Source: Synechocystis sp. LKSZ1
GTDB lineage: Bacteria; Cyanobacteriota; Cyanobacteriia; Cyanobacteriales; Microcystaceae
NCBI RefSeq assembly: GCF_040436315.1
Contig: NZ_AP031572.1
Span: 1,178,001-1,242,000, forward strand
Reading direction: 5' to 3'
DNA length: 64,000 nt
In this document: piece by piece, positions 1-64,000 of the stretch
Layout: each line of letters opens with the position of its first letter
Numbering within the stretch: the stretch's first letter is position 1
Program-made: the position numbers and the translations under genes
The notes under the pieces: model-generated
Database searches by the model: none
Told to the model about the DNA's origin: nothing
Seen by the model: only the letters and a program-made list of their open reading frames with translations

Positions 1-1755
1 GGTTTTGCCCCTGTGAGGATGTCCCATCTACTCAAACTAGCCCGTTTACCCGCTTTGTCGGATCCGGCAATGGTCAATGAACTGAAAACCCAAGTCACCC
101 AGGCCAAGGCCCCGACCCCCTCGGTGGAGACGATTCTCCATGCCCTCTTACCCTACAAATATGTGGATCACACCCATGCGGATGCAGTGGTGGCCATCAC
201 CAATACGGCCCAGGGCCGAGAACGAATTGTTGACATCTACGGTGCCCAGGTGGTGGTGATTCCCTACGTGATGCCAGGCTTTGATCTAGCAAGAATTTGT
301 GCTGAATGCTTTCCCCGGGAGGCCGGGCCCCAAACCATCGGCATGGTCTTGATGAATCACGGTATTTTTTCCTTTGGCCAGACGGCCCGGGAGGCCTACG
401 AACGCATGATTTATCTGGTAGATTTGGCCGAGGCCTATCTCCAGCAAAAACAAGTTTGGGACTTGGCTCCCCCTCTTCCCCGGAATCCCCAGCCTAGTCA
501 GGCCCTGGCCCTGGCTAAATTTCGGGCCGAATTGAGTGCCACGGCGGGTTTTTCCGTCATCCTACAGCGCCACCAGGATGACCGCAGTTGGGCCTTTAGT
601 CAGCGAGGCGACCTGGCCACCGTTAGCCAACAGGGCCCGGCCACCCCCGACCATGTGATCCGCACCAAACGCTTGCCTCTCTTGGGACGGGATATCGAGG
701 CTTATGCGGCGGCCTACCAGGCCTATTTCCAGGCTCAATCGAGTCAATCACCAGTACAAAAAACCGTGCTAGACCCAGCTCCTCGGGTGATCCTCGATCC
801 AGAATGGGGTCTCTGTACCGTCGGCCGCACTGCCAAGGATGCCGTGATTGCCGGGGATATCTATCAGCACACCATGGCAATTATCGAATGGGCAACGGGC
901 CTAGGGGGCTATCAGGCCCTGTCGGCAGCGGAGCTATTTGCGGTGGAGTATTGGGATCTCGAACAAGCGAAATTACAACAAGCCGGTCAGCCGCCAATGT
1001 TTCGAGGAGAAGTGGTGCTGATCACCGGAGCTGCCTCGGGCATCGGCAAGGCCTGTGTGGAATCCTTTCTTCAGCGGGGAGCGGCGGTGATTGCCCTCGA
1101 TATTCAGGCTGGGATAGAGCGCTTACACCAACGCCCGGATTATTACGGCCTGCAGTGCGATTTAACCGATGAAACAGCCTTCCAATTGGCCCTGGAAAAG
1201 GCAATTAATCGCTTTGGGGGCCTGGACATGCTAGTGCTGAATGCAGGTATTTTTCCCCCAGCCCGAGCCATTGCCGACTTATCCGGGACGGAATGGCGGC
1301 GGGTACTGTCCATCAATCTGGATGCCAATCTGATGTTGTTGCGGGAATGCTATCCTTTTCTGGCCCTGGCCCACAACGGCGGACGGGTGGTGGTCATTGG
1401 CTCCAAAAATGTGCCGGCCCCTGGCCCTGGCGTGGCGGCCTATTCCGCTTCCAAGGCGGCCCTCAATCAATTAATCCGGGTGGCGGCCCTGGAATGGAGT
1501 CAGCAAGGAATCCGCCTCAATAGCATCCATCCCAATGCGGTGTTTGATACGGGCATTTGGACAGAGGAAGTCATCCAGGCCAGGGCCAAGCACTATGGCC
1601 TCAGTGTGGAGCAATACAAAACCAATAATTTGCTCCGGGTTGAAATTAATAGCCGCGATGTGGCAGAGATGGTGGCAGAGATGGCGGGCCCCCGCTTTGC
1701 CAAAACAACGGCGGCCCAGATTCCCCTCGATGGCGGCAATGAGCGGGTAATTTAG
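1..1755 (+). CDS. Bifunctional class II aldolase / short-chain dehydrogenase, 5'-truncated by window edge
   Basis: The frame is open to base 1, so the true start lies outside the window; the GTG at 13 is internal. The N-terminal part is a class II (RhaD/FucA-like) aldolase. Its metal-binding histidines are in the HTHAD motif (about 166-180) and in MNHG (352-363). From about 1010 the protein is a classical SDR, with a TGAASGIG cofactor loop (about 1024-1047), an LNAG motif (about 1240) and the catalytic YSASK at 1441-1455. Known relatives of about 650-700 residues (rhamnulose-1-phosphate aldolase/lactaldehyde dehydrogenase type) use the same fusion to cleave a sugar phosphate and oxidise the resulting aldehyde. 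The substrate here cannot be told. The gene is convergent with recG, 5 bases apart. Confidence 0.85.
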   Translation, partial: GFAPVRMSHLLKLARLPALSDPAMVNELKTQVTQAKAPTPSVETILHALLPYKYVDHTHADAVVAITNTAQGRERIVDIYGAQVVVIPYVMPGFDLARICAECFPREAGPQTIGMVLMNHGIFSFGQTAREAYERMIYLVDLAEAYLQQKQVWDLAPPLPRNPQPSQALALAKFRAELSATAGFSVILQRHQDDRSWAFSQRGDLATVSQQGPATPDHVIRTKRLPLLGRDIEAYAAAYQAYFQAQSSQSPVQKTVLDPAPRVILDPEWGLCTVGRTAKDAVIAGDIYQHTMAIIEWATGLGGYQALSAAELFAVEYWDLEQAKLQQAGQPPMFRGEVVLITGAASGIGKACVESFLQRGAAVIALDIQAGIERLHQRPDYYGLQCDLTDETAFQLALEKAINRFGGLDMLVLNAGIFPPARAIADLSGTEWRRVLSINLDANLMLLRECYPFLALAHNGGRVVVIGSKNVPAPGPGVAAYSASKAALNQLIRVAALEWSQQGIRLNSIHPNAVFDTGIWTEEVIQARAKHYGLSVEQYKTNNLLRVEINSRDVAEMVAEMAGPRFAKTTAAQIPLDGGNERVI

Positions 1756-1760
1756 GGCCC

Positions 1761-4205
1761 CTAGGTCAAAATTTCTCGGCCCATCAGGCGTTGATGGCGG
1801 GCTGTTAACTCTGCTCGCAGTTCCGGCCAAGCCTGGAGTTCACTATCCCTCTGCATCAGGTGTTCAGCGGCCTCCCGAGCCAAAAACAACACCGCTTGAT
1901 CCTCCGCCAAACTGGCCAGGGCCAAATCCGGCAGGCCCGACTGGCGTGTGCCCAAAACTTCTCCTGGCCCTCGTAGACGCAGATCCATTTCAGCAATGAA
2001 AAAGCCATCCTGGGACTGTTCCAACACTGCTAGACGTTGTCGTGAATCGGGGGTTTTGCTATTGGTCATTAAGAGACAGTAGGAGCGATGACTGCCCCGG
2101 CCTACCCGCCCCCGGAGTTGATGAAGCTGAGACAGGCCAAAGCGTTCGGCGTTTTCGATGAGCATCACCGTGGCATTGGGAACATCCACCCCTACCTCAA
2201 TCACCGTGGTGGAGACAATAATTTGGGTTTGCTGTTCCCGAAAGGCCGTCAGGGCCGCATCCTTATCTGCCGCCGCCATGCGGCCATGTAACAGACCTAG
2301 ACGAAAGTCAGGAAAGACCACTGCCGACAGACGCTGGTATTCCTCCACGGCGGCTTTGACATCTAATTTTTCCGACTCTTCAATCACCGGAAAAATGATA
2401 TAAACCTGGCGGCCCTGGGCCACCTCTCGACGGATCAGGTCGTAAGCCTGGAGGCGTTCCTTAGACGTCAACACCATGGTGGTAATCGGTTGACGGCCGG
2501 GGGGCAGTTCATCAATTTGACTCACTTCCAGATCCCCGTGCAGGGTCAGGGCCAAGGTGCGGGGAATGGGAGTGGCGGTCATGGTTAAGACATGGGGCGT
2601 CTGGCCCTTGGCTAAGAGTCTGGCCCGTTGCTGAACGCCAAAGCGGTGTTGCTCATCAATCACCACCAGGCCGAGGCGATTGAAATTAACGGCATCCTGG
2701 ATCAGGGCGTGGGTGCCAACCAGTAGGGGCAATTCCCCCGTGACCAACTGTTGGTGAATCTGTCGTCGTTTAGCAGTTTTGGTCGAGCCAGTGAGCAGTT
2801 CGACAGGCAGATAGAGAAGATTAAACCAGCCCACTAATTTACGGTAATGCTGTTCCGCCAACACTTCCGTCGGGGCCATCAGGGCCGCTTGATAGCCCGA
2901 TTGAATCGCCGCGAGGATGGCAAAGACCCCCACCACGGTTTTTCCTGACCCTACATCTCCTTGTACTAGGCGATTCATGGGGGCCGGGGCTGTTAAATCC
3001 TGGAGAATCTCCTGCACCACCCGCTGTTGGGCCTGGGTTAACTGGAAAGGCAAAATCCCATGGAAGCGTTCCATCAACTCACCCTGGGGCGTTAGCACGA
3101 CACTCTGTTCCGTCTGCTTTTGCTGGTAACGACGATGCAAAAAGCCCAATTGCAGGTAGAAAAATTCATCGAAAATCAGCCGCCGCCGGGCCGGTTCTAA
3201 ATCCTCTCGGTTTTCAGGAAAGTGGATATTGGCAATGGCCGTGGGCAGATCAATCAGTTCGTATTTTTCTTGCAGTTCCGAGGGTAGGGGGTCGGTCAGT
3301 TGAGGCAAGGCCCCAAGACAAGTTAACACCGTCCAGCGCACCATGTCCGCCGTTACGCCTTCCGTGAGGGGGTAAACCGGTAGAACGCGGCCCACCTTGA
3401 GGGATTCAATGGGGGCATTACTGCTATCTAGGATTTCAATTTCTGGGGTATCGAGGGTAAGGCCATATTTATTGGCTTTGACCAGGCCAGAAGCCGCAAT
3501 CACGACTCCCGGCGCGTAGAGCTTTTTCATGCGCTCCTGCCAGCCTTTATTGGCAAAGCGTTGCCCCGCATAGAAACGATTCAATTTAATGCGGCCCGTG
3601 GCATCCCGAATTTGGACTTCAAAGATATTCAGGTTTCTATTTTTAGGACTGGTAAAACAATTACTGCGAATTACCCGGCCGATCAGGGTAACAGTTTCGC
3701 CAGGAACGAGATCCACAATGGCTACCTGTTTGGCGTAGTCGATGTGGTCACGGGGAAAGTAAAACAACACGTCCCGCACGGTTCTCAGGCCGAGTAGGGC
3801 CAATAATTTAGCGCGATGCTGGCCAATTTCCTTCACCTGGATCAGAGGCGTGGTTAGAGCCAGGTCATAAACCGCCGGGGCCTGGAGGGCCAATGTTTTA
3901 GTCGGGGGCGGGGCGGGAGCTTCTAGGGTTTGTCGCAGGTCTTGTAAAAAACGACGAGTCTGGGCTACCAGGCTTTGGCGATGGGCCAGACTGAGGTGGG
4001 GATACTGCTGAAAACGTTGAAACAAGTCTTGCCAGCGTTGACAGGCCTCCGTTGGCGCTTCGGGGGGAGGGCCAACCTGGAGACTTAGAACTAAAAATTC
4101 ACTAAAACGATGGCGATGGCCCTGGAGGTCGAGAAAACCCCGCTCAGCCTCAAGGGCCAGAGCCTTTTGCAGGCGGAGCCAATCGGGGGAAGCAAGGTCA
4201 GTCAC
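1761..4205 (-). CDS. recG: ATP-dependent DNA helicase RecG
   Basis: This 814-residue protein has the full RecG layout. An N-terminal extension is followed by the OB-fold wedge domain (about residues 160-270), which contains VTLIGRVIRS, and then by the superfamily 2 helicase core. Helicase motifs visible are Walker A GDVGSGKT (about residue 420), the Walker B variant DEQHRFG (about 515), TATPIPRTL, and motif VI QLRGRVGRG (about 700). RecG remodels stalled replication forks and Holliday junctions. The length is normal for the cyanobacterial family. It lies downstream of tyrA on the same strand, with 51 bases between. Confidence 0.97.
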   Translation of the reverse strand: MTDLASPDWLRLQKALALEAERGFLDLQGHRHRFSEFLVLSLQVGPPPEAPTEACQRWQDLFQRFQQYPHLSLAHRQSLVAQTRRFLQDLRQTLEAPAPPPTKTLALQAPAVYDLALTTPLIQVKEIGQHRAKLLALLGLRTVRDVLFYFPRDHIDYAKQVAIVDLVPGETVTLIGRVIRSNCFTSPKNRNLNIFEVQIRDATGRIKLNRFYAGQRFANKGWQERMKKLYAPGVVIAASGLVKANKYGLTLDTPEIEILDSSNAPIESLKVGRVLPVYPLTEGVTADMVRWTVLTCLGALPQLTDPLPSELQEKYELIDLPTAIANIHFPENREDLEPARRRLIFDEFFYLQLGFLHRRYQQKQTEQSVVLTPQGELMERFHGILPFQLTQAQQRVVQEILQDLTAPAPMNRLVQGDVGSGKTVVGVFAILAAIQSGYQAALMAPTEVLAEQHYRKLVGWFNLLYLPVELLTGSTKTAKRRQIHQQLVTGELPLLVGTHALIQDAVNFNRLGLVVIDEQHRFGVQQRARLLAKGQTPHVLTMTATPIPRTLALTLHGDLEVSQIDELPPGRQPITTMVLTSKERLQAYDLIRREVAQGRQVYIIFPVIEESEKLDVKAAVEEYQRLSAVVFPDFRLGLLHGRMAAADKDAALTAFREQQTQIIVSTTVIEVGVDVPNATVMLIENAERFGLSQLHQLRGRVGRGSHRSYCLLMTNSKTPDSRQRLAVLEQSQDGFFIAEMDLRLRGPGEVLGTRQSGLPDLALASLAEDQAVLFLAREAAEHLMQRDSELQAWPELRAELTARHQRLMGREILT

Positions 4206-4256
4206 GGAAGCGTCCTAGGGCGGAGAAGAGGGCCAAACCCAGTATAAATCCTGGTC

Positions 4257-5093
4257 TTAGAGAAAGGGGGGACGTTCGGCTTGGGTACGTTGGAGATACT
4301 GATACAGCACCGCCCAGTCCTCTTGCTGGAGCCATTGCACCACTTGGTCTAAGGCTTGACGATAGACCGTCAGGGACTGGAGTAAGGCCGTCCGATTAAA
4401 CTGCGCCATCATCAGGCCCAGTTCTGGATTACCGCCCCCGACTCGACTGGTATCCCGAAAACCCGAACTGGCTAAGGTTTGGGCCAGGGCCAAGATCTGG
4501 GGGTCGGCTTCTTGCCCACAGGTGGCAATTAAACTCGCACTGACCATCACTGGCAGATGGGAAATCCAGGCAACGGCTTGGTCATGGGCCTCGGGAGAGC
4601 AAATATGCACCTGGGCCTGTAGGTCATTCACTAAATTAATTAGAGTGTCGAGGTCGGCGGCCAGGGTCTGCTCCGTGGGGGTGAGAACGTAGGGCGCACC
4701 GACGAATAAACCACGTTCGGCCGCTTCGATGCCCTGCTCGGCAGTACCAGCCATGGGATGCCCACCAATAAACCGGGGCCAATGGTCTTGACAGGGCAGA
4801 ACGATGGCCGTTTTAACCGAACCCACATCCGTCACTAACGCCTGGGGAGAGAGGTGGGGCGTTAAGGCCTGGAGGACGGGGAAAATCTGGGCAATGGGGG
4901 GGCAGAGGACAATCACGTCCGCCGAAGCCAAAAGTCCTAAATCCTGGGAGGCCTGGTCTACGGCCCCGCGTTCTATAGCTCGCTGACAGGTACTAGTTTG
5001 GCGAGATACGCCTAAAACTTGATGGCCCTGAGCCCGCCAATCAAGGCCGAGGGAACCGCCAATTAAGCCTAAACCAACAATACCAATGATCAT
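4257..5093 (-). CDS. tyrA: Arogenate/prephenate dehydrogenase
   Basis: This 278-residue enzyme starts with a Rossmann nucleotide-binding motif, GLGLIGGSLG. It carries the TyrA family signatures GGHPMAGT, HDQAVAWISHLP and SGFRDTSRVGGGNP. TyrA catalyses the last oxidative decarboxylation step to tyrosine. The closely similar cyanobacterial enzyme is known to prefer arogenate and NADP, so arogenate dehydrogenase is the likely activity here (inference from family). No chorismate mutase or ACT domain is fused. recG follows on the same strand. Confidence 0.93.
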   Translation of the reverse strand: MIIGIVGLGLIGGSLGLDWRAQGHQVLGVSRQTSTCQRAIERGAVDQASQDLGLLASADVIVLCPPIAQIFPVLQALTPHLSPQALVTDVGSVKTAIVLPCQDHWPRFIGGHPMAGTAEQGIEAAERGLFVGAPYVLTPTEQTLAADLDTLINLVNDLQAQVHICSPEAHDQAVAWISHLPVMVSASLIATCGQEADPQILALAQTLASSGFRDTSRVGGGNPELGLMMAQFNRTALLQSLTVYRQALDQVVQWLQQEDWAVLYQYLQRTQAERPPFL

Positions 5094-5276
5094 TTCTAAC
5101 CCTGACAGGGATTAACTTTGGCTTCCTAACCTGTAACGTCTTTTTACAGCCGGCCATTCTCAGACGATCAGGGCCTTGAAGGTGTCTGATAATATGGGCA
5201 GAAGCAAAAGAGTGACCTATTCTTAAGGCAACGATTTGCTATTGTTGTTCAATCTTAACAGAAGGACTTGTGGAAG

Positions 5277-5684
5277 ATGGAATCTAATGTTGAACAGAAA
5301 ACGGTTTCCCCTGGCGTAAAAACCGACAAGGGCCCGTTGGCGATGGGAGGTAAATCTCCAATCACCGACCAAGCTTGGCAAGAATGGTTACAGCCGGTTT
5401 GGGAAACCCTGGGTAAAGTCCCTGAATACACAGGCCAGTTCTTTGCCGATAATAAACAACCCCTTATTTCTTTAGGCATTATTCTTTTAGGTATCGTTAG
5501 TGTGAAAATTTTGGTTGCCATCCTGGCGGCAATCGATGATATTCCACTCTTAGCACCCATGCTCCAGCTCATTGGCTTAGGCTACAGTGCTTGGTTCGTT
5601 TGGCGTTATCTTTGGAAAGCCTCCAATCGTCAGGAGCTGCTTTCTGAATTTGAGGCCCTTAAAAATCAAATTTTTGGCAGTTAG
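5277..5684 (+). CDS. CAAD/CURT1-family thylakoid membrane protein
   Basis: This is a 135-residue protein when started at ATG 5277. An earlier in-frame TTG (5268) sits almost on the ribosome binding site (AGAAGGA, 5260-5266), so the ATG, about 10 bases downstream, is preferred. The N-terminal 60 residues are soluble. Two adjacent membrane helices follow (PLISLGIILLGIVSVKILVAI and LAPMLQLIGLGYSAWFVWRY, about residues 60-110), then a charged amphipathic tail. This is the CAAD domain, which is fused to some cyanobacterial aminoacyl-tRNA synthetases and is homologous to CURT1 thylakoid-curvature proteins. Here it stands alone, so a membrane-shaping role is more likely than a synthetase role. A terminator follows at 5705-5735. 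Confidence 0.88.
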   Translation: MESNVEQKTVSPGVKTDKGPLAMGGKSPITDQAWQEWLQPVWETLGKVPEYTGQFFADNKQPLISLGIILLGIVSVKILVAILAAIDDIPLLAPMLQLIGLGYSAWFVWRYLWKASNRQELLSEFEALKNQIFGS

Positions 5685-5704
5685 TATTGTCTGTGCTGTT
5701 TCTT

Positions 5705-5735
5705 AGCCTCCGGCTTGCTGAGTCGGGGGCTTTTT
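5705..5735 (+). terminator. Rho-independent terminator after the CAAD gene
   Basis: An 8-bp stem (AGCCTCCG pairing with CGGGGGCT, one G-T pair) closes an 11-base loop and is followed by five T on the plus strand. It lies 20 bases after the CAAD stop codon. Confidence 0.8.
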
Positions 5736-5837
5736 CCTGAGCTGGCGACCGTCTCCCCTTGAATTTTCAGACATCCCAGGCGTAAGATCGCAGTGTTCTT
5801 GTGCTTTCCAAACTTTATTGAGTGATTACGAGGCATT

Positions 5838-6272
5838 ATGGCTTTAGCAATCGGCACGGTTGCCCCCAACTTTACGACCCTCGATGATGCAGGGAATAGC
5901 ATCTCCCTCTCGGATTTTTTGGGCAAAACTGTTGTTCTCTACTTCTACCCCAAGGATGACACTCCTGGTTGTACCAAAGAGGCCCAGAGCTTTCGGGATA
6001 ATTTTGCTGAATATCAAAGCAAAGAAATGGTGGTGCTCGGCGTGAGTCAAGATGATCAAGTGTCCCACCAACAATTCAAAGAAAAATATGGCTTGCCCTT
6101 CCAACTCCTGGTGGATACGGATGGGGCTATTACCCGCGCCTACGATGTCGATGGCGGCGGCTACTCTAAACGGGTAACCTATATCATCGATAGCACCGGC
6201 AAAATTACCTACGTCGATGACAAGGTTAACACTGGCACCCATGCTCAGGATCTGCTCGGAGTCGTCGGCTAG
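5838..6272 (+). CDS. Peroxiredoxin of the BCP/PrxQ family
   Basis: This 144-residue thioredoxin-fold peroxidase reduces H2O2 and organic peroxides. The family signature YPKDDTPGCTKEAQ is present, with the peroxidatic cysteine at residue 45 (codon 5970-5972). Other hallmarks are VLGVSQDD and the C-terminal strand after VTYIIDSTGKI. Most PrxQ proteins have a second, resolving cysteine five residues after the first. Here that position is occupied by the QSF segment, and Cys45 is the only cysteine in the protein, so it should work as a 1-Cys enzyme that needs an external thiol partner. The ATG start at 5838 matches the family N-terminus. Confidence 0.93.
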   Translation: MALAIGTVAPNFTTLDDAGNSISLSDFLGKTVVLYFYPKDDTPGCTKEAQSFRDNFAEYQSKEMVVLGVSQDDQVSHQQFKEKYGLPFQLLVDTDGAITRAYDVDGGGYSKRVTYIIDSTGKITYVDDKVNTGTHAQDLLGVVG

Positions 6273-6306
6273 CTAGGCGATTGCTCACAAAGTTTATACC
6301 GGCAAG

Positions 6307-6324
6307 TCCCCCAGTATTGGGGGA
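6307..6324. repeat. Perfect 7-bp palindromic hairpin, probable dispersed cyanobacterial repeat
   Basis: TCCCCCA and TGGGGGA flank a 4-base loop GTAT, and a G-rich tail (TTTGGGGG) follows. The element sits between the peroxiredoxin and the solute-binding protein. The form resembles short CCCCC/GGGGG palindromes scattered between genes in many cyanobacterial genomes. There is no T tract, so a classical terminator is less likely. Confidence 0.5.
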
Positions 6325-6393
6325 TTTGGGGGCCCACATAGACTTTTCAAACATCCTCTTACCCGGATTGCCCATTTAGCATCCAAGCCAAGG

Positions 6394-7161
6394 ATGAAAT
6401 TAATATCTCTACTCACCGTTTTGATCCTGGGTTGGGGTCTTTTTCCTAGTACAGTGGTAGCGGAGTCATTGGCAGTTATTCTGGCTACGGGCCACCTACG
6501 CATTGGCGTTAAGGATAATCTACCGCCCCTGGGATTCCGGGATAGTCAGGGCCAACTTCAAGGTCTAGAAATTGATCTGGCCCGCAAACTTACTCAAGAA
6601 TTACTGGGTCTGGACGCTCAAGTCGAACTGATTCCCCTCCTCAACCAAGAGCGTCTGCCGGCCCTGCTGGAGGGGAAGGTTGATCTGGTCATTGCCCAAA
6701 TGGGAGCCACTCCCAACCGAGCCCGTTTGGTTACGTTTAGCCCTTACTACTATTTAGATGGCACGGGCCTGCTGATGAAAACATCAACCCACGTCTCTGC
6801 TATCGCTCCTAGCAAAATTGCGGTCTTGCAGGGGTCTAGTGCTATTGCCGTTCTTCAGGCCTGGCGTCCTCAGGCCGAACTCATCGGTGTTGCTTCTTAC
6901 CAAGCGGCCCTGACCTTATTGGAAAAAAATCAAGTAGATGCCATCGCGGCGGATAACACTGTCTTGGCAGGCCTGCATCAAACCCTTCCTGGTTATCAGT
7001 ATCTCCCATTGCGATTGTCGGGAGAGCCCCTCGCGATTGCCATGCCCAAAGGTCTACAGTACCAAGACCTCCACCAGCGGATTTATCAAATTCTAGAACG
7101 GCTTCAGGAATCAGGGTGGTTAGCTGAGCGGATTCAATATTGGGGATTGCCCCACTTTTAA
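6394..7161 (+). CDS. Periplasmic solute-binding protein, family 3 (amino-acid type)
   Basis: The protein has 255 residues, with a Sec signal peptide of about 23 residues ending at VVA-ES. The mature part carries the family 3 periplasmic binding fold: HLRIGVKDNLPPLGFRD at the start of lobe 1, GLEIDLARKL, a run DLVIAQMGATPNRA lining the ligand cleft, and a C-terminal helix region after GEPLAIAMPKG. Such proteins bind amino acids or small organic acids for an ABC permease or a sensor. No permease or ATPase gene is adjacent, so the ligand and partner cannot be told. Confidence 0.85.
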   Translation: MKLISLLTVLILGWGLFPSTVVAESLAVILATGHLRIGVKDNLPPLGFRDSQGQLQGLEIDLARKLTQELLGLDAQVELIPLLNQERLPALLEGKVDLVIAQMGATPNRARLVTFSPYYYLDGTGLLMKTSTHVSAIAPSKIAVLQGSSAIAVLQAWRPQAELIGVASYQAALTLLEKNQVDAIAADNTVLAGLHQTLPGYQYLPLRLSGEPLAIAMPKGLQYQDLHQRIYQILERLQESGWLAERIQYWGLPHF

Positions 7162-7277
7162 GGCCTAAAGCCTCAGCGCTCCCTTGCCGACGGCCGCCTT
7201 AGGGTAAAATTTTAAGTTGGCGATTGGCCCTTAAACTAAGCGCGGCTCCATGGTGGTGCATTAGGACTTTTAGTGCA

Positions 7278-8138
7278 GTGGATTTAATTCAGACCTTCCA
7301 AACTCGCAACCCGATTATTGGCGTTGTTCATTTACTCCCCTTGCCCACCTCTGCTCGTTGGGGAGGGAGCCTTAAGGCCGTGATTGAACGGGCCGAGCAG
7401 GAGGCAACGGCCCTTGCCGCTGGTGGCGTAGACGGTATTATTGTGGAAAATTTTTTTGATGCGCCTTTCACCAAGGGCCAGGTCAACCCAGCGGTGGTGA
7501 GTGCCATGACCTTGATCGTGGACCGGATTATGAACCTCGTCGTGGTTCCAGTTGGGATTAATCTCCTCCGTAATGATGCCACTAGTGCCATTGCCGTAGC
7601 GGCTTGTGTTGGGGCCCAATTCATTCGAGTCAATGTTTTAACGGGGATCATGGCCACAGACCAAGGGTTAATTGAGGGCCAGGCCCACGAACTGCTCCGT
7701 TTTCGCCGGGAACTAGGATCGGAGGTCGCTATTTTGGCGGATGTGCTGGTTAAACATGCCCGCCCCCTGGGAACGCCCAACCTCACTACCGCCGTGCAAG
7801 ACACTATTGAACGGGGCCTAGCGGATGGCGTGATTCTTTCCGGCTGGGCCACGGGGAGTCCTCCTAGCCTAGAGGATTTGGAATTGGCCAAGGCCGCCGC
7901 CAAGGAAACGCCGGTTTTTATCGGTAGCGGGGCCAACTGGGACAATATTGGTCAACTGATGCAGGCCGCTGATGGGGCGATCGTCGCCAGTTCCCTCAAA
8001 CGCAATGGGCAAATTAATGAACCCATTGACCCGATTCGAGTAGCTCAGTTTGTAGAGGCCCTGCGAGAAGCGACCCAGTTCAAACCTGGGCCCAATTCAA
8101 CCTTGACCCCAGATTCTGCTAAAAGCCGGATTTTTTAA
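7278..8138 (+). CDS. btpA: BtpA family protein, photosystem I biogenesis
   Basis: This TIM-barrel-like protein contains PIIGVVHLLPLPTSARWGG, VDGIIVENFFDAPF and ILSGWATGSPP, all typical of BtpA. In Synechocystis, BtpA is a thylakoid-associated factor needed for stable accumulation of photosystem I reaction-centre proteins. The frame is open from a TTG at 7224, but the family N-terminus (MDLIQTFQT) matches GTG 7278, which has AGGA at 7263-7266, 11 bases upstream. That gives 286 residues. The next gene is glnA, 155 bases downstream, with its own promoter. Confidence 0.9.
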   Translation: MDLIQTFQTRNPIIGVVHLLPLPTSARWGGSLKAVIERAEQEATALAAGGVDGIIVENFFDAPFTKGQVNPAVVSAMTLIVDRIMNLVVVPVGINLLRNDATSAIAVAACVGAQFIRVNVLTGIMATDQGLIEGQAHELLRFRRELGSEVAILADVLVKHARPLGTPNLTTAVQDTIERGLADGVILSGWATGSPPSLEDLELAKAAAKETPVFIGSGANWDNIGQLMQAADGAIVASSLKRNGQINEPIDPIRVAQFVEALREATQFKPGPNSTLTPDSAKSRIF

Positions 8139-8140
8139 GA

Positions 8141-8161
8141 TCTTGGAAACGATTTCCAAGA
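8141..8161. repeat. Inverted repeat just after btpA
   Basis: TCTTGGAAA and TTTCCAAGA form a perfect 9-bp stem around CGA, directly after the btpA stop. It lacks a following T tract. It may still end or stabilise the btpA transcript and separates it from the glnA promoter. Confidence 0.55.
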
Positions 8162-8201
8162 CCTTCCCCTTGGTTTATCCCCATTAAAGAGACCGTATTT
8201 G

Positions 8202-8250
8202 GTATCTAAAGATACATTTTTGCAGAAAACAACTCTCTAGGATGGAGGAC
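8202..8250 (+). promoter_or_regulatory. NtcA-activated promoter of glnA
   Basis: GTATCTAAAGATAC at 8202-8215 fits the NtcA consensus GTA-N8-TAC exactly and is itself palindromic. A -10 like hexamer TAGGAT lies at 8238-8243, with 22 bases between it and the NtcA box and no -35 box. That is the classical class II NtcA layout, and predicts a start point near 8250 with the box centred near -41.5. The start point is inferred, not measured. Confidence 0.88.
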
Positions 8251-8293
8251 TTGGAGCGATATAAATCTTTTCCTAATTGCATAAGGAGTTACG

Positions 8294-9715
8294 ATGTCTA
8301 AAACACCCCAAGATGTTTTACAGTGGATCAAAGATGAGCAGATCAAGATTATTGACTTAAAGTTTATTGATACGCCTGGTATTTGGCAGCATTGTTCCTT
8401 TTATTACAACCAGTTAGATGAAAGTTCTTTCGTAGATGGGGTTCCCTTCGATGGCTCCAGTATTCGGGGCTGGAAGGCGATCAATGAATCTGATATGTGT
8501 ATGGTGCCCGATCCCAACACCGCCGTCATCGATCCCTTCTGTAAAGAGCCGACCTTGAGCATGATTTGCAGTATTAAGGAGCCTCGTACCGGTGAATGGT
8601 ACAACCGGGATCCTCGCACGATTGCTGCTAAAGCGGCTGAATATCTCCGTAGTACAGGCATTGCCGACACGGTTTACTTTGGCCCTGAAGCTGAATTTTT
8701 CCTCTTCGATGACGTTCGCTTCGACCAAACGGAAAACTCCAGCTACTATTATGCCGACAGCATAGAAGGTCGTTGGAACACTGGCAAAGTCGAAGAAGGC
8801 GGCAACCTTGGCTACAAACCCGGCTACAAACAAGGATATTTTCCCGTTGCGCCGACCGATACAGCTCAGGACATCCGGACGGAAATGTTGCTGACGATGG
8901 CGGCCTTTGGAGTTCCCATCGAAAAGCATCACCATGAAGTGGCTACGGGCGGTCAAAACGAACTGGGCATCAAATTTGACAAACTGGTCAACTCCGCTGA
9001 CAACTTGATGGTCTACAAGTACGTCATCAAAAATGTTGCTAAAAAATATGGCAAAACTGTCACGTTTATGCCCAAGCCGATCTTTAACGACAATGGTTCA
9101 GGGATGCACGTTCACCAATCTCTTTGGAAAGATGGTCAACCCCTCTTTGCCGGTGATAAGTATGCCGGTTTTAGCCAAATGGGTCTTTGGTACATCGGTG
9201 GTATCCTCAAGCACGCTCCCGCCCTGTTGGCCTTCACGAACCCCACCACCAATTCCTACAAGCGCCTCGTCCCTGGTTTCGAGGCTCCGGTGAACCTGGC
9301 CTACTCCCAAGGTAACCGCTCAGCTTCTGTGCGGATTCCCCTCTCCGGTGGCAACCCCAAAGCAAAGCGTCTGGAATTCCGTTGTCCTGATGCAACTTCT
9401 AATCCTTACCTAGCCTTTGCCGCTATGCTCTGTGCCGGTATTGATGGCATTAAAAACCAGATTGATCCCGGCGAACCTCTAGACGTTGATATCTACGACC
9501 TCAGCCCGGAAGAATTGGCCAAGGTTCCTTCGACTCCTGGTTCTTTGGAAGCCGCCCTGGAGGCCCTGGAAAAAGACCACGGCTTCTTGAGCGATACTGG
9601 CGTGTTTACTACCGATTTCATTGAAAGCTGGATTGAGTACAAACTCGATAATGAGGTGAATCCGATGCGTCTGCGTCCTCACCCCTACGAGTTTATGCTT
9701 TATTATGATTGCTAA
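8294..9715 (+). CDS. glnA: Glutamine synthetase type I
   Basis: This 473-residue cytoplasmic enzyme makes glutamine from glutamate, ammonia and ATP, the main entry of ammonium into metabolism. Family motifs are clear: FDGSSIRGW near the N-terminus, [18 protein letters not shown] in the active site, the ATP-binding [10 protein letters not shown] region, and [20 protein letters not shown]. The tyrosine that is adenylylated in enterobacteria is preserved as DIYDLSPEE. Cyanobacteria are instead known to use the small inactivating factors, and one of these (gifA) lies just downstream. The ATG has AAGGAG in front of it. Expression should be driven from the NtcA promoter at 8202-8250. Confidence 0.98.
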
Positions 9716-9740
9716 GGTTTCGGCCCTGTCAGTCAGTTTT

Positions 9741-9766
9741 AACCACTCCTCCGGGGGTGGTTTTTT
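9741..9766 (+). terminator. Rho-independent terminator of glnA
   Basis: AACCACTCC pairs with GGGGTGGTT (one G-T pair) around a TCCG loop, followed by a run of six T. It begins 25 bases after the glnA stop. Confidence 0.85.
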
Positions 9767-9843
9767 GTAGCCCAAAAAGTAAAAGAGCAGACAATCTACT
9801 CTTTTAGGATCTTATTCATGAGCTGATGAATCCTGTCGCGATT

Positions 9844-10041
9844 CTAGCTAAGGGAGGCATGGCTCCGGTCATAAGTGGTACAAAAGCTCGAATGGGGTTT
9901 TCCTTGAATGGTACTCCAATAATTTTCTTCAACTTCAACACCAATTTCTGCCGCCGCCCGATTGAGCATCGATTGCTGACGGTTTTTAATCATTTGATGG
10001 TGGCGCATCATTAAGGCCCGTGCTTGTTGTTGAGTAGACAT
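9844..10041 (-). CDS. gifA: Glutamine synthetase inactivating factor IF7
   Basis: This is a 65-residue basic protein starting MSTQQQARALMMRHHQ and containing NRQQSMLNRAAAEIGVE, FCTTYDRSHASLS and several arginines. Length and sequence match cyanobacterial IF7, which binds glutamine synthetase directly and switches it off when ammonium is plentiful. The conserved arginines are known to contact the enzyme. The start has GGAGGA 10 bases upstream (10052-10057 on the minus strand). It is convergent with glnA, an arrangement also known near glnA in other cyanobacteria. An NtcA box lies upstream in a repressing position. Confidence 0.92.
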   Translation of the reverse strand: MSTQQQARALMMRHHQMIKNRQQSMLNRAAAEIGVEVEENYWSTIQGKPHSSFCTTYDRSHASLS

Positions 10042-10103
10042 TTCTTCTATCCTCCGATTGATTTTCGGTCGCTACGATTGCATTTGTTTTACCCTTGATA
10101 TTA

Positions 10104-10135
10104 TTTATAGCATAAAATTCTGTAGCAAAAATTAC
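10104..10135 (-). promoter_or_regulatory. gifA promoter with repressing NtcA box
   Basis: GTA-N8-TAC occurs at 10122-10135. On the minus strand a -10 like TATAAA lies at 10109-10104, with its centre about 22 bases from the centre of the NtcA box. The box would therefore cover the -35 region, near -30 relative to the start point. That geometry blocks RNA polymerase and agrees with the known NtcA repression of gif genes. Confidence 0.78.
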
Positions 10136-10148
10136 AAAATCGCTATTT

Positions 10149-11072
10149 TTACAAATCTTTACATATAGAATTGGTTAAAAAGGCCAAAATCGCTTCTGTA
10201 GTCTGCTGAGGTTTTTCGAGGTGAGGAACGTGGCCACAGTCATCTAGCCAAACCAAGCGACTATGGGGTAATTGCCGCTGGAATTGCTCGGCGCCTCGAG
10301 TCCCCAGGATGCGGTCTTGACGACCCCAGAGCAGGAGAACCTCCTGTTGAATCCTGGCTAATTGGGACGCAAAGGAACCGTAGCCGCCACTCTTGGTAAA
10401 ATTGATCAGACTGTCGCTCCAATAGGTGCAGGTGAGGTGGAGGGCCGCACAGGCCTGGGCATCGTCACTTGCGAAATGTTTGTCATAGTAAGCGGCTTTG
10501 CTGATGTTTTGGCGCACTTGGGGGTTGGCTAAAAAGCGGGTGGCCCAGCGGTCGAGGGGAGGGAACATCCAACGACTAGTGGCTGGGGGATTGGTGAGGC
10601 CGGCGCTGTCTACCAAAACCAGTTTTTGCACAAGGTCAGGATAGCTGAGACAGAAGTCCAGGGCAGCAGCCCCTCCCATGGACACCCCGACTAAGACTGC
10701 GGGTGTTCTCACAAGAACCTGCCAGGCTTGCCAAAGATGGGCCTTGATCGTCTCGCTGGAAATGGGGACATCAGAAAAACGTTGGTTAAAACCAAAGCCC
10801 AGCAAATCAATAGCTAAGACACGACAATGGGGAACTAACTCAGGGATAAGACGCCGAAACTCTAGCAGGGAGCTATCAAAACCATGGAGAAGTACGAGGG
10901 TTGTTGGCCCCTGGCCCTGTTCCAGATAGGTGGTGGTGATGGGAATGGAAGTGAGGTCAGGCACCCTCAGCTCGCAGGTTTGAATCTGCTGGAGACAGGC
11001 CAAGGAGGTGGCTTCAGTAATCGTTGCAGGAGGGGTTAACCAAGGATGGCGTTGGCGATTAATTTGATCCAT
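10149..11072 (-). CDS. Alpha/beta hydrolase
   Basis: This 307-residue protein has an alpha/beta hydrolase fold. The oxyanion-loop HGFDSS is near residue 63, the nucleophile elbow GVSMGG puts the catalytic serine at residue 131, and the catalytic histidine lies in DCGHVPHLEKP near the C-terminus. An acidic partner is likely in LLWGRQDRILG. There is no signal peptide. The substrate cannot be deduced; esterase or lipase-like chemistry is usual. The gene ends 13 bases from the gifA NtcA box. Confidence 0.88.
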   Translation of the reverse strand: MDQINRQRHPWLTPPATITEATSLACLQQIQTCELRVPDLTSIPITTTYLEQGQGPTTLVLLHGFDSSLLEFRRLIPELVPHCRVLAIDLLGFGFNQRFSDVPISSETIKAHLWQAWQVLVRTPAVLVGVSMGGAAALDFCLSYPDLVQKLVLVDSAGLTNPPATSRWMFPPLDRWATRFLANPQVRQNISKAAYYDKHFASDDAQACAALHLTCTYWSDSLINFTKSGGYGSFASQLARIQQEVLLLWGRQDRILGTRGAEQFQRQLPHSRLVWLDDCGHVPHLEKPQQTTEAILAFLTNSICKDL

Positions 11073-11206
11073 ACCATCAATTATTACTGAGAAATGGAAG
11101 CTTAAACCCTTGCCTGGTTACAAGGTTAGCCCACTTGATAGGCTGCCCTAAGTCCAGCCTTCACCTCTAACCAGTCTTCTCTGAACTATTGATTTTTACC
11201 GTATGT

Positions 11207-11434
11207 TTAACAATAAAATTCACTTCGATCCAGTCTGATTTCCCCGTGGGAGGGCACCCAGGCCACCCAGGTATTGACGGACTCTTGGCATAGTAACTTC
11301 GCCTCGTCGCTAGCATATTCACTGGGCAGGGCCAATAACTTCACCCAAGTATCACGGGTGTAGGTCATGTGGCACACTGGAGTCCAGGGAGCGGAAACTC
11401 CTTGGTTGGTCATCATGTCCAGTTGTAGCGGCAT
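11207..11434 (-). CDS. Small conserved hypothetical protein
   Basis: This is a 75-residue soluble protein containing TYTRDTWVKLLALPSEYASD and ending in WVPSHGEIRLDRSEFYC. The ATG has GGAGAA about 8 bases upstream, and codon use is like the neighbours. Tryptophans and a coherent amino-acid pattern argue for a real gene, and I believe similar short proteins occur in other cyanobacteria. I know no function. The remaining 170 bases before queG hold no clear feature. Confidence 0.65.
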   Translation of the reverse strand: MPLQLDMMTNQGVSAPWTPVCHMTYTRDTWVKLLALPSEYASDEAKLLCQESVNTWVAWVPSHGEIRLDRSEFYC

Positions 11435-11600
11435 ATTAATGGTTCTCCATTTCCAACAAAGGTGATGAAGCGACTTCCCAAGTCAATCCCTTGGAAAAGC
11501 ATCGCCAATTTCTGTATCCATTTTTACTAAAAATGGATTTGTTTTTATCAATTTTTTCAATAAGTTCACAAATCTTGACTAATACGATGAGGTTCTCCCC

Positions 11601-12569
11601 ATGGTGCTCTCTAGCGAACAGGTCAAGGCCAAGGCCCTGGATATCGGTTTTCATCTGGTAGGTATTGCCAGCGCAGAGGCGGAACAGCAGGATGGCCTCG
11701 GCGCACACCTCCAGGCCTGGTTAGCCCTAGGCTACCAAGCGGATATGGCCTGGATGGCCAATCCCCGGCGACAGTCGCTCAAGGCCCTCATGCCCGAAGC
11801 TCGTTCGGTGATTGCCTTGGCCCTGAACTACTACACCCCCCACCAACGCCCAACGGGGCCAGAGTTCGGCAAAATTGCCCGCTATGGCTGGGGACGAGAT
11901 TACCATAAGGTGATGACTAAACGCCTCAAAATCTTGGCCCACTGGTTAGAGTCCCAAGTTCCTGGTACCCAAACTCGCTACTACGTCGATACCGGCCCCA
12001 TTTCTGACAAGGCCTGGGCCCAGCGAGCTGGCCTGGGATGGATTGCCAAAAATGGTAATTTAATCACGCGACAGTACGGAAGTTGGGTTTTTCTTGGAGA
12101 AATTGTCACTGATTTGGCCCTAGAACCGGATATTCCCCATACTCAACACTGCGGTACTTGTCGCCGTTGTCTAGAGGCCTGTCCGACCCAGGCTATACCA
12201 CAACCTTTTTGGGTCGATGCCCGTCGCTGTATTGCCTACCATACCATTGAAAATCGAGCAGAACACCTCCCTCCAGCAGTGCAGGAAAACCTCCAGGGTT
12301 GGGTTGCTGGCTGTGATGTTTGCCAAGATGTATGCCCCTGGAATGAACGCTTTGCCCAAGAGACAACGATTGAAGACTTCCAGCCCTATCCCGAACAAGT
12401 GGCCCCCCGATTACAGGCCCTGGCCAATCTTTCCGATGAAGACTGGCAAATGCGCTTTCCGTCCTCTGCTTTACGACGCATTAAACCTGCCATGTGGCGA
12501 CGTAATGCCCGTGCTAATCTGGAAAGAAGTCCGAGTCAGAAAGTCATCCCTCCAACCAATGACCATTAA
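11601..12569 (+). CDS. queG: Epoxyqueuosine reductase
   Basis: This 322-residue cobalamin- and iron-sulfur-dependent enzyme performs the final step of queuosine synthesis on tRNA. The family is recognised by YVDTGPISDKAWAQRAGLGW and by two [4Fe-4S] motifs: CGTCRRCLEACPT (about residue 180) and CDVCQDVCPW (about 240), each completed by the usual Cys-Pro. The downstream HAD phosphatase start overlaps its last 11 bases, so the two are probably co-translated. Confidence 0.95.
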   Translation: MVLSSEQVKAKALDIGFHLVGIASAEAEQQDGLGAHLQAWLALGYQADMAWMANPRRQSLKALMPEARSVIALALNYYTPHQRPTGPEFGKIARYGWGRDYHKVMTKRLKILAHWLESQVPGTQTRYYVDTGPISDKAWAQRAGLGWIAKNGNLITRQYGSWVFLGEIVTDLALEPDIPHTQHCGTCRRCLEACPTQAIPQPFWVDARRCIAYHTIENRAEHLPPAVQENLQGWVAGCDVCQDVCPWNERFAQETTIEDFQPYPEQVAPRLQALANLSDEDWQMRFPSSALRRIKPAMWRRNARANLERSPSQKVIPPTNDH

Positions 12570-13218
12570 AGCGGTTCTCTTCGATTTTGATGGCACCATC
12601 GCCGATACCCACGATGCCCTCCTAGAGATCGTTAATGACTTAGCGGATGAATTTGGTTATTCACCCATTGATGCAGTACAGCTTGAGTTTTTGAAAAATT
12701 TAGGCTCCATGGAAGTTGTTAAATATTCTCAAATTTCTCCCTTCAAAATTCCCTTTATTCTCAAACGCCTAAAGAAAGAACTCGCGAAAAAAATTGCACG
12801 TCTTAAACCCTACCAAAATATTGATGCTGTTTTGCATCAACTCAAACAGCAAGGCTATTTAGTCGGCATTGTTACCTCTAATCTCAAAGAGAATGTCTTG
12901 ACTTTTTTGAGAAAAAATGACCTAGAAAAAACCTTTGATATCATCCATTCTGGAACAACTATTTTTGGTAAAAATAAGATGATTAATCGAGTCCTACGAG
13001 AACATCACCTTAAAGCGGAAGAAGTGATTTACGTTGGTGATGAAACCAGAGACATCATTGCCGCTAACAAAAGCCATATTTTAATGATTTCTGTGGCCTG
13101 GGGCTTTAATTCTCCCTCCGTTCTCGCCAAGTATCATCCTGATTTTCTAGTCCATTGTCCCCAGGAATTGCTAGAGGTCATTACGCGTCTAGACCCCATC
13201 CCCTCCCTAAAAAAGTAA
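12559..13218 (+). CDS. HAD-family hydrolase, phosphoglycolate phosphatase-like
   Basis: The protein has 219 residues when started at ATG 12559, which overlaps the end of queG. The frame is open further upstream, but the protein family begins here with AVLFDFDGTIADTHD, the DxD nucleophile motif I. Motif II is VTSNLKENV, the lysine motif III follows around IFGKNKM, and motif IV is YVGDETRDI. An alpha-helical cap lies between motifs I and II. Such enzymes dephosphorylate small phosphate esters. The exact substrate is unknown. The 3' end overlaps the GH10-like gene on the other strand by 12 bases. Confidence 0.85.
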   Translation: MTIKAVLFDFDGTIADTHDALLEIVNDLADEFGYSPIDAVQLEFLKNLGSMEVVKYSQISPFKIPFILKRLKKELAKKIARLKPYQNIDAVLHQLKQQGYLVGIVTSNLKENVLTFLRKNDLEKTFDIIHSGTTIFGKNKMINRVLREHHLKAEEVIYVGDETRDIIAANKSHILMISVAWGFNSPSVLAKYHPDFLVHCPQELLEVITRLDPIPSLKK

Positions 13219-14694
13219 AGGAGAAACCTCTGGATCTAGAGTTGGTTCTGGGGGAAAGTTGTCCACGGGTTGGGGGGCCGGTTTTATCGATGAAGCCCCG
13301 GTAGATGGTGCTGGAATGACGGGCACGGTCAGGGTTGGTTCAGGCGGAAAATTATCTCGGGGAGGTTGGGGCGAAACGACGGTGGGCCGAGGAGACTTAG
13401 TCGTCACTGGATTTTTGGGGGCTTGGGGAGATCTAGGGGCCGGCGTTGAGGACTTGTCCGTTGCTGAACTAGGGGCTAGGGGAATTGGGGGCAATTGGGG
13501 CACAAATTTTTGGGCAAGACTGCGGGGGGCCGGCGAACGAAAGAGGGCCTGGAATTGAGACAAACGCGACTGTTTATCCTCAGGAGCAATTTCCCAGAGG
13601 GTTTTGTAGTAAAAAAAGGCAATGCCCAGGCCTTGGTTCATGGCGGCCCTGACCTTTTCTGCCACCAATGCCATCGGGACTTGCTTGGTTTTCAGACCGG
13701 TCAAAACCCCGACGGCTGTGGGGACTCGCAATTTCGCTTCCTGGAATTCTGGCCGCTGTAGAGGCTCAATAAAACTGGCTAATTGAGTACGATAGACCTG
13801 GACAATGACCTCATCCACCAGGCCCTTTCTGACCCAATCCAACCAATCCTGAAGATAGGTTTGGTAGGCCAGATTATAGGTTGCTGGAGAGAGGGAAAAT
13901 AGGATCTGGGGTTTACGAGCCTTGATCGCCTGATTGAGCTGGGCAATAAAGGCGGTCAATTTATCAGCTCGCCAGCGGATCCAAGCCGGATCCTTCGGGT
14001 TACTGGGCGGGGCCGTTTTCATTTCTTGCTGGTAGAGGGCCACCGTATAGGGATCGTAACCGAACTGATTGGGGAGGGCCGTATGATCATCAAACTGAAT
14101 GCCATCCACATCGTATTGGGTCACCACCTCTAGCACTAGGTCGGTAATAAATTTTTGTACCTGGGGATGGAAAGGATTCATCCACATCACTTCCCCCGCC
14201 GCCGTCACCGAGGTTTTGCTGCCGTCCTGGCGTTGGGTAAACCATTGGGGGTGCTTTCTCACCAGCTCCGAAAACGGCGGAGCCATAAAACCAAATTCAA
14301 ACCAGGGCAAAACTAAGAGGCCTTGGCGGTGAGCCCGTTGGATCAGATCAGCGAGGACATCCTGGCCCTGGTCTCCTCGGGGGCTAAAGGGCTGGAGGCC
14401 TTCCCGTTTAGCAATAGCACTTTCGTAGAGGATATAGCCTGAATTCCATACCACGGGATAGAGGGTATTGAAGTTGAGGCGAGCCAGTTGATTAATCGAT
14501 TCCTGAGTACGGCCCTGATCCATAAAATGAATCGTATCGTTATTCGTAATCCAGACCCCCCGGATGGCGGGATAGGCCGATTGACTCAGGCCGGGTTGGT
14601 AACCCTGAAGGAACAGGATCAGCCCCAGGGTAAGGGGTAGAAGCAGAAGAGTCCATCGCTTTAGCAGGGTTTTATAGTGACGAAAGCTAGCCAT
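13207..14694 (-). CDS. Secreted GH10-like (DUF187/GHL10) glycosyl hydrolase
   Basis: This 495-residue protein starts with a signal anchor (LLLLPLTLGLILFLQGY). The next 350 residues match the family typified by E. coli YddW: AIRGVWITNND, FNTLYPVVWNSGY, LLVLPWFEFGF, YDVDGIQFDDH with likely acidic catalytic residues, and VDEVIVQVYRT. The family is predicted to cut a cell-wall or extracellular polysaccharide. The last 120 residues are a disordered Pro/Ser/Thr-rich tail in which the motif DNFPPEPTL occurs twice. The tail may anchor the enzyme or span the wall (inference). Confidence 0.85.
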   Translation of the reverse strand: MASFRHYKTLLKRWTLLLLPLTLGLILFLQGYQPGLSQSAYPAIRGVWITNNDTIHFMDQGRTQESINQLARLNFNTLYPVVWNSGYILYESAIAKREGLQPFSPRGDQGQDVLADLIQRAHRQGLLVLPWFEFGFMAPPFSELVRKHPQWFTQRQDGSKTSVTAAGEVMWMNPFHPQVQKFITDLVLEVVTQYDVDGIQFDDHTALPNQFGYDPYTVALYQQEMKTAPPSNPKDPAWIRWRADKLTAFIAQLNQAIKARKPQILFSLSPATYNLAYQTYLQDWLDWVRKGLVDEVIVQVYRTQLASFIEPLQRPEFQEAKLRVPTAVGVLTGLKTKQVPMALVAEKVRAAMNQGLGIAFFYYKTLWEIAPEDKQSRLSQFQALFRSPAPRSLAQKFVPQLPPIPLAPSSATDKSSTPAPRSPQAPKNPVTTKSPRPTVVSPQPPRDNFPPEPTLTVPVIPAPSTGASSIKPAPQPVDNFPPEPTLDPEVSPLLF

Positions 14695-14759
14695 GGTCTC
14701 GGCCTAACACAGGAATTCGACACCTTATAGTAACGGATTTTACGATGGCCCTCCTAGGG

Positions 14760-15665
14760 TTAGTTTTCTAGCGTTTCTGGTTCTGGGGTGGAGTGACCAT
14801 GGAAGCGGATGCCCAGGAAAACATCGTAGAGAAAACTCCAAAAATTTTTGCCCTCTAGTAGGCCCAGGGACTGGTCACAGCCCTTTTCATCGAGCAGAGC
14901 CTTGGTGGCATAGTAGGTGGGTTGGTAGTGATACCAAGGAATAGAGGGCCAAAGGTGGTGGATGAGGTGATAATTTTGGCCCAGGATGAGTAGATTGAGA
15001 ATGGGACTGGGATAAACCCGCGCATTCTTCCAACGGTTCCGTTCCTGGAAGGGCCGATGGGGCAGGTAGTCGAAAAAAAGGCCCAGGGCAACCCCCACGA
15101 TCAGAGCTGGCACAAACCAAAAATTCATCACGAACCCAATAAAGCCGTAGTGAATACCTAGAAAAACAATGGTAAACAGGACTAAACGGCTCAGGAACCA
15201 TTCCAACAGCTCAAACTTGCGCCAGAGTTTCCGCTTGAAGAAGAAAATTTCGTGGTAAAAAAAACGAGCAGCAATCAACCAAAGTGGCCCACCCGTGGAG
15301 ACAAAGTGGTCAGGATCATTTTCCGGGTCATTGACGTGGGCATGGTGCTGTAAATGAACCCGAGTAAAAACGGGAAAGGCAAACCCCAGCATGAGGGCAC
15401 TGCCATGGCCCAGGACGGCATTGAGGAAACGATTGCTGTGGGCGGCATTGTGGGAGGCATCATGGATTACCGTTCCCGACAGGTGCAGGGCCAAAACACT
15501 GGCACAAAAGCAGAGCCAATCCGGGAGTTTCCACTGCCAATAGCCCAGAATGGAAATTAAAATAAGAGTAATCGCCGCCAGGAACATGAGCACGTTGGGG
15601 TTAAAGCCACCGTCTGCTTTGAGAAATTCCTTGGGAACAGCTTGCAGCGTTGTCGTCGCCTGCAT
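14760..15665 (-). CDS. crtR: Beta-carotene hydroxylase
   Basis: This 301-residue membrane di-iron enzyme belongs to the fatty-acid-desaturase superfamily. Its histidine clusters are HDASHNAAH, HLQHHAH and NYHLIHHLWPSIPW. The last matches the CrtR form rather than acyl-lipid desaturases. Hydrophobic segments are at about residues 28-60, 85-100 and 160-200. CrtR hydroxylates the rings of beta-carotene to make zeaxanthin, used for photoprotection in thylakoid and plasma membranes. Carotenoid genes are not clustered here, as is usual in cyanobacteria. Confidence 0.93.
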   Translation of the reverse strand: MQATTTLQAVPKEFLKADGGFNPNVLMFLAAITLILISILGYWQWKLPDWLCFCASVLALHLSGTVIHDASHNAAHSNRFLNAVLGHGSALMLGFAFPVFTRVHLQHHAHVNDPENDPDHFVSTGGPLWLIAARFFYHEIFFFKRKLWRKFELLEWFLSRLVLFTIVFLGIHYGFIGFVMNFWFVPALIVGVALGLFFDYLPHRPFQERNRWKNARVYPSPILNLLILGQNYHLIHHLWPSIPWYHYQPTYYATKALLDEKGCDQSLGLLEGKNFWSFLYDVFLGIRFHGHSTPEPETLEN

Positions 15666-15985
15666 TACCGTGACTGACTCCTATGGCTTGCAAAACATAT
15701 CTCTGGCTAGTTTATAGTATTGGGGAAATTTAGTGAAGATTTGTTACCAGCTTTCTGAGAAAGCGGCATGGGATTAGAGGCCATGGCTCTGCTTGTCATT
15801 ATGATCCATGGCAGAGGACAGGGCGCAAAGGAGAGACAATGGGAGAGATTAACCTACAACGATCAACCTACTGCGGGGCTGACTTAGATTAGCTGACGGT
15901 GGTAGCAATGCAAGGGCCAGCGTTGGCCTAAAAAAACAAATAAGGAACTGGGAGCTGACGGTCTGCCCAATCCCCGCTGTAAATT
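15666..15985. other. Intergenic region between crtR and rpsD (320 bases)
   Basis: Both flanking genes are on the minus strand, so this holds the rpsD 3' end and the crtR promoter. CTCTGC (15787-15792) can pair with GCAGAG (15811-15816) across an 18-base loop, next to two CCATGG palindromes. A GGCCA/TGGCC hairpin near 15915-15930 has A residues on the wrong side to act as terminator for rpsD. I see no ORF with a good start. Confidence 0.5.
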
Positions 15986-16594
15986 CTAGGCCTTACGAGA
16001 GTAGTACTCAACCACGAGGAGTTCGTTGATCTGTAGGGCAACCCACTCCCGCTCGATCACACTATTGACTTTACCGACCATTGCATTTTTGTCAAATTCA
16101 AGGTGGGCCGGTAAGTTGGATAAACCCGGAAATTCCATGTTGGTTTGAACCAACTGACGGGAACGATCACGGTCTTTGACGCCGATAACATCCCCAGGAC
16201 GGCACTGGTAGCTAGGAATATCCACCACGCGGCCATTGACGGTGATATGACCATGGTTAACCAATTGACGTGCGGCAGGAATGGTGCCGGCCATCTGTAA
16301 CCGGAACACAGTGTTATCCAGGCGCATTTCTAGGAGTTCTAGGAGGGCTTGACCAGTAGAACCTGTGGCTCGCCGGGCCTTTTTCACATAGCGAACCAGT
16401 TGTTTTTCGGTAATACCGTAGTTGAGGCGGAGTTTTTGCTTTTCTTCTAGACGGATAGCATATTCAGACCGTTTTTTCCGGTTTTGACCGTGCTGACCGG
16501 GGGCGTAGGCACGACGGGGAGATTTCCGGCTCAGGCCAGGGAGTTCTCCAAGGCGGCGAACGATCCGCAGACGGGGTCCTCTATAACGAGACAT
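15986..16594 (-). CDS. rpsD: 30S ribosomal protein S4 (uS4)
   Basis: This 202-residue protein starts [16 protein letters not shown], typical of S4. A basic N-terminal domain ([14 protein letters not shown]) precedes the S4 RNA-binding domain, which contains [30 protein letters not shown] and [10 protein letters not shown]. It nucleates assembly of the small subunit body. AGGAGAT lies at the right distance upstream of the ATG. It is a single gene here, not part of an alpha operon. Confidence 0.98.
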
Positions 16595-16646
16595 ATTGGA
16601 TGTTATCTCCTGATAATTTTTGTGATCCCAAAACTATCATTATACG

Positions 16647-17417
16647 CTATTCGCCCAGATAGGCCTCTAGAACTCGGGGATTTTGCTGAATTTCCGCCGG
16701 TGACCCGTTGGCCAGATTTGAACCTTCAGCCATAACCCAGACTTGGTGACACAGGGACATAATCACATCCATATTGTGCTCAATAATTAAAAAGGAAATT
16801 CCCTGCCGATTCCACTGGAGAATGTGCTCACAAATTTGACCAATTAAAGTGGGGTTAACCCCGGCCGCAGGTTCATCGAGCAAAATAAGTTTGGGATGGG
16901 TCATCAGGGCCCGGGCCATTTCTAGGAGCTTGCGTTGCCCGCCGGAAAGCGCCCCGGCATAGTCCTGGGCCTTGGCGGCTAGGCCAACGGATTCCAATAA
17001 TTCCATAGCCCGCTCGCGATTATGCTTTTCCTCCTGTCGAATCTGACCCTGCTGGGCCCAGAGTTTGAGAAAATGTTCACCGGTTTGGCCTTGGGTCGCC
17101 AGAAGCATGTTATCGAGTACCGTTAAGCGAGATAGCACCCGTGCAACTTGAAAGGTGCGGACGCAACCCTGCCGGGCAATGCGGTGGGGCGGTAGGCCGT
17201 GGATCGCTTCTCCATCCAGCAAAACCCGCCCCTGATCAGGTTTGATGAAATTAGAGAGCAAATTGAAAAGGGTCGTTTTACCCGCACCGTTGGGGCCAAT
17301 CAGGCCAGTAATACTCCCTCGCTGAACGATGATATCAGCGTGGTTAACTGCTTTGAGACCGCCAAAATTCTTACAGAGACCTTGGGCCAACAACAGGGTA
17401 GGGTCGGGGGCAGACAT
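16647..17417 (-). CDS. natA: Branched-chain/neutral amino acid ABC transporter ATPase, NatA/LivG type
   Basis: This ABC ATPase has Walker A GPNGAGKTT, the LSGGQRKLLEMARAL signature, Walker B LILLDEPAAGVNP and the switch histidine in LIIEHNMDVI. VRTFQVARVLSRLTVLDNML is typical of the LivG branch. It closely resembles Synechocystis NatA, part of the N-I neutral amino acid permease. The frame is open to 17495, but the family start fits the ATG at 17417 (256 residues). The permease and binding-protein genes are not beside it, which is also the case for the scattered nat genes of Synechocystis. Confidence 0.85.
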   Translation of the reverse strand: MSAPDPTLLLAQGLCKNFGGLKAVNHADIIVQRGSITGLIGPNGAGKTTLFNLLSNFIKPDQGRVLLDGEAIHGLPPHRIARQGCVRTFQVARVLSRLTVLDNMLLATQGQTGEHFLKLWAQQGQIRQEEKHNRERAMELLESVGLAAKAQDYAGALSGGQRKLLEMARALMTHPKLILLDEPAAGVNPTLIGQICEHILQWNRQGISFLIIEHNMDVIMSLCHQVWVMAEGSNLANGSPAEIQQNPRVLEAYLGE

Positions 17418-17633
17418 AGGCGGCAAGGGAGGGGATGATAATGACGAGGCAGAAGCCGTTGTAGAGACCAGTTTGGCCCAAAAGACGACACTCATTCTAA
17501 TTGATTTTGCCTAGGCCGGGAACAGCGGCGTACTCGACTGCCGAAAAACCCCAGAATTGAGCCAAGATTGACCTCTGTTCCGGGCTAAGATGGTAAACTT
17601 GCCTAAGTAGCTTGGCTTGAGGGCAATATTGAC

Positions 17634-18794
17634 ATGAAAGCCATGATTTTGGCTGCGGGAAAAGGAACTCGGGTACGACCGATTACCCACACCATTCCCA
17701 AACCCATGATCCCAATTTTGCAGAAACCGGTGATGGAGTTTCTGTTGGAACTTCTGCGCCAGCATGGCTTTGATCAAATTATGGTCAACGTCAGTCATCT
17801 CGCCGAAGAAATTGAGAGCTATTTTCGCGACGGCCAACGCTTTGGCGTACAAATCGCCTATTCTTTTGAGGGTAATATTGTCGATGGCAATTTAGTTGGC
17901 CAGGCCCTGGGCTCTGCCGGTGGTTTAAAACGTATTCAAGAATTTAATCCTTTCTTTGACGAAACCTTTGTCGTGCTGTGTGGCGATGCGCTGATTGACC
18001 TCGACCTCACCGCTGCTGTCCAGTTTCACCGCGAGAAAAAGGCCCTGGCCACCATTGTCACCAAATCCGTCCCTAAGGAAATTGTCTCCAGTTATGGGGT
18101 GGTGGTGACGGATGCCGATGGACGCATCCAGGCCTTCCAGGAGAAACCCCCCGTGGAGGAGGCCCTCAGTACCCAGATCAATACAGGGATCTACATTTTT
18201 GAGCCGGAAATCATTGACTATATTCCTCCCAACCAGCAATACGATCTAGGCGGCGACCTGTTTCCCCAGTTGGTGGCCAAAGGACTGCCCTTCTACGCCG
18301 TGGATATGGACTTTGAATGGGTAGATATTGGCAAAGTCCCCGACTACTGGCACGCGATCCGGGGGGTACTACGACGGGAAATTAAAAATGTGGCTATTCC
18401 GGGTACAGAGGTCAAGCCTGGGGTATTTACCGGCCTGAACGTGGCTGTCAATTGGGATAAGGTTCACATCGAAGGGCCAGTCTATATTGGCGGTATGACC
18501 CGTATCGAAGACGGAGCTCGTATTATTGGCCCTAGTATGATTGGGCCGAGTTGCTGGATTTGTAGTGGGGCCGTGGTGGACAATAGCGTTATTTTTGAAT
18601 ATTCTCGTCTTGGCCCTGGCGTGCGGTTGGTGGATAAATTAGTCTTTGGCCGCTACTGCGTGGATAAAACCGGCGCGGCCATTGATGTCCAGGCGGCGGC
18701 TCTGGATTGGCTGATTACCGATGCTCGCCAGATTCCTCTCTACGATGACAAGCCCACCCCCCAGGCCATTGCCGACCTTCTTAAAACCGATTAG
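17634..18794 (+). CDS. NDP-sugar pyrophosphorylase, mannose-1-phosphate guanylyltransferase type
   Basis: This 386-residue protein has an N-terminal nucleotidyltransferase domain with the signature LAAGKGTRVRPIT and KPMIP. It also has the metal-binding aspartate in VLCGDALIDLD and INTGIYIFEP. The C-terminal 130 residues are a left-handed beta-helix with hexapeptide-like repeats (IEGPVYIGGMTRI, IIGPSMIGPSC). It should make an activated sugar such as GDP-mannose for glycan or exopolysaccharide synthesis. The precise sugar and nucleotide cannot be told from the sequence. It is convergent with aar, 6 bases apart. Confidence 0.85.
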   Translation: MKAMILAAGKGTRVRPITHTIPKPMIPILQKPVMEFLLELLRQHGFDQIMVNVSHLAEEIESYFRDGQRFGVQIAYSFEGNIVDGNLVGQALGSAGGLKRIQEFNPFFDETFVVLCGDALIDLDLTAAVQFHREKKALATIVTKSVPKEIVSSYGVVVTDADGRIQAFQEKPPVEEALSTQINTGIYIFEPEIIDYIPPNQQYDLGGDLFPQLVAKGLPFYAVDMDFEWVDIGKVPDYWHAIRGVLRREIKNVAIPGTEVKPGVFTGLNVAVNWDKVHIEGPVYIGGMTRIEDGARIIGPSMIGPSCWICSGAVVDNSVIFEYSRLGPGVRLVDKLVFGRYCVDKTGAAIDVQAAALDWLITDARQIPLYDDKPTPQAIADLLKTD

Positions 18795-18800
18795 GTAACG

Positions 18801-19823
18801 CTACCAAGCCAGTAGGGGTTGAAAACCATGTTTTACTGAGGCCTGGCCAATTTGCTCCATTTTGGCTACAGTAATTTGGTTACGGCCCCAAGAAAAGTTC
18901 GTATGCCACCCCTCAAACTCGAGGAGAATCGCCTCGGCAAAGCAGGCAAACATTTGGCGAGACGGAATGTCCATATTGACAATTTCCATAATCTGCCAAT
19001 CAATATCGAGGGAATGCTCGACAATGCCGCCCTTGAGGACATGAACCCCCTGGGACTGAATTTTACTATCCAGGTTTTTGGGGTAGCCGCCATCAATAAT
19101 CAAACAGGGTTTTTTCAAGGTCGCTGCCTCAATTTCTACCCCCTTGGGCATACTGGCTACCCAGACAATGATATCGGCCTGGGGCAGAGCCTCTTGTAAC
19201 TCCATAATTTTGCCGCGCCCCAGTTCTGCCTGGAGATTTTCAAGACGCTCTCGATTGCGGGCAATGAGCAAAAGTTCTCCCACCTGATTTTTTTGGTCGA
19301 GCCAACGACAGACTGCGCTACCGATGTCCCCCGTGGCCCCGCAAACGGCCACCGTTGCTTGGCTAAGATCCAGCCCAAGGTGCTTGGCGCCAGCCTCTAC
19401 CTGACGACAAATAATATAAGCAGTATGGGTATTACCCGTGGTAAAACGCTCAAACTCTAGCTCTACGTTTCGCACCTGGGCATTGTCCTTGAGGTTAAAT
19501 TCCTCGAAAATAATGGAGGAGAAGCCTCCTAGGGCTGTAATTTGAATGTTGGACTTCTGGGCCAGGGCCATGGCGTTGAGAATTTTTCGGATCGCGGCCT
19601 TAATCCGTCGGTTAAGTAACATTTCCGGTAAAAAACAGGACTCAATATACTTGCCCTCAATGGTTTGCCCTGTCACACTGGTCACATGGAAGGAATCGAC
19701 AATTTGGGGGGGCGCTGCGCACCAAAAATCCAGACCTTGATTGGCGTACTCGGGGTAGCCCAGGGCCTCCGCCACGGACTGAGCGTGTTCTAAGCTAGTA
19801 AGATGACCAATAAGTCCAAACAT
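18801..19823 (-). CDS. aar: Long-chain acyl-ACP reductase
   Basis: This 340-residue protein starts [18 protein letters not shown] and carries an NADPH-binding motif [15 protein letters not shown] conserved cysteine in QMFACFAEA is the likely site of acyl-thioester formation. AAR reduces fatty acyl-ACP to fatty aldehyde, which aldehyde-deformylating oxygenase (ADO) turns into alkanes. In most cyanobacteria ado sits next to aar, but no ado lies on either side here, nor the accA gene often found downstream. The gene is divergent from rpoC1, with about 500 bases between. Confidence 0.95.
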
Positions 19824-20329
19824 TGATGACAGCGAAAAAAATTTCAGCGACGGAAAAGTAGATTAATTATAGAGAGTAGGATAACATTTGCCAAATTTCC
19901 CTCCTTGGCTCTACCGGCGATAACCAGAAGCAGTCTGCAACCACAACCTGGAACTCACGACCAAGCCGTAGCCCGCTCCCGCTCTCCGGCTACTAGGAAA
20001 TTTCTAGGCAATGCTCCGCCAAAAGCGAGTATAATCATTAGGCTATACTCTAGTCGTCTTCGGCCTTTTCCCTCCCTGACGCTCACGTAATCCTTCAGTC
20101 AATTAAGAATGGCATAATCTTTTTGTATCCTTGCCTCCCAGGCCTCTCCCAACGATTTGGTGAGGGGATAAAAGCACCTCGATATTTATTCATGACGACT
20201 ATACGTCTCTCCTAAAAGCATCCCCAGCGGGTCAAGCTAAAATTCTTGGCTTTTCCTTGCTTCCCAATTCAGTCCTTGTCAAGGGCCCCCAATCCTTCTT
20301 CCTTCTACATTTTGTTGCATAATTCAGGC
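19824..20329. other. Divergent intergenic region between aar and rpoC1 (506 bases)
   Basis: It must hold the promoters of aar (minus) and rpoC1 (plus). A TATAAT hexamer lies at 20030-20035 within an inverted repeat (next entry), but without a good -35 box. If used, it would give rpoC1 a leader of about 290 bases. In-frame codons upstream of 20330 look non-coding in composition. No RNA gene is apparent to me. Confidence 0.45.
20027..20050. repeat. Inverted repeat containing a TATAAT box upstream of rpoC1
   Basis: GAGTATA (20027-20033) and TATACTC (20044-20050) are perfect inverted arms around 10 bases. The left arm includes a plus-strand TATAAT. It could be an operator over a promoter or a hairpin in the rpoC1 leader. 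Confidence 0.45.
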
Positions 20330-22210
20330 ATGAAAGCATCCACAGAACCCCGGTTTGACTACGTCAAAATTGCTATCGCCTCACCGGAACGCATCCGGCA
20401 ATGGGGAGAGCGCACGCTTCCCAATGGGACACTGGTTGGGGAAGTGACCAAACCCGAAACCATCAATTACCGTACCCTCAAGCCGGAAATGGATGGTCTG
20501 TTCTGTGAAAAAATCTTTGGCCCCTCGAAGGACTGGGAATGTTGGTGTGGCAAGTACAAACGAGTCCGCCACCGGGGCATTGTCTGTGAACGTTGTGGTG
20601 TAGAAGTCACTGAGTCCCGTGTGCGTCGCCACCGCATGGGCTACATCAAGTTAGCGGCCCCCGTCACCCATGTGTGGTACCTGAAGGGCATTCCCAGCTA
20701 CCTGAGTATTCTTCTCGACATGCCCCTGCGGGATGTGGAGCAAATAGTCTATTTCAATGCCTACGTTGTCCTCAATCCGGGTAATGCCAGCAACTTGCAG
20801 TACAAGCAACTGCTGACGGAAGACCAATGGATCGAGATTGAAGATCAGATCTACGCCGAAGATTCGGAACTCTACGGCATTGAAGTAGGGATTGGGGCTG
20901 AAGCCATTCAACGCCTCCTCGAAGAACTCAACCTAGAGGAAGAAGCGGAAAAACTGCGGGAGGAAATTCTCAATAGTAAAGGGCAAAAACGGGCCAAGTT
21001 AATTAAGCGTCTGCGGGTAATTGATAACTTCATTGCCACCAATTCCCAGGCAGAATGGATGGTGCTGTCGGTGATTCCCGTCATTCCTCCTGATTTGCGT
21101 CCCATGGTGCAACTAGACGGGGGCCGTTTTGCTACCTCCGACCTTAATGATCTCTACCGTCGGGTAATTAACCGCAATAACCGTCTGGCCCGTTTGCAGG
21201 AAATTCTGGCCCCGGAAATTATTGTGCGTAATGAAAAACGGATGCTCCAGGAGGCAGTTGATGCCCTAATTGACAACGGCCGACGGGGCCGCACCGTGGT
21301 CGGGGCCAATAACCGCCCTCTCAAGTCTCTGTCTGACATCATTGAAGGGAAACAGGGCCGGTTCCGTCAAAACCTGCTGGGTAAACGGGTAGATTACTCC
21401 GGTCGTTCCGTCATCGTCGTTGGCCCTAACCTCAAAATCTACCAGTGTGGCCTACCCCGAGAAATGGCCATTGAATTATTCCAACCCTTTGTCATTCACC
21501 GACTGATTAAGCTCAACATCGTTAACAATATCAAGGCCGCCAAGAAAAAAATCCTGCGAGGGGAGCCCGAAGTCTGGACTGTCCTCGAAGAAGTGATTAC
21601 GGGCCACCCCGTGATGCTAAACCGGGCACCGACCCTACACCGCTTAGGCATTCAGGCCTTTGAACCGATCCTGGTGGATGGTCGAGCCATTCAACTCCAT
21701 CCCCTCGTCTGTCCGGCCTTTAATGCTGACTTTGATGGGGACCAAATGGCGGTTCACGTTCCCCTTTCCCTGGAATCCCAGGCGGAAGCGCGGCTGTTGA
21801 TGCTGGCCTGCCACAACATTCTTTCGCCAGCAACGGGTAAACCAATCGTCGCCCCGTCCCAGGACATGGTGTTAGGTTGTTATTACCTCACGGCCGAAAA
21901 TCCCAAGGCCCAGAAGGGCGCCGGCCGCTACTTCGCCAGTATTAATGATGCCCTCAAGGCCTACGACCAGGGCCAACTAGACCTCCATGCTTCGGTGTGG
22001 ATTCGCTACAACGATCCTGATGTTGTTACCGAAAAACCCGATATTGAAGTACTCAAGCAAGAGGAACTCGAGGACGGTACCATCATGAAATACTATCGGG
22101 AACGGAAGGTACGGGAAACGGCCGGTGGAGAAATGTTGGCGCAATATATCCAAACGACCCCAGGCCGAATCATTTACAACAAAACCATCATGGATGCCTT
22201 GACGTTTTAG
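20330..22210 (+). CDS. rpoC1: RNA polymerase subunit gamma (split beta')
   Basis: This 626-residue subunit equals the N-terminal half of bacterial beta', as in all cyanobacteria. It contains the zinc-binding cysteines [20 protein letters not shown] and the active-site [12 protein letters not shown], whose aspartates hold the catalytic magnesium. [15 protein letters not shown] is also conserved. The frame opens at 20246, but the family start is [15 protein letters not shown] at ATG 20330. rpoB is not upstream and rpoC2 is not downstream (an S9 peptidase gene on the other strand follows). Most cyanobacteria keep rpoB-rpoC1-rpoC2 together; Synechocystis is a known exception. Confidence 0.97.
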
Positions 22211-22321
22211 ACTTAGCTGGATTCGGGGGGCTCTGGTGGAATGTTCCCCTCAATCGGCTAAAACTAGGGGTGTTATTAATCATTGCAAGGGCCTTTTTTC
22301 AGTCCATCAGCTCCCTAACCG

Positions 22322-24250
22322 CTAAAGATTCATGATTTCTACTGGAGCCAGGGCCTCGGCGGGTATAAAGCCAAAAATACGGCTATAGAAATAAAATTCC
22401 CCTTCCAAGGCCCGTTTGATATTGGCGGCGATGCGAAATCCGTGTTGTTCCTCTGCAAAGGGAACGTAGGCCACGGGAATGCCTTTTTCCCGCAAGGCCG
22501 CTACCATCGCCTCCGCTTGAGGGGGAGGAACGACCTTATCTTCCAGGCCCTGAAAGAAGATGACTGGACAATGCAAACGCTCTAGGGCATAGATTGGTGA
22601 GCGTTGTCGATAGCGGTCAATGGCTTCGGGGTAGGGGCCAACCAGACGGTCGAGGTAACGGGCCTCAAATTTGTGGGTGTCCTTAGCCAGGGCCTCCAGG
22701 TCGCTGACCCCATAGTAGCTAGCACCGGCCTTGAAGGTATCGTGGAAGGTCAGGGCCGCTAAGGTAGTATAGCCGCCAGCACTTCCCCCGGAAATGGCTA
22801 ATTTATCGCTATCTACCCAACCTTGATCAACCAAATATTGAGCGGCGGCCACACAATCTGCAACATCAACGCAACCCCATTGGCCCTCTAGGCGCTGGCG
22901 GTAGGCTCGACCATAGCCCGTACTCCCTCCGTAGTTGACATCGAGGTAGGCAAAACCACGACTTGTCCAGTACTGTACCCGGAGGTTGAGGGCATTGCTG
23001 GCCTGGGCTGTTGGGCCTCCATGGCTTTTCACCAGCAGAGGCGGCCGCTCTCCAGCCAGGCCCTGATAATCCTTGTTTTGGGGGGGATAGTACCAAGCGT
23101 GGGCAATGTGGTGGTCACGGGTGGGGAAACTAATGGCCTGGGGCCTGGAGAGATAGCCCGGATCTAAGGTCACATCACTGGAGCGTTTTAGTACCTGCCA
23201 GGCCTGGCAGGATAGATCGGTGGTCACCACCCTCGCGGCTTCCGTGGGAGAACTGGCAATACAAACCAACGTTTGGCCGTTGCAGGCCAAGGAAGAAAAA
23301 TTGCTGTTATCGGTTTTTAGGGCTGTTAGCGTTTGATGTTGTAGATCAAGGCAGGCTAGGTGCCAATATCCATCTTGGCTATAGGTACAAATAATCGTGT
23401 TGGCATCAGTAAAGCTGTAGGTAGATAGGCTAAAAACCCAGTGGGGATAGGCAAATTCTGCAGCCATGGGGTAAAGCGGTTGAATCTGGCCCTGATGGTA
23501 GCGATAGAGATTCCACCAGCCGGAACGGTCACTAGAAAAGTAGAGACCGCCATCGGGCCCCCACTTAGGTTCATGGATGGATTCCGCCAGCTCCAGCCCC
23601 GCTAGACAGTGAGGATTCACCAAATCCCCGTTATCCGCAATCTCGGCTAACCACAATTGGCTGTTGTCCCAGGGTAGATTGGGATGATCCCAACTCATCC
23701 AGGCCAAAGATTGACCATCGGGGCTAAGGCGGGGGGCCGCATAAAAATTACTTCCCTGGGCCAGCGGCGTGACTTTGCCTGTGACCAGATCTATCGCTAC
23801 TAACAAATTTTCGGGTTCTTGTCCCGGCAGGGTATGGTCTTCACAGACGGCGATCAGACGTTGACGCGCAGAATCTAAGACAAAATCCGCATAGCGTTGA
23901 GTCGTCCCTTGGGTTAGGGCCTGGGGTTCCTGGCCAGGGCCTTGTCGATAGAGTTGATTATCGGCAAAGTGGCTAAAATAAACCGTTCCCCCTGAAACCA
24001 GAAAGGCCCCACCACCGTACTCATGCACCCGTGTTCGCACATTGAAGGGGGCCGGGGTGATATCCTCGGCCTGGCCCTGGCGATAGCGCACCAGCACATT
24101 GCGCCCCTTTTCCTGGGGCCGGCTTTCTAACCAATAGATGTCATCGCCATCCCAAACAACAGCCCCCAGGCCAATACTACTGGCCAAAATTGTATCGGCG
24201 GTGAGGGGGGAAGACCAACTACCGTAGGGCGCAAGAGTGGGATTTGTCAT
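22322..24250 (-). CDS. S9 family prolyl oligopeptidase / acylaminoacyl-peptidase
   Basis: The protein has 642 residues and no signal peptide. The N-terminal 370 residues have TolB/beta-propeller repeats (SPDGQSLAWMSWD, KWGPDGGLYFSSDRSG). The C-terminal catalytic domain is an alpha/beta hydrolase: LLVKSHGGPTAQ, then the serine in ISGGSAGGYT, the acid in FFQGLEDKVVPP and the histidine in EQHGFR. Such enzymes cut short peptides or remove acylated N-terminal residues in the cytoplasm. It lies downstream of gyrA on the same strand but after a terminator. Confidence 0.92.
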   Translation of the reverse strand: MTNPTLAPYGSWSSPLTADTILASSIGLGAVVWDGDDIYWLESRPQEKGRNVLVRYRQGQAEDITPAPFNVRTRVHEYGGGAFLVSGGTVYFSHFADNQLYRQGPGQEPQALTQGTTQRYADFVLDSARQRLIAVCEDHTLPGQEPENLLVAIDLVTGKVTPLAQGSNFYAAPRLSPDGQSLAWMSWDHPNLPWDNSQLWLAEIADNGDLVNPHCLAGLELAESIHEPKWGPDGGLYFSSDRSGWWNLYRYHQGQIQPLYPMAAEFAYPHWVFSLSTYSFTDANTIICTYSQDGYWHLACLDLQHQTLTALKTDNSNFSSLACNGQTLVCIASSPTEAARVVTTDLSCQAWQVLKRSSDVTLDPGYLSRPQAISFPTRDHHIAHAWYYPPQNKDYQGLAGERPPLLVKSHGGPTAQASNALNLRVQYWTSRGFAYLDVNYGGSTGYGRAYRQRLEGQWGCVDVADCVAAAQYLVDQGWVDSDKLAISGGSAGGYTTLAALTFHDTFKAGASYYGVSDLEALAKDTHKFEARYLDRLVGPYPEAIDRYRQRSPIYALERLHCPVIFFQGLEDKVVPPPQAEAMVAALREKGIPVAYVPFAEEQHGFRIAANIKRALEGEFYFYSRIFGFIPAEALAPVEIMNL

Positions 24251-24258
24251 AGCGGCAG

Positions 24259-24291
24259 AAAAAAAAAAGAATGGGCCAGTGAGGTTGGCCC
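24259..24291 (-). terminator. Rho-independent terminator of gyrA
   Basis: On the minus strand GGGCCA pairs with TGGCCC around a 7-base loop, followed by ATTC and a run of ten T (A tract 24259-24268 on the plus strand). It lies 70 bases after gyrA and 9 bases before the S9 peptidase start. Confidence 0.8.
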
Positions 24292-24361
24292 TAACCAGAA
24301 ACGGGCCAGTTTCCCAGGAAGGGAGATATTCGAAGGCGAATGACAGGTCTAGTTACACCGA

Positions 24362-26938
24362 TTACTCGTCGGCGCTTTCTTCCTCCCGTTCTCCCATGGG
24401 GGGCACCAGGGCCACAGCAGCAATGGCATCGTCCTCATCCAGACGCTGGACTCGAACCCCAGTGGCATTGCGGGACTGGGGTGAAATGTCGTTGATCGAT
24501 TGCCGAATAATGATGCCTCGGTTGGTCACTAGCATCAGTTCATCATCGGGATTGACCACATGGATGGCCACCAGGCGGTCGGTTTTGGACTTGAAGCGGA
24601 TGGCCTTGACCCCCATGCCGGCTCGGTGCTGGAGTCGGAATTGGGGAATGGGAACCCGCTTACCAAAGCCACCAGTGGTAATGGCCAGGAGCCAAGGGCC
24701 AGGATTATCGGCCTCTTCGATCAGTTCTTCGGTATCGAGGAGATCGGCACTGTCCTCTTCCTCTAGTTCCTCCTCGCTACTGCCAATATTGGCCACAATT
24801 TGACTGGGTAAGATATCCATGCTGATCAGTTCATCCCCTGGACGGAGTTTCATGGCCCTGACCCCCCGTGTGGCCCGGCCGAGGGGCCGCAATTCCTGAG
24901 CATCGGCCTTGAAATGAATGGCCATCCCTTGGCAGGAACCAATGATGACACTATCTTCTTCCTTGGCTAAGCGAACCCAGCGCAATTGATCGCCTTCAGT
25001 GAGGGAAATTGCAATCAGGCCATTGGAGCGAATATTACTAAAGGCTGAAAGGGCCGTTTTTTTGATAAAGCCCTGGCGCGTCAGCATGATGAAGTAGGTA
25101 TCTTCGCTGAACTCAGACACCGTCACCAGGGAGGTAATTTTCTCATCCTTGGGAATGGGTAACATCTGCACGATGGGAACGCCACGAGCGGTGCGGGAGG
25201 CTACGGGAATTTGGTAGGCATTGAGGCTATAGACTACCCCCCGGTCGCCGAAGAAGAGGATTTTGTCGTGGTCACAGCAGGAAATAAAATGCTCGACCCC
25301 ATCGTCTTCCTTAATTTTGGCGGCAGCTTTACCCCGCGTGGCCCGGCTCTGAGTCCCAAAGGTACTGGCGGGCATCCGCTTAATGTAACCCTGTTCCGTT
25401 AATAAAATAACAGCCTGCTCGTTGGCGATCAGGTCAATATCGCCAATTTCCCCATCCTCTTGGACGATGATGGTACGGCGGGGAGAGGCATGGAGGGCCT
25501 TGATTTGCCCCAGTTCCTCCTCGATCAGGGCATCGATCCGCTCGCGGCGGGCCAAAATATCCTGGAGATCGGCAATTTTAAGCTGGAGTTCCTCATGCTC
25601 TGCGGTGATTTTTTCCGCTTCCAGGGCCGTTAACCGACGCAATTGCATCTGAAGAATGGCATCGGCCTGGACTTCTGACAGGCCAAAATTCTCAACCAAC
25701 TCGGTTTTAGCCGTAGCGGTATCGGCGGCCCCCCGGATCAGACGAATCACAGCATCGAGCTGGTCGAGGGCAATCAGTAGGCCCTGGAGCAGGTGGTCTC
25801 GTTCTTCGGCCTTGCGTAATTCGTAGCGCGTCCGGCGGGTCAGGGTTTCAACGCGAAAGTCAAGGAAAACCGTTAGAAAACGCTTGAGGTTGAGGGTCTG
25901 GGGTTCGCCGTTCACCAGGGCCAGGAGGTTGGCCCCAAAGTTACTCTGGAGGGGCGTTTGCTTGTAGAGGTTATTCAGCACCACGCGGGGATAGGCATCC
26001 CGTTTCAGTTCAATCACGATACGCATACCATCGCGGTCGCTTTCATCCCGAATATCGGAAATGCCCTCCAGTTTTTTCTCGTTCACCAATTCCGCAATCC
26101 GTTCAATCAGAGCGGCCTTATTGGTTTGGTAGGGGAGTTGGGTAATGATGATCGCTTCTTTGTCCTGGCGGCCCCGTTGTTCGAGAGTTTCAATCTCCGC
26201 CACGCCCCGCATAGTGATCGAACCCCGCCCAGTTAGATAGGCCTCGCGGATACCGGAACGCCCTAAAATCTGCCCCCCAGTGGGAAAGTCCGGCCCAGGA
26301 ATATATTGCATTAGTCCCCGGTCATCGAGCTCAGGATTGTGGATCAGGGCAACGGTGGCATCGATCAATTCCCCTAGGTTGTGGGGCGGGATGTTGGTGG
26401 CCATACCCACGGCAATGCCGGAAGAGCCATTGAGGAGTAGTTGAGGAATGCGGGCCGGCAGAACGACGGGTTCCTGCTGGGAGCCGTCAAAGTTATCGAT
26501 AAAATCAACGGTTTCGGCTTCGATGTCCCGCAGGAGGGCATTGGTGGTTAAGGTTTGCAGGCGACATTCGGTGTAACGCATGGCCGCTGGGGGGTCGTTA
26601 TCCACAGAACCGAAATTGCCATGACCATTAATCAGCGGGTCTCGCATGGAAAAATCCTGGGCCATGCGGACGAGGGCGTCATAAACCGCCGTGTCACCGT
26701 GGGGATGATATTTCCCTAACACTTCCCCTACCACCCGCGCACATTTGCGGAAGGGCCGGTCGGGGGTTAGCCCTAGTTCATACATCGCAAACAAAATCCG
26801 CCGATGTACCGGCTTCAGACCGTCCCTGGCATCGGGGAGTGCGCGACCGACGATCACACTCATGGCGTATTCTAGGTAAGAACGCGACATTTCGTTTCTC
26901 AGATCGGTGGCGATAATACGGTCAGCAGAGGCAGTCAT
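24362..26938 (-). CDS. gyrA: DNA gyrase subunit A
   Basis: This 858-residue type II topoisomerase subunit has the catalytic tyrosine in [10 protein letters not shown] and the quinolone region [18 protein letters not shown]. Threonine stands where E. coli has Ser83; the acidic residue matching Asp87 is kept. The C-terminal half has the beta-pinwheel repeats. In place of the canonical GyrA box (QRRGGRG) is the shorter [10 protein letters not shown], as in other cyanobacterial GyrA. The tail is acidic ([19 protein letters not shown]). With GyrB it introduces negative supercoils. Confidence 0.96.
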
Positions 26939-27201
26939 GCAGTCACTCCAGGGAAATGGTCAGGCCTTATTTAGACAAGTAGCGTGGCTAGGGCGGTTGG
27001 CGTTGCTTCGACAAACAGCAAAATCCAGTACAGTCGCCAGAGGCCGAAGTTCCATTTTACCATTACGAGAGAAGCGACCTAAAGGGCCCTTTTTTTCGGT
27101 GTTTGAGGCCTAGAATCTCCCTTCGATAACTCTAAAGACAAGCAAGTTATAGTCAGGGTTAGCCCCGGTCAATGATTGCTTAATTTCAACCCATCCAGGT
27201 C

Positions 27202-27921
27202 ATGGCAGTGATGAATATTCTGATTGTGGAAGATGAGCCGGAAATTGCCCAGTTAATTCAAGAAACCTTGGCGCGGGAAGGATTTGATTGTCGGATAGCC
27301 AGAGATGGCCTGGCGGCTCTCCGATTATTTCAAGACTATAGTCCCGATGTAATTATTTTGGACTTAATGTTGCCCCAGTTAGATGGTCTCGAAGTTTGTA
27401 CTAGAATTCGTCAAAAACCCAACCCTAAAGACCCCTATATTTTAATGTTGACGGCCAAAGGTGAGGAAATCGACCGCATTATTGGCCTTTCGACCGGGGC
27501 CGATGATTATCTGGTGAAACCCTTTAGCCCAAGGGAATTAGTGGCACGGGTACGGGCCCTCCTGCGGCGTAGCCTGCGGTTAGGGGAAGAAAACCCACAA
27601 TCTATCCATAAAACCCAGCATTTTCAGCTTAATCTAGACCAACACATTGCGATCCGTAGCCTAGAGACAGGATTCGAGGAAGTGCTGGATTTAACCTCCC
27701 TTGAATTTAATCTACTGGCCACCTTGATCAGTTCTCCCGGCAGAGTGTGGAGTCGTAGTCAATTAATTGATCGACTGTGGGGCAATGATTTTTTTGGCGA
27801 TGATCGGGTGGTGGATACCCATATCCGCCGCCTCCGTAAAAAAGTAGAACCGGATCCTGCCAATCCCCTCTTTATCAAAACGGTGATCGGTCTAGGTTAT
27901 AAGTTTGAGGATGAAACTTAG
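27202..27921 (+). CDS. OmpR/PhoB-family response regulator
   Basis: This 239-residue two-component regulator has a receiver domain with acidic pocket EDE (residues 10-12), phospho-acceptor Asp54 in IILDLMLPQLDG, TAKG, and the conserved lysine in DDYLVKPFSP. The winged-helix DNA-binding domain is C-terminal (LTSLEFNLLATLISSPGRVWSR, then VVDTHIRRLRKKVEPDP). ATG 27202 is used; a second ATG at 27211 is also possible. No kinase gene is adjacent, so the partner is unknown. It is not clearly RpaA or RpaB by sequence. It is convergent with sdhB. Confidence 0.9.
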   Translation: MAVMNILIVEDEPEIAQLIQETLAREGFDCRIARDGLAALRLFQDYSPDVIILDLMLPQLDGLEVCTRIRQKPNPKDPYILMLTAKGEEIDRIIGLSTGADDYLVKPFSPRELVARVRALLRRSLRLGEENPQSIHKTQHFQLNLDQHIAIRSLETGFEEVLDLTSLEFNLLATLISSPGRVWSRSQLIDRLWGNDFFGDDRVVDTHIRRLRKKVEPDPANPLFIKTVIGLGYKFEDET

Positions 27922-27927
27922 AAGCCT

Positions 27928-28665
27928 TTACAGAGGATCAAGCAAGTCAAACAAACGAACTTTGATTGCTTCAATTTGGGTCATCGGGGCCACCTCCATG
28001 GGACAGGAGAGGTTACACATGCGACAGCCATTACAACCCCACACCCCGGACTTTCCCTGGTTTTGTTGTTCTAGACGGGATTGGCTGGCCTGGTCTCGGG
28101 AATCTAGCAGGTAGCGGTGTACTTTGGCCAAGGCATGGGGGCCAAGGAAATTTTGGTTTTTGCCCTTGGCATCACAGTCCGAATAACAGGCCCCGCAGAG
28201 AATACAGTTAGCGGTCTGAGTGAGGGTCTGCCGCTCCCTCGGAGATTGGGAAAATTCGCGTTCGGGCAGGGCCTGGGCCGGCAGAAGAAAGGGCTGAATA
28301 GCCGCCAGATCATCCCAAAAGGCCGTCATATCCACCACCAAATCCCGAATCACGGGGAGATTGCCCAGGGGTTTAAGTGTGAGGCTGTTCCCAGGGGTCT
28401 GGCCATTATTTTCTAACCAGGCCTGCAACGATCCAATGCTCTCTTTACAGGCCAACACAGGGCGGTCATTCACCCGCAGGGTACAACTCCCACAGATGGC
28501 ATTACGGCAATTTTTCCGATAGGCCAAACTACCATCCTGTTCCGCTTTGATTCGAGTTAGGCAATCCAAAAGGGTGATTTGGGGCGTGACCTCCAGGGCG
28601 TAGCTTTGAAAGGTCGCCGGGGATTGGGCCTGTTGGCGCTGGATCGTCAAAGTCAGTTTGATCAT
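27928..28665 (-). CDS. sdhB: Succinate dehydrogenase / fumarate reductase iron-sulfur subunit
   Basis: The protein carries the three cluster motifs of SdhB: CRNAICGSCTLRVNDRPVLAC for [2Fe-2S], CILCGACYSDC for [4Fe-4S] and CNGCRMCNLSCP for [3Fe-4S]. It passes electrons from succinate to quinone at the membrane. The frame is open to 28743. I prefer ATG 28665 (245 residues) because the ferredoxin-like domain begins there with IKLTLTIQRQ, but the Shine-Dalgarno signal is poor at both places. SdhA and membrane subunits are not next to it, as is common in cyanobacteria. Confidence 0.88.
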   Translation of the reverse strand: MIKLTLTIQRQQAQSPATFQSYALEVTPQITLLDCLTRIKAEQDGSLAYRKNCRNAICGSCTLRVNDRPVLACKESIGSLQAWLENNGQTPGNSLTLKPLGNLPVIRDLVVDMTAFWDDLAAIQPFLLPAQALPEREFSQSPRERQTLTQTANCILCGACYSDCDAKGKNQNFLGPHALAKVHRYLLDSRDQASQSRLEQQNQGKSGVWGCNGCRMCNLSCPMEVAPMTQIEAIKVRLFDLLDPL

Positions 28666-28810
28666 AAAGACATCAGTATCTGGATACAACTGGCCGCTGA
28701 CCCTTGGCCCGTTTTGCCAAGACAAAAGTTTTTTCGTCCGCATCCGCCATAGAGAACGGTCAGAAACCGGCTAGAGGATAAAGAATTAATATTTGAATGG
28801 AGCCAGACCG

Positions 28811-29878
28811 TCAACTAGCGACCCCAGAGGGTTTGTGAATCGGTTGCCAGGTTTCTCTATCGTATAAAGAAACTTGACGCAGTTGGCTTAAATTCTGGGC
28901 ATCGCAACAAAAGGCCGCAATCTTGAGTTCTTCCAGGAGCCCCGCAAATTTTGCATAAACCTGATCCACCGCCTCGGTGGCGGGCCCCAGGAGGGGGGCG
29001 GCAGTTCCCACCAAAGTGGCCCCTAAATTTAAGGCAATGGCCGCATCAATGCCATTCCGAATACCCCCACTAGCAAAAATCGGTAGTTCCGGGGCGACAG
29101 CTAAAACGGCCTGTAAACTAACGGCGGTGGGAATCCCCCAGCGGGCAAAGCAATGGGCAATCTGACGGGCCTGGGCATCCTGCTGGCGGTGGGCCTCCAC
29201 CTCACTCCAACTGGTGCCCCCGGCCCCGGCCACATCAATGGCCGCCACCCCACAATCCCGCAAACGCTGGGCAACCCGCGCACTAATGCCATTACCTACT
29301 TCCTTGACAATGACGGGCACTGGGAGTTGCTGGGCCAGGGTTTCTAATTTCGACCACAGGCCCTGCCAACAGCGGTCTCCCAACGGCTGTACGGCTTCCT
29401 GGAGGGGATTGAGGTGCAAAATGAGCGCGTCTGCTTCAATCATCTCTACGGCCCGCCAGGCCTGCTCCAGACCATAACCGTAGTTAAATTGCACTAGACC
29501 TAGATTGGCAAACAGTAGAATATCCGGGGCGACACAACGCACTTGGTAAGTCGGCGCGAGATCTGAATTTTCGAGGGCCGCCCGCTGGGAACCTACCCCC
29601 ATGGCAATGCCCAGGGCCTGGGCCACTTCGGCCAAGTGATGATTAATCTGAGTGGCCTGGGCTGTCCCTCCAGTCATACTACTCATCAACAGAGGGGCTT
29701 TAAGGGTTTTTTGCCAAAGTGTTAGGCTCAAATCGATCTGATCAAAGTCCACAGAGGGTAGGGCGCAATGCTCCAGGGCATAGCGTTCAAAACCAGTGGT
29801 AATAGCCTTTCCTTGGACATCTTGCTCCAACACAATTTTGATATGGTCGGCTTTGCGTTCTTCCGTGGCAACAGACAT
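28811..29878 (-). CDS. fni: Type 2 isopentenyl-diphosphate isomerase (FMN-dependent)
   Basis: The protein has 355 residues. Family signatures are [16 protein letters not shown] at the N-terminus, [56 protein letters not shown] and the FMN phosphate loop [13 protein letters not shown]. It interconverts IPP and DMAPP with reduced FMN and supplies precursors for carotenoids, chlorophyll tails and quinones. Cyanobacteria use this type 2 enzyme rather than the type 1 enzyme. Confidence 0.95.
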
Positions 29879-30042
29879 GGCAATCTTGGGGGGGAATCCC
29901 TGGCATCGTTTCAGGGACTACGGTGGGAATACCGGGTGAGTCAGCCTGAGGAGAGCTGGGTAGAAATAAGGCTAACTAGATTGTAGATTTTTCCCGTCAG
30001 CTATTATAAATAGGGCCCTCGTCTGTTTACCCTATTTGGATT

Positions 30043-30786
30043 ATGCTGTCTCTTTCATTTTCTTCCCCCTTGGCTCCGACCAGTCGACTTCTAGCAATCT
30101 TCCTGGGGGTCAGTGCGAGCGTTAGCTTATTTGCTTTACCCGGCCAAGCCCAGATTAGCCAGGCCGTTGTGCAGGAAATTATTGACGGCAATCAAGTTTA
30201 TATTCAAGAAATCCCCGCCAAAGTAGATGATAAAGCAGATTTTGGCCAAGTTGTCTTGACAAAAGAATCTCGAGCGAGCCTGGCCTTTAACAATGGAGCC
30301 GCGGGCCGCCTTGGCCACAACGCCAGTGTGACGGTGGGTCAATGTGTGGAGGTACAACAGGGCGAACTATTGATTAGTGGCCCTGTTAATGGCTGCGTGG
30401 CCGGCATTACGGTAGCGGTAAAGGGTACAGTCTATGTTCTACAAAAACAGGATGACAAGAGCGGCACTGTTAAAGTAGTGGAAGGCACAGTACAGGTAAC
30501 AACGGCGGATAAACCGGGTGAAACGGTAGAAGTCAAGGCCGGAGAACAAATTTCGATCCTGCGGGGCATTTTGGGTTCAGTTATTCCTATGACGCCGGAG
30601 GAAATTGTGGCCCTGCTCAGTGGCCAATTATTCTCGGGTTTTCAGATTCCCGTCACGCCCGACGGCCTGTTGCAATCCGCCTGTTCTCGTTTGTTGCCGG
30701 GCCTTAGTTGCTCCACCACCGGCCTTCCTAGCTACCCGGTACCCAGTCTACCCGTCCCCATTAGTATTCCTGGGCTGCCTTTTTAG
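30043..30786 (+). CDS. Secreted FecR-domain protein
   Basis: This 247-residue protein has a signal peptide (FLGVSASVSLFALPGQAQ, cut near residue 37). The mature part has a FecR-like beta domain: LTKESRASLAFNNGAAGRLG, VEVQQGELLISGP, VKGTVYVLQ, VVEGTVQVT and VEVKAGEQISI. The C-terminus is Pro/Ser-rich. In sigma-factor systems FecR relays a signal, but cyanobacterial FecR-domain proteins of this size have no sigma-binding part. The role here is unknown. The gene is convergent with the histidine kinase. Confidence 0.8.
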   Translation: MLSLSFSSPLAPTSRLLAIFLGVSASVSLFALPGQAQISQAVVQEIIDGNQVYIQEIPAKVDDKADFGQVVLTKESRASLAFNNGAAGRLGHNASVTVGQCVEVQQGELLISGPVNGCVAGITVAVKGTVYVLQKQDDKSGTVKVVEGTVQVTTADKPGETVEVKAGEQISILRGILGSVIPMTPEEIVALLSGQLFSGFQIPVTPDGLLQSACSRLLPGLSCSTTGLPSYPVPSLPVPISIPGLPF

Positions 30787-30798
30787 GGGAATGGGCAT

Positions 30799-32808
30799 CT
30801 ATGCTTTGTCCTGATCCTTGGGGTCACTTACCTGTAAGGGCAAAGTAATAGTAAAGCAGGATCCCTGGCCCGGTTCACTGGTGAGTTGAATATCCCCCCC
30901 CATCATGCGACAGAATTGGCGACTAATGGCCAGGCCTAGACCCGTTCCTCCGTACTTGCGGGTGGTAGAGGAATCGGCCTGGGTAAAGGGCTGAAACAAC
31001 TTGTCCATTTGTTCGGGGGTCATCCCGATCCCCGTATCCCTCACTTGAAAAGAAACCCAGGGCTGGCCCTGATGGTTAAAGGGTTGTAGGCTAAGGGTAA
31101 TTGTGCCATTGTGCGTAAACTTAGCTGCATTACTCAACAAATTCAAAACACTCTGTCTTACCTTGGTTAAATCTGCCATCATCACTTCCGATGCCAGGTC
31201 ATTTTCAAGCACGAGTTGGTTATTATTCTTTTTCATCAGTGGCTCAACCGTGCTCGTAATTTCCTCGGTAAAGGTCTGAAGATTAAAGCTTTCTAAATAG
31301 AGATCCATTTTACCCGCTTCTATCTTAGACAAATCCAGTAAATCGTTAATTAAAGCTAAGAGTAGTTTACCCGAACGATAAATTTTTTCTAAATCTGGAA
31401 TAAAGTCCTCTGGCTCCAGTTCTTCTGCTTCCTCCATCAGGATTTCGCTGTAGCCAATGATGGCGTTAAGGGGAGTCCGCAGTTCATGACTCATATTGGC
31501 TAGAAAGACACTCTTGGTTGCATTAGCCTCTTCGGCTTCAGCTCTAGCTGCCTTCACTTCTTCAATAATTTGCTCCAACTGTTCTGTACGTTCTTGGACT
31601 TTTTTCTCTAGGCTAGAATTTGCTAGAGCCAATTCCTCACGAGCCAACTCCAATTCCTGATTTTTACTTTCTAAATTCTCATAGGAGTCCCTGAGTTCAT
31701 CGGTCATTTGATTAAAGGATTTTGCTAAAATCCCGATTTCATCTTCGCTCAGAACGGGAGCCCTTGCTTGGCGATCACCAGAGGCAATATCCAGAGAAGC
31801 CTTAGTAATAGCAAGGATTGGTTGGGTAATTTTTATTGAAAGTAAATAGACTGCAATTAACAGCAATAAAGTGCTGACTAAACCGATGAGTAATAAATTT
31901 CGGGTCAAGCGATGGGCTGGTGCAAAGGCTTCTGCTTGGTCAATTTCTGCTACGATTCCTAGGTTATATTGTTCCAGCCATTCATAGACTCCAATGACCG
32001 GCGTTCCCCAACTGTTAGTGTAAAGCCCTTGCCCGCTCTGGCCTTGAACAACTGATTTAATGGCTAGAGTATCCAAGTTAAGTTGAGGTTTATTCTGAGA
32101 TGGAGACTTACCATCACTAGAAATCATTGAAACACGATTATTAATTTCTCCAACTAGAAAAGTTGCTCCAGATTCCCCCAAGCCTGTATTGTTACGAATT
32201 AGAGTATCAATCGCTTGTAAATTCATGTCAAAGCTAAGATACCCTAGTCGTTTGCCTGTTCCATTTTTTATATCTGTCGCAAAGGTGATCATCGGTTTAC
32301 CTTCGGCGTGAGACAGATAAAAGGTAGGGACAATAGTCGTACGGTTATTATTCTCCCTAAAATAAGTTGTTTGATTGCCTATCCCTTTGTATTTTCCAAT
32401 ATTATTCGGGTTGGAAGAAGCCAGAACAATTCCTCCTGTACTTAAAACGTTAATGACATCGACATAGCGAGAAACTCCCACAATATTAACCAGTTCATGG
32501 GAGATAGCTTGCTGAATTTCCTGATGATCTTTGATGTTACTTCTTTTAGCCTGGAGTAATTCTAGACTATACCATATTGATCTTATTTTGCTCACCAAAA
32601 ATAGCCTTTGCTTCTCTCCTTCAAACCATTGCTCAAGCTGGTATTCTTTTAGATTTGCAGATACCTCTAGTCGTGCAAAAATCTGATCTTGAATCCCTTT
32701 GTTTAATCGTAAATTAGTAGTATAAGTAATTAGTGCAACAACAATACTAGAGAGAAAAAAATAGGAGAGGACAAATTTTAACAGCAAACTTTTCTGGAGA
32801 AATTTCAT
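30799..32808 (-). CDS. dCache-HAMP sensor histidine kinase
   Basis: The protein has about 669 residues from ATG 32808 (an earlier in-frame start at 32823 adds five). Order: N-terminal membrane helix ([18 protein letters not shown]), a periplasmic double-Cache domain of about 270 residues, a second helix ([20 protein letters not shown]), HAMP, a coiled coil ([21 protein letters not shown]), then HisKA with [15 protein letters not shown] and HATPase_c with [16 protein letters not shown] and GGTGLGLA. It should sense a small extracellular ligand and phosphorylate a regulator. The divergent CheY-like protein at 33303 is the obvious candidate partner. Its Cache domain resembles that of the orphan sensor at 35501. 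Confidence 0.92.
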
Positions 32809-33238
32809 AGAACCATCACACAATCAAGAAGAATTATTCCTAAACGTCAAAAAATACGTTAAGATTTTTTCCAGCTGTCGCTATTATGCAATTCTTAAAA
32901 ATATGGCTACGACCGATACGTAACTAGGCAGAAACCCTTTGTGCTTTAATAGGGACGCAAACAATCTTAACCAAAAGTCCCGTTTGACAATCATTCGCAT
33001 GGTGTAGTGTTATATTTTTGCAATTATGGCGATCATGCTAAAGCATATCTTACTTTAATTAACCATAGTTCGCTACTGCTATTATAATTAAATTCTGGAT
33101 TGAGAATTTCTCAGTTCTCCCCATCAGTTTAGAATAGAGACCGACAATCTCAAGATAGCTCCTGTCTAGTCATCTAGCAAAGTATTGTGAATGGCAGGCT
33201 ACTATCCGGATATTTTGAGGGTTATCCGAGGAGAGCTT
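32809..33238. other. AT-rich divergent intergenic region
   Basis: This 430-base region separates the histidine kinase from the response-regulator genes and should contain both promoters. A TTGACA (32984-32989) lies 19-21 bases before TGTTATATT (33009-33017), a weak plus-strand promoter candidate. TATTATAAT occurs near 33080. I see no ORF here with a good ribosome binding site. Confidence 0.4.
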
Positions 33239-33325
33239 ATGATCTTACTTTCTTGGTTTGCTTTCTTACTTAACAATTTTCGCTCAATAACTGTAAAAAC
33301 TCATGGCAAAAATACTTTTAGTTGA
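33239..33325 (+). CDS. Possible 28-codon upstream ORF / leader peptide
   Basis: An ATG at 33239 with a strong GAGGAGA in front opens a 28-residue ORF: MILLSWFAFLLNNFRS, then ITVKTHGKNTFS. Its stop (33323-33325) lies 20 bases inside the response-regulator gene that starts at 33303. The regulator's own ATG has no visible Shine-Dalgarno signal. This arrangement suggests translational coupling, with ribosomes ending the short ORF and restarting on the regulator. It could be chance; the hydrophobic peptide is not a known family. Confidence 0.4.
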   Translation: MILLSWFAFLLNNFRSITVKTHGKNTFS

Positions 33326-33662
33326 AGACAATGAATTAAACCGCGATATGTTGTCTCGACGCTTGATCCGTCGGGGTTATCTCCTTGTATTTGCAATGGA
33401 TGGAGAAATGGCAGTCAACATGGCCACATCAGAATTACCGGATCTCATTTTGATGGATGTAAGTTTGCCGATTTTTGACGGTCTCACAGCAACACAGAAA
33501 ATTAGAGCCAATCCCGTAACAATGAATATTCCAATTATTGCGCTAACGGCTCATGCAATGGCTGGGGACAAGGAAAAAGCTTTAGCAGCAGGCTGTAATG
33601 ATTATGATACTAAACCGATCGACATTAAAAGACTACTGGAAAAAATAGAAGCACTCCTTTAA
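33303..33662 (+). CDS. CheY-like single-domain response regulator
   Basis: This 119-residue receiver domain has acidic pocket VEDN at the start, phospho-acceptor Asp52 in LILMDVSLPIFDG, the switch threonine in ALTAHAM, and the lysine in YDTKPIDIK. It has no output domain. Regulators of this form usually act as phosphate relays or bind partner proteins. It lies between the divergent dCache kinase and a PP2C-type gene 66 bases downstream, so it probably works in that pathway. Confidence 0.9.
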   Translation: MAKILLVEDNELNRDMLSRRLIRRGYLLVFAMDGEMAVNMATSELPDLILMDVSLPIFDGLTATQKIRANPVTMNIPIIALTAHAMAGDKEKALAAGCNDYDTKPIDIKRLLEKIEALL

Positions 33663-33728
33663 TGTCTTTGTTTTAACTGGCTTTGCTTAGCAGATTGGGT
33701 TCGGATTAAAATAAAAAATGGATATATT

Positions 33729-35470
33729 ATGGATTATCAACTAGAAGCAACAAACTTAGATAGTATTATTTCTTTTGTTCGCCATGAACTAAAAACACCG
33801 ATTAATGCCATCCTGGGTTACGGAGAGATATTGCAGGAGGACTTAGAGGAGGACGAATGTTCTTGGTATAATCAATTAGAAAAAATCATTTACAATGGAA
33901 AGGCAATACTTGATATCGTTAATGATAACTTACTTATTCCCAACGCTCTAGATGTATCTTATCCTGATTTTTCTAAATTGGGTCACGAAGTAGCCCAAAA
34001 AAGTAATCAATTAATTGAAGAAGTAATTGAAATTACAGGACAACTCTCTCTAGATGTTGAGGATGAACAAACGAAAGAAGATATTGATAAAATCCACGAC
34101 TCAGCCCAGCGTTTACAGGTACTAGTTCATGATATTAATACAATTATTGAGCATTATTTAGCGTCACAGTCTCAAGGAAAAACCTCTTCAGAGCCGCCAT
34201 CAGAAGTACCGTCAGTAATGTCTAGTAAGTCGGCAACGCTAGAGGTTTCTAGTGCCAAGATCTTAGTCGTTGATGACACACAAACCAATTTAGATTTACT
34301 ATCACGTCAATTAGTGCGCAAGGGCCATCAAGTGACAACTTGTCTGAGCGCCAAGCTGGCATTAAAAAAACTGGAAGTGGAGGAATACGACTTAATTTTA
34401 CTGGATTTGATTATGCCTGAAATGAATGGCTATCAATTACTGGAGTATCTAAAAAGTAATTCTCAATACCGACACATTCCTGTGATCATGATTTCTGCTT
34501 TAGATGATCTTAGCAGTATAATTTCTTGTATAGAAATTGGAGCTGAAGATTTCTTACCTAAGCCTTTTGATCCCGTCTTATTAAAGGCTAGAATTGATTC
34601 TTCTTTGGAGAGAAAACGCCTTAGAGATAAAGAGAAACTGTATACTATGCAGGTTGAAAAATTATCTCAAATGATGCAAAAAGAACTAGACAAGGGCCGT
34701 CAAATGCAAAAAAATTTCCTTCCCAGCCACCTGTTAGTGAAAACAGGTTGGGAATTTGATGCTTTCTTTAGTCCAGCTCGACAGTTAGCCGGGGATTTCT
34801 ATGATTGTTTTGAGTTGTCAGATAACTGTGTGGGTCTAGTTGTTGCTGATGTTTGTGATAAAGGCGTTGGTGCTGCTCTCTTTATGGGTCTTTTTCGGAG
34901 CTTAATTCGTATTTTTCTGGCCAGACTTCTTTAGAAGGGCTCAATACTCCCAGCAATAAAAATAAGCTATCGTCCAACGATTTACTAGCTAACTATCCGC
35001 TTCAAGCCCTAGATGCTGTTCGTTTAGTCAACAACTACGTTGCCCTCAATCACGGAGATACGGGGATGTTTGCCACCCTATTTTTTGGAATGCTAGATTT
35101 GGAGTCTGGGGTCTTGCACTATATCAACGGGGGTCACGAACCTGCATTTGTGTTAAACCGAGATCATCAAATTCAACAAACCCTCAAGTCAACTGGGCCA
35201 GCTGTAGGTATGTTGCCAGACCTTCCCTTCAAAGTGCAACAAACCGTACTTAATCCTGAGGATACTTTAGTGATTTATACCGATGGTGTTCCTGAAGCGA
35301 AGTCTTCCACTGGCGAATTTTTTAAGCCAGAACGTTTAATTGCTGCTCTAGAAAAGCCCCAGTTATCCGCTAAAGCGACCCTAGACTATATTACTCAGCA
35401 AGTTCTTGATCATATTGGGGAAGCTGAGCAATTTGATGACATCACATTACTGGTAACTAGACGGTCATAA
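33729..35470 (+). pseudogene. HisKA-like / receiver / SpoIIE-type PP2C phosphatase, split by a one-base frameshift
   Basis: The first frame (33729-34934, 401 residues) holds an N-terminal HisKA-like helix pair, VRHELKTPINAILGYGE, with no ATPase domain. A receiver (VDDTQTN, LILLDLIMPEMNG, KPFDP) follows, then the first part of a SpoIIE/RsbU phosphatase (RQLAGDFYDCF, VADVCDKGVGAALFMG). At 34912-34916 a run of five T breaks the frame. With one more T the protein reads on through SGQTSLEG into YVALNHGDTGMFATLFFG, YINGGHEPA, IYTDGVPEA and the terminal EQFDDITLLV. Restored length is about 580 residues. The phosphatase metal-site acidic residues (GDFYD, DGVPEA, DDIT) are all intact, so the break is recent, an assembly error, or corrected by slippage. 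Such phosphatases act in partner-switching pathways. Confidence 0.85.
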
Positions 35471-35500
35471 TTCATCTATTTCATTACTGATTACAGAGAA

Positions 35501-36517
35501 TTATTTTTGCAATAGGAAATTACCTCGATCACCGAACCATAGCAGTATAATAATAAGAATCAAACTCCCCATTACTCCTCCAAAAAAGATTTGTCGGGCT
35601 AGTTTTGTCGCACCAGCAAATACTTCTGATTGGGCCACTTCAACTAGAAGTGCTAGACGATATTGGGGTAACCATCGGTACACACCTACGACGGGAATCT
35701 GGTTATAGTTTAAATATAAACCCGAACCTTGTTGTCCTTGAATTGCTTGATCAATGCCTAGACTATTCACACTTTCGTTGCTCAAACCATTATTGTTGGA
35801 TGCAGTAACGGACCGGTTAGCCACTGTCAGAAATGCATTAGATACTGAAGATATCCGACCCACAATATAGCTTTCTGTAATCTGACTCTTGATTTGCTCC
35901 GTAGAACTCTTGCTAACAACAGGGTGGCGGATTAGGCGATCGAGATCTTCTAGATTAACATCAATGGCTAGGGCCCCCATGCGTTTTCCTTCTACCGTGT
36001 TGAGAGGAGCAGCTAGGGTGATCATCGGCTTTCGAGTTAGGGTTGACTCGTATAAATTAGGCGTAACCTGCTGAATTGCATCAAGGGTGAAATAAGTTGT
36101 CGTATTTTGCAAGGGTTGATAGTTACCCTCCTGCTGTTTGTCCGTTGAGAAAATAACAATACCATTGTTGCTCAAGATAGAAATATTTAGACGCTTAGGA
36201 TCGAGCTTACTAAAACGACTTTTCAGTCTTTTATAGGCCTGCTGATACTCCGGCTTAATATTAATCCGAACTTTGAGAAGCGTGACTGCATCACTAATAA
36301 TTGCTTCATTCTCTAAGTCTTTAACAATCCCTCCTAGTAGTGATTGAAACCACTGCTGTAATTCTTTGGATTTCATGTCTGCAATCACTTCTAACTTCGT
36401 GATAGTGGGAGCGACCTGAGCCTGTCGTTCCTGAAAATACACAGCGAAAGAACTGAGACTCACAATGAGTAGGGCAAGTAAAAGCAATACAGTCAGTATT
36501 CTTTGTCGTCGATTCAT
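35501..36517 (-). CDS. Membrane-bound dCache sensor without output domain
   Basis: This 338-residue protein has an N-terminal membrane helix (ILTVLLLLALLIVSLSSFAVYF), a periplasmic dCache domain of about 270 residues (ISILSNNGIVIFST, LTRKPMITLAAPL, GALAIDVNLEDLDRLI, GLYLNYNQIPVVGVYRWLPQYRLALLVEV), a second helix (IFFGGVMGSLILIIILLWFG) and only 9 residues after it. HAMP, kinase or cyclase parts are absent. The domain is similar to that of the kinase at 30799. It begins 15 bases after a substrate-binding lipoprotein gene, probably one operon. It may present ligand signals to another membrane protein, or be the remnant of a kinase. Confidence 0.8.
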   Translation of the reverse strand: MNRRQRILTVLLLLALLIVSLSSFAVYFQERQAQVAPTITKLEVIADMKSKELQQWFQSLLGGIVKDLENEAIISDAVTLLKVRINIKPEYQQAYKRLKSRFSKLDPKRLNISILSNNGIVIFSTDKQQEGNYQPLQNTTTYFTLDAIQQVTPNLYESTLTRKPMITLAAPLNTVEGKRMGALAIDVNLEDLDRLIRHPVVSKSSTEQIKSQITESYIVGRISSVSNAFLTVANRSVTASNNNGLSNESVNSLGIDQAIQGQQGSGLYLNYNQIPVVGVYRWLPQYRLALLVEVAQSEVFAGATKLARQIFFGGVMGSLILIIILLWFGDRGNFLLQK

Positions 36518-36532
36518 AACCGCTAAAATGAC

Positions 36533-37897
36533 CTACTTCCACTGAGCAAAGATATTAGTTATTTTTTCAATAGCCGCATCAGCTGCTTTTTGTGGAGAAA
36601 CTTTGTCGACCACAATAGACCGTATTGCTTCTCCCCATACATTTTGAGCTAATACTTCACTGTAAGCAGCATTCAGAACAACATAAGAAGGGCGAGTATT
36701 TTTGAATTGTTTAGCAGCGGCGGTAACATGGATATCCTTAGGATTTTGCCAAAAAGGACGTTTGGTGATGCTAGGCATGACTGGAAAAAAACGTCCCTGG
36801 GCGCCTTCAACATAAGACGCCAAGTTCTGGGGCTTAACGAGGAAACTCACTAAGCTTTTTGCCTCCTCTAAATGGGGTGTTTGTTGAAAAATAGCCACTT
36901 GCTTGGTAGATACCACATAGCGCATGGGTTCGTTACTTGGCTTATTCGGCCACGGAATTGTTCGCATCCGTTCCAAATAATTGATGTCATCGCCACGTTG
37001 AGAGCCCGGAATAGACAAACTTGCATTGGCTGTCATTAGCGTTAAATTACTTAGAAAATTAATGTTATTGTCTGGATCTGTCCAGTCGACTGCTTTGGGG
37101 GGAACATACTTTTTGAGATAGGGCGTTGTATAAGCCGTCAGTGCTTTAATCAGACCATCCCGAACTTCCGGTTTATCGATTTGCAAGCTCCCATTACTAT
37201 TAAGAATCTGCACATTATAGGCTTCTAAAAATTGCTCGAATACGGTAAAGGTATCCGTTGCGGCTACAGACATAGGAAGGCCGAGGGCATACAGTTCTTT
37301 CATCCCTTGCTTTCGTAGGCTATCTTGGGCGGTTTCCCAGGATTGCCAAAAGGCAGACCATTGTTGGGGAATTTGTTTTGGGTTTCCCCCGGATTGCTCT
37401 AGAAGATCTTTCCAATAATGAATATGCGTCGTTTGTTGGGAGATAGGAACAGCATAATAAGAGCGCTTTTTGTCTTTCGCATTAAAATAAAGAACGCTCT
37501 GGAGGGCTTGTGGGCTATATTCCTGCTTAATGGGTTCAATGATACTGCTTGTGTCTGCTAGCTTACCTTGCCAGGCTAATTGAGGCAGTAAAATCAAATC
37601 GATACTATATCCATATATGATATCTGGGGGAGTACCCGTTTTGATATTATTCCGGGCCTGTTCGAGTAGATCCTTCTCGCTAAAGAAGGTTAATTTAACT
37701 TTATTGTTTGTCTTTTTTTGCCAGGCTTGAACCGTTGTTTGAATAGCCTCTGTTTCCTCAGGATAGTAGCCCTCACTCCACCAAACTTGTAGAGCTTGAT
37801 CCTGCGAAGGTGTCAAACGATTCGCGAGGGGATTGACATCGCATCCGCTTAACGTTAAACCAAGAATCACCGAGAGAAAAATTGTTACTCTATACAC
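36533..37897 (-). CDS. Extracellular solute-binding lipoprotein, family 1 (sugar type)
   Basis: Started at GTG 37897, the protein has 454 residues and a lipoprotein signal, IFLSVILGLTLSGC, with the cysteine to be lipidated. A longer frame from TTG 37936 puts 13 polar residues in front of the signal and is less likely. The mature part matches ABC sugar-binding proteins: LQVWWSEGYYPEETEAIQ, GTPPDIIYGYSIDLI, YAVPISQQTTHIHYWKDLLEQ and KQVAIFQQTPHLEEAKSLVSFL. No permease genes accompany it. The dCache sensor follows in the same direction, so it may serve sensing rather than uptake (inference). Confidence 0.88.
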   Translation of the reverse strand: MYRVTIFLSVILGLTLSGCDVNPLANRLTPSQDQALQVWWSEGYYPEETEAIQTTVQAWQKKTNNKVKLTFFSEKDLLEQARNNIKTGTPPDIIYGYSIDLILLPQLAWQGKLADTSSIIEPIKQEYSPQALQSVLYFNAKDKKRSYYAVPISQQTTHIHYWKDLLEQSGGNPKQIPQQWSAFWQSWETAQDSLRKQGMKELYALGLPMSVAATDTFTVFEQFLEAYNVQILNSNGSLQIDKPEVRDGLIKALTAYTTPYLKKYVPPKAVDWTDPDNNINFLSNLTLMTANASLSIPGSQRGDDINYLERMRTIPWPNKPSNEPMRYVVSTKQVAIFQQTPHLEEAKSLVSFLVKPQNLASYVEGAQGRFFPVMPSITKRPFWQNPKDIHVTAAAKQFKNTRPSYVVLNAAYSEVLAQNVWGEAIRSIVVDKVSPQKAADAAIEKITNIFAQWK

Positions 37898-38131
37898 AGG
37901 ATTGTAGGAAACTTCCACTAGAAGCTGAAATGACAATAATCAAAGAATAACTTGGATCTTGATTAGTAGACAATATTTTTAAATAATTTTCTTTGCTTAA
38001 AATATCTGTAAATCTACTTTTAATACTTTTTAATATTTCTTAAGAACCTCTTCATAAAGAGCTGGATTATTCCCAAAATCCCTTAAGACTAGCATGTCAG
38101 TACAAAATCTAGTGCTTGGTGATAAAAACGC

Positions 38132-38154
38132 TTGATACCGTATCAAGTTGATAC
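38132..38154. promoter_or_regulatory. Operator-like array: three alternating TTGATAC half-sites
   Basis: TTGATAC (38132-38138), its inverse GTATCAA (38140-38146) and TTGATAC again (38148-38154) are separated by single bases. They make two overlapping perfect palindromes at a spacing of 8 bases per half-site. The third half-site can double as a -35 element (TTGATA) 18 bases before TAGGAA (38172-38177). It lies 53 bases upstream of the decayed gene at 38207. No DNA-binding protein can be named. Confidence 0.6.
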
Positions 38155-38206
38155 ATTTAATCATACTTTCCTAGGAATCATAACACTGTTATTGGAGAAT
38201 TGGTCA

Positions 38207-38510
38207 ATGTCTACTAAGCCGCTACTAAGTTTTGGAGAACCGGCTTCATGGTGCAATCATTGGCATTCTTGACCATTACTTTAAACGCCGGCAAGACTTT
38301 TTCTTTGAAAATAATCTTGAATTAGAAACAATAGGTCACGCACCTCGATCCCGAATGGTTCAGCGTTAACGACTGGAAATGGCGAAGGCTCATAACTTCA
38401 ATGTGACCCGTATCGAGCGCTATGTGGTGGTCTGCTACGAAGGAGAAACGGGGGAATGCAATTTTCTTCTGGTACCAAGTCCCTCGCTATTGGAGGGCCT
38501 GCTGGTGTGA
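38207..38510 (+). pseudogene. Decayed small gene (frameshift plus in-frame stop)
   Basis: ATG 38207 has GGAGA 13 bases upstream and reads MSTKPLLSF, after which the frame continues only with a one-base shift at the T run near 38230: LENRLHGAIIGILDHYFKRR, QDFFFENNLELETIGHAPRS, RMVQR, a TAA stop (about 38367), then RLEMAKAHNFNVTRIERYVV, VCYEGETGECNFLLVPSP and SLLEGLLV before the final stop. Together this is a coherent protein of about 100 residues, with two disabling changes. I do not recognise the family. The tail alone from ATG 38379 could still make 43 residues. Confidence 0.6.
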
Positions 38511-38523
38511 ACTTTGTCAGCAA

Positions 38524-39510
38524 TTAAGCGTTAATTGCAGGTATCTGCAGGCCCTTGCTGGCCAACCATTCTGGATTGTAGAGACGAGATTGGTAACGTG
38601 CTCCGCCATCGCACAGCACTGTCACAATGGTATGGCCCGGCCCCATTTCCTTGGCAAGGGCCAGGGCCGCCCCGACGTTGATGCCCACTGACCCCCCCAT
38701 AAAGAGACCATCATGCTGGAGAAGTTGGTAAATCACCCGCAGGGCCTCGGGATCATCGATTTGGATCGCATCATCGATGGGGGCGTCCTCCATGTTGGCC
38801 GTCACTCGGCTATTACCAATACCTTCGGTAATGGAATTACCCTCAAGTTTAATTTCCCCAGTTTTGACATAGCTGTAGAGGCCACTGCCCAGGGGATCAG
38901 CCACGACACATTTAATTTTGGGAGATTGTTCCTTGAGGTAGAGGGCCACACCGGCATAGGTTCCCCCCGTTCCGGTGGCCGCCACCCAAGCATCGACTCG
39001 GCCCTCGGTCTGTTGCCAAATTTCCGGGCCAGTGGTTTTGTAATGGGCCTGGCGATTCGCTAAATTGTCGAATTGATTGGCCCAAATCGCATTGTCGAGT
39101 TCCTGGGCCAAGCGGCCCGATAGTTTGACGTAATTATTAGGGTCTCGGTAGGGAACCGCCGGTACGGTACGGACTTCTGCCCCGAGAGTGCGGAGCAGAT
39201 CAATTTTTTCCTGGGATTGAGTCTCAGGGATGACAATCAAACAACGGTAGCCCTTGGCATTGCAGATATGGGCCAGGCCAATACCGGTGTTTCCTGCCGT
39301 TCCTTCCACCACTGTTCCCCCTGGCTTGAGTTGGCCCTGGCGCTCTGCTTCTTCAATAATTTCCAGGGCTGCCCGGTCTTTGACTGACCCACCGGGATTC
39401 AGAAATTCTGCTTTACCGAGGATTTCACAACCGGTCTGCTCACTAACGCTTTTGAGTCGAATCAGGGGAGTATTGCCAATGGCTTCGACAAAGCCGTTTT
39501 TGATATCCAT
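38524..39510 (-). CDS. Cysteine synthase family PLP enzyme (O-acetylserine sulfhydrylase-like)
   Basis: This 328-residue enzyme has the PLP lysine in NPGGSVKDRAAL (about residue 45), the substrate loop GTAGNTGIGLA, the phosphate-binding ATGTGGTYAGVA and the C-terminal VTVLCDGGARYQSRLY. It should replace the acetyl group of O-acetylserine with sulfide to make cysteine. GTAGNTG differs slightly from the GTSGNTG of the typical CysK, and SITEGIGN replaces the usual IQGIGAG, so a variant such as the CysM-like cyanobacterial paralogue is possible. It stands alone here; serine acetyltransferase is not adjacent. Confidence 0.88.
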   Translation of the reverse strand: MDIKNGFVEAIGNTPLIRLKSVSEQTGCEILGKAEFLNPGGSVKDRAALEIIEEAERQGQLKPGGTVVEGTAGNTGIGLAHICNAKGYRCLIVIPETQSQEKIDLLRTLGAEVRTVPAVPYRDPNNYVKLSGRLAQELDNAIWANQFDNLANRQAHYKTTGPEIWQQTEGRVDAWVAATGTGGTYAGVALYLKEQSPKIKCVVADPLGSGLYSYVKTGEIKLEGNSITEGIGNSRVTANMEDAPIDDAIQIDDPEALRVIYQLLQHDGLFMGGSVGINVGAALALAKEMGPGHTIVTVLCDGGARYQSRLYNPEWLASKGLQIPAINA

Positions 39511-39670
39511 GCCAGGGACAAGTTAAAGAAGAGATGAAGGTAAACATTGGTTGATCTCATCTTAATCTGCTCGGGGTAATCTGCCGGTGGGGAATTTTGC
39601 CGAATACGCTCGACGATTGTTTCGTGCGCCTCCGATAATGGAGTCAAGATTTTCCTCGGAAAAACGTAGG

Positions 39671-40420
39671 ATGGTGTATCGCCTCGTCATTGACCAGCAG
39701 CAGATAATGCCGGAAGGGGTTTGTCTAACGCCTGAGCAGGCCCACTACGTCCAGCGAGTCCTGCGTTTACGCCATGGCGATCACGTCTTGTTGATGGATG
39801 GCCAGGGAAGCACCTGGTTAGGCCAACTGACCCCCGACCATGTCCAACTCCTCCAGACGGTTGAAGCCGGCTCAGAACTCACCTGTGCGGTCACGCTCTG
39901 GGTGGCCCTACCCAAGGGCAATGGCTTTGAAGAAATTATTCGGCCCTGTACCGAGCTTGGGGTACAAGTCCTGCAACCTCTGCTGACGGAACGAACCTTG
40001 CCTCGTCCCAGTCCCCATAAACGAGAACGTTGGCAACGCATCGCCACAGAAGCGGCAGAACAGGCCGAGCGTCAATGGGTTCCCCGCATCCTAGACCCCT
40101 GTTCCCTCGACCAGGCCTTGGCCACCCTTTCCCCCACCTTGGTCCCGCGTTACCTCTGCGTTACCCGGCGGGCCTGCCTGCCTTTTTTCCAGGCCCTGCC
40201 GACTCCCCCCCCCGCGCAGGTTGTCATTGCCACAGGGCCTGAAGGCGGCTGGACAGAGACAGAAATCACCCATTTGCTGGCCGCAAACTTTCAGCCCGTT
40301 TCCCTGGGCCCCAGCATTTTAAGGGCCATTACCGCCCCCACCGTGGCCCTGGCCCAATTCACCGCTTTCCTGGAAACCCATTCCTCCCCTGGTCAAGACC
40401 ATGCTACAAGCCATTGCTAA
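39671..40420 (+). CDS. rsmE: 16S rRNA (uracil1498-N3)-methyltransferase
   Basis: This SPOUT-family methyltransferase contains an N-terminal PUA-like region (LTPEQAHYVQRVLRLRHGD), then EIIRPCTELGVQVLQPLLTE, and the knot-forming SAM-binding segments VVIATGPEGGWTETEI and VSLGPSILRAITAPTVAL. It methylates U1498 in the decoding region of 16S rRNA. The frame is open from 39587; family proteins begin at MVYRLVI, so ATG 39671 (249 residues) is chosen, although ATG 39638 is possible. The next gene starts 20 bases before its stop. Confidence 0.9.
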   Translation: MVYRLVIDQQQIMPEGVCLTPEQAHYVQRVLRLRHGDHVLLMDGQGSTWLGQLTPDHVQLLQTVEAGSELTCAVTLWVALPKGNGFEEIIRPCTELGVQVLQPLLTERTLPRPSPHKRERWQRIATEAAEQAERQWVPRILDPCSLDQALATLSPTLVPRYLCVTRRACLPFFQALPTPPPAQVVIATGPEGGWTETEITHLLAANFQPVSLGPSILRAITAPTVALAQFTAFLETHSSPGQDHATSHC

Positions 40421-41534
40421 CGCGATTGAAACGGAGCAGTACGAAGAGGCCCTGCAACTCCTGCAAGACCTAGAAGCGGCCGATGCCGAGAATCTTTGGG
40501 CTATTTTTTATCGGGCCCGTCTGACGGAGGCCATTGGGGATCTGACCGAAGCCGAGGGGCAATACCGCCAACTCCTTCCCCAGGTAAATAATCCCCAACT
40601 CACGGCTAAAATTCGCCAGGGCCTGACCCGAATTAGTCAACAGCGACATCTTGCCCAAGCCAAGGCCCAGCAAGAACGCCAGCAGGCCCTAGAAGCAGTG
40701 CGTCAGGAACCGGAAAATCAACAGCCCGGTATTTTTGTGCTGGATATTGTGCCACCGGAGGATAAACCGGCCGTTGCCGCTCAATTCGCGGAGATTATGC
40801 AGATTGACGCCTATAGTGCTCGCCTACAGCTTCCCAGTCGGGCCTGGCGACTCTATCGCACGGGGGGCTTAGGGGAACTGGCCTTCTATCAACAGCAGTG
40901 TGAGGCGCGGGGAATTCCCAGTTTTTGTGTTCCGGTGAGCCAAATTCTGGCCCTGAAAGTCTTGCCGGTGTTTTACCTAGAAACCCTCGAGCCTAATCCC
41001 CGAGTCGTTTATCGAATTAACCACGAAGAACAGGGCCAGTTCGATTTCCAATGGTCGGAAGTGGGTCAGCGGGTAGAAGGCCTGCTACCCATTTTTGAAG
41101 AATACGTCAATGTCAATACGCGGGGCAAAATTGAGCGCCGCACCGATGTGCTCGATTACGCCAAGATCTGTGACCTCCATCTCCTCAATCGCAATATTAT
41201 TCTGCGCTTTTGTGACCAAGTCTATGAATTTCACCAGGGGGTCTCTTTGCTAGCTCCCGAAAATCGCTCCCAGGAAAGCACCAGCCACGAACAGTGGCAG
41301 ACGCTCCAACAACATTTCCAAGACCATTTACCCCTGTCGCCAGTCTGGTCAGACTTTAATCCCTTTGCGGATACGGCCAAGGATTTTCCCGAACTCCTGA
41401 AACTGATTACCCCCCATATCCATTTTCTGCGGCGGGAAGAAACTCTCTGGGATCAGGCCTTCCATCTCTACAGCAGTCTGGCCTTTTGTCGTAGAGTGGG
41501 CAATTGCCAAGCTGGACTGGAACCACCGGGCTAG
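40401..41534 (+). CDS. TPR-like conserved cyanobacterial protein
   Basis: The protein has 377 residues. The N-terminal 75 residues form TPR-type helical pairs (EQYEEALQLLQDLEAADAEN, LWAIFYRARLTEAIGDLTEA) and are followed by a Gln/Ala-rich helix. The rest is a globular region with LQLPSRAWRLYRTGGLGELA, VYRINHEEQGQFDFQWSEVG and a mixed alpha/beta pattern. I do not recognise a named family for the C-terminal part; the whole looks like a conserved cyanobacterial cytoplasmic protein. It overlaps the end of rsmE and is probably co-translated with it. Confidence 0.75.
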   Translation: MLQAIANAIETEQYEEALQLLQDLEAADAENLWAIFYRARLTEAIGDLTEAEGQYRQLLPQVNNPQLTAKIRQGLTRISQQRHLAQAKAQQERQQALEAVRQEPENQQPGIFVLDIVPPEDKPAVAAQFAEIMQIDAYSARLQLPSRAWRLYRTGGLGELAFYQQQCEARGIPSFCVPVSQILALKVLPVFYLETLEPNPRVVYRINHEEQGQFDFQWSEVGQRVEGLLPIFEEYVNVNTRGKIERRTDVLDYAKICDLHLLNRNIILRFCDQVYEFHQGVSLLAPENRSQESTSHEQWQTLQQHFQDHLPLSPVWSDFNPFADTAKDFPELLKLITPHIHFLRREETLWDQAFHLYSSLAFCRRVGNCQAGLEPPG

Positions 41535-41628
41535 GGCTAGGGTCATGTTAGAGTGGGCCCCAATGGTACGTTGACACCGAGCTGAATTTTCTTTGTTTGC
41601 TCTAGTTGTTACCTCTTGTCAATAGTTT

Positions 41629-42522
41629 ATGAAGTGGATCTTTAATTTACCCAAGCTAGCCTGGGCGACCCTGGCGTTGAGCAGTGTGACCGTCGGGGCT
41701 GGGAGTGCCTTGGCCCAGGCTAGTCAGTTCACCGAAACGGCCCTGGATCAGACCCAGGTGATTGCCATTGCTCGTCCCTACGGTGTGGAAACTACAAAGT
41801 ACGATCTTCTGGTACTAGAACAAATCCCGAATAAGCGCCAATGCTGGCAGGAAAAAGCGGACGTATCCGGCCCGGTTCTGGTGGATCCCCTCCTCCTCCA
41901 ATTTGACTTTACGGGCATTTGTCGTCGTTCTACGGATAGCAATGGCTATTCTGTTCGGATTGATGGGCAGGATTACGGCCTAGAATATCTGCTTCGTATT
42001 GTTCCCCATGGCAATGAATTACTTTTGTTGGCCACCTCCCGGACGGGTAAGGCCCCAGAACTGGTGATCGGCAGTACTCGAGGCCTGGCCGCCGGCTTTA
42101 TGAAAATTCAACTCAACCCCGGCTGGCAATTTACCAAGCGTACCTATAATGGCAAGCCCCTAGGACATTTCTACTTCAGTACCACTCAAGCAGCCCTGTT
42201 TAATACTCCTGTCCAATCAACTCCTGCCCCCTCGACTGCGACGCCGGCCCCCACAGTCCCACCAGTAGTTACTCCCCGTGAGCCGGTACCGGCTCCACCG
42301 CCAGTAAGCTCCAATAATCCTGCTTCACCAGTTTCTATTCCCACAGAACCCGTTCCGACGCCCCCGCCGACAAGTTCTAGTAATGCGTTGCCCACGGCCG
42401 AAACGTTACCGCCACCGGCGCCGAACGCCTCTAATGTTTCCAGCCCAGGGCCATCTCCAACAACGACATCCCCCCGACCGACCTCAAAAGGCCCGACAGT
42501 CAATGATTTTCGTCAGTTCTAG
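41629..42522 (+). CDS. Secreted DUF3747-family protein with proline-rich tail
   Basis: This 297-residue protein has a signal peptide cut after GSALAQA (about residue 30). The following 160 residues match DUF3747 of cyanobacteria: FTETALDQTQVIAIARPYG, YDLLVLEQIPNKRQCW, DFTGICRRSTDSNGYSVR and SRGLAAGFM-like segments. The last 100 residues are disordered, rich in Pro, Ser, Thr and Ala, with repeated PVPAPPPVSS / PVPTPPPTSS units. The function is unknown; surface location is likely. Confidence 0.8.
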   Translation: MKWIFNLPKLAWATLALSSVTVGAGSALAQASQFTETALDQTQVIAIARPYGVETTKYDLLVLEQIPNKRQCWQEKADVSGPVLVDPLLLQFDFTGICRRSTDSNGYSVRIDGQDYGLEYLLRIVPHGNELLLLATSRTGKAPELVIGSTRGLAAGFMKIQLNPGWQFTKRTYNGKPLGHFYFSTTQAALFNTPVQSTPAPSTATPAPTVPPVVTPREPVPAPPPVSSNNPASPVSIPTEPVPTPPPTSSSNALPTAETLPPPAPNASNVSSPGPSPTTTSPRPTSKGPTVNDFRQF

Positions 42523-42598
42523 ACCCTTACTGTCCGGGGCCACTTCAATTGCTCCCATTGTCCAAAACTTGCTATCCACGAGGAGTGTCTTTACGACT

Positions 42599-43348
42599 GT
42601 GTCTTATTCCCTGACTGCAAAACTCATTTTAGCGACAGGTCTACTGTTGGTTAACGGGCCCTTGCTGGCGGCTCGCCCTCCAGCCTCAACTGCTCCCATC
42701 GCCCAGGCCCTGACCCCAGACCAACAACAGAAAATCACCCAACAGGCAGAAAAATTTGTAGCGTTGCTCGGTCAAAGTAACTATAGCCAGGCCCTCAAAT
42801 TACTTAGCCCAGACCTCCAGGCCTATTGGACACCGGAAAGTTTGCAGACCATCTGGCAACGAGACCTGATCCAAGAAGCTGGCGGTTACCAACGGGTTTT
42901 ACGCTCCAGCGTTATTGATGTCATCAATGCTGACATTGTGCGGGTATCCGTGCAGTTTCAACGACGGACGGAAGACATTCTGCTGACCTTTAACAAGCAA
43001 CAGGCCCTGGTGGCCGTGAGTTGGTCGAGTGGCCAAAGTATTGACGCGGTGGTCACGGACTTTATCAATGCCCTTGTTCAAAAGGACTACGGTAAGGCCC
43101 GGGGTTATTTAAGTCCCCTGCTGAAGACGGAGATCTTGCCAACTCAAATTCAGGGGAATTGGGAAAAACTGCTCCAGACCAACGGGGCCTTCCAAAAACT
43201 AACCAAGATTGACATCAAACCCGGCGGACAACTGGGGTCTCCCGACGTGGTGATTGCCACGATTCAGTTTGCGAACCGGAGCCAGGATTTCTTTCTCTTT
43301 TTTGATAATACTCGGCGCATTGTTGGCGTTGATTTTGCCCGAGAGTAG
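42599..43348 (+). CDS. Secreted DUF3887-like protein
   Basis: The frame is open from 42383, but the upstream part is a shadow of the preceding gene. GTG 42599 has AGGAG at 42581-42585 and is followed by a signal peptide (LILATGLLLVNGPLLAARP), giving 249 residues. ATG 42503 is an alternative. The mature protein has two similar alpha+beta units: VALLGQSNYSQALKLLSPDL with ILLTFNKQQALVAVSWS, then INALVQKDYGKARGYLSPLL with FLFFDNTRRIVGVDF. This is typical of DUF3887. The function is unknown. Confidence 0.75.
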   Translation: MSYSLTAKLILATGLLLVNGPLLAARPPASTAPIAQALTPDQQQKITQQAEKFVALLGQSNYSQALKLLSPDLQAYWTPESLQTIWQRDLIQEAGGYQRVLRSSVIDVINADIVRVSVQFQRRTEDILLTFNKQQALVAVSWSSGQSIDAVVTDFINALVQKDYGKARGYLSPLLKTEILPTQIQGNWEKLLQTNGAFQKLTKIDIKPGGQLGSPDVVIATIQFANRSQDFFLFFDNTRRIVGVDFARE

Positions 43349-43390
43349 TTGGCTGGCCCTCGGGAGATGACCAGCGGTTGCTTCCCAGCA

Positions 43391-43579
43391 CTAAAACAGG
43401 TCGAATTGGTGGCAGACTACCCCACAGAGGGCCGCTACAATGGTAATACCCAGACCGAGAAGGGGATGTTGGCCTTGGCCCACCGCAAAGGAGGTGACAA
43501 TGCCGGCCCCCAGGCCTGAAACCAGCGCGGCATTGAGGAGATCTTTATTGGGATTGCTGTTATACATGGGTAACGACAA
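43391..43579 (-). CDS. Small membrane protein, conserved cyanobacterial type
   Basis: This 62-residue protein has a polar start (MSLPMYNSNPNKDLLNAAL) and two short hydrophobic stretches, SGLGAGIVTSFAVG and LGLGITIVAALCGVVC. The coherent hydrophobic pattern and lack of any overlapping gene make it likely real. No function is known to me. Confidence 0.6.
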   Translation of the reverse strand: MSLPMYNSNPNKDLLNAALVSGLGAGIVTSFAVGQGQHPLLGLGITIVAALCGVVCHQFDLF

Positions 43580-43954
43580 AAACGCATCTTAAAAAAGGAT
43601 GTTTTTCAAGTTACCATCCCTCTTTTGGGCGAGGGCCTTGATGGGCTAAAACTGCAATCAAGCTTTAGGTTTTGCTAACTTTCTTCATGAATTTTTATCA
43701 CAACGCCCCAAGGGAATCCTGAAGAAAAGAGGAACAGACCCAGTCGGTGGAGGGGATGCGATGGTAGTCTTGGGTCAAACTGAATCTTGTCTGCGGAGGA
43801 GGAGTGAGGCTGTTGCGCTTAGAACGAAAATGATACTCTCTCGTTGCCCCCCGCCCGGCTTTCTGGCTATTTTTTGGTGGAGGAACGAGAAAAGAGCAGG
43901 CAAAGCCGATAAAATAGTCAACGATGCCTATTAAATACAACAGGTTAAAGCTCT
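43580..43954. other. Intergenic region upstream of psbX (375 bases)
   Basis: It holds the psbX promoter and leader. A TAAAAT hexamer lies at 43910-43915, about 40 bases before the psbX start, without a clear -35. An imperfect hairpin, AAAAACGCATC against GATGTTTTT, lies at about 43573-43602. A minus-strand frame at 43698-43940 has an unlikely composition and I do not count it. Confidence 0.45.
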
Positions 43955-44077
43955 ATGACCCCCTCTTTAGCTAACTTTCTCTGGAGTTTAGTGTTAGGTG
44001 CTGTGATTGTGGTAATTCCTATCACTGGCGCTCTAATCTTTATTAGCCAGAAAGATAAAATCAAACGTAATGTCTAA
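43955..44077 (+). CDS. psbX: Photosystem II protein PsbX
   Basis: This is a 40-residue single-helix protein: [20 protein letters not shown], then [20 protein letters not shown]. The start, the helix and the basic ISQKDKI end are those of cyanobacterial PsbX, a low-molecular-weight subunit next to cytochrome b559 that affects plastoquinone exchange. ycf66 follows in the same direction about 100 bases downstream, a linkage I recall from Synechocystis. It is easily missed because it is so short. Confidence 0.93.
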
Positions 44078-44179
44078 GGCCGGGCCTCGCTCTAGTCTGA
44101 GGCTGGGGTGAGGCTTCTTGGTCAGTATCGGCTAAAAACTCGTTACCATAGGGGCAACGAATCATCCAGCACTAGGTCA

Positions 44180-45028
44180 ATGGTTAATTTTGGGCTTAAC
44201 TCAGCCAGTATTTTAGGAATCTGTCTAGCGGTGGCAGGGGCCGGACTTTACTTTTTACGCTCCGTGCGTCCTGAGGTTTCTCGGGATTACGATATCTTTT
44301 TTTCCGCCGTTGGCCTACTGTGTGGGCTGATTCTTTTGTTTCAGGGATGGCGTCTAGACCCGATTTTGCAGTTTGGCCAATTGCTATTAGCGGGTTCAAC
44401 GGTCTTTTTTGCAGTAGAAACCATCCGACTACGCGGTATTACCACGGAACAGGCCCGGCGGAGTACCCCCTACGCCGATGACCGCCGGGTGAGCAAAACT
44501 CGTGTTTACACCGAGGCTGAGCTAGACCAGTTGGAACCCTACGAGGAAAACGAAGACTACAGCAATAATCGTCGTCTCCGGGGCTACAGTGAACCCCGTC
44601 CTAATCGGAGTAGCAATTATACCAACACCGATGAGGCCCGGCCACCCCGCTCCCGTCGGCCCAGTAGTCCTCCCCAGACCCCAGACCGGCCCGCTAGTCG
44701 TCGGCCCTCCAACCGTCGCCCGCCCCAGCCCTCTACGGATTCCTACGAAAGTTGGGACGAAAGCGCAGATATGTGGGATGAGCAACCCTCAGCCCGTCGT
44801 CCCCGTCGGCCGCGACCGGATAGTGATGTCACCAGTCCCACCAGTGCTCGGCCCCGCCGTCCCCGCCCAGAGGCTCCCAGTCGGCCCAGTTCTCGCTACG
44901 ATGACGAACCCCCTGCGGCCTACGTAGACTATCAACCGCTAGACGAATCCGACGAACAAGATACCTGGACTGAGGGAACGGCTTCCCAAAATAGTGAGCC
45001 ACCAGTAGATTCCCCTGCTCAGGATTAA
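44180..45028 (+). CDS. ycf66: Ycf66-family membrane protein
   Basis: Started at ATG 44180 the protein has 282 residues (the frame opens at 44108, but the family begins MVNFGLNSASILGI). The N-terminal 85 residues carry three hydrophobic segments (ILGICLAVAGAGLYFL, FFSAVGLLCGLILLFQGW, FGQLLLAGSTVFFAVE) and match Ycf66, also encoded in some chloroplasts. The following 180 residues are a disordered, Arg/Pro/Ser-rich tail with repeats such as RRPRRPRP. The role is not established; linkage to psbX suggests a thylakoid site. Confidence 0.9.
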   Translation: MVNFGLNSASILGICLAVAGAGLYFLRSVRPEVSRDYDIFFSAVGLLCGLILLFQGWRLDPILQFGQLLLAGSTVFFAVETIRLRGITTEQARRSTPYADDRRVSKTRVYTEAELDQLEPYEENEDYSNNRRLRGYSEPRPNRSSNYTNTDEARPPRSRRPSSPPQTPDRPASRRPSNRRPPQPSTDSYESWDESADMWDEQPSARRPRRPRPDSDVTSPTSARPRRPRPEAPSRPSSRYDDEPPAAYVDYQPLDESDEQDTWTEGTASQNSEPPVDSPAQD

Positions 45029-45041
45029 CCCTAGCTAAAAC

Positions 45042-45599
45042 GTGGTTAAGCAAGGTTTAGGCGGCGTCCGGTTCATTTTCTGGGGAATTGTACTGGGACT
45101 AGTATTGCCATTAACCAGTTGTCAATGGGGATCGCAGTTGCCCCTTACCCCTAGCCTTAATAGCCGCTTTAATGACGAACAGCCTAGTCTCAGTGGAGAT
45201 GGTCGCTGGCTAGCCTTCGTCTCTAACCGCAATGGCACCCGCGAGATTTTAGTCTATAGCCTGGAAAGCCGCAGTTTTATTGAGCTTCCTGGCCTGAATC
45301 AAGCCAACATCATTGCCGAAAGTCCTAGCTTAAGCCGAACTGGTCGCTATCTGGTTTATCTGTCCAGTGTGCGGGGCCGTCCCGATGTGGCCCTCTACGA
45401 CCGTTTAACTAAACGGACTGATCTATTAACCCTCAATTACCGCAGTTGGGTCAGAAGTCCCCAGATTAGCCCGGATGGCCGCTATGTTGTTTTTGAAACG
45501 GCTCGCCGGGGGCAATGGGATATAGAAGTCCTCGACCGGGGGCCTGGCATTGAATTAGATGTTCCCAATGGCCTGCCCGTTCCTGGCCCTTCTCCCTAG
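45042..45599 (+). CDS. TolB-like beta-propeller lipoprotein
   Basis: This 185-residue protein begins at GTG 45042 with a lipoprotein signal ending LPLTSC (about residue 29). Three WD40-like/TolB repeats follow: PSLSGDGRWLAFVSNRNGTR, SPSLSRTGRYLVYLSSVRG and PQISPDGRYVVFETARRGQ. Three blades are too few for a closed propeller, so it may pair with itself or another protein. It lies 13 bases after ycf66 and is probably in the same transcript. It overlaps the ankyrin gene on the other strand by 4 bases. Confidence 0.82.
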   Translation: MVKQGLGGVRFIFWGIVLGLVLPLTSCQWGSQLPLTPSLNSRFNDEQPSLSGDGRWLAFVSNRNGTREILVYSLESRSFIELPGLNQANIIAESPSLSRTGRYLVYLSSVRGRPDVALYDRLTKRTDLLTLNYRSWVRSPQISPDGRYVVFETARRGQWDIEVLDRGPGIELDVPNGLPVPGPSP

Positions 45600-46861
45600 G
45601 CCCTTGCTCCCGCTTGGCGTAGACAGGCCACAATTCCAGAAAAATGATTATTTTCGGCCAGGGCCAGAGCCGTTAAGCCTCCCTGATGTTGACAATGCAA
45701 GTCAATCCCCGGTACTTGTAAAAGCCGCTCCACAATAGGCTGATGACCCCGATAGCTAGCCCACATCAAGGGGGTAATTCCCCGTGGGTCGGCTTGATTG
45801 ACGTTAGCTTCGGCCTGGAGCAGAAGCTCGAGCAGTTCTGGGTTGCCTTGGTCGGCTACCCAAGCCAGGGCCGATTGACCATTTTGATAAACCATATTAG
45901 GATCGGCCCCCGCCTGGAGGAGTTGGCGAACCAGTTCTGCCTCACCCAGCGTACATGCCGTGAGTAAGGGCCGGTCGTCTCCCTGGCCAAGATTAGGATC
46001 GGCCCCGTTCTCAAGGAGATGGACGACTAAAGGCAGATCCCCTTGGCGCAGGGCCTGGAGCAGAGGAGAATCCCCAGAATCAGATAACAAATTAAGCTTG
46101 GCCCCCGCCTGGAGCAGACGATCAACAATGGCCCGATGACCTTCCAGGCAGGCCAAATGGAGGGCCGTTTCCCCCTGGTCATCCGTAGCGTTGACATCCC
46201 AGCCCCGGTCGATAAAGGCTTGCAGAATTAGGGGGTGGTTTTCGCTAGCGGCCGTTAACCAGGCCTCTAGGGTTAACTCGACCCCATGGATCACAAGAAG
46301 TTGAAATAGGCTTTCCTGGCCCTGGTGAACCGTCTGGAGTAGTAGATTGTCGATTGACTGGGGGCCTAGATTCAGCGTCGCACCGGCTTGTAGTAGGGTT
46401 TCGACCATCGGAATCTGGTCTTGCCCCAGGGCCACGGATAGGGCCGTTTCTCCGTCCTTGTCTTGCCAGTTGACCTCGGCTCCGGCGGCGAGGAGTTGGG
46501 CCGCAATCTCCAAATGACCGTGGTAGGCCGCGATCATCAGGGCCGTACTCTGGTCAATATTGCCGCGATTAACTGCCGCTCCTGCTTGTAGGAGCAGGGG
46601 TAAAATACTTGCTTGTCCGTAGGCCGCCGCTAACATCAGGGGCGTGGTTTGGTGGGGATGGGGACTAAAATCAACCCGGGCCCCCGCTGATAACAGCATT
46701 TCCACACCTTGGCCCTGGCCCGCTACTACCGCGATCATCAGGGGCGTTCTGCCCTGGGGATCAACACAATTTGGATTAATACCTTGCTGTAGATATTCCT
46801 TGACCCGAGACCACTGGCCCTGCCGAATGGCCTGAAAAAATAGATAATCCGGTTCCGTCAC
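45596..46861 (-). CDS. Ankyrin-repeat protein
   Basis: The frame opens at 46939, but that point lies inside the infC terminator hairpin. GTG 46861, preceded by GGGAG, is the likely start, giving 421 residues. The protein is built of about twelve 33-residue ankyrin repeats, with the usual GxTPLMxAxxxG and LLxxGAxxN features (for example GRTPLMIAVVAGQGQGVEML and GETALHLACLEGHRAIVDRL). No enzyme domain is present. Ankyrin arrays bind other proteins; the partner is unknown. Confidence 0.88.
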   Translation of the reverse strand: MTEPDYLFFQAIRQGQWSRVKEYLQQGINPNCVDPQGRTPLMIAVVAGQGQGVEMLLSAGARVDFSPHPHQTTPLMLAAAYGQASILPLLLQAGAAVNRGNIDQSTALMIAAYHGHLEIAAQLLAAGAEVNWQDKDGETALSVALGQDQIPMVETLLQAGATLNLGPQSIDNLLLQTVHQGQESLFQLLVIHGVELTLEAWLTAASENHPLILQAFIDRGWDVNATDDQGETALHLACLEGHRAIVDRLLQAGAKLNLLSDSGDSPLLQALRQGDLPLVVHLLENGADPNLGQGDDRPLLTACTLGEAELVRQLLQAGADPNMVYQNGQSALAWVADQGNPELLELLLQAEANVNQADPRGITPLMWASYRGHQPIVERLLQVPGIDLHCQHQGGLTALALAENNHFSGIVACLRQAGARA

Positions 46862-46922
46862 GCCCTTAACTCCCTTGGTTGCTTGTATGGTACAGGGGCC
46901 GGGGACAGCCGACAAGGGGCAC

Positions 46923-46946
46923 AAAAAAAGCACTCCCACGAGTGCT
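46923..46946 (-). terminator. Rho-independent terminator of infC
   Basis: On the minus strand AGCACTC pairs with GAGTGCT around GTGG, followed by seven T (A run 46923-46929 on the plus strand). It lies 27 bases after the infC stop. Confidence 0.92.
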
Positions 46947-46972
46947 CGGTTCGACGATAAAGCGGTAAAAAC

Positions 46973-47503
46973 CTATTTCTTGGGCGAGAGGAACATCATC
47001 ATATTGCGGCCTTCTCGCTTAGGGGCCTGTTGAATTTCTGCCTCATTCTGGAGGTCGTTGGCCATGCGCTGGAGCAATTCCTCCGCTAGATGGGCATGCT
47101 GAATTTCGCGGCCGCGGAAGGTGATGGTGGCCTTAACCTTATCCCCTGCCTTGAGAAAGCGTTGGGCCTGGTTGACCCGGACTTGATAGTCATGTTCGTC
47201 AATTTTGTAGCGCATTTTGACTTCTTTGACATCCGCCGTGTGCTGTTTCTTCTTGGCTTCCCGGGCCTTTTTTTCTTGTTCAAACTTATACTTGCCGTAG
47301 TCCATGATCCGGCAAACAGGAGGACTGGCGGTTTCACTGACCAATACCAAATCCAGTTCCTGCTCCTCGGCCACCTTGAGGGCCTCTTCGGGGGTCAGGA
47401 TACCAAGCTGGGAGCCATCATTATCAATGACTCGTATTTCGGGAAAGCGAATTCTTTCGTTAATTTTGGGTAAATCGCGTTGAGGTCGTCTTTTATCGAT
47501 CAC
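46973..47503 (-). CDS. infC: Translation initiation factor IF-3
   Basis: This 176-residue factor has the N-terminal domain ([40 protein letters not shown]), the [19 protein letters not shown] linker and the C-terminal domain ([31 protein letters not shown]). IF-3 keeps the 30S subunit free and checks the initiator tRNA. The start is GTG at 47503, with no clear Shine-Dalgarno signal. Unusual infC start codons are known elsewhere and allow autoregulation. rpmI and rplT do not follow; an ankyrin gene lies downstream. Confidence 0.97.
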
Positions 47504-47635
47504 AGGTGTTATCTTGTATGTTTGAAATCGAAAGGGTAGAGGGTAGGAAAAATACTGGGGTTTCTCAGGCTATTCTACCGAGTCTTGGAAAAGTTCGGTC
47601 TTAATTTCAGTTTACATTCTAACTTCTGATCCATT

Positions 47636-48106
47636 ATGACGAATTTGCTACGCCTTGCTTCTGCTTCTCTGCTCAGTTTCGTTACGGTGGCCTATCCCCT
47701 CATCCCCAGCCAGCCCCTCCAGGCCGAAACCCCACCAGCCGAGACCTTTCGACCCGGCTTTTGGCAACCCGTCGCACGGTTTAACCCTAACCAAGCGGTG
47801 ACGCTCCAGATCATCAATAAATCGGGGGTAGAACTCGACTACGACATCACTACCCTAGAGTCGCCCGCCCCCCATCGCATCGCCATTGGGGCCTCGGAAA
47901 CTGTGCGGGAGTTCGGCAACGCTGCCTACATTATGGTCTATCCCGTCAATGCAGATTTTACGGATAAACCCTTTACCCTAAGTTTTCAGGCCGAGGTGAA
48001 AACAGCAACCAATCAAGTGATTGTCACGGTTACTAAGGCCGAACCGAGCTTTTTGGGGCATCGTACGATTAACCTGCAAAATACAGGGGCCATTTACTTC
48101 TACTAG
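47636..48106 (+). CDS. Secreted hypothetical protein
   Basis: This 156-residue protein has a signal peptide cut near SQPLQA-ET (about residue 30). The rest is beta-rich (AVTLQIINKSGVELDYDITT, YIMVYPVNADFTDKPFTLSF, QVIVTVTKAEPSF), consistent with one Ig-like sandwich. No family name comes to mind. It lies 12 bases upstream of the FAD-dependent oxidoreductase, so the two are probably co-transcribed and may be exported together. Confidence 0.75.
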   Translation: MTNLLRLASASLLSFVTVAYPLIPSQPLQAETPPAETFRPGFWQPVARFNPNQAVTLQIINKSGVELDYDITTLESPAPHRIAIGASETVREFGNAAYIMVYPVNADFTDKPFTLSFQAEVKTATNQVIVTVTKAEPSFLGHRTINLQNTGAIYFY

Positions 48107-48118
48107 ACCGATTGACCC

Positions 48119-50152
48119 ATGCTTGCTCTCCGTCTCCAGGGCCTGAAGCTCTCGATCCTGGCCCTTAGCGCTGTGTTTTGGCCAACCTGGCCCAGTATTG
48201 CTTCCAGCAGTTTCTCCCGGCCAGCGGAACAGGTCGTGGACTGTGACATCCTGATCGTCGGTGCAGGCCTATCGGGAGTGGCCGCCGCCTACGAGGGCCT
48301 GTTGGCCGGTAAAACGGTGTGTCTGACGGAAATTACCGATTGGGTCGGGGGCCAGATTTCAGCCCAAGGAACGTCGGCCCTGGATGAACAACCAACCCAG
48401 GCCCAAAAGTTGTTTTATTCTCGCGGCTATCTCGATTTCCGTCGTCGCATCCAGGAAATTTACAATGCTCGACATCCCGGCGATTGTTGGGTGAGTCAAT
48501 CCTGCTTTTTACCTCAGGATGGCCACCACGTCCTCTGGGAAGAACTGCAACAGGCGGCGAAAGACGGCAAGGGCCAACTGCAATGGTTCCCCAACACCGT
48601 CATCAAATCCTTGAATCTACAACCCCAAGGGTCTGGCCAGCAAATTGCTTCGGCCATTGCCATTCAGCACCGTCCCGCAAAACAGGCCCCGCCCCTCAAC
48701 ACCCTGCCCCTCTCCCAGACCATTGAGGACAGTTACCGCACCGAAAATTCGGCCCTGTTCGATAAAACCATTATTCAGTTCCAGCCCAAGGCCCCTCAGA
48801 CAAAGCCGGCCCCCTGGTACGTTATTGAAGCCACGGAAACCGGAGAAATCATTGCCCTAGCGGATGTGCCCTATCGCCTGGGAATTGACCCCCGTTCCTA
48901 CCTGGAACCCTCGGCCTCTAGCACTACGCCAGACCCCTACTGCACCCAAGGCTTTACCTATACCTTTGCCATGGAGCAGACGGCGGAACCCCAACCCCAG
49001 ACCATGCCGCCCTTCTATCCCCAGTACGAACCCTACTACAGCTATGAAGCAGCCCGCTTTGCCAATCCCGATCTACTGTTTACCTACCGTCAGATCTGGA
49101 GTCCCCAACGGGGTGAACGACAACAATTTAAGGGCCTTGGCTACTATCAGCCCCTACCGGGGAATATTTCTATGCAAAATTGGACCTGGGGTAATGACTA
49201 CCGACCGGGGACGGCCCAGGACAACTTCATCTACACCCGAGACCAATTGCTCAAGAGCGGTCAACTCGCCCCCGGCGGCTGGCTAGGAGGCCTACGAACC
49301 GATGCTCTCCGCAAAGGGGAAGAACACGCCCTGGCCTACTACTATTGGTTTGTGGCGGGCACGACGGATTCCCAACTGGGGCCGGGGGTCAAAAAACCGG
49401 CTCCTAACCATCGTTTTCTGCAAGGCCTGGAGTCTCCCATGGGAACGGCCCATGGCCTGTCAAAGTATCCCTACATCCGCGAATCCCGCCGTATTATCGG
49501 CCGGCCCTCGTTTTACTATCCCCAGGGCTTTACCATCAACGAAATTGATATTTCCCGCCGCGACTACGGGGAAGACTACTACCGTCAAACCCTTTCCCCC
49601 AGCGATTACCGGCAACTCCAGGCGGCCTTGGCTGGTTTAGAGGGCTTTAAAGTCCTAGAGGGCAGTCTGGCCCCAGAGGCCGTCCAACGCCGCAAACGCT
49701 CCACCCTTTACCCGGATTCCGTGGGTATTGGTTTCTATGCCATCGACTTCCATCCCTGCATGACAGAATCTCCCCCAGAAAAACCCGGCAATAAAGAACG
49801 GGAAGGTGAGCGCCAGGGCGGTAGTCGTTCCTATCCCTTCCAAATCCCCCTACGGGCCCTGATTCCCCAGCAAATTGATAATCTTCTGGTTACGGGAAAA
49901 AGTATTGCGGTCAGTCATATTGCTGCTGCCGCCTATCGGGTGCATTCCTTTGAATGGTCAGCCGGAGCCGCCGCTGGTACCGTTGCCGTATTTGCCCTCG
50001 ACCAGCAAATTTTGCCCTACCAATTAGTGCAGGAACCTCTGATGGGCCAGGCCAAGTTGCCGGCCCTCCGTCGTTTGCTAGAGGAAAATGGCAACCCCAC
50101 GGCCTTTCCCGATACTTCGATCTTTAACAACACCTGGGACCAGTGGCGCTAG
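48119..50152 (+). CDS. Exported FAD-dependent oxidoreductase
   Basis: This 677-residue protein has a hydrophobic signal-like N-terminus (LSILALSAVFWPTWPSIAS). The FAD dinucleotide-binding motif ILIVGAGLSGVAAAYEG follows at about residue 43, with GGQISAQGTSALDE close by. The C-terminal flavin part ends with NLLVTGKSIAVSHIAAAAYR, VHSFEWSAGAAAGTVAVFAL. The FAD-dependent family is widespread in cyanobacteria; its substrate is unknown. No twin-arginine motif is evident. It overlaps the convergent methyltransferase by 4 bases. Confidence 0.85.
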   Translation: MLALRLQGLKLSILALSAVFWPTWPSIASSSFSRPAEQVVDCDILIVGAGLSGVAAAYEGLLAGKTVCLTEITDWVGGQISAQGTSALDEQPTQAQKLFYSRGYLDFRRRIQEIYNARHPGDCWVSQSCFLPQDGHHVLWEELQQAAKDGKGQLQWFPNTVIKSLNLQPQGSGQQIASAIAIQHRPAKQAPPLNTLPLSQTIEDSYRTENSALFDKTIIQFQPKAPQTKPAPWYVIEATETGEIIALADVPYRLGIDPRSYLEPSASSTTPDPYCTQGFTYTFAMEQTAEPQPQTMPPFYPQYEPYYSYEAARFANPDLLFTYRQIWSPQRGERQQFKGLGYYQPLPGNISMQNWTWGNDYRPGTAQDNFIYTRDQLLKSGQLAPGGWLGGLRTDALRKGEEHALAYYYWFVAGTTDSQLGPGVKKPAPNHRFLQGLESPMGTAHGLSKYPYIRESRRIIGRPSFYYPQGFTINEIDISRRDYGEDYYRQTLSPSDYRQLQAALAGLEGFKVLEGSLAPEAVQRRKRSTLYPDSVGIGFYAIDFHPCMTESPPEKPGNKEREGERQGGSRSYPFQIPLRALIPQQIDNLLVTGKSIAVSHIAAAAYRVHSFEWSAGAAAGTVAVFALDQQILPYQLVQEPLMGQAKLPALRRLLEENGNPTAFPDTSIFNNTWDQWR

Positions 50153-51345
50153 GCTGGCGGGGCTAGGATCAGCAGTTGGCGTTGCTGGAGCTGGCGGACT
50201 TCCTCCAGGGCCATCGGCACCTGTTGGAGGTATTGGGCTACCGTCAGGCCGGGCTGATCGTCACAGGCCTGGAGCAGGGCAAATTCCCCTTCGCTCAATT
50301 CCAGGGGTTGGTAATCATAGTTAAATAAGCTCCGGCTTGGCCAACCCGTCATACAGGGGTGACGTTCGGGAATGGCAGATAGCAGTAAAGCATCATCCGA
50401 CCAATCCCAGCGTTCTAGGGGCGGCTTGACCAAGAAAAACTCGTAGTGGGTAATTTCGGGATCCAGCAATTCAATCAGGCGATAGCGTTCCCGCTCGCTC
50501 AGGCCGGCCGCTCGGGCCATGAGATCTGGAGATTGGCCAAGCAGTCGTTCTAGTTGCCAGTAGAGGGGATTGGAGAAGCCGACAAATTCCAGGCCCGAAG
50601 CCGCGATTAGTTCAAACAAGGTATCAATGTTGTAGTCCACCTCCTGGGGATGGACATACATATCGGCAAAGGACTCGTCCCGATGGTTTTCCAAAGACCA
50701 ACGCTCCTGCTCTCGTTTCCGCAAACGGTTGTGTTCCGGCAGGCTGGCAAAAATACTGCGGCCCACCGCTACTCCATCGCGGTAATCTCCCCGCTTTTCT
50801 CCCTGGAGCAAGGCAATGGCCTGTTGCATTAGTTGGATTTCCCAGCGCCCCAGTTCGGCATAGACAAAAATATGGAACAGGCCTCCGGGGGCCAATTTAT
50901 CCGCCAGGGCCTGAATTCCTTTGTGAGGGTCGGGGAGATGGTGCAGAACGCCCACGGAATTGATGTAGTCAAACTGGCCGGGTAACTCCGCCGCCCGTTC
51001 TAAATTTAAGTGCTGAAAGTTGACCCGCTGACGCAGAACCCCCGACTGTTGGCAACGGGTTTGGGCCACCGCCAGGGCCTTTTCGCTAATATCAATGGCG
51101 GTAATCTCTGCCTCAGGGTTGAGGTGAATCAAGTATTCCGTCCCCACGCCGGTACCACAGCCCGCATCCAAAATACGAACATCCTGGCGAGCCGGTTTGC
51201 GCCCTGTACAAAAACTATAGGCTGCCGTCCACTGCCAGCGCCAGTTGTAGCCCGGTGGTGGTTCATCCAGGAGCGGTTCTGGCGGGAAGGGATAGGTATT
51301 ATAAAGACTACGCACCGCACTGTGTTGGGGAGTATCGGGAATCAT
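50149..51345 (-). CDS. SAM-dependent class I methyltransferase
   Basis: Started at ATG 51345, the protein has 398 residues (the frame opens at 51450, but the upstream part looks non-coding). A short N-terminal segment (YNTYPFPPEPLLDEPPPGYN) precedes a class I methyltransferase domain: motif I VRILDAGCGTGVGTEYL, motif II ITAIDISEKAL, and FDYINSVGVLHHLPDPHKGI. The C-terminal 190 residues include a helical region ending in repeats like a small winged domain (GEFALLQACDDQPGLTVAQY). The substrate is unknown. Confidence 0.87.
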   Translation of the reverse strand: MIPDTPQHSAVRSLYNTYPFPPEPLLDEPPPGYNWRWQWTAAYSFCTGRKPARQDVRILDAGCGTGVGTEYLIHLNPEAEITAIDISEKALAVAQTRCQQSGVLRQRVNFQHLNLERAAELPGQFDYINSVGVLHHLPDPHKGIQALADKLAPGGLFHIFVYAELGRWEIQLMQQAIALLQGEKRGDYRDGVAVGRSIFASLPEHNRLRKREQERWSLENHRDESFADMYVHPQEVDYNIDTLFELIAASGLEFVGFSNPLYWQLERLLGQSPDLMARAAGLSERERYRLIELLDPEITHYEFFLVKPPLERWDWSDDALLLSAIPERHPCMTGWPSRSLFNYDYQPLELSEGEFALLQACDDQPGLTVAQYLQQVPMALEEVRQLQQRQLLILAPPA

Positions 51346-51476
51346 GGTTCTGGCAAAGAAAACAATAGAAATAGAGAACCCGGCCGGCCCAGGCCCTAGG
51401 AAATTCAGTATCCCACATTGCTGGATGGCCCAGGAATCGTGATCAGCCAAGACCCAAGCCCCAGGAGAAATGAACG

Positions 51477-51758
51477 ATGCAGACCCCCATCGACCGACCC
51501 TCTAAGCTTGAACCGGATCTACTCCATCAAGCCCCGCCAACGAAGATTCCATTTCAGGCCTTATCTCAGACGCCTGGCCCCTCCTCTATTCCCACTACTC
51601 AGTGGCCGGAAACGGTCTTGTCCTACGAAGGTAGCCAGGATTTTCCGGCGTTCGAGTCATATCGTACCGAACTGCTTCTGCCCAGTGAACCAGAAATAAG
51701 AAATACTTTAATTTGTTATTTTGATGTCTATGCCGTTAGCAATGGTTCATTCAGCTAA
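51477..51758 (+). pseudogene. Probable 5' fragment of a gene cut by the AT-rich island
   Basis: ATG 51477 has AGGAG 9 bases upstream. The first 70 or so residues are proline-rich and of native composition (PTTQWPETVLSYEGSQDFPA). After about 51690 codon use turns AT-rich and the peptide becomes EIRNTLICYFDVYAVSNGSF before the stop. This looks like a native 5' end joined to foreign DNA. I do not recognise the intact protein. It could instead be a genuine 93-residue gene. Confidence 0.5.
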
Positions 51759-51910
51759 ATATTTTCTATAATAATATATTGAAAGTTTTTGATCATTGTC
51801 GCTCTGAAGCATAACGTACCACAATTTTCTGCATATCATGTAGCTAGGCTACTTCATAGTTTAATTGCCGAACTCATTCTAACTTTTATGATTAGCGTAT
51901 ATTAATTTCT

Positions 51911-53269
51911 ATGGACGAAAAAATTCAACACGAGCTCAAACAAGCAATTCTTAAATCTTTACCAATTCTTAATACGCTACTAACTGATGATAATTTCGTA
52001 GAGCCTTATCTAGTTTGGCGTAAAGAAGCTAGTAGCTCTTGGCGTGGAGAGTATCATAAAAAACCTGCGCTCCATATGATATTCTCTGCTGCGGATAATC
52101 AATTAAAAAAGAATGGGGCATGCTTTACAGAGCAATTCTTTGAGAGGCATTCCGAATATAAAGGAAAAGTATGTGTTAGTGGATTTGGCTTGTTCCTTCA
52201 ACCCAATAATATTTTTCAAAAAATAATTGTTCGTTTTTGGGAGCGATATGAGACGTTTACGAGTGATGTTGCTGCAGTAGATGCCATTGTTGATGAAGTT
52301 GTGAATTTCGTGAATCAGCCTACCATAAAGTATTGCTTTCAGGCTCAGCTTCTTAATTTTGAAATGGCCGAGTCAGTCCTTATACTTCCAGAGAATTTAA
52401 GCATTCGAAGACTTAATGAACAAGAGGTATCAGCATTTCATGGTGGATCATTAACAATGCATAGAATTGATTCATCGCAGACTTTTGGAATTCATGAATT
52501 CGTTATTGAAGGAGAAGGAGAAACATCCAAGATTTTTGTCGATTCTCTAGATGATGATTCTCTAGTTGATAGAATAATCTCTTTCAATCAATTAGATCAA
52601 TCAAAAAAATTACTTAACAAAGCTATTTTATGTCTTCGAACTTTTAAAGAGGGCCCCATCGGTTACAACCAAATCCACTTTAAACCGTTGAGCTTCTTCC
52701 CCTGTCCATTTGGGACATATGGCGGCACTGATTTATATATACCATTTGGTAGATACGAGCTATTAACTAATGAGATAACTGCTCTACATAAGCATGCACA
52801 GCTTATATTTAAAGCCTCAGAGTCTGCAATGGAAATGGCCTGTAGCCGATTAGCAGATGCGGAGATAAGAACCCGGCCTCAAGATCGAATAGTTGATGCA
52901 GTGATCGGTATGGAAGCTCTTCTTCTGGCAGGATTGGGAAAAGAGGATCGAAGAGGCGAATTGAAGTATCGTTTTTCATTACACTTTTCAACTCTATTCC
53001 ATTCTCCACAGGAGCGTTATAACGCCTTCCGCAGAGCTAAGGATTTATACGATCTTCGAAGTGCTATCGCGCATGGCAGTAGTTTTACAAAAGATGAATA
53101 TCGTGTCGGAGAAGAGAAGCTGAGCCTTCTAGATGCTTCCAAGCGAGCAACAGAAGCCCTCCGCACAATCATTCAACATTTTCTTCCTGAAGCTGAATCT
53201 GCTCAATATAAGCAGCCTGAATTTTGGAATCAAGCCTATTTTCAACTTCCTAATAATGCTGCCCAGTGA
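51911..53269 (+). CDS. Apea-like HEPN domain protein, candidate defence RNase
   Basis: This 452-residue protein has AT-rich codon use unlike its neighbours. The N-terminal 260 residues match no family I know. The C-terminal region has the HEPN fold of the Apea-like group: RPQDRIVDAVIGMEALLLAG, LKYRFSLHFSTLF, ERYNAFRRAKDLYDLRSAIAHGSSF. Arg383 and His388 form the R-x4-H ribonuclease motif, which is intact. ApeA-type proteins are known abortive-infection anti-phage factors. A TATAAT-like box lies near 51768 upstream. No antitoxin or transposase is adjacent. Defence is an inference from family and setting. Confidence 0.8.
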   Translation: MDEKIQHELKQAILKSLPILNTLLTDDNFVEPYLVWRKEASSSWRGEYHKKPALHMIFSAADNQLKKNGACFTEQFFERHSEYKGKVCVSGFGLFLQPNNIFQKIIVRFWERYETFTSDVAAVDAIVDEVVNFVNQPTIKYCFQAQLLNFEMAESVLILPENLSIRRLNEQEVSAFHGGSLTMHRIDSSQTFGIHEFVIEGEGETSKIFVDSLDDDSLVDRIISFNQLDQSKKLLNKAILCLRTFKEGPIGYNQIHFKPLSFFPCPFGTYGGTDLYIPFGRYELLTNEITALHKHAQLIFKASESAMEMACSRLADAEIRTRPQDRIVDAVIGMEALLLAGLGKEDRRGELKYRFSLHFSTLFHSPQERYNAFRRAKDLYDLRSAIAHGSSFTKDEYRVGEEKLSLLDASKRATEALRTIIQHFLPEAESAQYKQPEFWNQAYFQLPNNAAQ

Positions 53270-53319
53270 CTAAAGAAAAATGCCTGACAAGCCCATTGAT
53301 TATTGGTTCCGATTCAGGG

Positions 53320-53439
53320 TTATCTATCACCACGCCCTAATTGACTGACAGCAGTAATAATCGATGCAGCCCTCCATCCAGTAAGCCGCAAGCCGTTGGG
53401 ATACTTGTCGATGTCCTTAGGACGTTGCTTAGTTAGGGA
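53320..53439 (-). pseudogene. 39-codon protein fragment
   Basis: A minus-strand frame bounded by TAG (53440-53442) and a TAA stop encodes SLTKQRPKDIDKYPNGLRLT followed by GWRAASIITAVSQLGRGDR. The amino-acid pattern is protein-like but there is no start codon. It looks like the C-terminal remnant of a gene disrupted beside the HEPN gene. The family is not recognised. The overlapping plus-strand 22-codon ORF (53280-53348) is probably chance. Confidence 0.4.
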
Positions 53440-53491
53440 CTAAAACCCTTGGATCAATTAAGTTTATTGCTCTTTTGTCATCCCTAGAAAT

Positions 53492-54217
53492 TTAGTAAGT
53501 AATTTGCAATGTTACTGAGGCCCGTACATTTTGTTCACCAGCAATAACAGGAGTGGGCGCAGGGGCCATGGCTCCGCGTACCATCAGACTATCCGCCTGA
53601 TACATTTTGGGAATGGGGGGGTTAGCGCCATTAACTTGGATCGCAACAATTTCCTTGGGTGTTAGGTTAAGGGATTGCAGAACGGCCTTGGCCTGTTCCT
53701 GGGCATCCTGGGTTGCTTTTTGTAGTGCTAAACGCTGGGCCTTGTTAATGGCATCGTCGGTGGCGGTAAAGCTCACGCCATTAATCCGTGTGGCCCCTGT
53801 CCTGACGGCTTCATCCAAAATACTGCCCAGGCGGTCGGGAGGAACTTGAAAACTCAGGGTATTGGTGCCCGTGTAGCCTTTGAGTTGGCGCTGGTTATTG
53901 TTGTAGTCGTAGTTGGGTTGGAGTTGAATCCCAGTGGTTTGGAGCTTATCAACCCCGCGACTGCGGAGAAAATCCACTACCGCATTACTACTTTTGGCAA
54001 CCTCGGTTTGGACAGTGCCAGCGGCCGGGGCCGTGATTTCAATACTGAGTTCGACTTGGGCCAGGGTTGTGGCGATGGTTTCGGCGCCTTCCCCCGTGAC
54101 GGTTAAAGTTCGCAAGAGGGTTTGTTGGGCCAGGGCAGGGGTTAGGGACATCACAGTACTTAAGCCGAAGGCGGAGATAGCGACGAGGAACGGACGAAAT
54201 ACCGGGGTCAAGGTCAT
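53492..54217 (-). CDS. Secreted SIMPL-domain (DUF541) protein
   Basis: This 241-residue protein has a signal peptide cut after TPALA (about residue 30). It contains the SIMPL pattern: LRTLTVTGEGAETIATTLAQ, VELSIEITAPAAGTVQ, LQTTGIQLQPNYDYNNNQRQ, GYTGTNTLSFQVPPDRLGSI and ATDDAINKAQRLALQKATQD. Relatives include E. coli YggE, linked to oxidative stress, and BP26 of Brucella, which forms channel-like rings. The precise role is unknown. Confidence 0.88.
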   Translation of the reverse strand: MTLTPVFRPFLVAISAFGLSTVMSLTPALAQQTLLRTLTVTGEGAETIATTLAQVELSIEITAPAAGTVQTEVAKSSNAVVDFLRSRGVDKLQTTGIQLQPNYDYNNNQRQLKGYTGTNTLSFQVPPDRLGSILDEAVRTGATRINGVSFTATDDAINKAQRLALQKATQDAQEQAKAVLQSLNLTPKEIVAIQVNGANPPIPKMYQADSLMVRGAMAPAPTPVIAGEQNVRASVTLQITY

Positions 54218-54345
54218 AGTACTTTTTTCAAGAAAGGTGAGCTGGTTTGATACGACTATCCCTCATCCTAGCCTATGGTTTTTGTCCTAATTTCCGACCT
54301 GGGCCTTGAGCAGAGTGAGGATACTAGTTAGATTCGGGGCCGCAC

Positions 54346-55875
54346 TTAAGGGGAATCCAGGTTAGCAAAGGCTTTATCCTGTTGAGTCTGGAGATATTGA
54401 ATTAGGGCCTGGCGAATATCCTGCCCTGTTTGCACCACCTGCACGCCCGGCGTTTGGCGGGTTAAAAAGCCTAACCCTACCTCTTTTCCAGTGAGTAGAT
54501 AGTCCATCAGGGCAACACGATAGGTTTTGCTGGGGACGATGGCCTGGGGGTCAAGGCCTGCCCAATGTAAGTAACCCCCCATACCCTGGTTTTTTTGGCC
54601 CTGCGCTACGATTTTTTGCAGTAGTGCCCCCGAGAGATCCGCCGTGATAATTTTTCCGCCAAAGGGCAATAAACGGATAATGTCATACTGGGTGATAGGG
54701 CCAGGGGGGATTCTGTCATCGAGACGAATCATGCCACCGTTAAACACCACCAATTGAGCGTCAGGGACAGTCTGGGCCATGGCACGGGTAATCAGGCGGG
54801 TTAGATTGGTTGTTTGGGTACGGACACTGGCATCTAGGGCGTCAAGCTCGAGAGGAGATTGGATAACGACGGTCTGGGGGTCAAAGTCTTGGGCTTGGAA
54901 TGCTTGAAAACCAATCGTTTGCCAGTATTGGGCTACTTGGGCAGTTTCGGGATGATCGGCAATGACTGGAGTAATGGGTTGCAGGCGGGAGCGAATTTGG
55001 AGACAGCGAGTAGTGGTATCGTAGGTCAGCTCATGGATATAGACTGTCCGGGCATTGGCGTCAGCTTTCAGGATAGGGGTTTGGTTGCGGGGACAGGTGA
55101 CACTGTACTGGGGTTTCGTTTGGAGATAACTGTAGAAAATATTTTCATGTTCATGCCCCCCCAAAATCAGGTCAATTTCCGGCACAGCCTTGGCCAAGGC
55201 CCTGTCTTCCGCCAAAGATAAATGGGTCACTGCAACCCACACATCGACTTGATCCTTCAGGGCCGCAATCTGACGACGGGCAGTGGTAATGGCAGGAGTG
55301 TAGCGGACATAATCAACAGGATTACTCGCAATGGTTAGCCCCAATATTCCCACTCGTACCGTCCCGCCCTTCGCGCCGGGAATATTTAGAATTTGGTACG
55401 ACAAAATTCCTGGAATGGGTTGACCATCGGGATTCGTCACATTCCCTGCAATCCAACTAAATTGAGATTCCCGTAATCGTTGCTCAAACTCGGCCCGATT
55501 GAGGTCAAATTCATGGTTGCCGATGGCGGCATAATCCAACCCCATGGCATTTAAAACCGCTACCATGTGCCGTCCCGCCAGGCGGTTCCCCTGATAAATT
55601 GCCGTCCCTAGCGCTGATGGACTCAAAAAATCTCCCGCTAAAATGGTGTAAGTCTGGGGATTTTCCGCCTTCAACTGTTGCCGCACAGTTGCCACTCGCG
55701 CTAGGCCCCCCCATTGACCGTTCTCAATTGGGGTTATTTCGTACACATCATTGAGGTGTAGTAGCGTAAAGGGAATGGTTTCGGCCCTGGTTAGCGTTGC
55801 GAAGAGTCCCCAACATAGTATCCCCAGCCCCAAACTCCTAAGCCCAAATCCCTTGTCTCGCATTCTCCAGCCCAT
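54346..55875 (-). CDS. 5'-nucleotidase / UshA-type metallophosphoesterase
   Basis: This 509-residue protein has a signal peptide (LGLGILCWGLFATLTRA). The metallophosphatase domain has LLHLNDVYEI, AGDFLSPS, IGNHEFDLN, VAVTHLSL and LGGHEHEN, which bind two metals. LNDVY replaces the more usual HDxH start of UshA (asparagine instead of the first histidine), as in the bacterial 5'-nucleotidase subgroup. The C-terminal substrate domain includes VVFNGGMIRLDDRIPPGPIT and YDIIRLLPFGGKI. It should cleave nucleotides or related phosphates outside the cytoplasm. Confidence 0.9.
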   Translation of the reverse strand: MGWRMRDKGFGLRSLGLGILCWGLFATLTRAETIPFTLLHLNDVYEITPIENGQWGGLARVATVRQQLKAENPQTYTILAGDFLSPSALGTAIYQGNRLAGRHMVAVLNAMGLDYAAIGNHEFDLNRAEFEQRLRESQFSWIAGNVTNPDGQPIPGILSYQILNIPGAKGGTVRVGILGLTIASNPVDYVRYTPAITTARRQIAALKDQVDVWVAVTHLSLAEDRALAKAVPEIDLILGGHEHENIFYSYLQTKPQYSVTCPRNQTPILKADANARTVYIHELTYDTTTRCLQIRSRLQPITPVIADHPETAQVAQYWQTIGFQAFQAQDFDPQTVVIQSPLELDALDASVRTQTTNLTRLITRAMAQTVPDAQLVVFNGGMIRLDDRIPPGPITQYDIIRLLPFGGKIITADLSGALLQKIVAQGQKNQGMGGYLHWAGLDPQAIVPSKTYRVALMDYLLTGKEVGLGFLTRQTPGVQVVQTGQDIRQALIQYLQTQQDKAFANLDSP

Positions 55876-55970
55876 AGCGGTAGATCACAAATAGTGGTTT
55901 CCCCAATTATGGCCCTTGGACAAAACTTTGCGAAATGACTCATGAGCACCCTACATTTTTGGAGAGTTCG

Positions 55971-56639
55971 ATGAAACTGCATACCGATTACAGCCAACGG
56001 GTTGTGATAGCGACGCATGATTTGCCCTGGCTTGATTCACCCATGTCCGGTGTGCAACGGCGAATGCTCGAACGTGATGGCGAAGAAGTGGCCCGGGCTA
56101 CCTCCATTGTTCGCTATGCGGCCAATAGTCACTTTTCAGCCCATACCCACGGCGGCGGGGAAGAATTTTTTGTCCTTGAGGGGGTTTTTTCCGACGAATA
56201 TGGGGATTATCCAGCCGGTACCTATATCCGCAATCCTGTGGGTTCGACCCATACGCCGTTCAGTCAGGAGGGCTGTACAATTTTGGTCAAACTCTGGCAA
56301 ATGCACCCGGATGATCAACAACGAGTGGCCATTGATACCCCACAAACTGCCTGGGTTCCAGGATTAGTAAAAGGTTTAGAAGTCATGCCCCTCCACAGCT
56401 TTGGAACGGAGCAAGTGGCCCTGGTGAAATGGGCACCGGGCACCCAGTTTTCCCATCATAGCCATTGGGGCGGGGAGGAAATCTTTGTTCTGGAGGGGGT
56501 TTTTGAGGATGAATGGGGAACTTATCCACAGGGTACCTGGCTACGCAATTCCCATGGTAGTCGTCACACGCCGTTTAGTCGCCAAGGCTGCGTAATTTAC
56601 GTTAAAACGGGGCATTTATCTAAGGAGTGTCTTGCTTGA
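55971..56639 (+). CDS. Double-cupin protein, ChrR-like
   Basis: Started at ATG 55971, preceded by TTGGAGAG, the protein has 222 residues; an earlier ATG at 55935 lacks a good ribosome site. Two tandem cupin domains carry metal-type motifs HTHGGGEEFFVLEGVF and HHSHWGGEEIFVLEGVF, so the gene arose by internal duplication. Each half also has HTPFSQEGC / HTPFSRQGC. It resembles the cupin part of ChrR, the anti-sigma factor for singlet oxygen, but no anti-sigma domain or sigma factor is present. It runs straight into an aminotransferase gene with TTGA overlap. Confidence 0.85.
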   Translation: MKLHTDYSQRVVIATHDLPWLDSPMSGVQRRMLERDGEEVARATSIVRYAANSHFSAHTHGGGEEFFVLEGVFSDEYGDYPAGTYIRNPVGSTHTPFSQEGCTILVKLWQMHPDDQQRVAIDTPQTAWVPGLVKGLEVMPLHSFGTEQVALVKWAPGTQFSHHSHWGGEEIFVLEGVFEDEWGTYPQGTWLRNSHGSRHTPFSRQGCVIYVKTGHLSKECLA

Positions 56640-57805
56640 ATCAAAGATTGACGCGGATGGAGGCTATTCAATCCCCTGTAATTCCCTTAATTGGTGAATG
56701 GGTTTCTCAGACCCCCGGAACCATTTCCCTTGGGCAAGGGGTCGCCTTTTACCCTCCTCCCCCAACAGTGATCGAAGCCCTCCAGCGCCGTTTAATCAAT
56801 CAACCTCTCCACCAATACCACTCGGTTACAGGACTACCAAGCTTAATTGAGGCTATTACTCAAAAGTTGGCCCAGGACAATCAAGTCGATGTCAGCAATA
56901 ATCAGGCAGTGGTGGTGACAGCGGGCGCTAACATGGGCTTTTTGAATGCAGTTCTAGCCATTACCCAAGTCAAAGACGAAATTATTCTTAATACTCCCTA
57001 CTATTTCAATCACGAAATGGCGATTCGCATTGCTGGCTGTGAGCCAGTCTGTGTTCCAACTGATGACCAGTACCAGCCTCAACTTGAGGCCCTCGCTTCT
57101 GCTATTACCCCTAGAACTCGTGCCATTGTTACCATTTCTCCTAACAATCCCACCGGAGCTATCTATCCTGAATCAACGTTGAGAGCCGTGAATCAGCTCT
57201 GTCGTACACACGGCATCTATCACATTCATGATGAAGCCTACGATTACTTTGCGTACGACTCTACGCCTATTTTCTCCCCAGCAGCGATTGCTGACAGCGA
57301 CAACCACACGATTTCCCTCTACAGCTTCTCCAAAGCCTATGGCCTGGCTGGCTGGCGTATGGGCTATATGCTGATTCCTTCAGATCTATTGCTTGCTATC
57401 AAAAAAATTCAGGATACCAATCTGATCTGTCCTCCCCTTGCATCCCAATATGCGGCGCTCGCCTGTCTAGCAGAAGGCAAATCCTATTCCCAGCAGTTTT
57501 TACCGGAAATGGGCCGCTGTCGCCTGCAACTCCTCAAGGCATTAGCTTCCATTAGTGAATATTGTCGATTAGTAACTCCTCAAGGGGCCTTTTACTGTTT
57601 CCTACAACTCCGTTCCCATCGACCAGATCTTGAACTTGTCAAAGCACTCATTGAAGATTTTCAGGTAGGTGTTCTGCCAGGCTCGACTTTTGGGATGACC
57701 CATGGCTGTTATCTACGCATTGCTTATGGTGCCCTACGCGAGGAAACTGCGAGCCTGGGGATCAGCCGCTTAGTTACTGGAATCAAAGCACTCAGTGTCA
57801 AATAA
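56636..57805 (+). CDS. PLP-dependent class I/II aminotransferase
   Basis: TTG 56636 (overlapping the cupin stop, with AAGGAG about 10 bases upstream) gives 389 residues; GTG 56627 and ATG 56657 are alternatives. Aminotransferase features are GTISLGQGVAFYPPPPTV, YHSVTGLPSLIEAI, TAGANMGFLNAVLA, ISPNNPTGAIYP, the DEAYDYF loop, and the PLP lysine in SFSKAYGLAGWRMGY. It belongs to the aspartate/aromatic (type Igamma) group. The substrate is not clear. Coupling to the cupin gene suggests a joint role. Confidence 0.88.
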   Translation: MNQRLTRMEAIQSPVIPLIGEWVSQTPGTISLGQGVAFYPPPPTVIEALQRRLINQPLHQYHSVTGLPSLIEAITQKLAQDNQVDVSNNQAVVVTAGANMGFLNAVLAITQVKDEIILNTPYYFNHEMAIRIAGCEPVCVPTDDQYQPQLEALASAITPRTRAIVTISPNNPTGAIYPESTLRAVNQLCRTHGIYHIHDEAYDYFAYDSTPIFSPAAIADSDNHTISLYSFSKAYGLAGWRMGYMLIPSDLLLAIKKIQDTNLICPPLASQYAALACLAEGKSYSQQFLPEMGRCRLQLLKALASISEYCRLVTPQGAFYCFLQLRSHRPDLELVKALIEDFQVGVLPGSTFGMTHGCYLRIAYGALREETASLGISRLVTGIKALSVK

Positions 57806-57880
57806 ATAGGGAGTTATAAATTGAGGGACACACCATACACGCTAAACCAGTTCTTGTATTCTTCACTAAGTTTCAGGCGT

Positions 57881-58942
57881 TTACCAAGGGGGAGCTAGAC
57901 GTCGCAATCCATGGCCTAAGACAATCAGCATAAAACCTAGATTCCTAATCCATACTCCCCAAAAGGGCAAAGAGACTGGTCGCAGGGGACATTGTTGTAC
58001 TCGGGCCTCAGCCAACTGCTCAGCCAGCCGTTGCATCCAATCTACTGTCCTTGGCCATTCCACCAATTTTTCTAAATACTTTTTGGGAATTCCCGCTTTA
58101 CCCACGGCTGCTCCAATAATCCCCCCAGCCATTGCCGCTGTTGAGTCTGTATCTCCACCACAGACAATTAAGGCCTGAACCGCTTGCTCATAATTGTGAG
58201 GATAGGAGAGCCAAGCATGAATCACGACTGGAACTGTATGGAACATATAGCCCGATACTCCTTTCTCTAGGCCGAGGGATTGGGCAAAGGCTGGAGTTGT
58301 TTCTTTTTTTTCTACGCTTCTCACGGCTTGATAGATCAAGGTCAGTAATTCCTGAGCTGTTTCATCTAAACTGGTTTCTACCTCTTTGAGAAATTGTTGA
58401 GGACTAACAACATCTTGCTCACAAGCTAGGCGAGTGGCTAAGGCAATAACCCAAGCCCCTTGTTCGGCCTTGGGATCAGTATGGGTGAGATAGGTTGAAT
58501 AATGGATCAATTCTTGTAGCTGATCCCGCTCTACCACAGCTGCGCCTAAAATAGCGGCTCGCATGCCTGGCCCATTACCCGCCGAAAAAACACCCGCTCG
58601 GTCAGCAGAGAATCCTAACCATAGCTTAATAATGGCTCGCAGTGTTGCTAAACCAATACCCGCTGGAAGAGCTAACAACCACCAGCGCAAGCGCCACGCC
58701 AGATCGTCGGCAAATCTAGCGGGTATTCCCCCACTTGCAATTAGAGCTTGGGCCGTCATACAAGCATGTTCCGTATCGTCAGACACAAAACCATAGGGGC
58801 CTAATAGACGATACCGATTCGGTAACCCCAGTAAACGCTGACCTCGACCCCGAGACAGGCCCTCATAGGGAAGGCCGAGAGCATCCCCAACCGCGGTTCC
58901 TAGTAGGCAGCCAGTCAGCCGATCTGATAAGGATAATGACAA
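57881..58942 (-). CDS. ADP-ribosylglycohydrolase family protein with C-terminal hydrophobic tail
   Basis: This 353-residue protein has the ARH fold: GCLLGTAVGDALGLPYEGLS, the metal-binding SDDTEHACMTAQAL, TDPKAEQGAWVIALATRLA and CGGDTDSTAAMAGGIIGAAV. The paired aspartates hold two magnesium ions. The family removes ADP-ribose from arginine or other targets. After the enzyme domain come about 30 residues with a hydrophobic helix, VWIRNLGFMLIVLGHGL, and a basic end, so the protein may be membrane-attached. The substrate is unknown; no ADP-ribosyltransferase is nearby. Confidence 0.87.
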   Translation of the reverse strand: MSLSLSDRLTGCLLGTAVGDALGLPYEGLSRGRGQRLLGLPNRYRLLGPYGFVSDDTEHACMTAQALIASGGIPARFADDLAWRLRWWLLALPAGIGLATLRAIIKLWLGFSADRAGVFSAGNGPGMRAAILGAAVVERDQLQELIHYSTYLTHTDPKAEQGAWVIALATRLACEQDVVSPQQFLKEVETSLDETAQELLTLIYQAVRSVEKKETTPAFAQSLGLEKGVSGYMFHTVPVVIHAWLSYPHNYEQAVQALIVCGGDTDSTAAMAGGIIGAAVGKAGIPKKYLEKLVEWPRTVDWMQRLAEQLAEARVQQCPLRPVSLPFWGVWIRNLGFMLIVLGHGLRRLAPPW

Positions 58943-58985
58943 GGGTTTTGTCGTGACTAAATTTTGGTTGATTTTAGCGAACTAA

Positions 58986-59825
58986 TCATCTGTCTCCGCC
59001 AGGAAGGCCAGATTCCTGTCCCAATAAAGTACCACAGTATTTGCAATGGTTGGCATCGGCATCATGGCCACTAGCTCGACAGTTGGGACAACAATGCCCA
59101 AGGGATGGAGGGCCAAATCCTAAACGAGATTGAGAAAGGCCTTGGACAATAGCTCCGGTCGGGACAGCAATAATGCCATAGCCCAACAACATTACAGCGG
59201 AGGCCAATAATTTTCCCAGGGCCGTCTGGGGCGCAATATCACCGTAGCCTACCGTGGTCATCGTTACAATTGTCCAGTAAACGCTTTGGGGAATACTACT
59301 AAAGCCGTGCTCCGAACCTTCCACAAAATACATCAATGAACCAATAATCACAGTTAGAATTAGGACAAAACCAAGAAAAACTGTGATCTTGCGAAAACTG
59401 GACTTTAGTGAAACTAACAATTCCTTCGCTTCTTCGGAAAAACGTAGCAGTTTCAAGATCCTAAAAATTCGCAAAAAGCGGAGGGCCCGAAATACAGATA
59501 AAGAAGGGAATCCAATAACAAAAAGACCCAAAAAAGAAGGAAGAATTGCGACAAGATCGATCAGACCAAAAAAGCTGAGAGCATAACGGAAAGGTCGTTC
59601 TGCTGTTCCCAGCCGTAGGCCATATTCTAGGGTAAAGAGAAACGTAAATCCATACTCACTCCAGCCAAAAAACGCCTGATAGTCCTGATGTAGAGTGGGG
59701 ACGCTATCTAGTAAGCTTTCGAGGACACTAGCTAAAATACAGACGAGTAAAACTAACTCCAATACCCGACCCAGGAGGGTTTCAGAATTAAAGAGTGTTT
59801 CCCTAAATAAAGTTTGTAATGACAT
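58986..59825 (-). CDS. Voltage-sensor type potassium channel with C-terminal zinc ribbon
   Basis: This 279-residue protein has six membrane segments. S4 carries regularly spaced arginines (FRALRFLRIFRILKLLRF), and the pore loop has the selectivity filter TMTTVGYGD followed by S6 (LLASAVMLLGYGIIAVPTGA). This is the KvAP-like architecture. After S6 comes a cytoplasmic zinc ribbon, CCPNCRASGHDADANHCKYCG. No RCK or cyclic-nucleotide domain is present. Channels of this type pass K+ out or in when voltage changes. Confidence 0.92.
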   Translation of the reverse strand: MSLQTLFRETLFNSETLLGRVLELVLLVCILASVLESLLDSVPTLHQDYQAFFGWSEYGFTFLFTLEYGLRLGTAERPFRYALSFFGLIDLVAILPSFLGLFVIGFPSLSVFRALRFLRIFRILKLLRFSEEAKELLVSLKSSFRKITVFLGFVLILTVIIGSLMYFVEGSEHGFSSIPQSVYWTIVTMTTVGYGDIAPQTALGKLLASAVMLLGYGIIAVPTGAIVQGLSQSRLGFGPPSLGHCCPNCRASGHDADANHCKYCGTLLGQESGLPGGDR

Positions 59826-60145
59826 GATGTTCGCTTGCCCCGGCCTTGATTAATTTTACAAGTGCCTTGCTCCGGCATTGGATGATTAAAGAAGGAAAAA
59901 GGAAACTCCCTTAATGCTACAAAAATTTATTTTGATAGGCTCTTAAAATATCATAGTACAACACCAGGATTGGTAACAGAATAGAGTTAACAATTTAAGC
60001 ATTTACGCAATTTATCTTAGCGGTAATGATGGGCTCTCTTCTCTAGGCTTCTTATATATCTAAGCAATGCCAGACAGCTACTACCATGCTCCGCAGTTCA
60101 ACACAGACAGAGTCAGTGGTATAGTCGGGCTTCAGAGAGCTGATC
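59826..60145. other. Intergenic region between the K+ channel and sufS (320 bases)
   Basis: Both neighbours are on the minus strand, so it holds the sufS 3' end and the channel promoter. I see AT-rich sequence with no ORF and no hairpin that I trust. Confidence 0.4.
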
Positions 60146-61408
60146 TTAATCCTCCAGGCCTTGGAAAAAGTTGATGGTTTGGGCCAGGGAATGCACAAAG
60201 CGGTCTATTTCGGCAAAGGTATTGTAGAAGTAAAGACTGGCCCGAGCACTACCGGAGGCTTCAAAGAAGCGGTGCAGGGGTTGGGTACAGTGGTGTCCCG
60301 AGCGAATGGCAATGCCGTCTTGATCTAAAAGAGTGGCTAAATCACTGGCATGGAGGCCTGGGACATTAAAGGCTGCCAAGGCCGCCCGACCTTGGCCCTG
60401 GGCATCGGGTAGGGGGCCATAGAGACGCAGTCGGGGGATGGTCTGGAGTTGTTGGAAGAGGTAGGCCGTTAGTTCCTGTTCGTAGGCGTGGATGCGCTCC
60501 ATCCCTAAGTCTAAGAGGTAATCAATGGCGGCCCCCAAAGCAATGGCCTCACCAATGGCCGGGGTTCCTGCCTCAAACTTGTGGGGCAGGTGGCCACAGG
60601 TAAAATGGTCTAAAAAGACATCGGCAATCATCTCCCCTCCCCCGAGAAACGGGGGCATAGCTTCCAACAGGGCCTCTTTGCCGTAGAGAAAGCCAATGCC
60701 CGTCGGCCCACACATTTTATGGCCACTGGCCACGAGCCAGTCACAATCGAGTCGTTGCACATCAATGGGGGTATGGGGCACACTCTGGCAGGCATCGATG
60801 AGCACTTTCGCACCAGTCTGATGGGCCAAGGCCGTAATCTCCTCAACGGGGTTAATACAGCCCAGGGTGTTAGAGACATGAACCACCGTTACCAGTTTGG
60901 TTTTTTCCGACAGTAGGCCCTGGAAATGTGCTAAGTCAAAGGTCTCCTCCGGCGTCAGGGCCACGTGCTTGAGCACGGCTCCGGTTTTCTGGGCCACCAT
61001 CTGCCAGGGCACGAGATTACTGTGGTGCTCCATGACAGACGTCAGGATTTCATCACCGGGTTTAAGGGTATTCAGGCCCCAACTATAGGCCACTAAGTTA
61101 ATGGCCTCCGTGGCATTGCGGGTATAAACAATTTCCTGGCGAGAACGGGCATGGATCAATTTCGCCACCTTGTCTCGTACCGCTTCGTAGGCTTCCGTCG
61201 CCCGCACACTCAAACTGTGGGCTCCGCGGTGGACATTGGCATTATCTTTTTCGTAATAATGTCTTAGGGCCTCTAGCACCGCCAGGGGTTTTTGGGAGGT
61301 GGCGGCATTATCCAGATAGACTAGCGGATGGCCATTTACCTCCTGCTGGAGGATGGGAAAATCAGCGCGGACTTGGGCGGCCAGGGTAGGAACTTGCAGG
61401 GCAGTCAT
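60146..61408 (-). CDS. sufS: Cysteine desulfurase SufS
   Basis: Started at ATG 61408 the protein has 420 residues; the frame is open to 61483 but that part overlaps sufD. The PLP lysine is in [17 protein letters not shown] and the catalytic cysteine in [21 protein letters not shown] and [14 protein letters not shown] are also typical. SufS takes sulfur from cysteine and hands it to the SufBCD scaffold, helped by SufE in known systems. It is the last gene of sufBCDS. Confidence 0.96.
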
Positions 61409-61463
61409 GGGGAAGGGTAAAAGAAAGACGGAATCACAATGACGAGAGGAAATGATAGCCAGG

Positions 61464-62819
61464 CTAGAGGGTGCGGCAGGCAATACATTGTTCTAAGCGT
61501 TTTTGCAGGGCAGGCAGAGGCAGTCGCTGGAGAATTTCCCCCGCAAAGGCATCAATCAATAAATGGCGGGCATCGGCATCATTCAGGCCCCGGCTACGAA
61601 GATAAAAGAGTTCATCAGCCTCCAACTGACTCACCGTGGCCCCGTGGGAACACTTGACGTTATCGGCGGTAATCTGTAGTTCCGGCTTGGTGTTAATCCG
61701 GGCCTTGCTAGATAGCAGGAGGTTACGGTTTAACTGGGCAGCATTGGTCAACTGGGCGGCCTGGGGCACCAAGACCTTACCGTTAAAGATGCCGTGGGCG
61801 TAGTCATCCACAATGGTTTTGTGTAATTGCTCCGTCGTGCCGTGGGAATAGCGCAGGTAGATGGCACTGTGGGTATCGGCCACCTGGCGTCCGGCAATGG
61901 CCGTCAGGCCAAACAATTGGGTGGTGGTTTGTTCTCCCTGCTGAACCACATCCAGATTATGACGAGACAATTTGGCCCCGAGGTTAATATCTACTAGTTG
62001 ATAATGGCTATTTTTTTGCTGGTTGACGGCGGTTTTAGCAATATGGAAACTATCCCCCGAATCGCGCTGATTACGGAGGTGGGTCAACTGGGCATTATCC
62101 CCCAGAAAAATTTCCGCCACAATGTTGTTGAAGTAGGGCTGGTGTTGGGGCCGGTCGCTACAGTTATCGGTCACGGCTCCGTAGGATTCCGCTAGGGTCA
62201 GGCGGCTATGGTCTTCCGCCACGACGAGCAGACGGGGTTGTACTAGGGCCGGTGTGTGTGCAACCGCCGTCAAAAAAAGGAGATGAACCGGGGTTTCCAG
62301 CAGGGTTTCCGGCGGTAACCAAACCACAGCAACATCATCTAGGCCAGCGGTATTCAGAACGGTAAAGGCCTCCCCTAGGCCCTCGCTCTGTCCCAGGTAA
62401 TCTAAGAGACGGGCTTGGCCCTGGGCCGGTAGTTGACTAAAGGGGCCCACAAAGACTGAGGCTGGCAAAGCACTCAGATCCGAACCGGCTACGTTATAGG
62501 CTCCATTGATAAAGACCAGACGACTATGGCGGGCCTCCGGCAAAATAAAAGCCTCCAGTTGGTCTGGGGCCAGGGCCGGGGCAGGAAGGGTCTGAAATTC
62601 GACCTTCACTAAATCAGCTAGATCCGTAAATCGCCACTCTTCATCCCGCTTGCTGGGGAGGGTTAGTCCAGAGGCCTGACTAAGGGCCTGTTGACGCAAG
62701 GGGTTCAGGCCCTCGACGGCGGCAACGGTTTTGCTTTGACTGGAGCGGAGCAGTTTAGCCCAGTCATCAGCCGTTGAAGATTGACGTAATTCGCGCTCTA
62801 GGGTGGCAATATCACTCAT
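61464..62819 (-). CDS. sufD: Fe-S cluster assembly protein SufD
   Basis: The protein has 451 residues when started at ATG 62819 (the frame opens at 62843). SufD features include [12 protein letters not shown], the long beta-helix, [20 protein letters not shown], and the C-terminal [47 protein letters not shown]. SufD pairs with SufB and the ATPase SufC to form the scaffold. The gap to sufC is 57 bases. Confidence 0.96.
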
Positions 62820-62876
62820 GGGTTCGTCCCTAACGTGGTTCAAGACAGTTTAGTCGGTCAGTTTCGCCAGGTCTCC

Positions 62877-63647
62877 CTAGGCCGTAGTTAGCATCTTTTC
62901 ATCGAGAAAATCGTAGCCCTTGGCTTCCAATTCCAGGGCCAATTCTTTACCACCACTCATGACAATTTGGCCATCGTACATGACATGGATCTGGTCAGGA
63001 ACAATGTAGTTGAGCAGGCGTTGATAGTGGGTAATCACCAGGGTGGCATTATCAGGAGTCTTGAGAGAATTAACGCCTTCGGAAACAATGCGCAGGGCGT
63101 CAATATCCAGACCCGAATCAATTTCATCGAGAATGGCCAAACTCGGTTCTAAAATCGCCATTTGCAGAATTTCATTGCGCTTTTTCTCACCCCCAGAGAA
63201 CCCCTCATTCAGACTACGTTCCAGGAAGCTAGGATTCATTTTGACGATCTCTAGTTTTTCCTGTACCAGATCTTCAAAATCAAAAGCATCGATTTCTTCA
63301 AGTCCCAAATACTTACACTTAGCGTTATAGGCAATGCGGAGAAAATCAAGGTTACTTACCCCAGGAATTTCCAAGGGATACTGAAAGGCCAAAAAAATGC
63401 CCAGTAGAGCACGTTCATGGGGTTCTTTTTCTAAAAGATTTTCTCCCTTGTAGAGAATTTCACCACCGGTTACTTCGTAATCAGGATGGCCCGTTAACAC
63501 CTTAGAAAAGGTACTTTTGCCCGAGCCGTTTCGGCCCATGATGGCATGGATTTCCCCGGCTTTAATCTCTAGATTCAGACCTTTTAAAATCGGGGTTCCT
63601 TCAACACTGGCAGTCAGATTTTTGACGGATAAAATGGGGGCACTCAT
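62877..63647 (-). CDS. sufC: Fe-S cluster assembly ATPase SufC
   Basis: This 256-residue ABC-type ATPase has Walker [16 protein letters not shown], the SufC-type [19 protein letters not shown] signature, Walker [19 protein letters not shown] and the switch histidine in [15 protein letters not shown] binding changes the shape of SufBCD during cluster building. It lies between sufB and sufD. Confidence 0.97.
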
Positions 63648-63717
63648 CAGATTAACAACAGAAGTAAATAGAAGACAAATGAAACGTATGATGATTGAAA
63701 TCAGGGCAATACAGGAC

Positions 63718-64000
63718 TTAACCGACGGTACCCTCTAGTTTCAAACTCAACAGCTTATCGGCCTCTGCAGCAAATTCCAGGGGTAATTCATTGAGAACTT
63801 CCTTGCAAAAGCCACTGACCAAGAGGGAAATGGCGTCTTCTTCCGAAATACCCCGCTGGGCAAAGTAGAAAAGCTGATCTTCGCCAATTTTTGATGTAGA
63901 GGCCTCATGCTCGACCTTGGCTGTATTATTATCGACTTGAATATAGGGAAAGGTATTGGCTTCCGCTCGGTCGCCGATCAGCATGGAATCACATTGAGAG
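63718..64000 (-). CDS. sufB: Fe-S cluster assembly protein SufB, C-terminal part (cut by window edge)
   Basis: The visible 93 residues continue past base 64000 without a start codon at the true N-terminus ([18 protein letters not shown] reads in from the edge). [20 protein letters not shown] and [20 protein letters not shown] are the SufB end, with the conserved glutamate and histidine of the E-x-H segment. SufB is the scaffold subunit on which the cluster forms. It is the first gene of the operon. A regulator such as sufR, if divergent, would lie outside the window. Confidence 0.95.

Follow-up and report, generated by a model that had tools for sequence, protein, structure and literature searches.

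The closest comparisons for the locus reported here come from described HEPN proteins. The superfamily description PMC3710099 gives a helical bundle in which helix 2 carries a conserved acidic residue and helix 3 ends in an R-x4-6-H motif. HEPN RNases act as dimers and do not depend on metal. Tha, carried by a Staphylococcus prophage, is a stand-alone protein of 301 residues with no discernible N-terminal domain, a C-terminal HEPN domain with an R-x4-H motif and an overlapping antisense inhibitor gene. According to PMC11087260, Tha-1 consists of one protein bearing R265NSIMH270, is activated by a phage tail protein, acts as a non-specific RNase and no longer defends when H270 is replaced by alanine, which sets a precedent for a single HEPN protein that can detect phage and shut the cell down. 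ApeA (Ec1ApeA to Ec4ApeA of E. coli) is likewise a single protein, with a large N-terminal part and a C-terminal HEPN domain; its ApeA-NTD1 is given as about 300 residues and mostly beta in PMC3710099, and PMC13405049 cites a preprint (10.64898/2026.01.26.701840) whose subject is the activation of ApeA by deoxydinucleotides. Finally, RnlA of the RNase LS system is a HEPN toxin in whose family a TBP-lobe-like domain occurs (PMC3710099 and PMC7221094), and its gene is adjoined by rnlB.

Here we analyse a HEPN-domain protein of Synechocystis sp. LKSZ1, encoded in a 64,000-nucleotide stretch of DNA (the window) of a host genome that forms a single contig of 3.67 Mb. Two PF00421 matches show photosystem II antenna genes in this genome, which is in keeping with a cyanobacterium; among 14 control genomes, Synechococcus elongatus alone gave such a signal. 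Computation supports a HEPN fold, an intact motif, a patchy family that crosses phyla and the lack of a constant partner. Its likeness to Tha is one of described architecture.

An AT-rich island with one complete gene

Against a GC of 0.50 in the window and 0.38 in the island, 500-nt windows drop from 0.51-0.56 to 0.34-0.43 at the island and stand at 0.52 again by 53.5-54.0 kb. A likelihood scan of 49-56 kb returned a best low-GC segment (GC 0.382, lnL gain 68) whose limits (Table 1) lie close to positions 51690 and 53490, where the initial annotation had seen the composition change abruptly and return. A foreign origin cannot be read from low GC by itself because the window has other AT-rich stretches: the lowest 1800-nt window begins at 32358 (GC 0.357), outside the island, and over 1% of all 1800-nt windows beyond its limits fall below the island's 0.383 (1st percentile 0.367). 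Ranked by GC among the 47 ORFs of 150 residues or more, the HEPN gene is second from the bottom (0.389), and its GC3 of 0.292 is the minimum among the five lowest-GC ORFs (all-ORF mean 0.526, sd 0.081). Its low GC might stem from amino-acid make-up, and other low-GC genes of the window are ordinary.

Table 1. Features of the island and its flanks (positions in the window)
Feature	Position	Strand	Basis or remark
Methyltransferase gene	50149-51450	minus	Flanks the island
VapB-like antitoxin remnant, 93 aa	51477-51758	+	Sequence comparison; tail may enter remnant of a vapC start
AT-rich island (best low-GC segment)	51691-53550	none	Likelihood scan and 500-nt GC windows
HEPN-domain protein gene, 452 aa	51911-53269	+	ORF, alignment, model
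N-terminal region, residues 1-284	51911-52762	+	Alpha+beta in model; without library family
HEPN domain, about residues 304-431; predicted active site E335, R383, H388	52820-53203	+	Model, alignment
SIMPL/DUF541 gene	53492-54217	minus	Flanks the island on the other side

As annotated initially, the island holds one complete gene, which starts with ATG and encodes an intact R-x4-H motif (R383-S-A-I-A-H388), next to a small ORF with a hybrid tail. The gene fragment that had also been read there was not identified: positions 53266-53495 yielded no assignable frame, and their sole second match in the genome spans 22 nt. Apart from that match, neither stretch flanking the HEPN gene has another in the genome at E≤0.1. 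No inverted-repeat pair linking both edges of the island was found, and no mobile-element ends were seen at it.

Elsewhere in the window, a second AT-rich stretch (30802-37936) encodes a Cache-HAMP histidine kinase, a kinase/response-regulator protein, a Cache-domain protein and a solute-binding protein. There, ORF 33729-34931 (HisKA and response-regulator) stops at position 35 of the 192 of a SpoIIE phosphatase domain and may be truncated.

The C-terminal domain is predicted to be a HEPN domain

The whole protein was modelled with AlphaFold (pLDDT 82.2, pTM 0.77) and the model compared with solved structures using VIA-align, whose lists need not contain every related family. Residues 304-430 aligned to the HEPN structures 2hsb (Z 10.2, 4.2 Å, 113 residues) and 1wol (Z 9.0, 4.2 Å, 108 residues) and to the sacsin HEPN structure 3o10 (Z 7.6), with HEPN in the titles of three of the four top rows, values to be read with the caution that helical bundles with Z below about 13 may reflect a common arrangement. 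Foldseek alone gave no match in the PDB at E≤0.001 (2hsb ranked 13th, E 2.2), and the viral structure library returned nothing at E≤0.001 with the protein model. The modelled helix 366-387 has R383 near its end and H388 immediately beyond, helix 323-338 contains E335, and an extra short helix (351-360) lies between the two; this arrangement agrees with that of HEPN helices 2 and 3 in the superfamily description (PMC3710099). E335, which formed no part of the search pattern described below, is identical in all 19 aligned HEPN domains; neither L043 (in A2) nor L053, each truncated where its contig stops, is part of that alignment (A7). Model, structural alignment and conservation of E335 thus support the HEPN assignment made earlier from the letters, and the C-terminal domain probably adopts, as far as a predicted model can tell, a HEPN fold with an intact R-x4-H motif.

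The N-terminal half has no match in the libraries searched

The N-terminal residues had been described as unlike any nameable family, and this holds in the libraries tried: the entire window protein, scanned against Pfam, PADLOC and NCBIfam, gave nothing at E≤1, leaving the N-terminal half without a family match. Residues 1-284 nevertheless align across the six full-length members of the family, with 21 invariant positions. The structure prediction suggested at the outset was carried out on these residues alone and gave an alpha+beta model (pLDDT 76.7, about 113 residues in helix and 62 in strand), which is not the mostly beta architecture of ApeA. Within it, residues 134-263 aligned best to chains from TATA-binding-protein entries (top five rows, Z 6.3-7.5, below the tool's caution level of 8); four of these rows are titled TBP and the fifth a pre-initiation complex, and the identity of the aligned chains as TBP is our reading. 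The alignment to 1vok_A covers 69 residues at 2.5 Å, and the row after the top five has Z 5.5. In the model, residues from about 134 to 263 are thus only weakly TBP-lobe-like, and we treat the likeness as a lead.

With the HEPN part removed, 26 hhalign comparisons (13 proteins against two N-terminal parts) all gave probabilities of 2.5% or less, where ten shuffled controls per part reached maxima of 1.8% and 0.3%. Slightly above the controls were, for the middle part, L044 (2.5) and L055 (1.9) and, for the first part, L055 (0.8) and L042 (0.6). A middle domain common to HEPN proteins of the L055/L057 type, hinted at by whole-length hhalign, was dropped after these comparisons.

The family is small and scattered across phyla

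Outside the window, the full-length family comprises five loci, in two cyanobacteria, a Thermodesulfobacteriota MAG and two Bradyrhizobium, all open frames with 27-44% identity to the window protein; an additional fragment in a Zixiibacteriota MAG is ended by the contig end. Identity is 44% for the Thermodesulfobacteriota MAG, 38% for a Calothrix MAG, 29% for the two Bradyrhizobium and 38-40% for the other cyanobacterial full-length member from genome searches of the phylum (G072). Sampling of the phylum (386 genomes) and of the order (291 genomes) gave full-length matches in two genomes each, the host's own included. A motif-pattern scan of an 84,980-species collection yielded 15 related loci, four of them full-length, one a fragment cut by the contig (L053) and ten matched chiefly at the C-terminus. 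Because the scan required the motif, conservation of the arginine and histidine in these loci (L049-L063) is built in, and the count underestimates the family. The family tree is weak, with one well-supported fork of six. At all six loci the HEPN gene has a lower GC than the rest of the locus, by a margin of just 0.017 in L049.

No relative was found in 50,697 phage records searched with the window protein only, in 72,556 plasmid records searched with three family members or in five viral-contig scans, and a first genome scan with N-terminal patterns found none. PADLOC gave nothing at E≤1 with the five other full-length members, and sequence searches of the PDB with the single protein and a 6-row profile returned only chance-level matches and no HEPN protein. 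As judged from sequence, this is a small, scattered family with no description in the libraries searched.

The gene was likely acquired laterally and shows no constant partner

The HEPN gene is absent from each of the four further genomes examined in the genus, which excludes that every relative inherited it vertically. The nearest relative found belongs to another phylum, outside the cyanobacteria; both results support the lateral arrival proposed initially. Orthologues of the flanking SIMPL and methyltransferase genes are present in all four genomes, far apart in two (G074, G405) and on different contigs in the others (G078, G091), and neither was found in the stretches examined around the other, so that no clean empty site is seen.

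An all-against-all blastp of neighbouring frames revealed no shared neighbour constant across the six loci. Two kinds of neighbour were shared, one histidine-kinase-like (L049/L051) and one deacetylase-like (L041/L052), as named from sequence reading; each occurs in one pair of loci at differing positions, and the other matches were frames inside the HEPN gene. No defence gene was recognised adjoining the HEPN gene among the few neighbours scanned. Since no partner is constant, the HEPN protein seems to work alone. Taken together, the patchy cross-phylum family, the absence from the genus and the lack of a constant partner suggest that the gene was likely acquired laterally as a stand-alone effector.

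At individual loci, in arrangements that are not constant in the family, the HEPN gene follows, on the same strand, a TPR-CHAT gene at a distance of about 140 bp (G072, L041 5859-10481) or, at about 100 bp, an ORF resembling the histidine-kinase-like ORF of L049 (L051 5250-9209). A vapBC-like locus in the same genus (L027/L038, G074:C1:460821) carries stops in both the antitoxin and the toxin frames.

A proposed mechanism and its alternatives

We favour, with slightly better than even confidence, a reading in which the window protein is a stand-alone, autoinhibited HEPN effector, released by a trigger and likely phage-sensing, that was gained laterally beside a decaying vapBC locus. The C-terminal domain would dimerise and cut RNA with R383 and H388, assisted by E335, and the family-specific alpha+beta N-terminal half would keep it silent until a trigger is sensed. 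The likeliest trigger would be phage infection, perceived as a phage protein or as nucleic acid or nucleotide fragments arising from infection, and the released RNase would cause growth arrest or abortive infection; we infer the RNase activity and the role in phage defence by analogy with Tha. The gene would have entered the genome as single-gene cargo.

Both the name ApeA-like, given to the protein initially, and the stronger proposal that it is a true divergent ApeA, activated as the E. coli proteins are, draw on sequence relations at the HEPN domain. The 19-row HEPN profile retrieved 11 PDB matches, seven of which are E. coli ApeA chains and the only HEPN proteins, and in three of the ApeA alignments the R-x4-H motif and the helix with the acidic residue are collinear, the helix-2 acidic residue and Y-x2-R-x2-I-V-H of Ec2ApeA and Ec3ApeA corresponding to those of the window protein. 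ApeA chains are therefore the nearest solved HEPN proteins by sequence, but at E values of just 0.05-0.47, below significance and outscored by two designed trefoil-knot proteins (5e-4 and 2e-3) whose matches look like repeat artefacts. Moreover, 108 residues separate the two aligned pieces in Ec2ApeA (381 to 489) versus about 20 in the window protein, the model of the N-terminal half is alpha+beta, and Pfam HEPN_Apea (PF18739) matched none of the six full-length members, nor anything in the host genome, at E≤10; weak matches arose in one of five (E 0.072) and one of 19 (E 0.027) relatives scanned, neither being the window protein. Comparison by hhalign with 11 cyanobacterial ApeA-type proteins (from 15 HEPN_Apea loci, leaving out three short ones and L095, which is below the cut-off) gave probabilities of 0.0-0.2%, and these proteins mostly have RNYLTH or similar where the window protein has RSAIAH. 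Because the PDB relation is below significance and two of three tests of ApeA membership came out negative, the window protein is not filed as ApeA, and we consider a true divergent ApeA improbable.

About as improbable is a toxin-antitoxin pair in which the protein encoded upstream silences the HEPN protein, a PIN toxin having been swapped for HEPN. The small ORF, VapB-like over residues 1-84 in comparison with G074, does sit 152 bp upstream of the HEPN gene on the same strand, and the expected vapC is missing from 47-58 kb of the window, leaving the ORF without the PIN toxin that pairs with a VapBC antitoxin; in the homologous intact pairs (L028, L030) the vapB-type gene precedes a PIN-domain VapC gene. 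Yet the five other full-length HEPN loci contain no VapB-like sequence (tblastn best E 3.8), and the closest vapB (G074) itself contains a stop and adjoins a broken vapC, so that this type of locus tends to decay. By eye, the tail of the window ORF may read into a decayed vapC start; the hybrid tail noted initially is best explained, on this sequence comparison, by decay of a vapBC pair, and the VapB-like remnant is probably not a partner of the HEPN protein. A housekeeping or stress RNase, or an RNA-binding protein, unconnected with defence would suit the methyltransferase and SIMPL flanks, the lack of a recognised defence context and the failure to find phage, plasmid or viral relatives; it sits poorly with the absence of the gene from the other genus genomes and, in full length, from 384 of 386 sampled genomes of the phylum, and with lateral relatives in other phyla, and we regard it as unlikely.

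Within the favoured reading of a trigger-released stand-alone effector, a bolder version, which we hold to be doubtful, would be a single-protein defence system whose HEPN RNase is gated by an N-terminal sensor with a TBP-like lobe, a nucleic-acid duplex or fragment from phage replication switching on RNA cleavage, and which spread laterally as a single gene across cyanobacteria, proteobacteria and other phyla. Should the TBP-like lobe be real and bind nucleic acid, the protein would offer a direct test of HEPN toxin gating by a nucleic-acid-binding lobe of the same chain. The family would add a HEPN member with a sensor half unmatched in the libraries searched, in hosts that include cyanobacteria and Bradyrhizobium.

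Relation to RnlA and to other HEPN families

RnlA, the HEPN toxin mentioned above, matched the window model structurally (6y2r_B, Z 4.5, 5.3 Å). It differs in that rnlB adjoins its gene, whereas the window family has no constant partner. Kinship with RnlA by sequence was unsupported (hhalign probability 0.1%, one RnlA against the 6-row profile). In the wider group, HEPN_MAE_28990 (PF18737) and RiboL-PSP-HEPN (PF18735) each match two HEPN domains out of the 19, with best E values of 4.9e-6 and 4.3e-5, whereas the window protein matches neither. Among the ten loci L054-L063, L058 alone matched HEPN models at E≤0.1, and its whole protein matches both of these families below the curated cut-offs. 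These ten, together with L042, L044 and L048, are diverse bacterial and archaeal proteins with a Y-x2-RS-x-I-x-H HEPN domain whose N-terminal parts have no clear kinship to that of the window protein. One unnamed HEPN domain of the 19-row alignment, other than the window's, matches NCBIfam Cas13e at E 0.0022, the rest of the 19 being at chance level.
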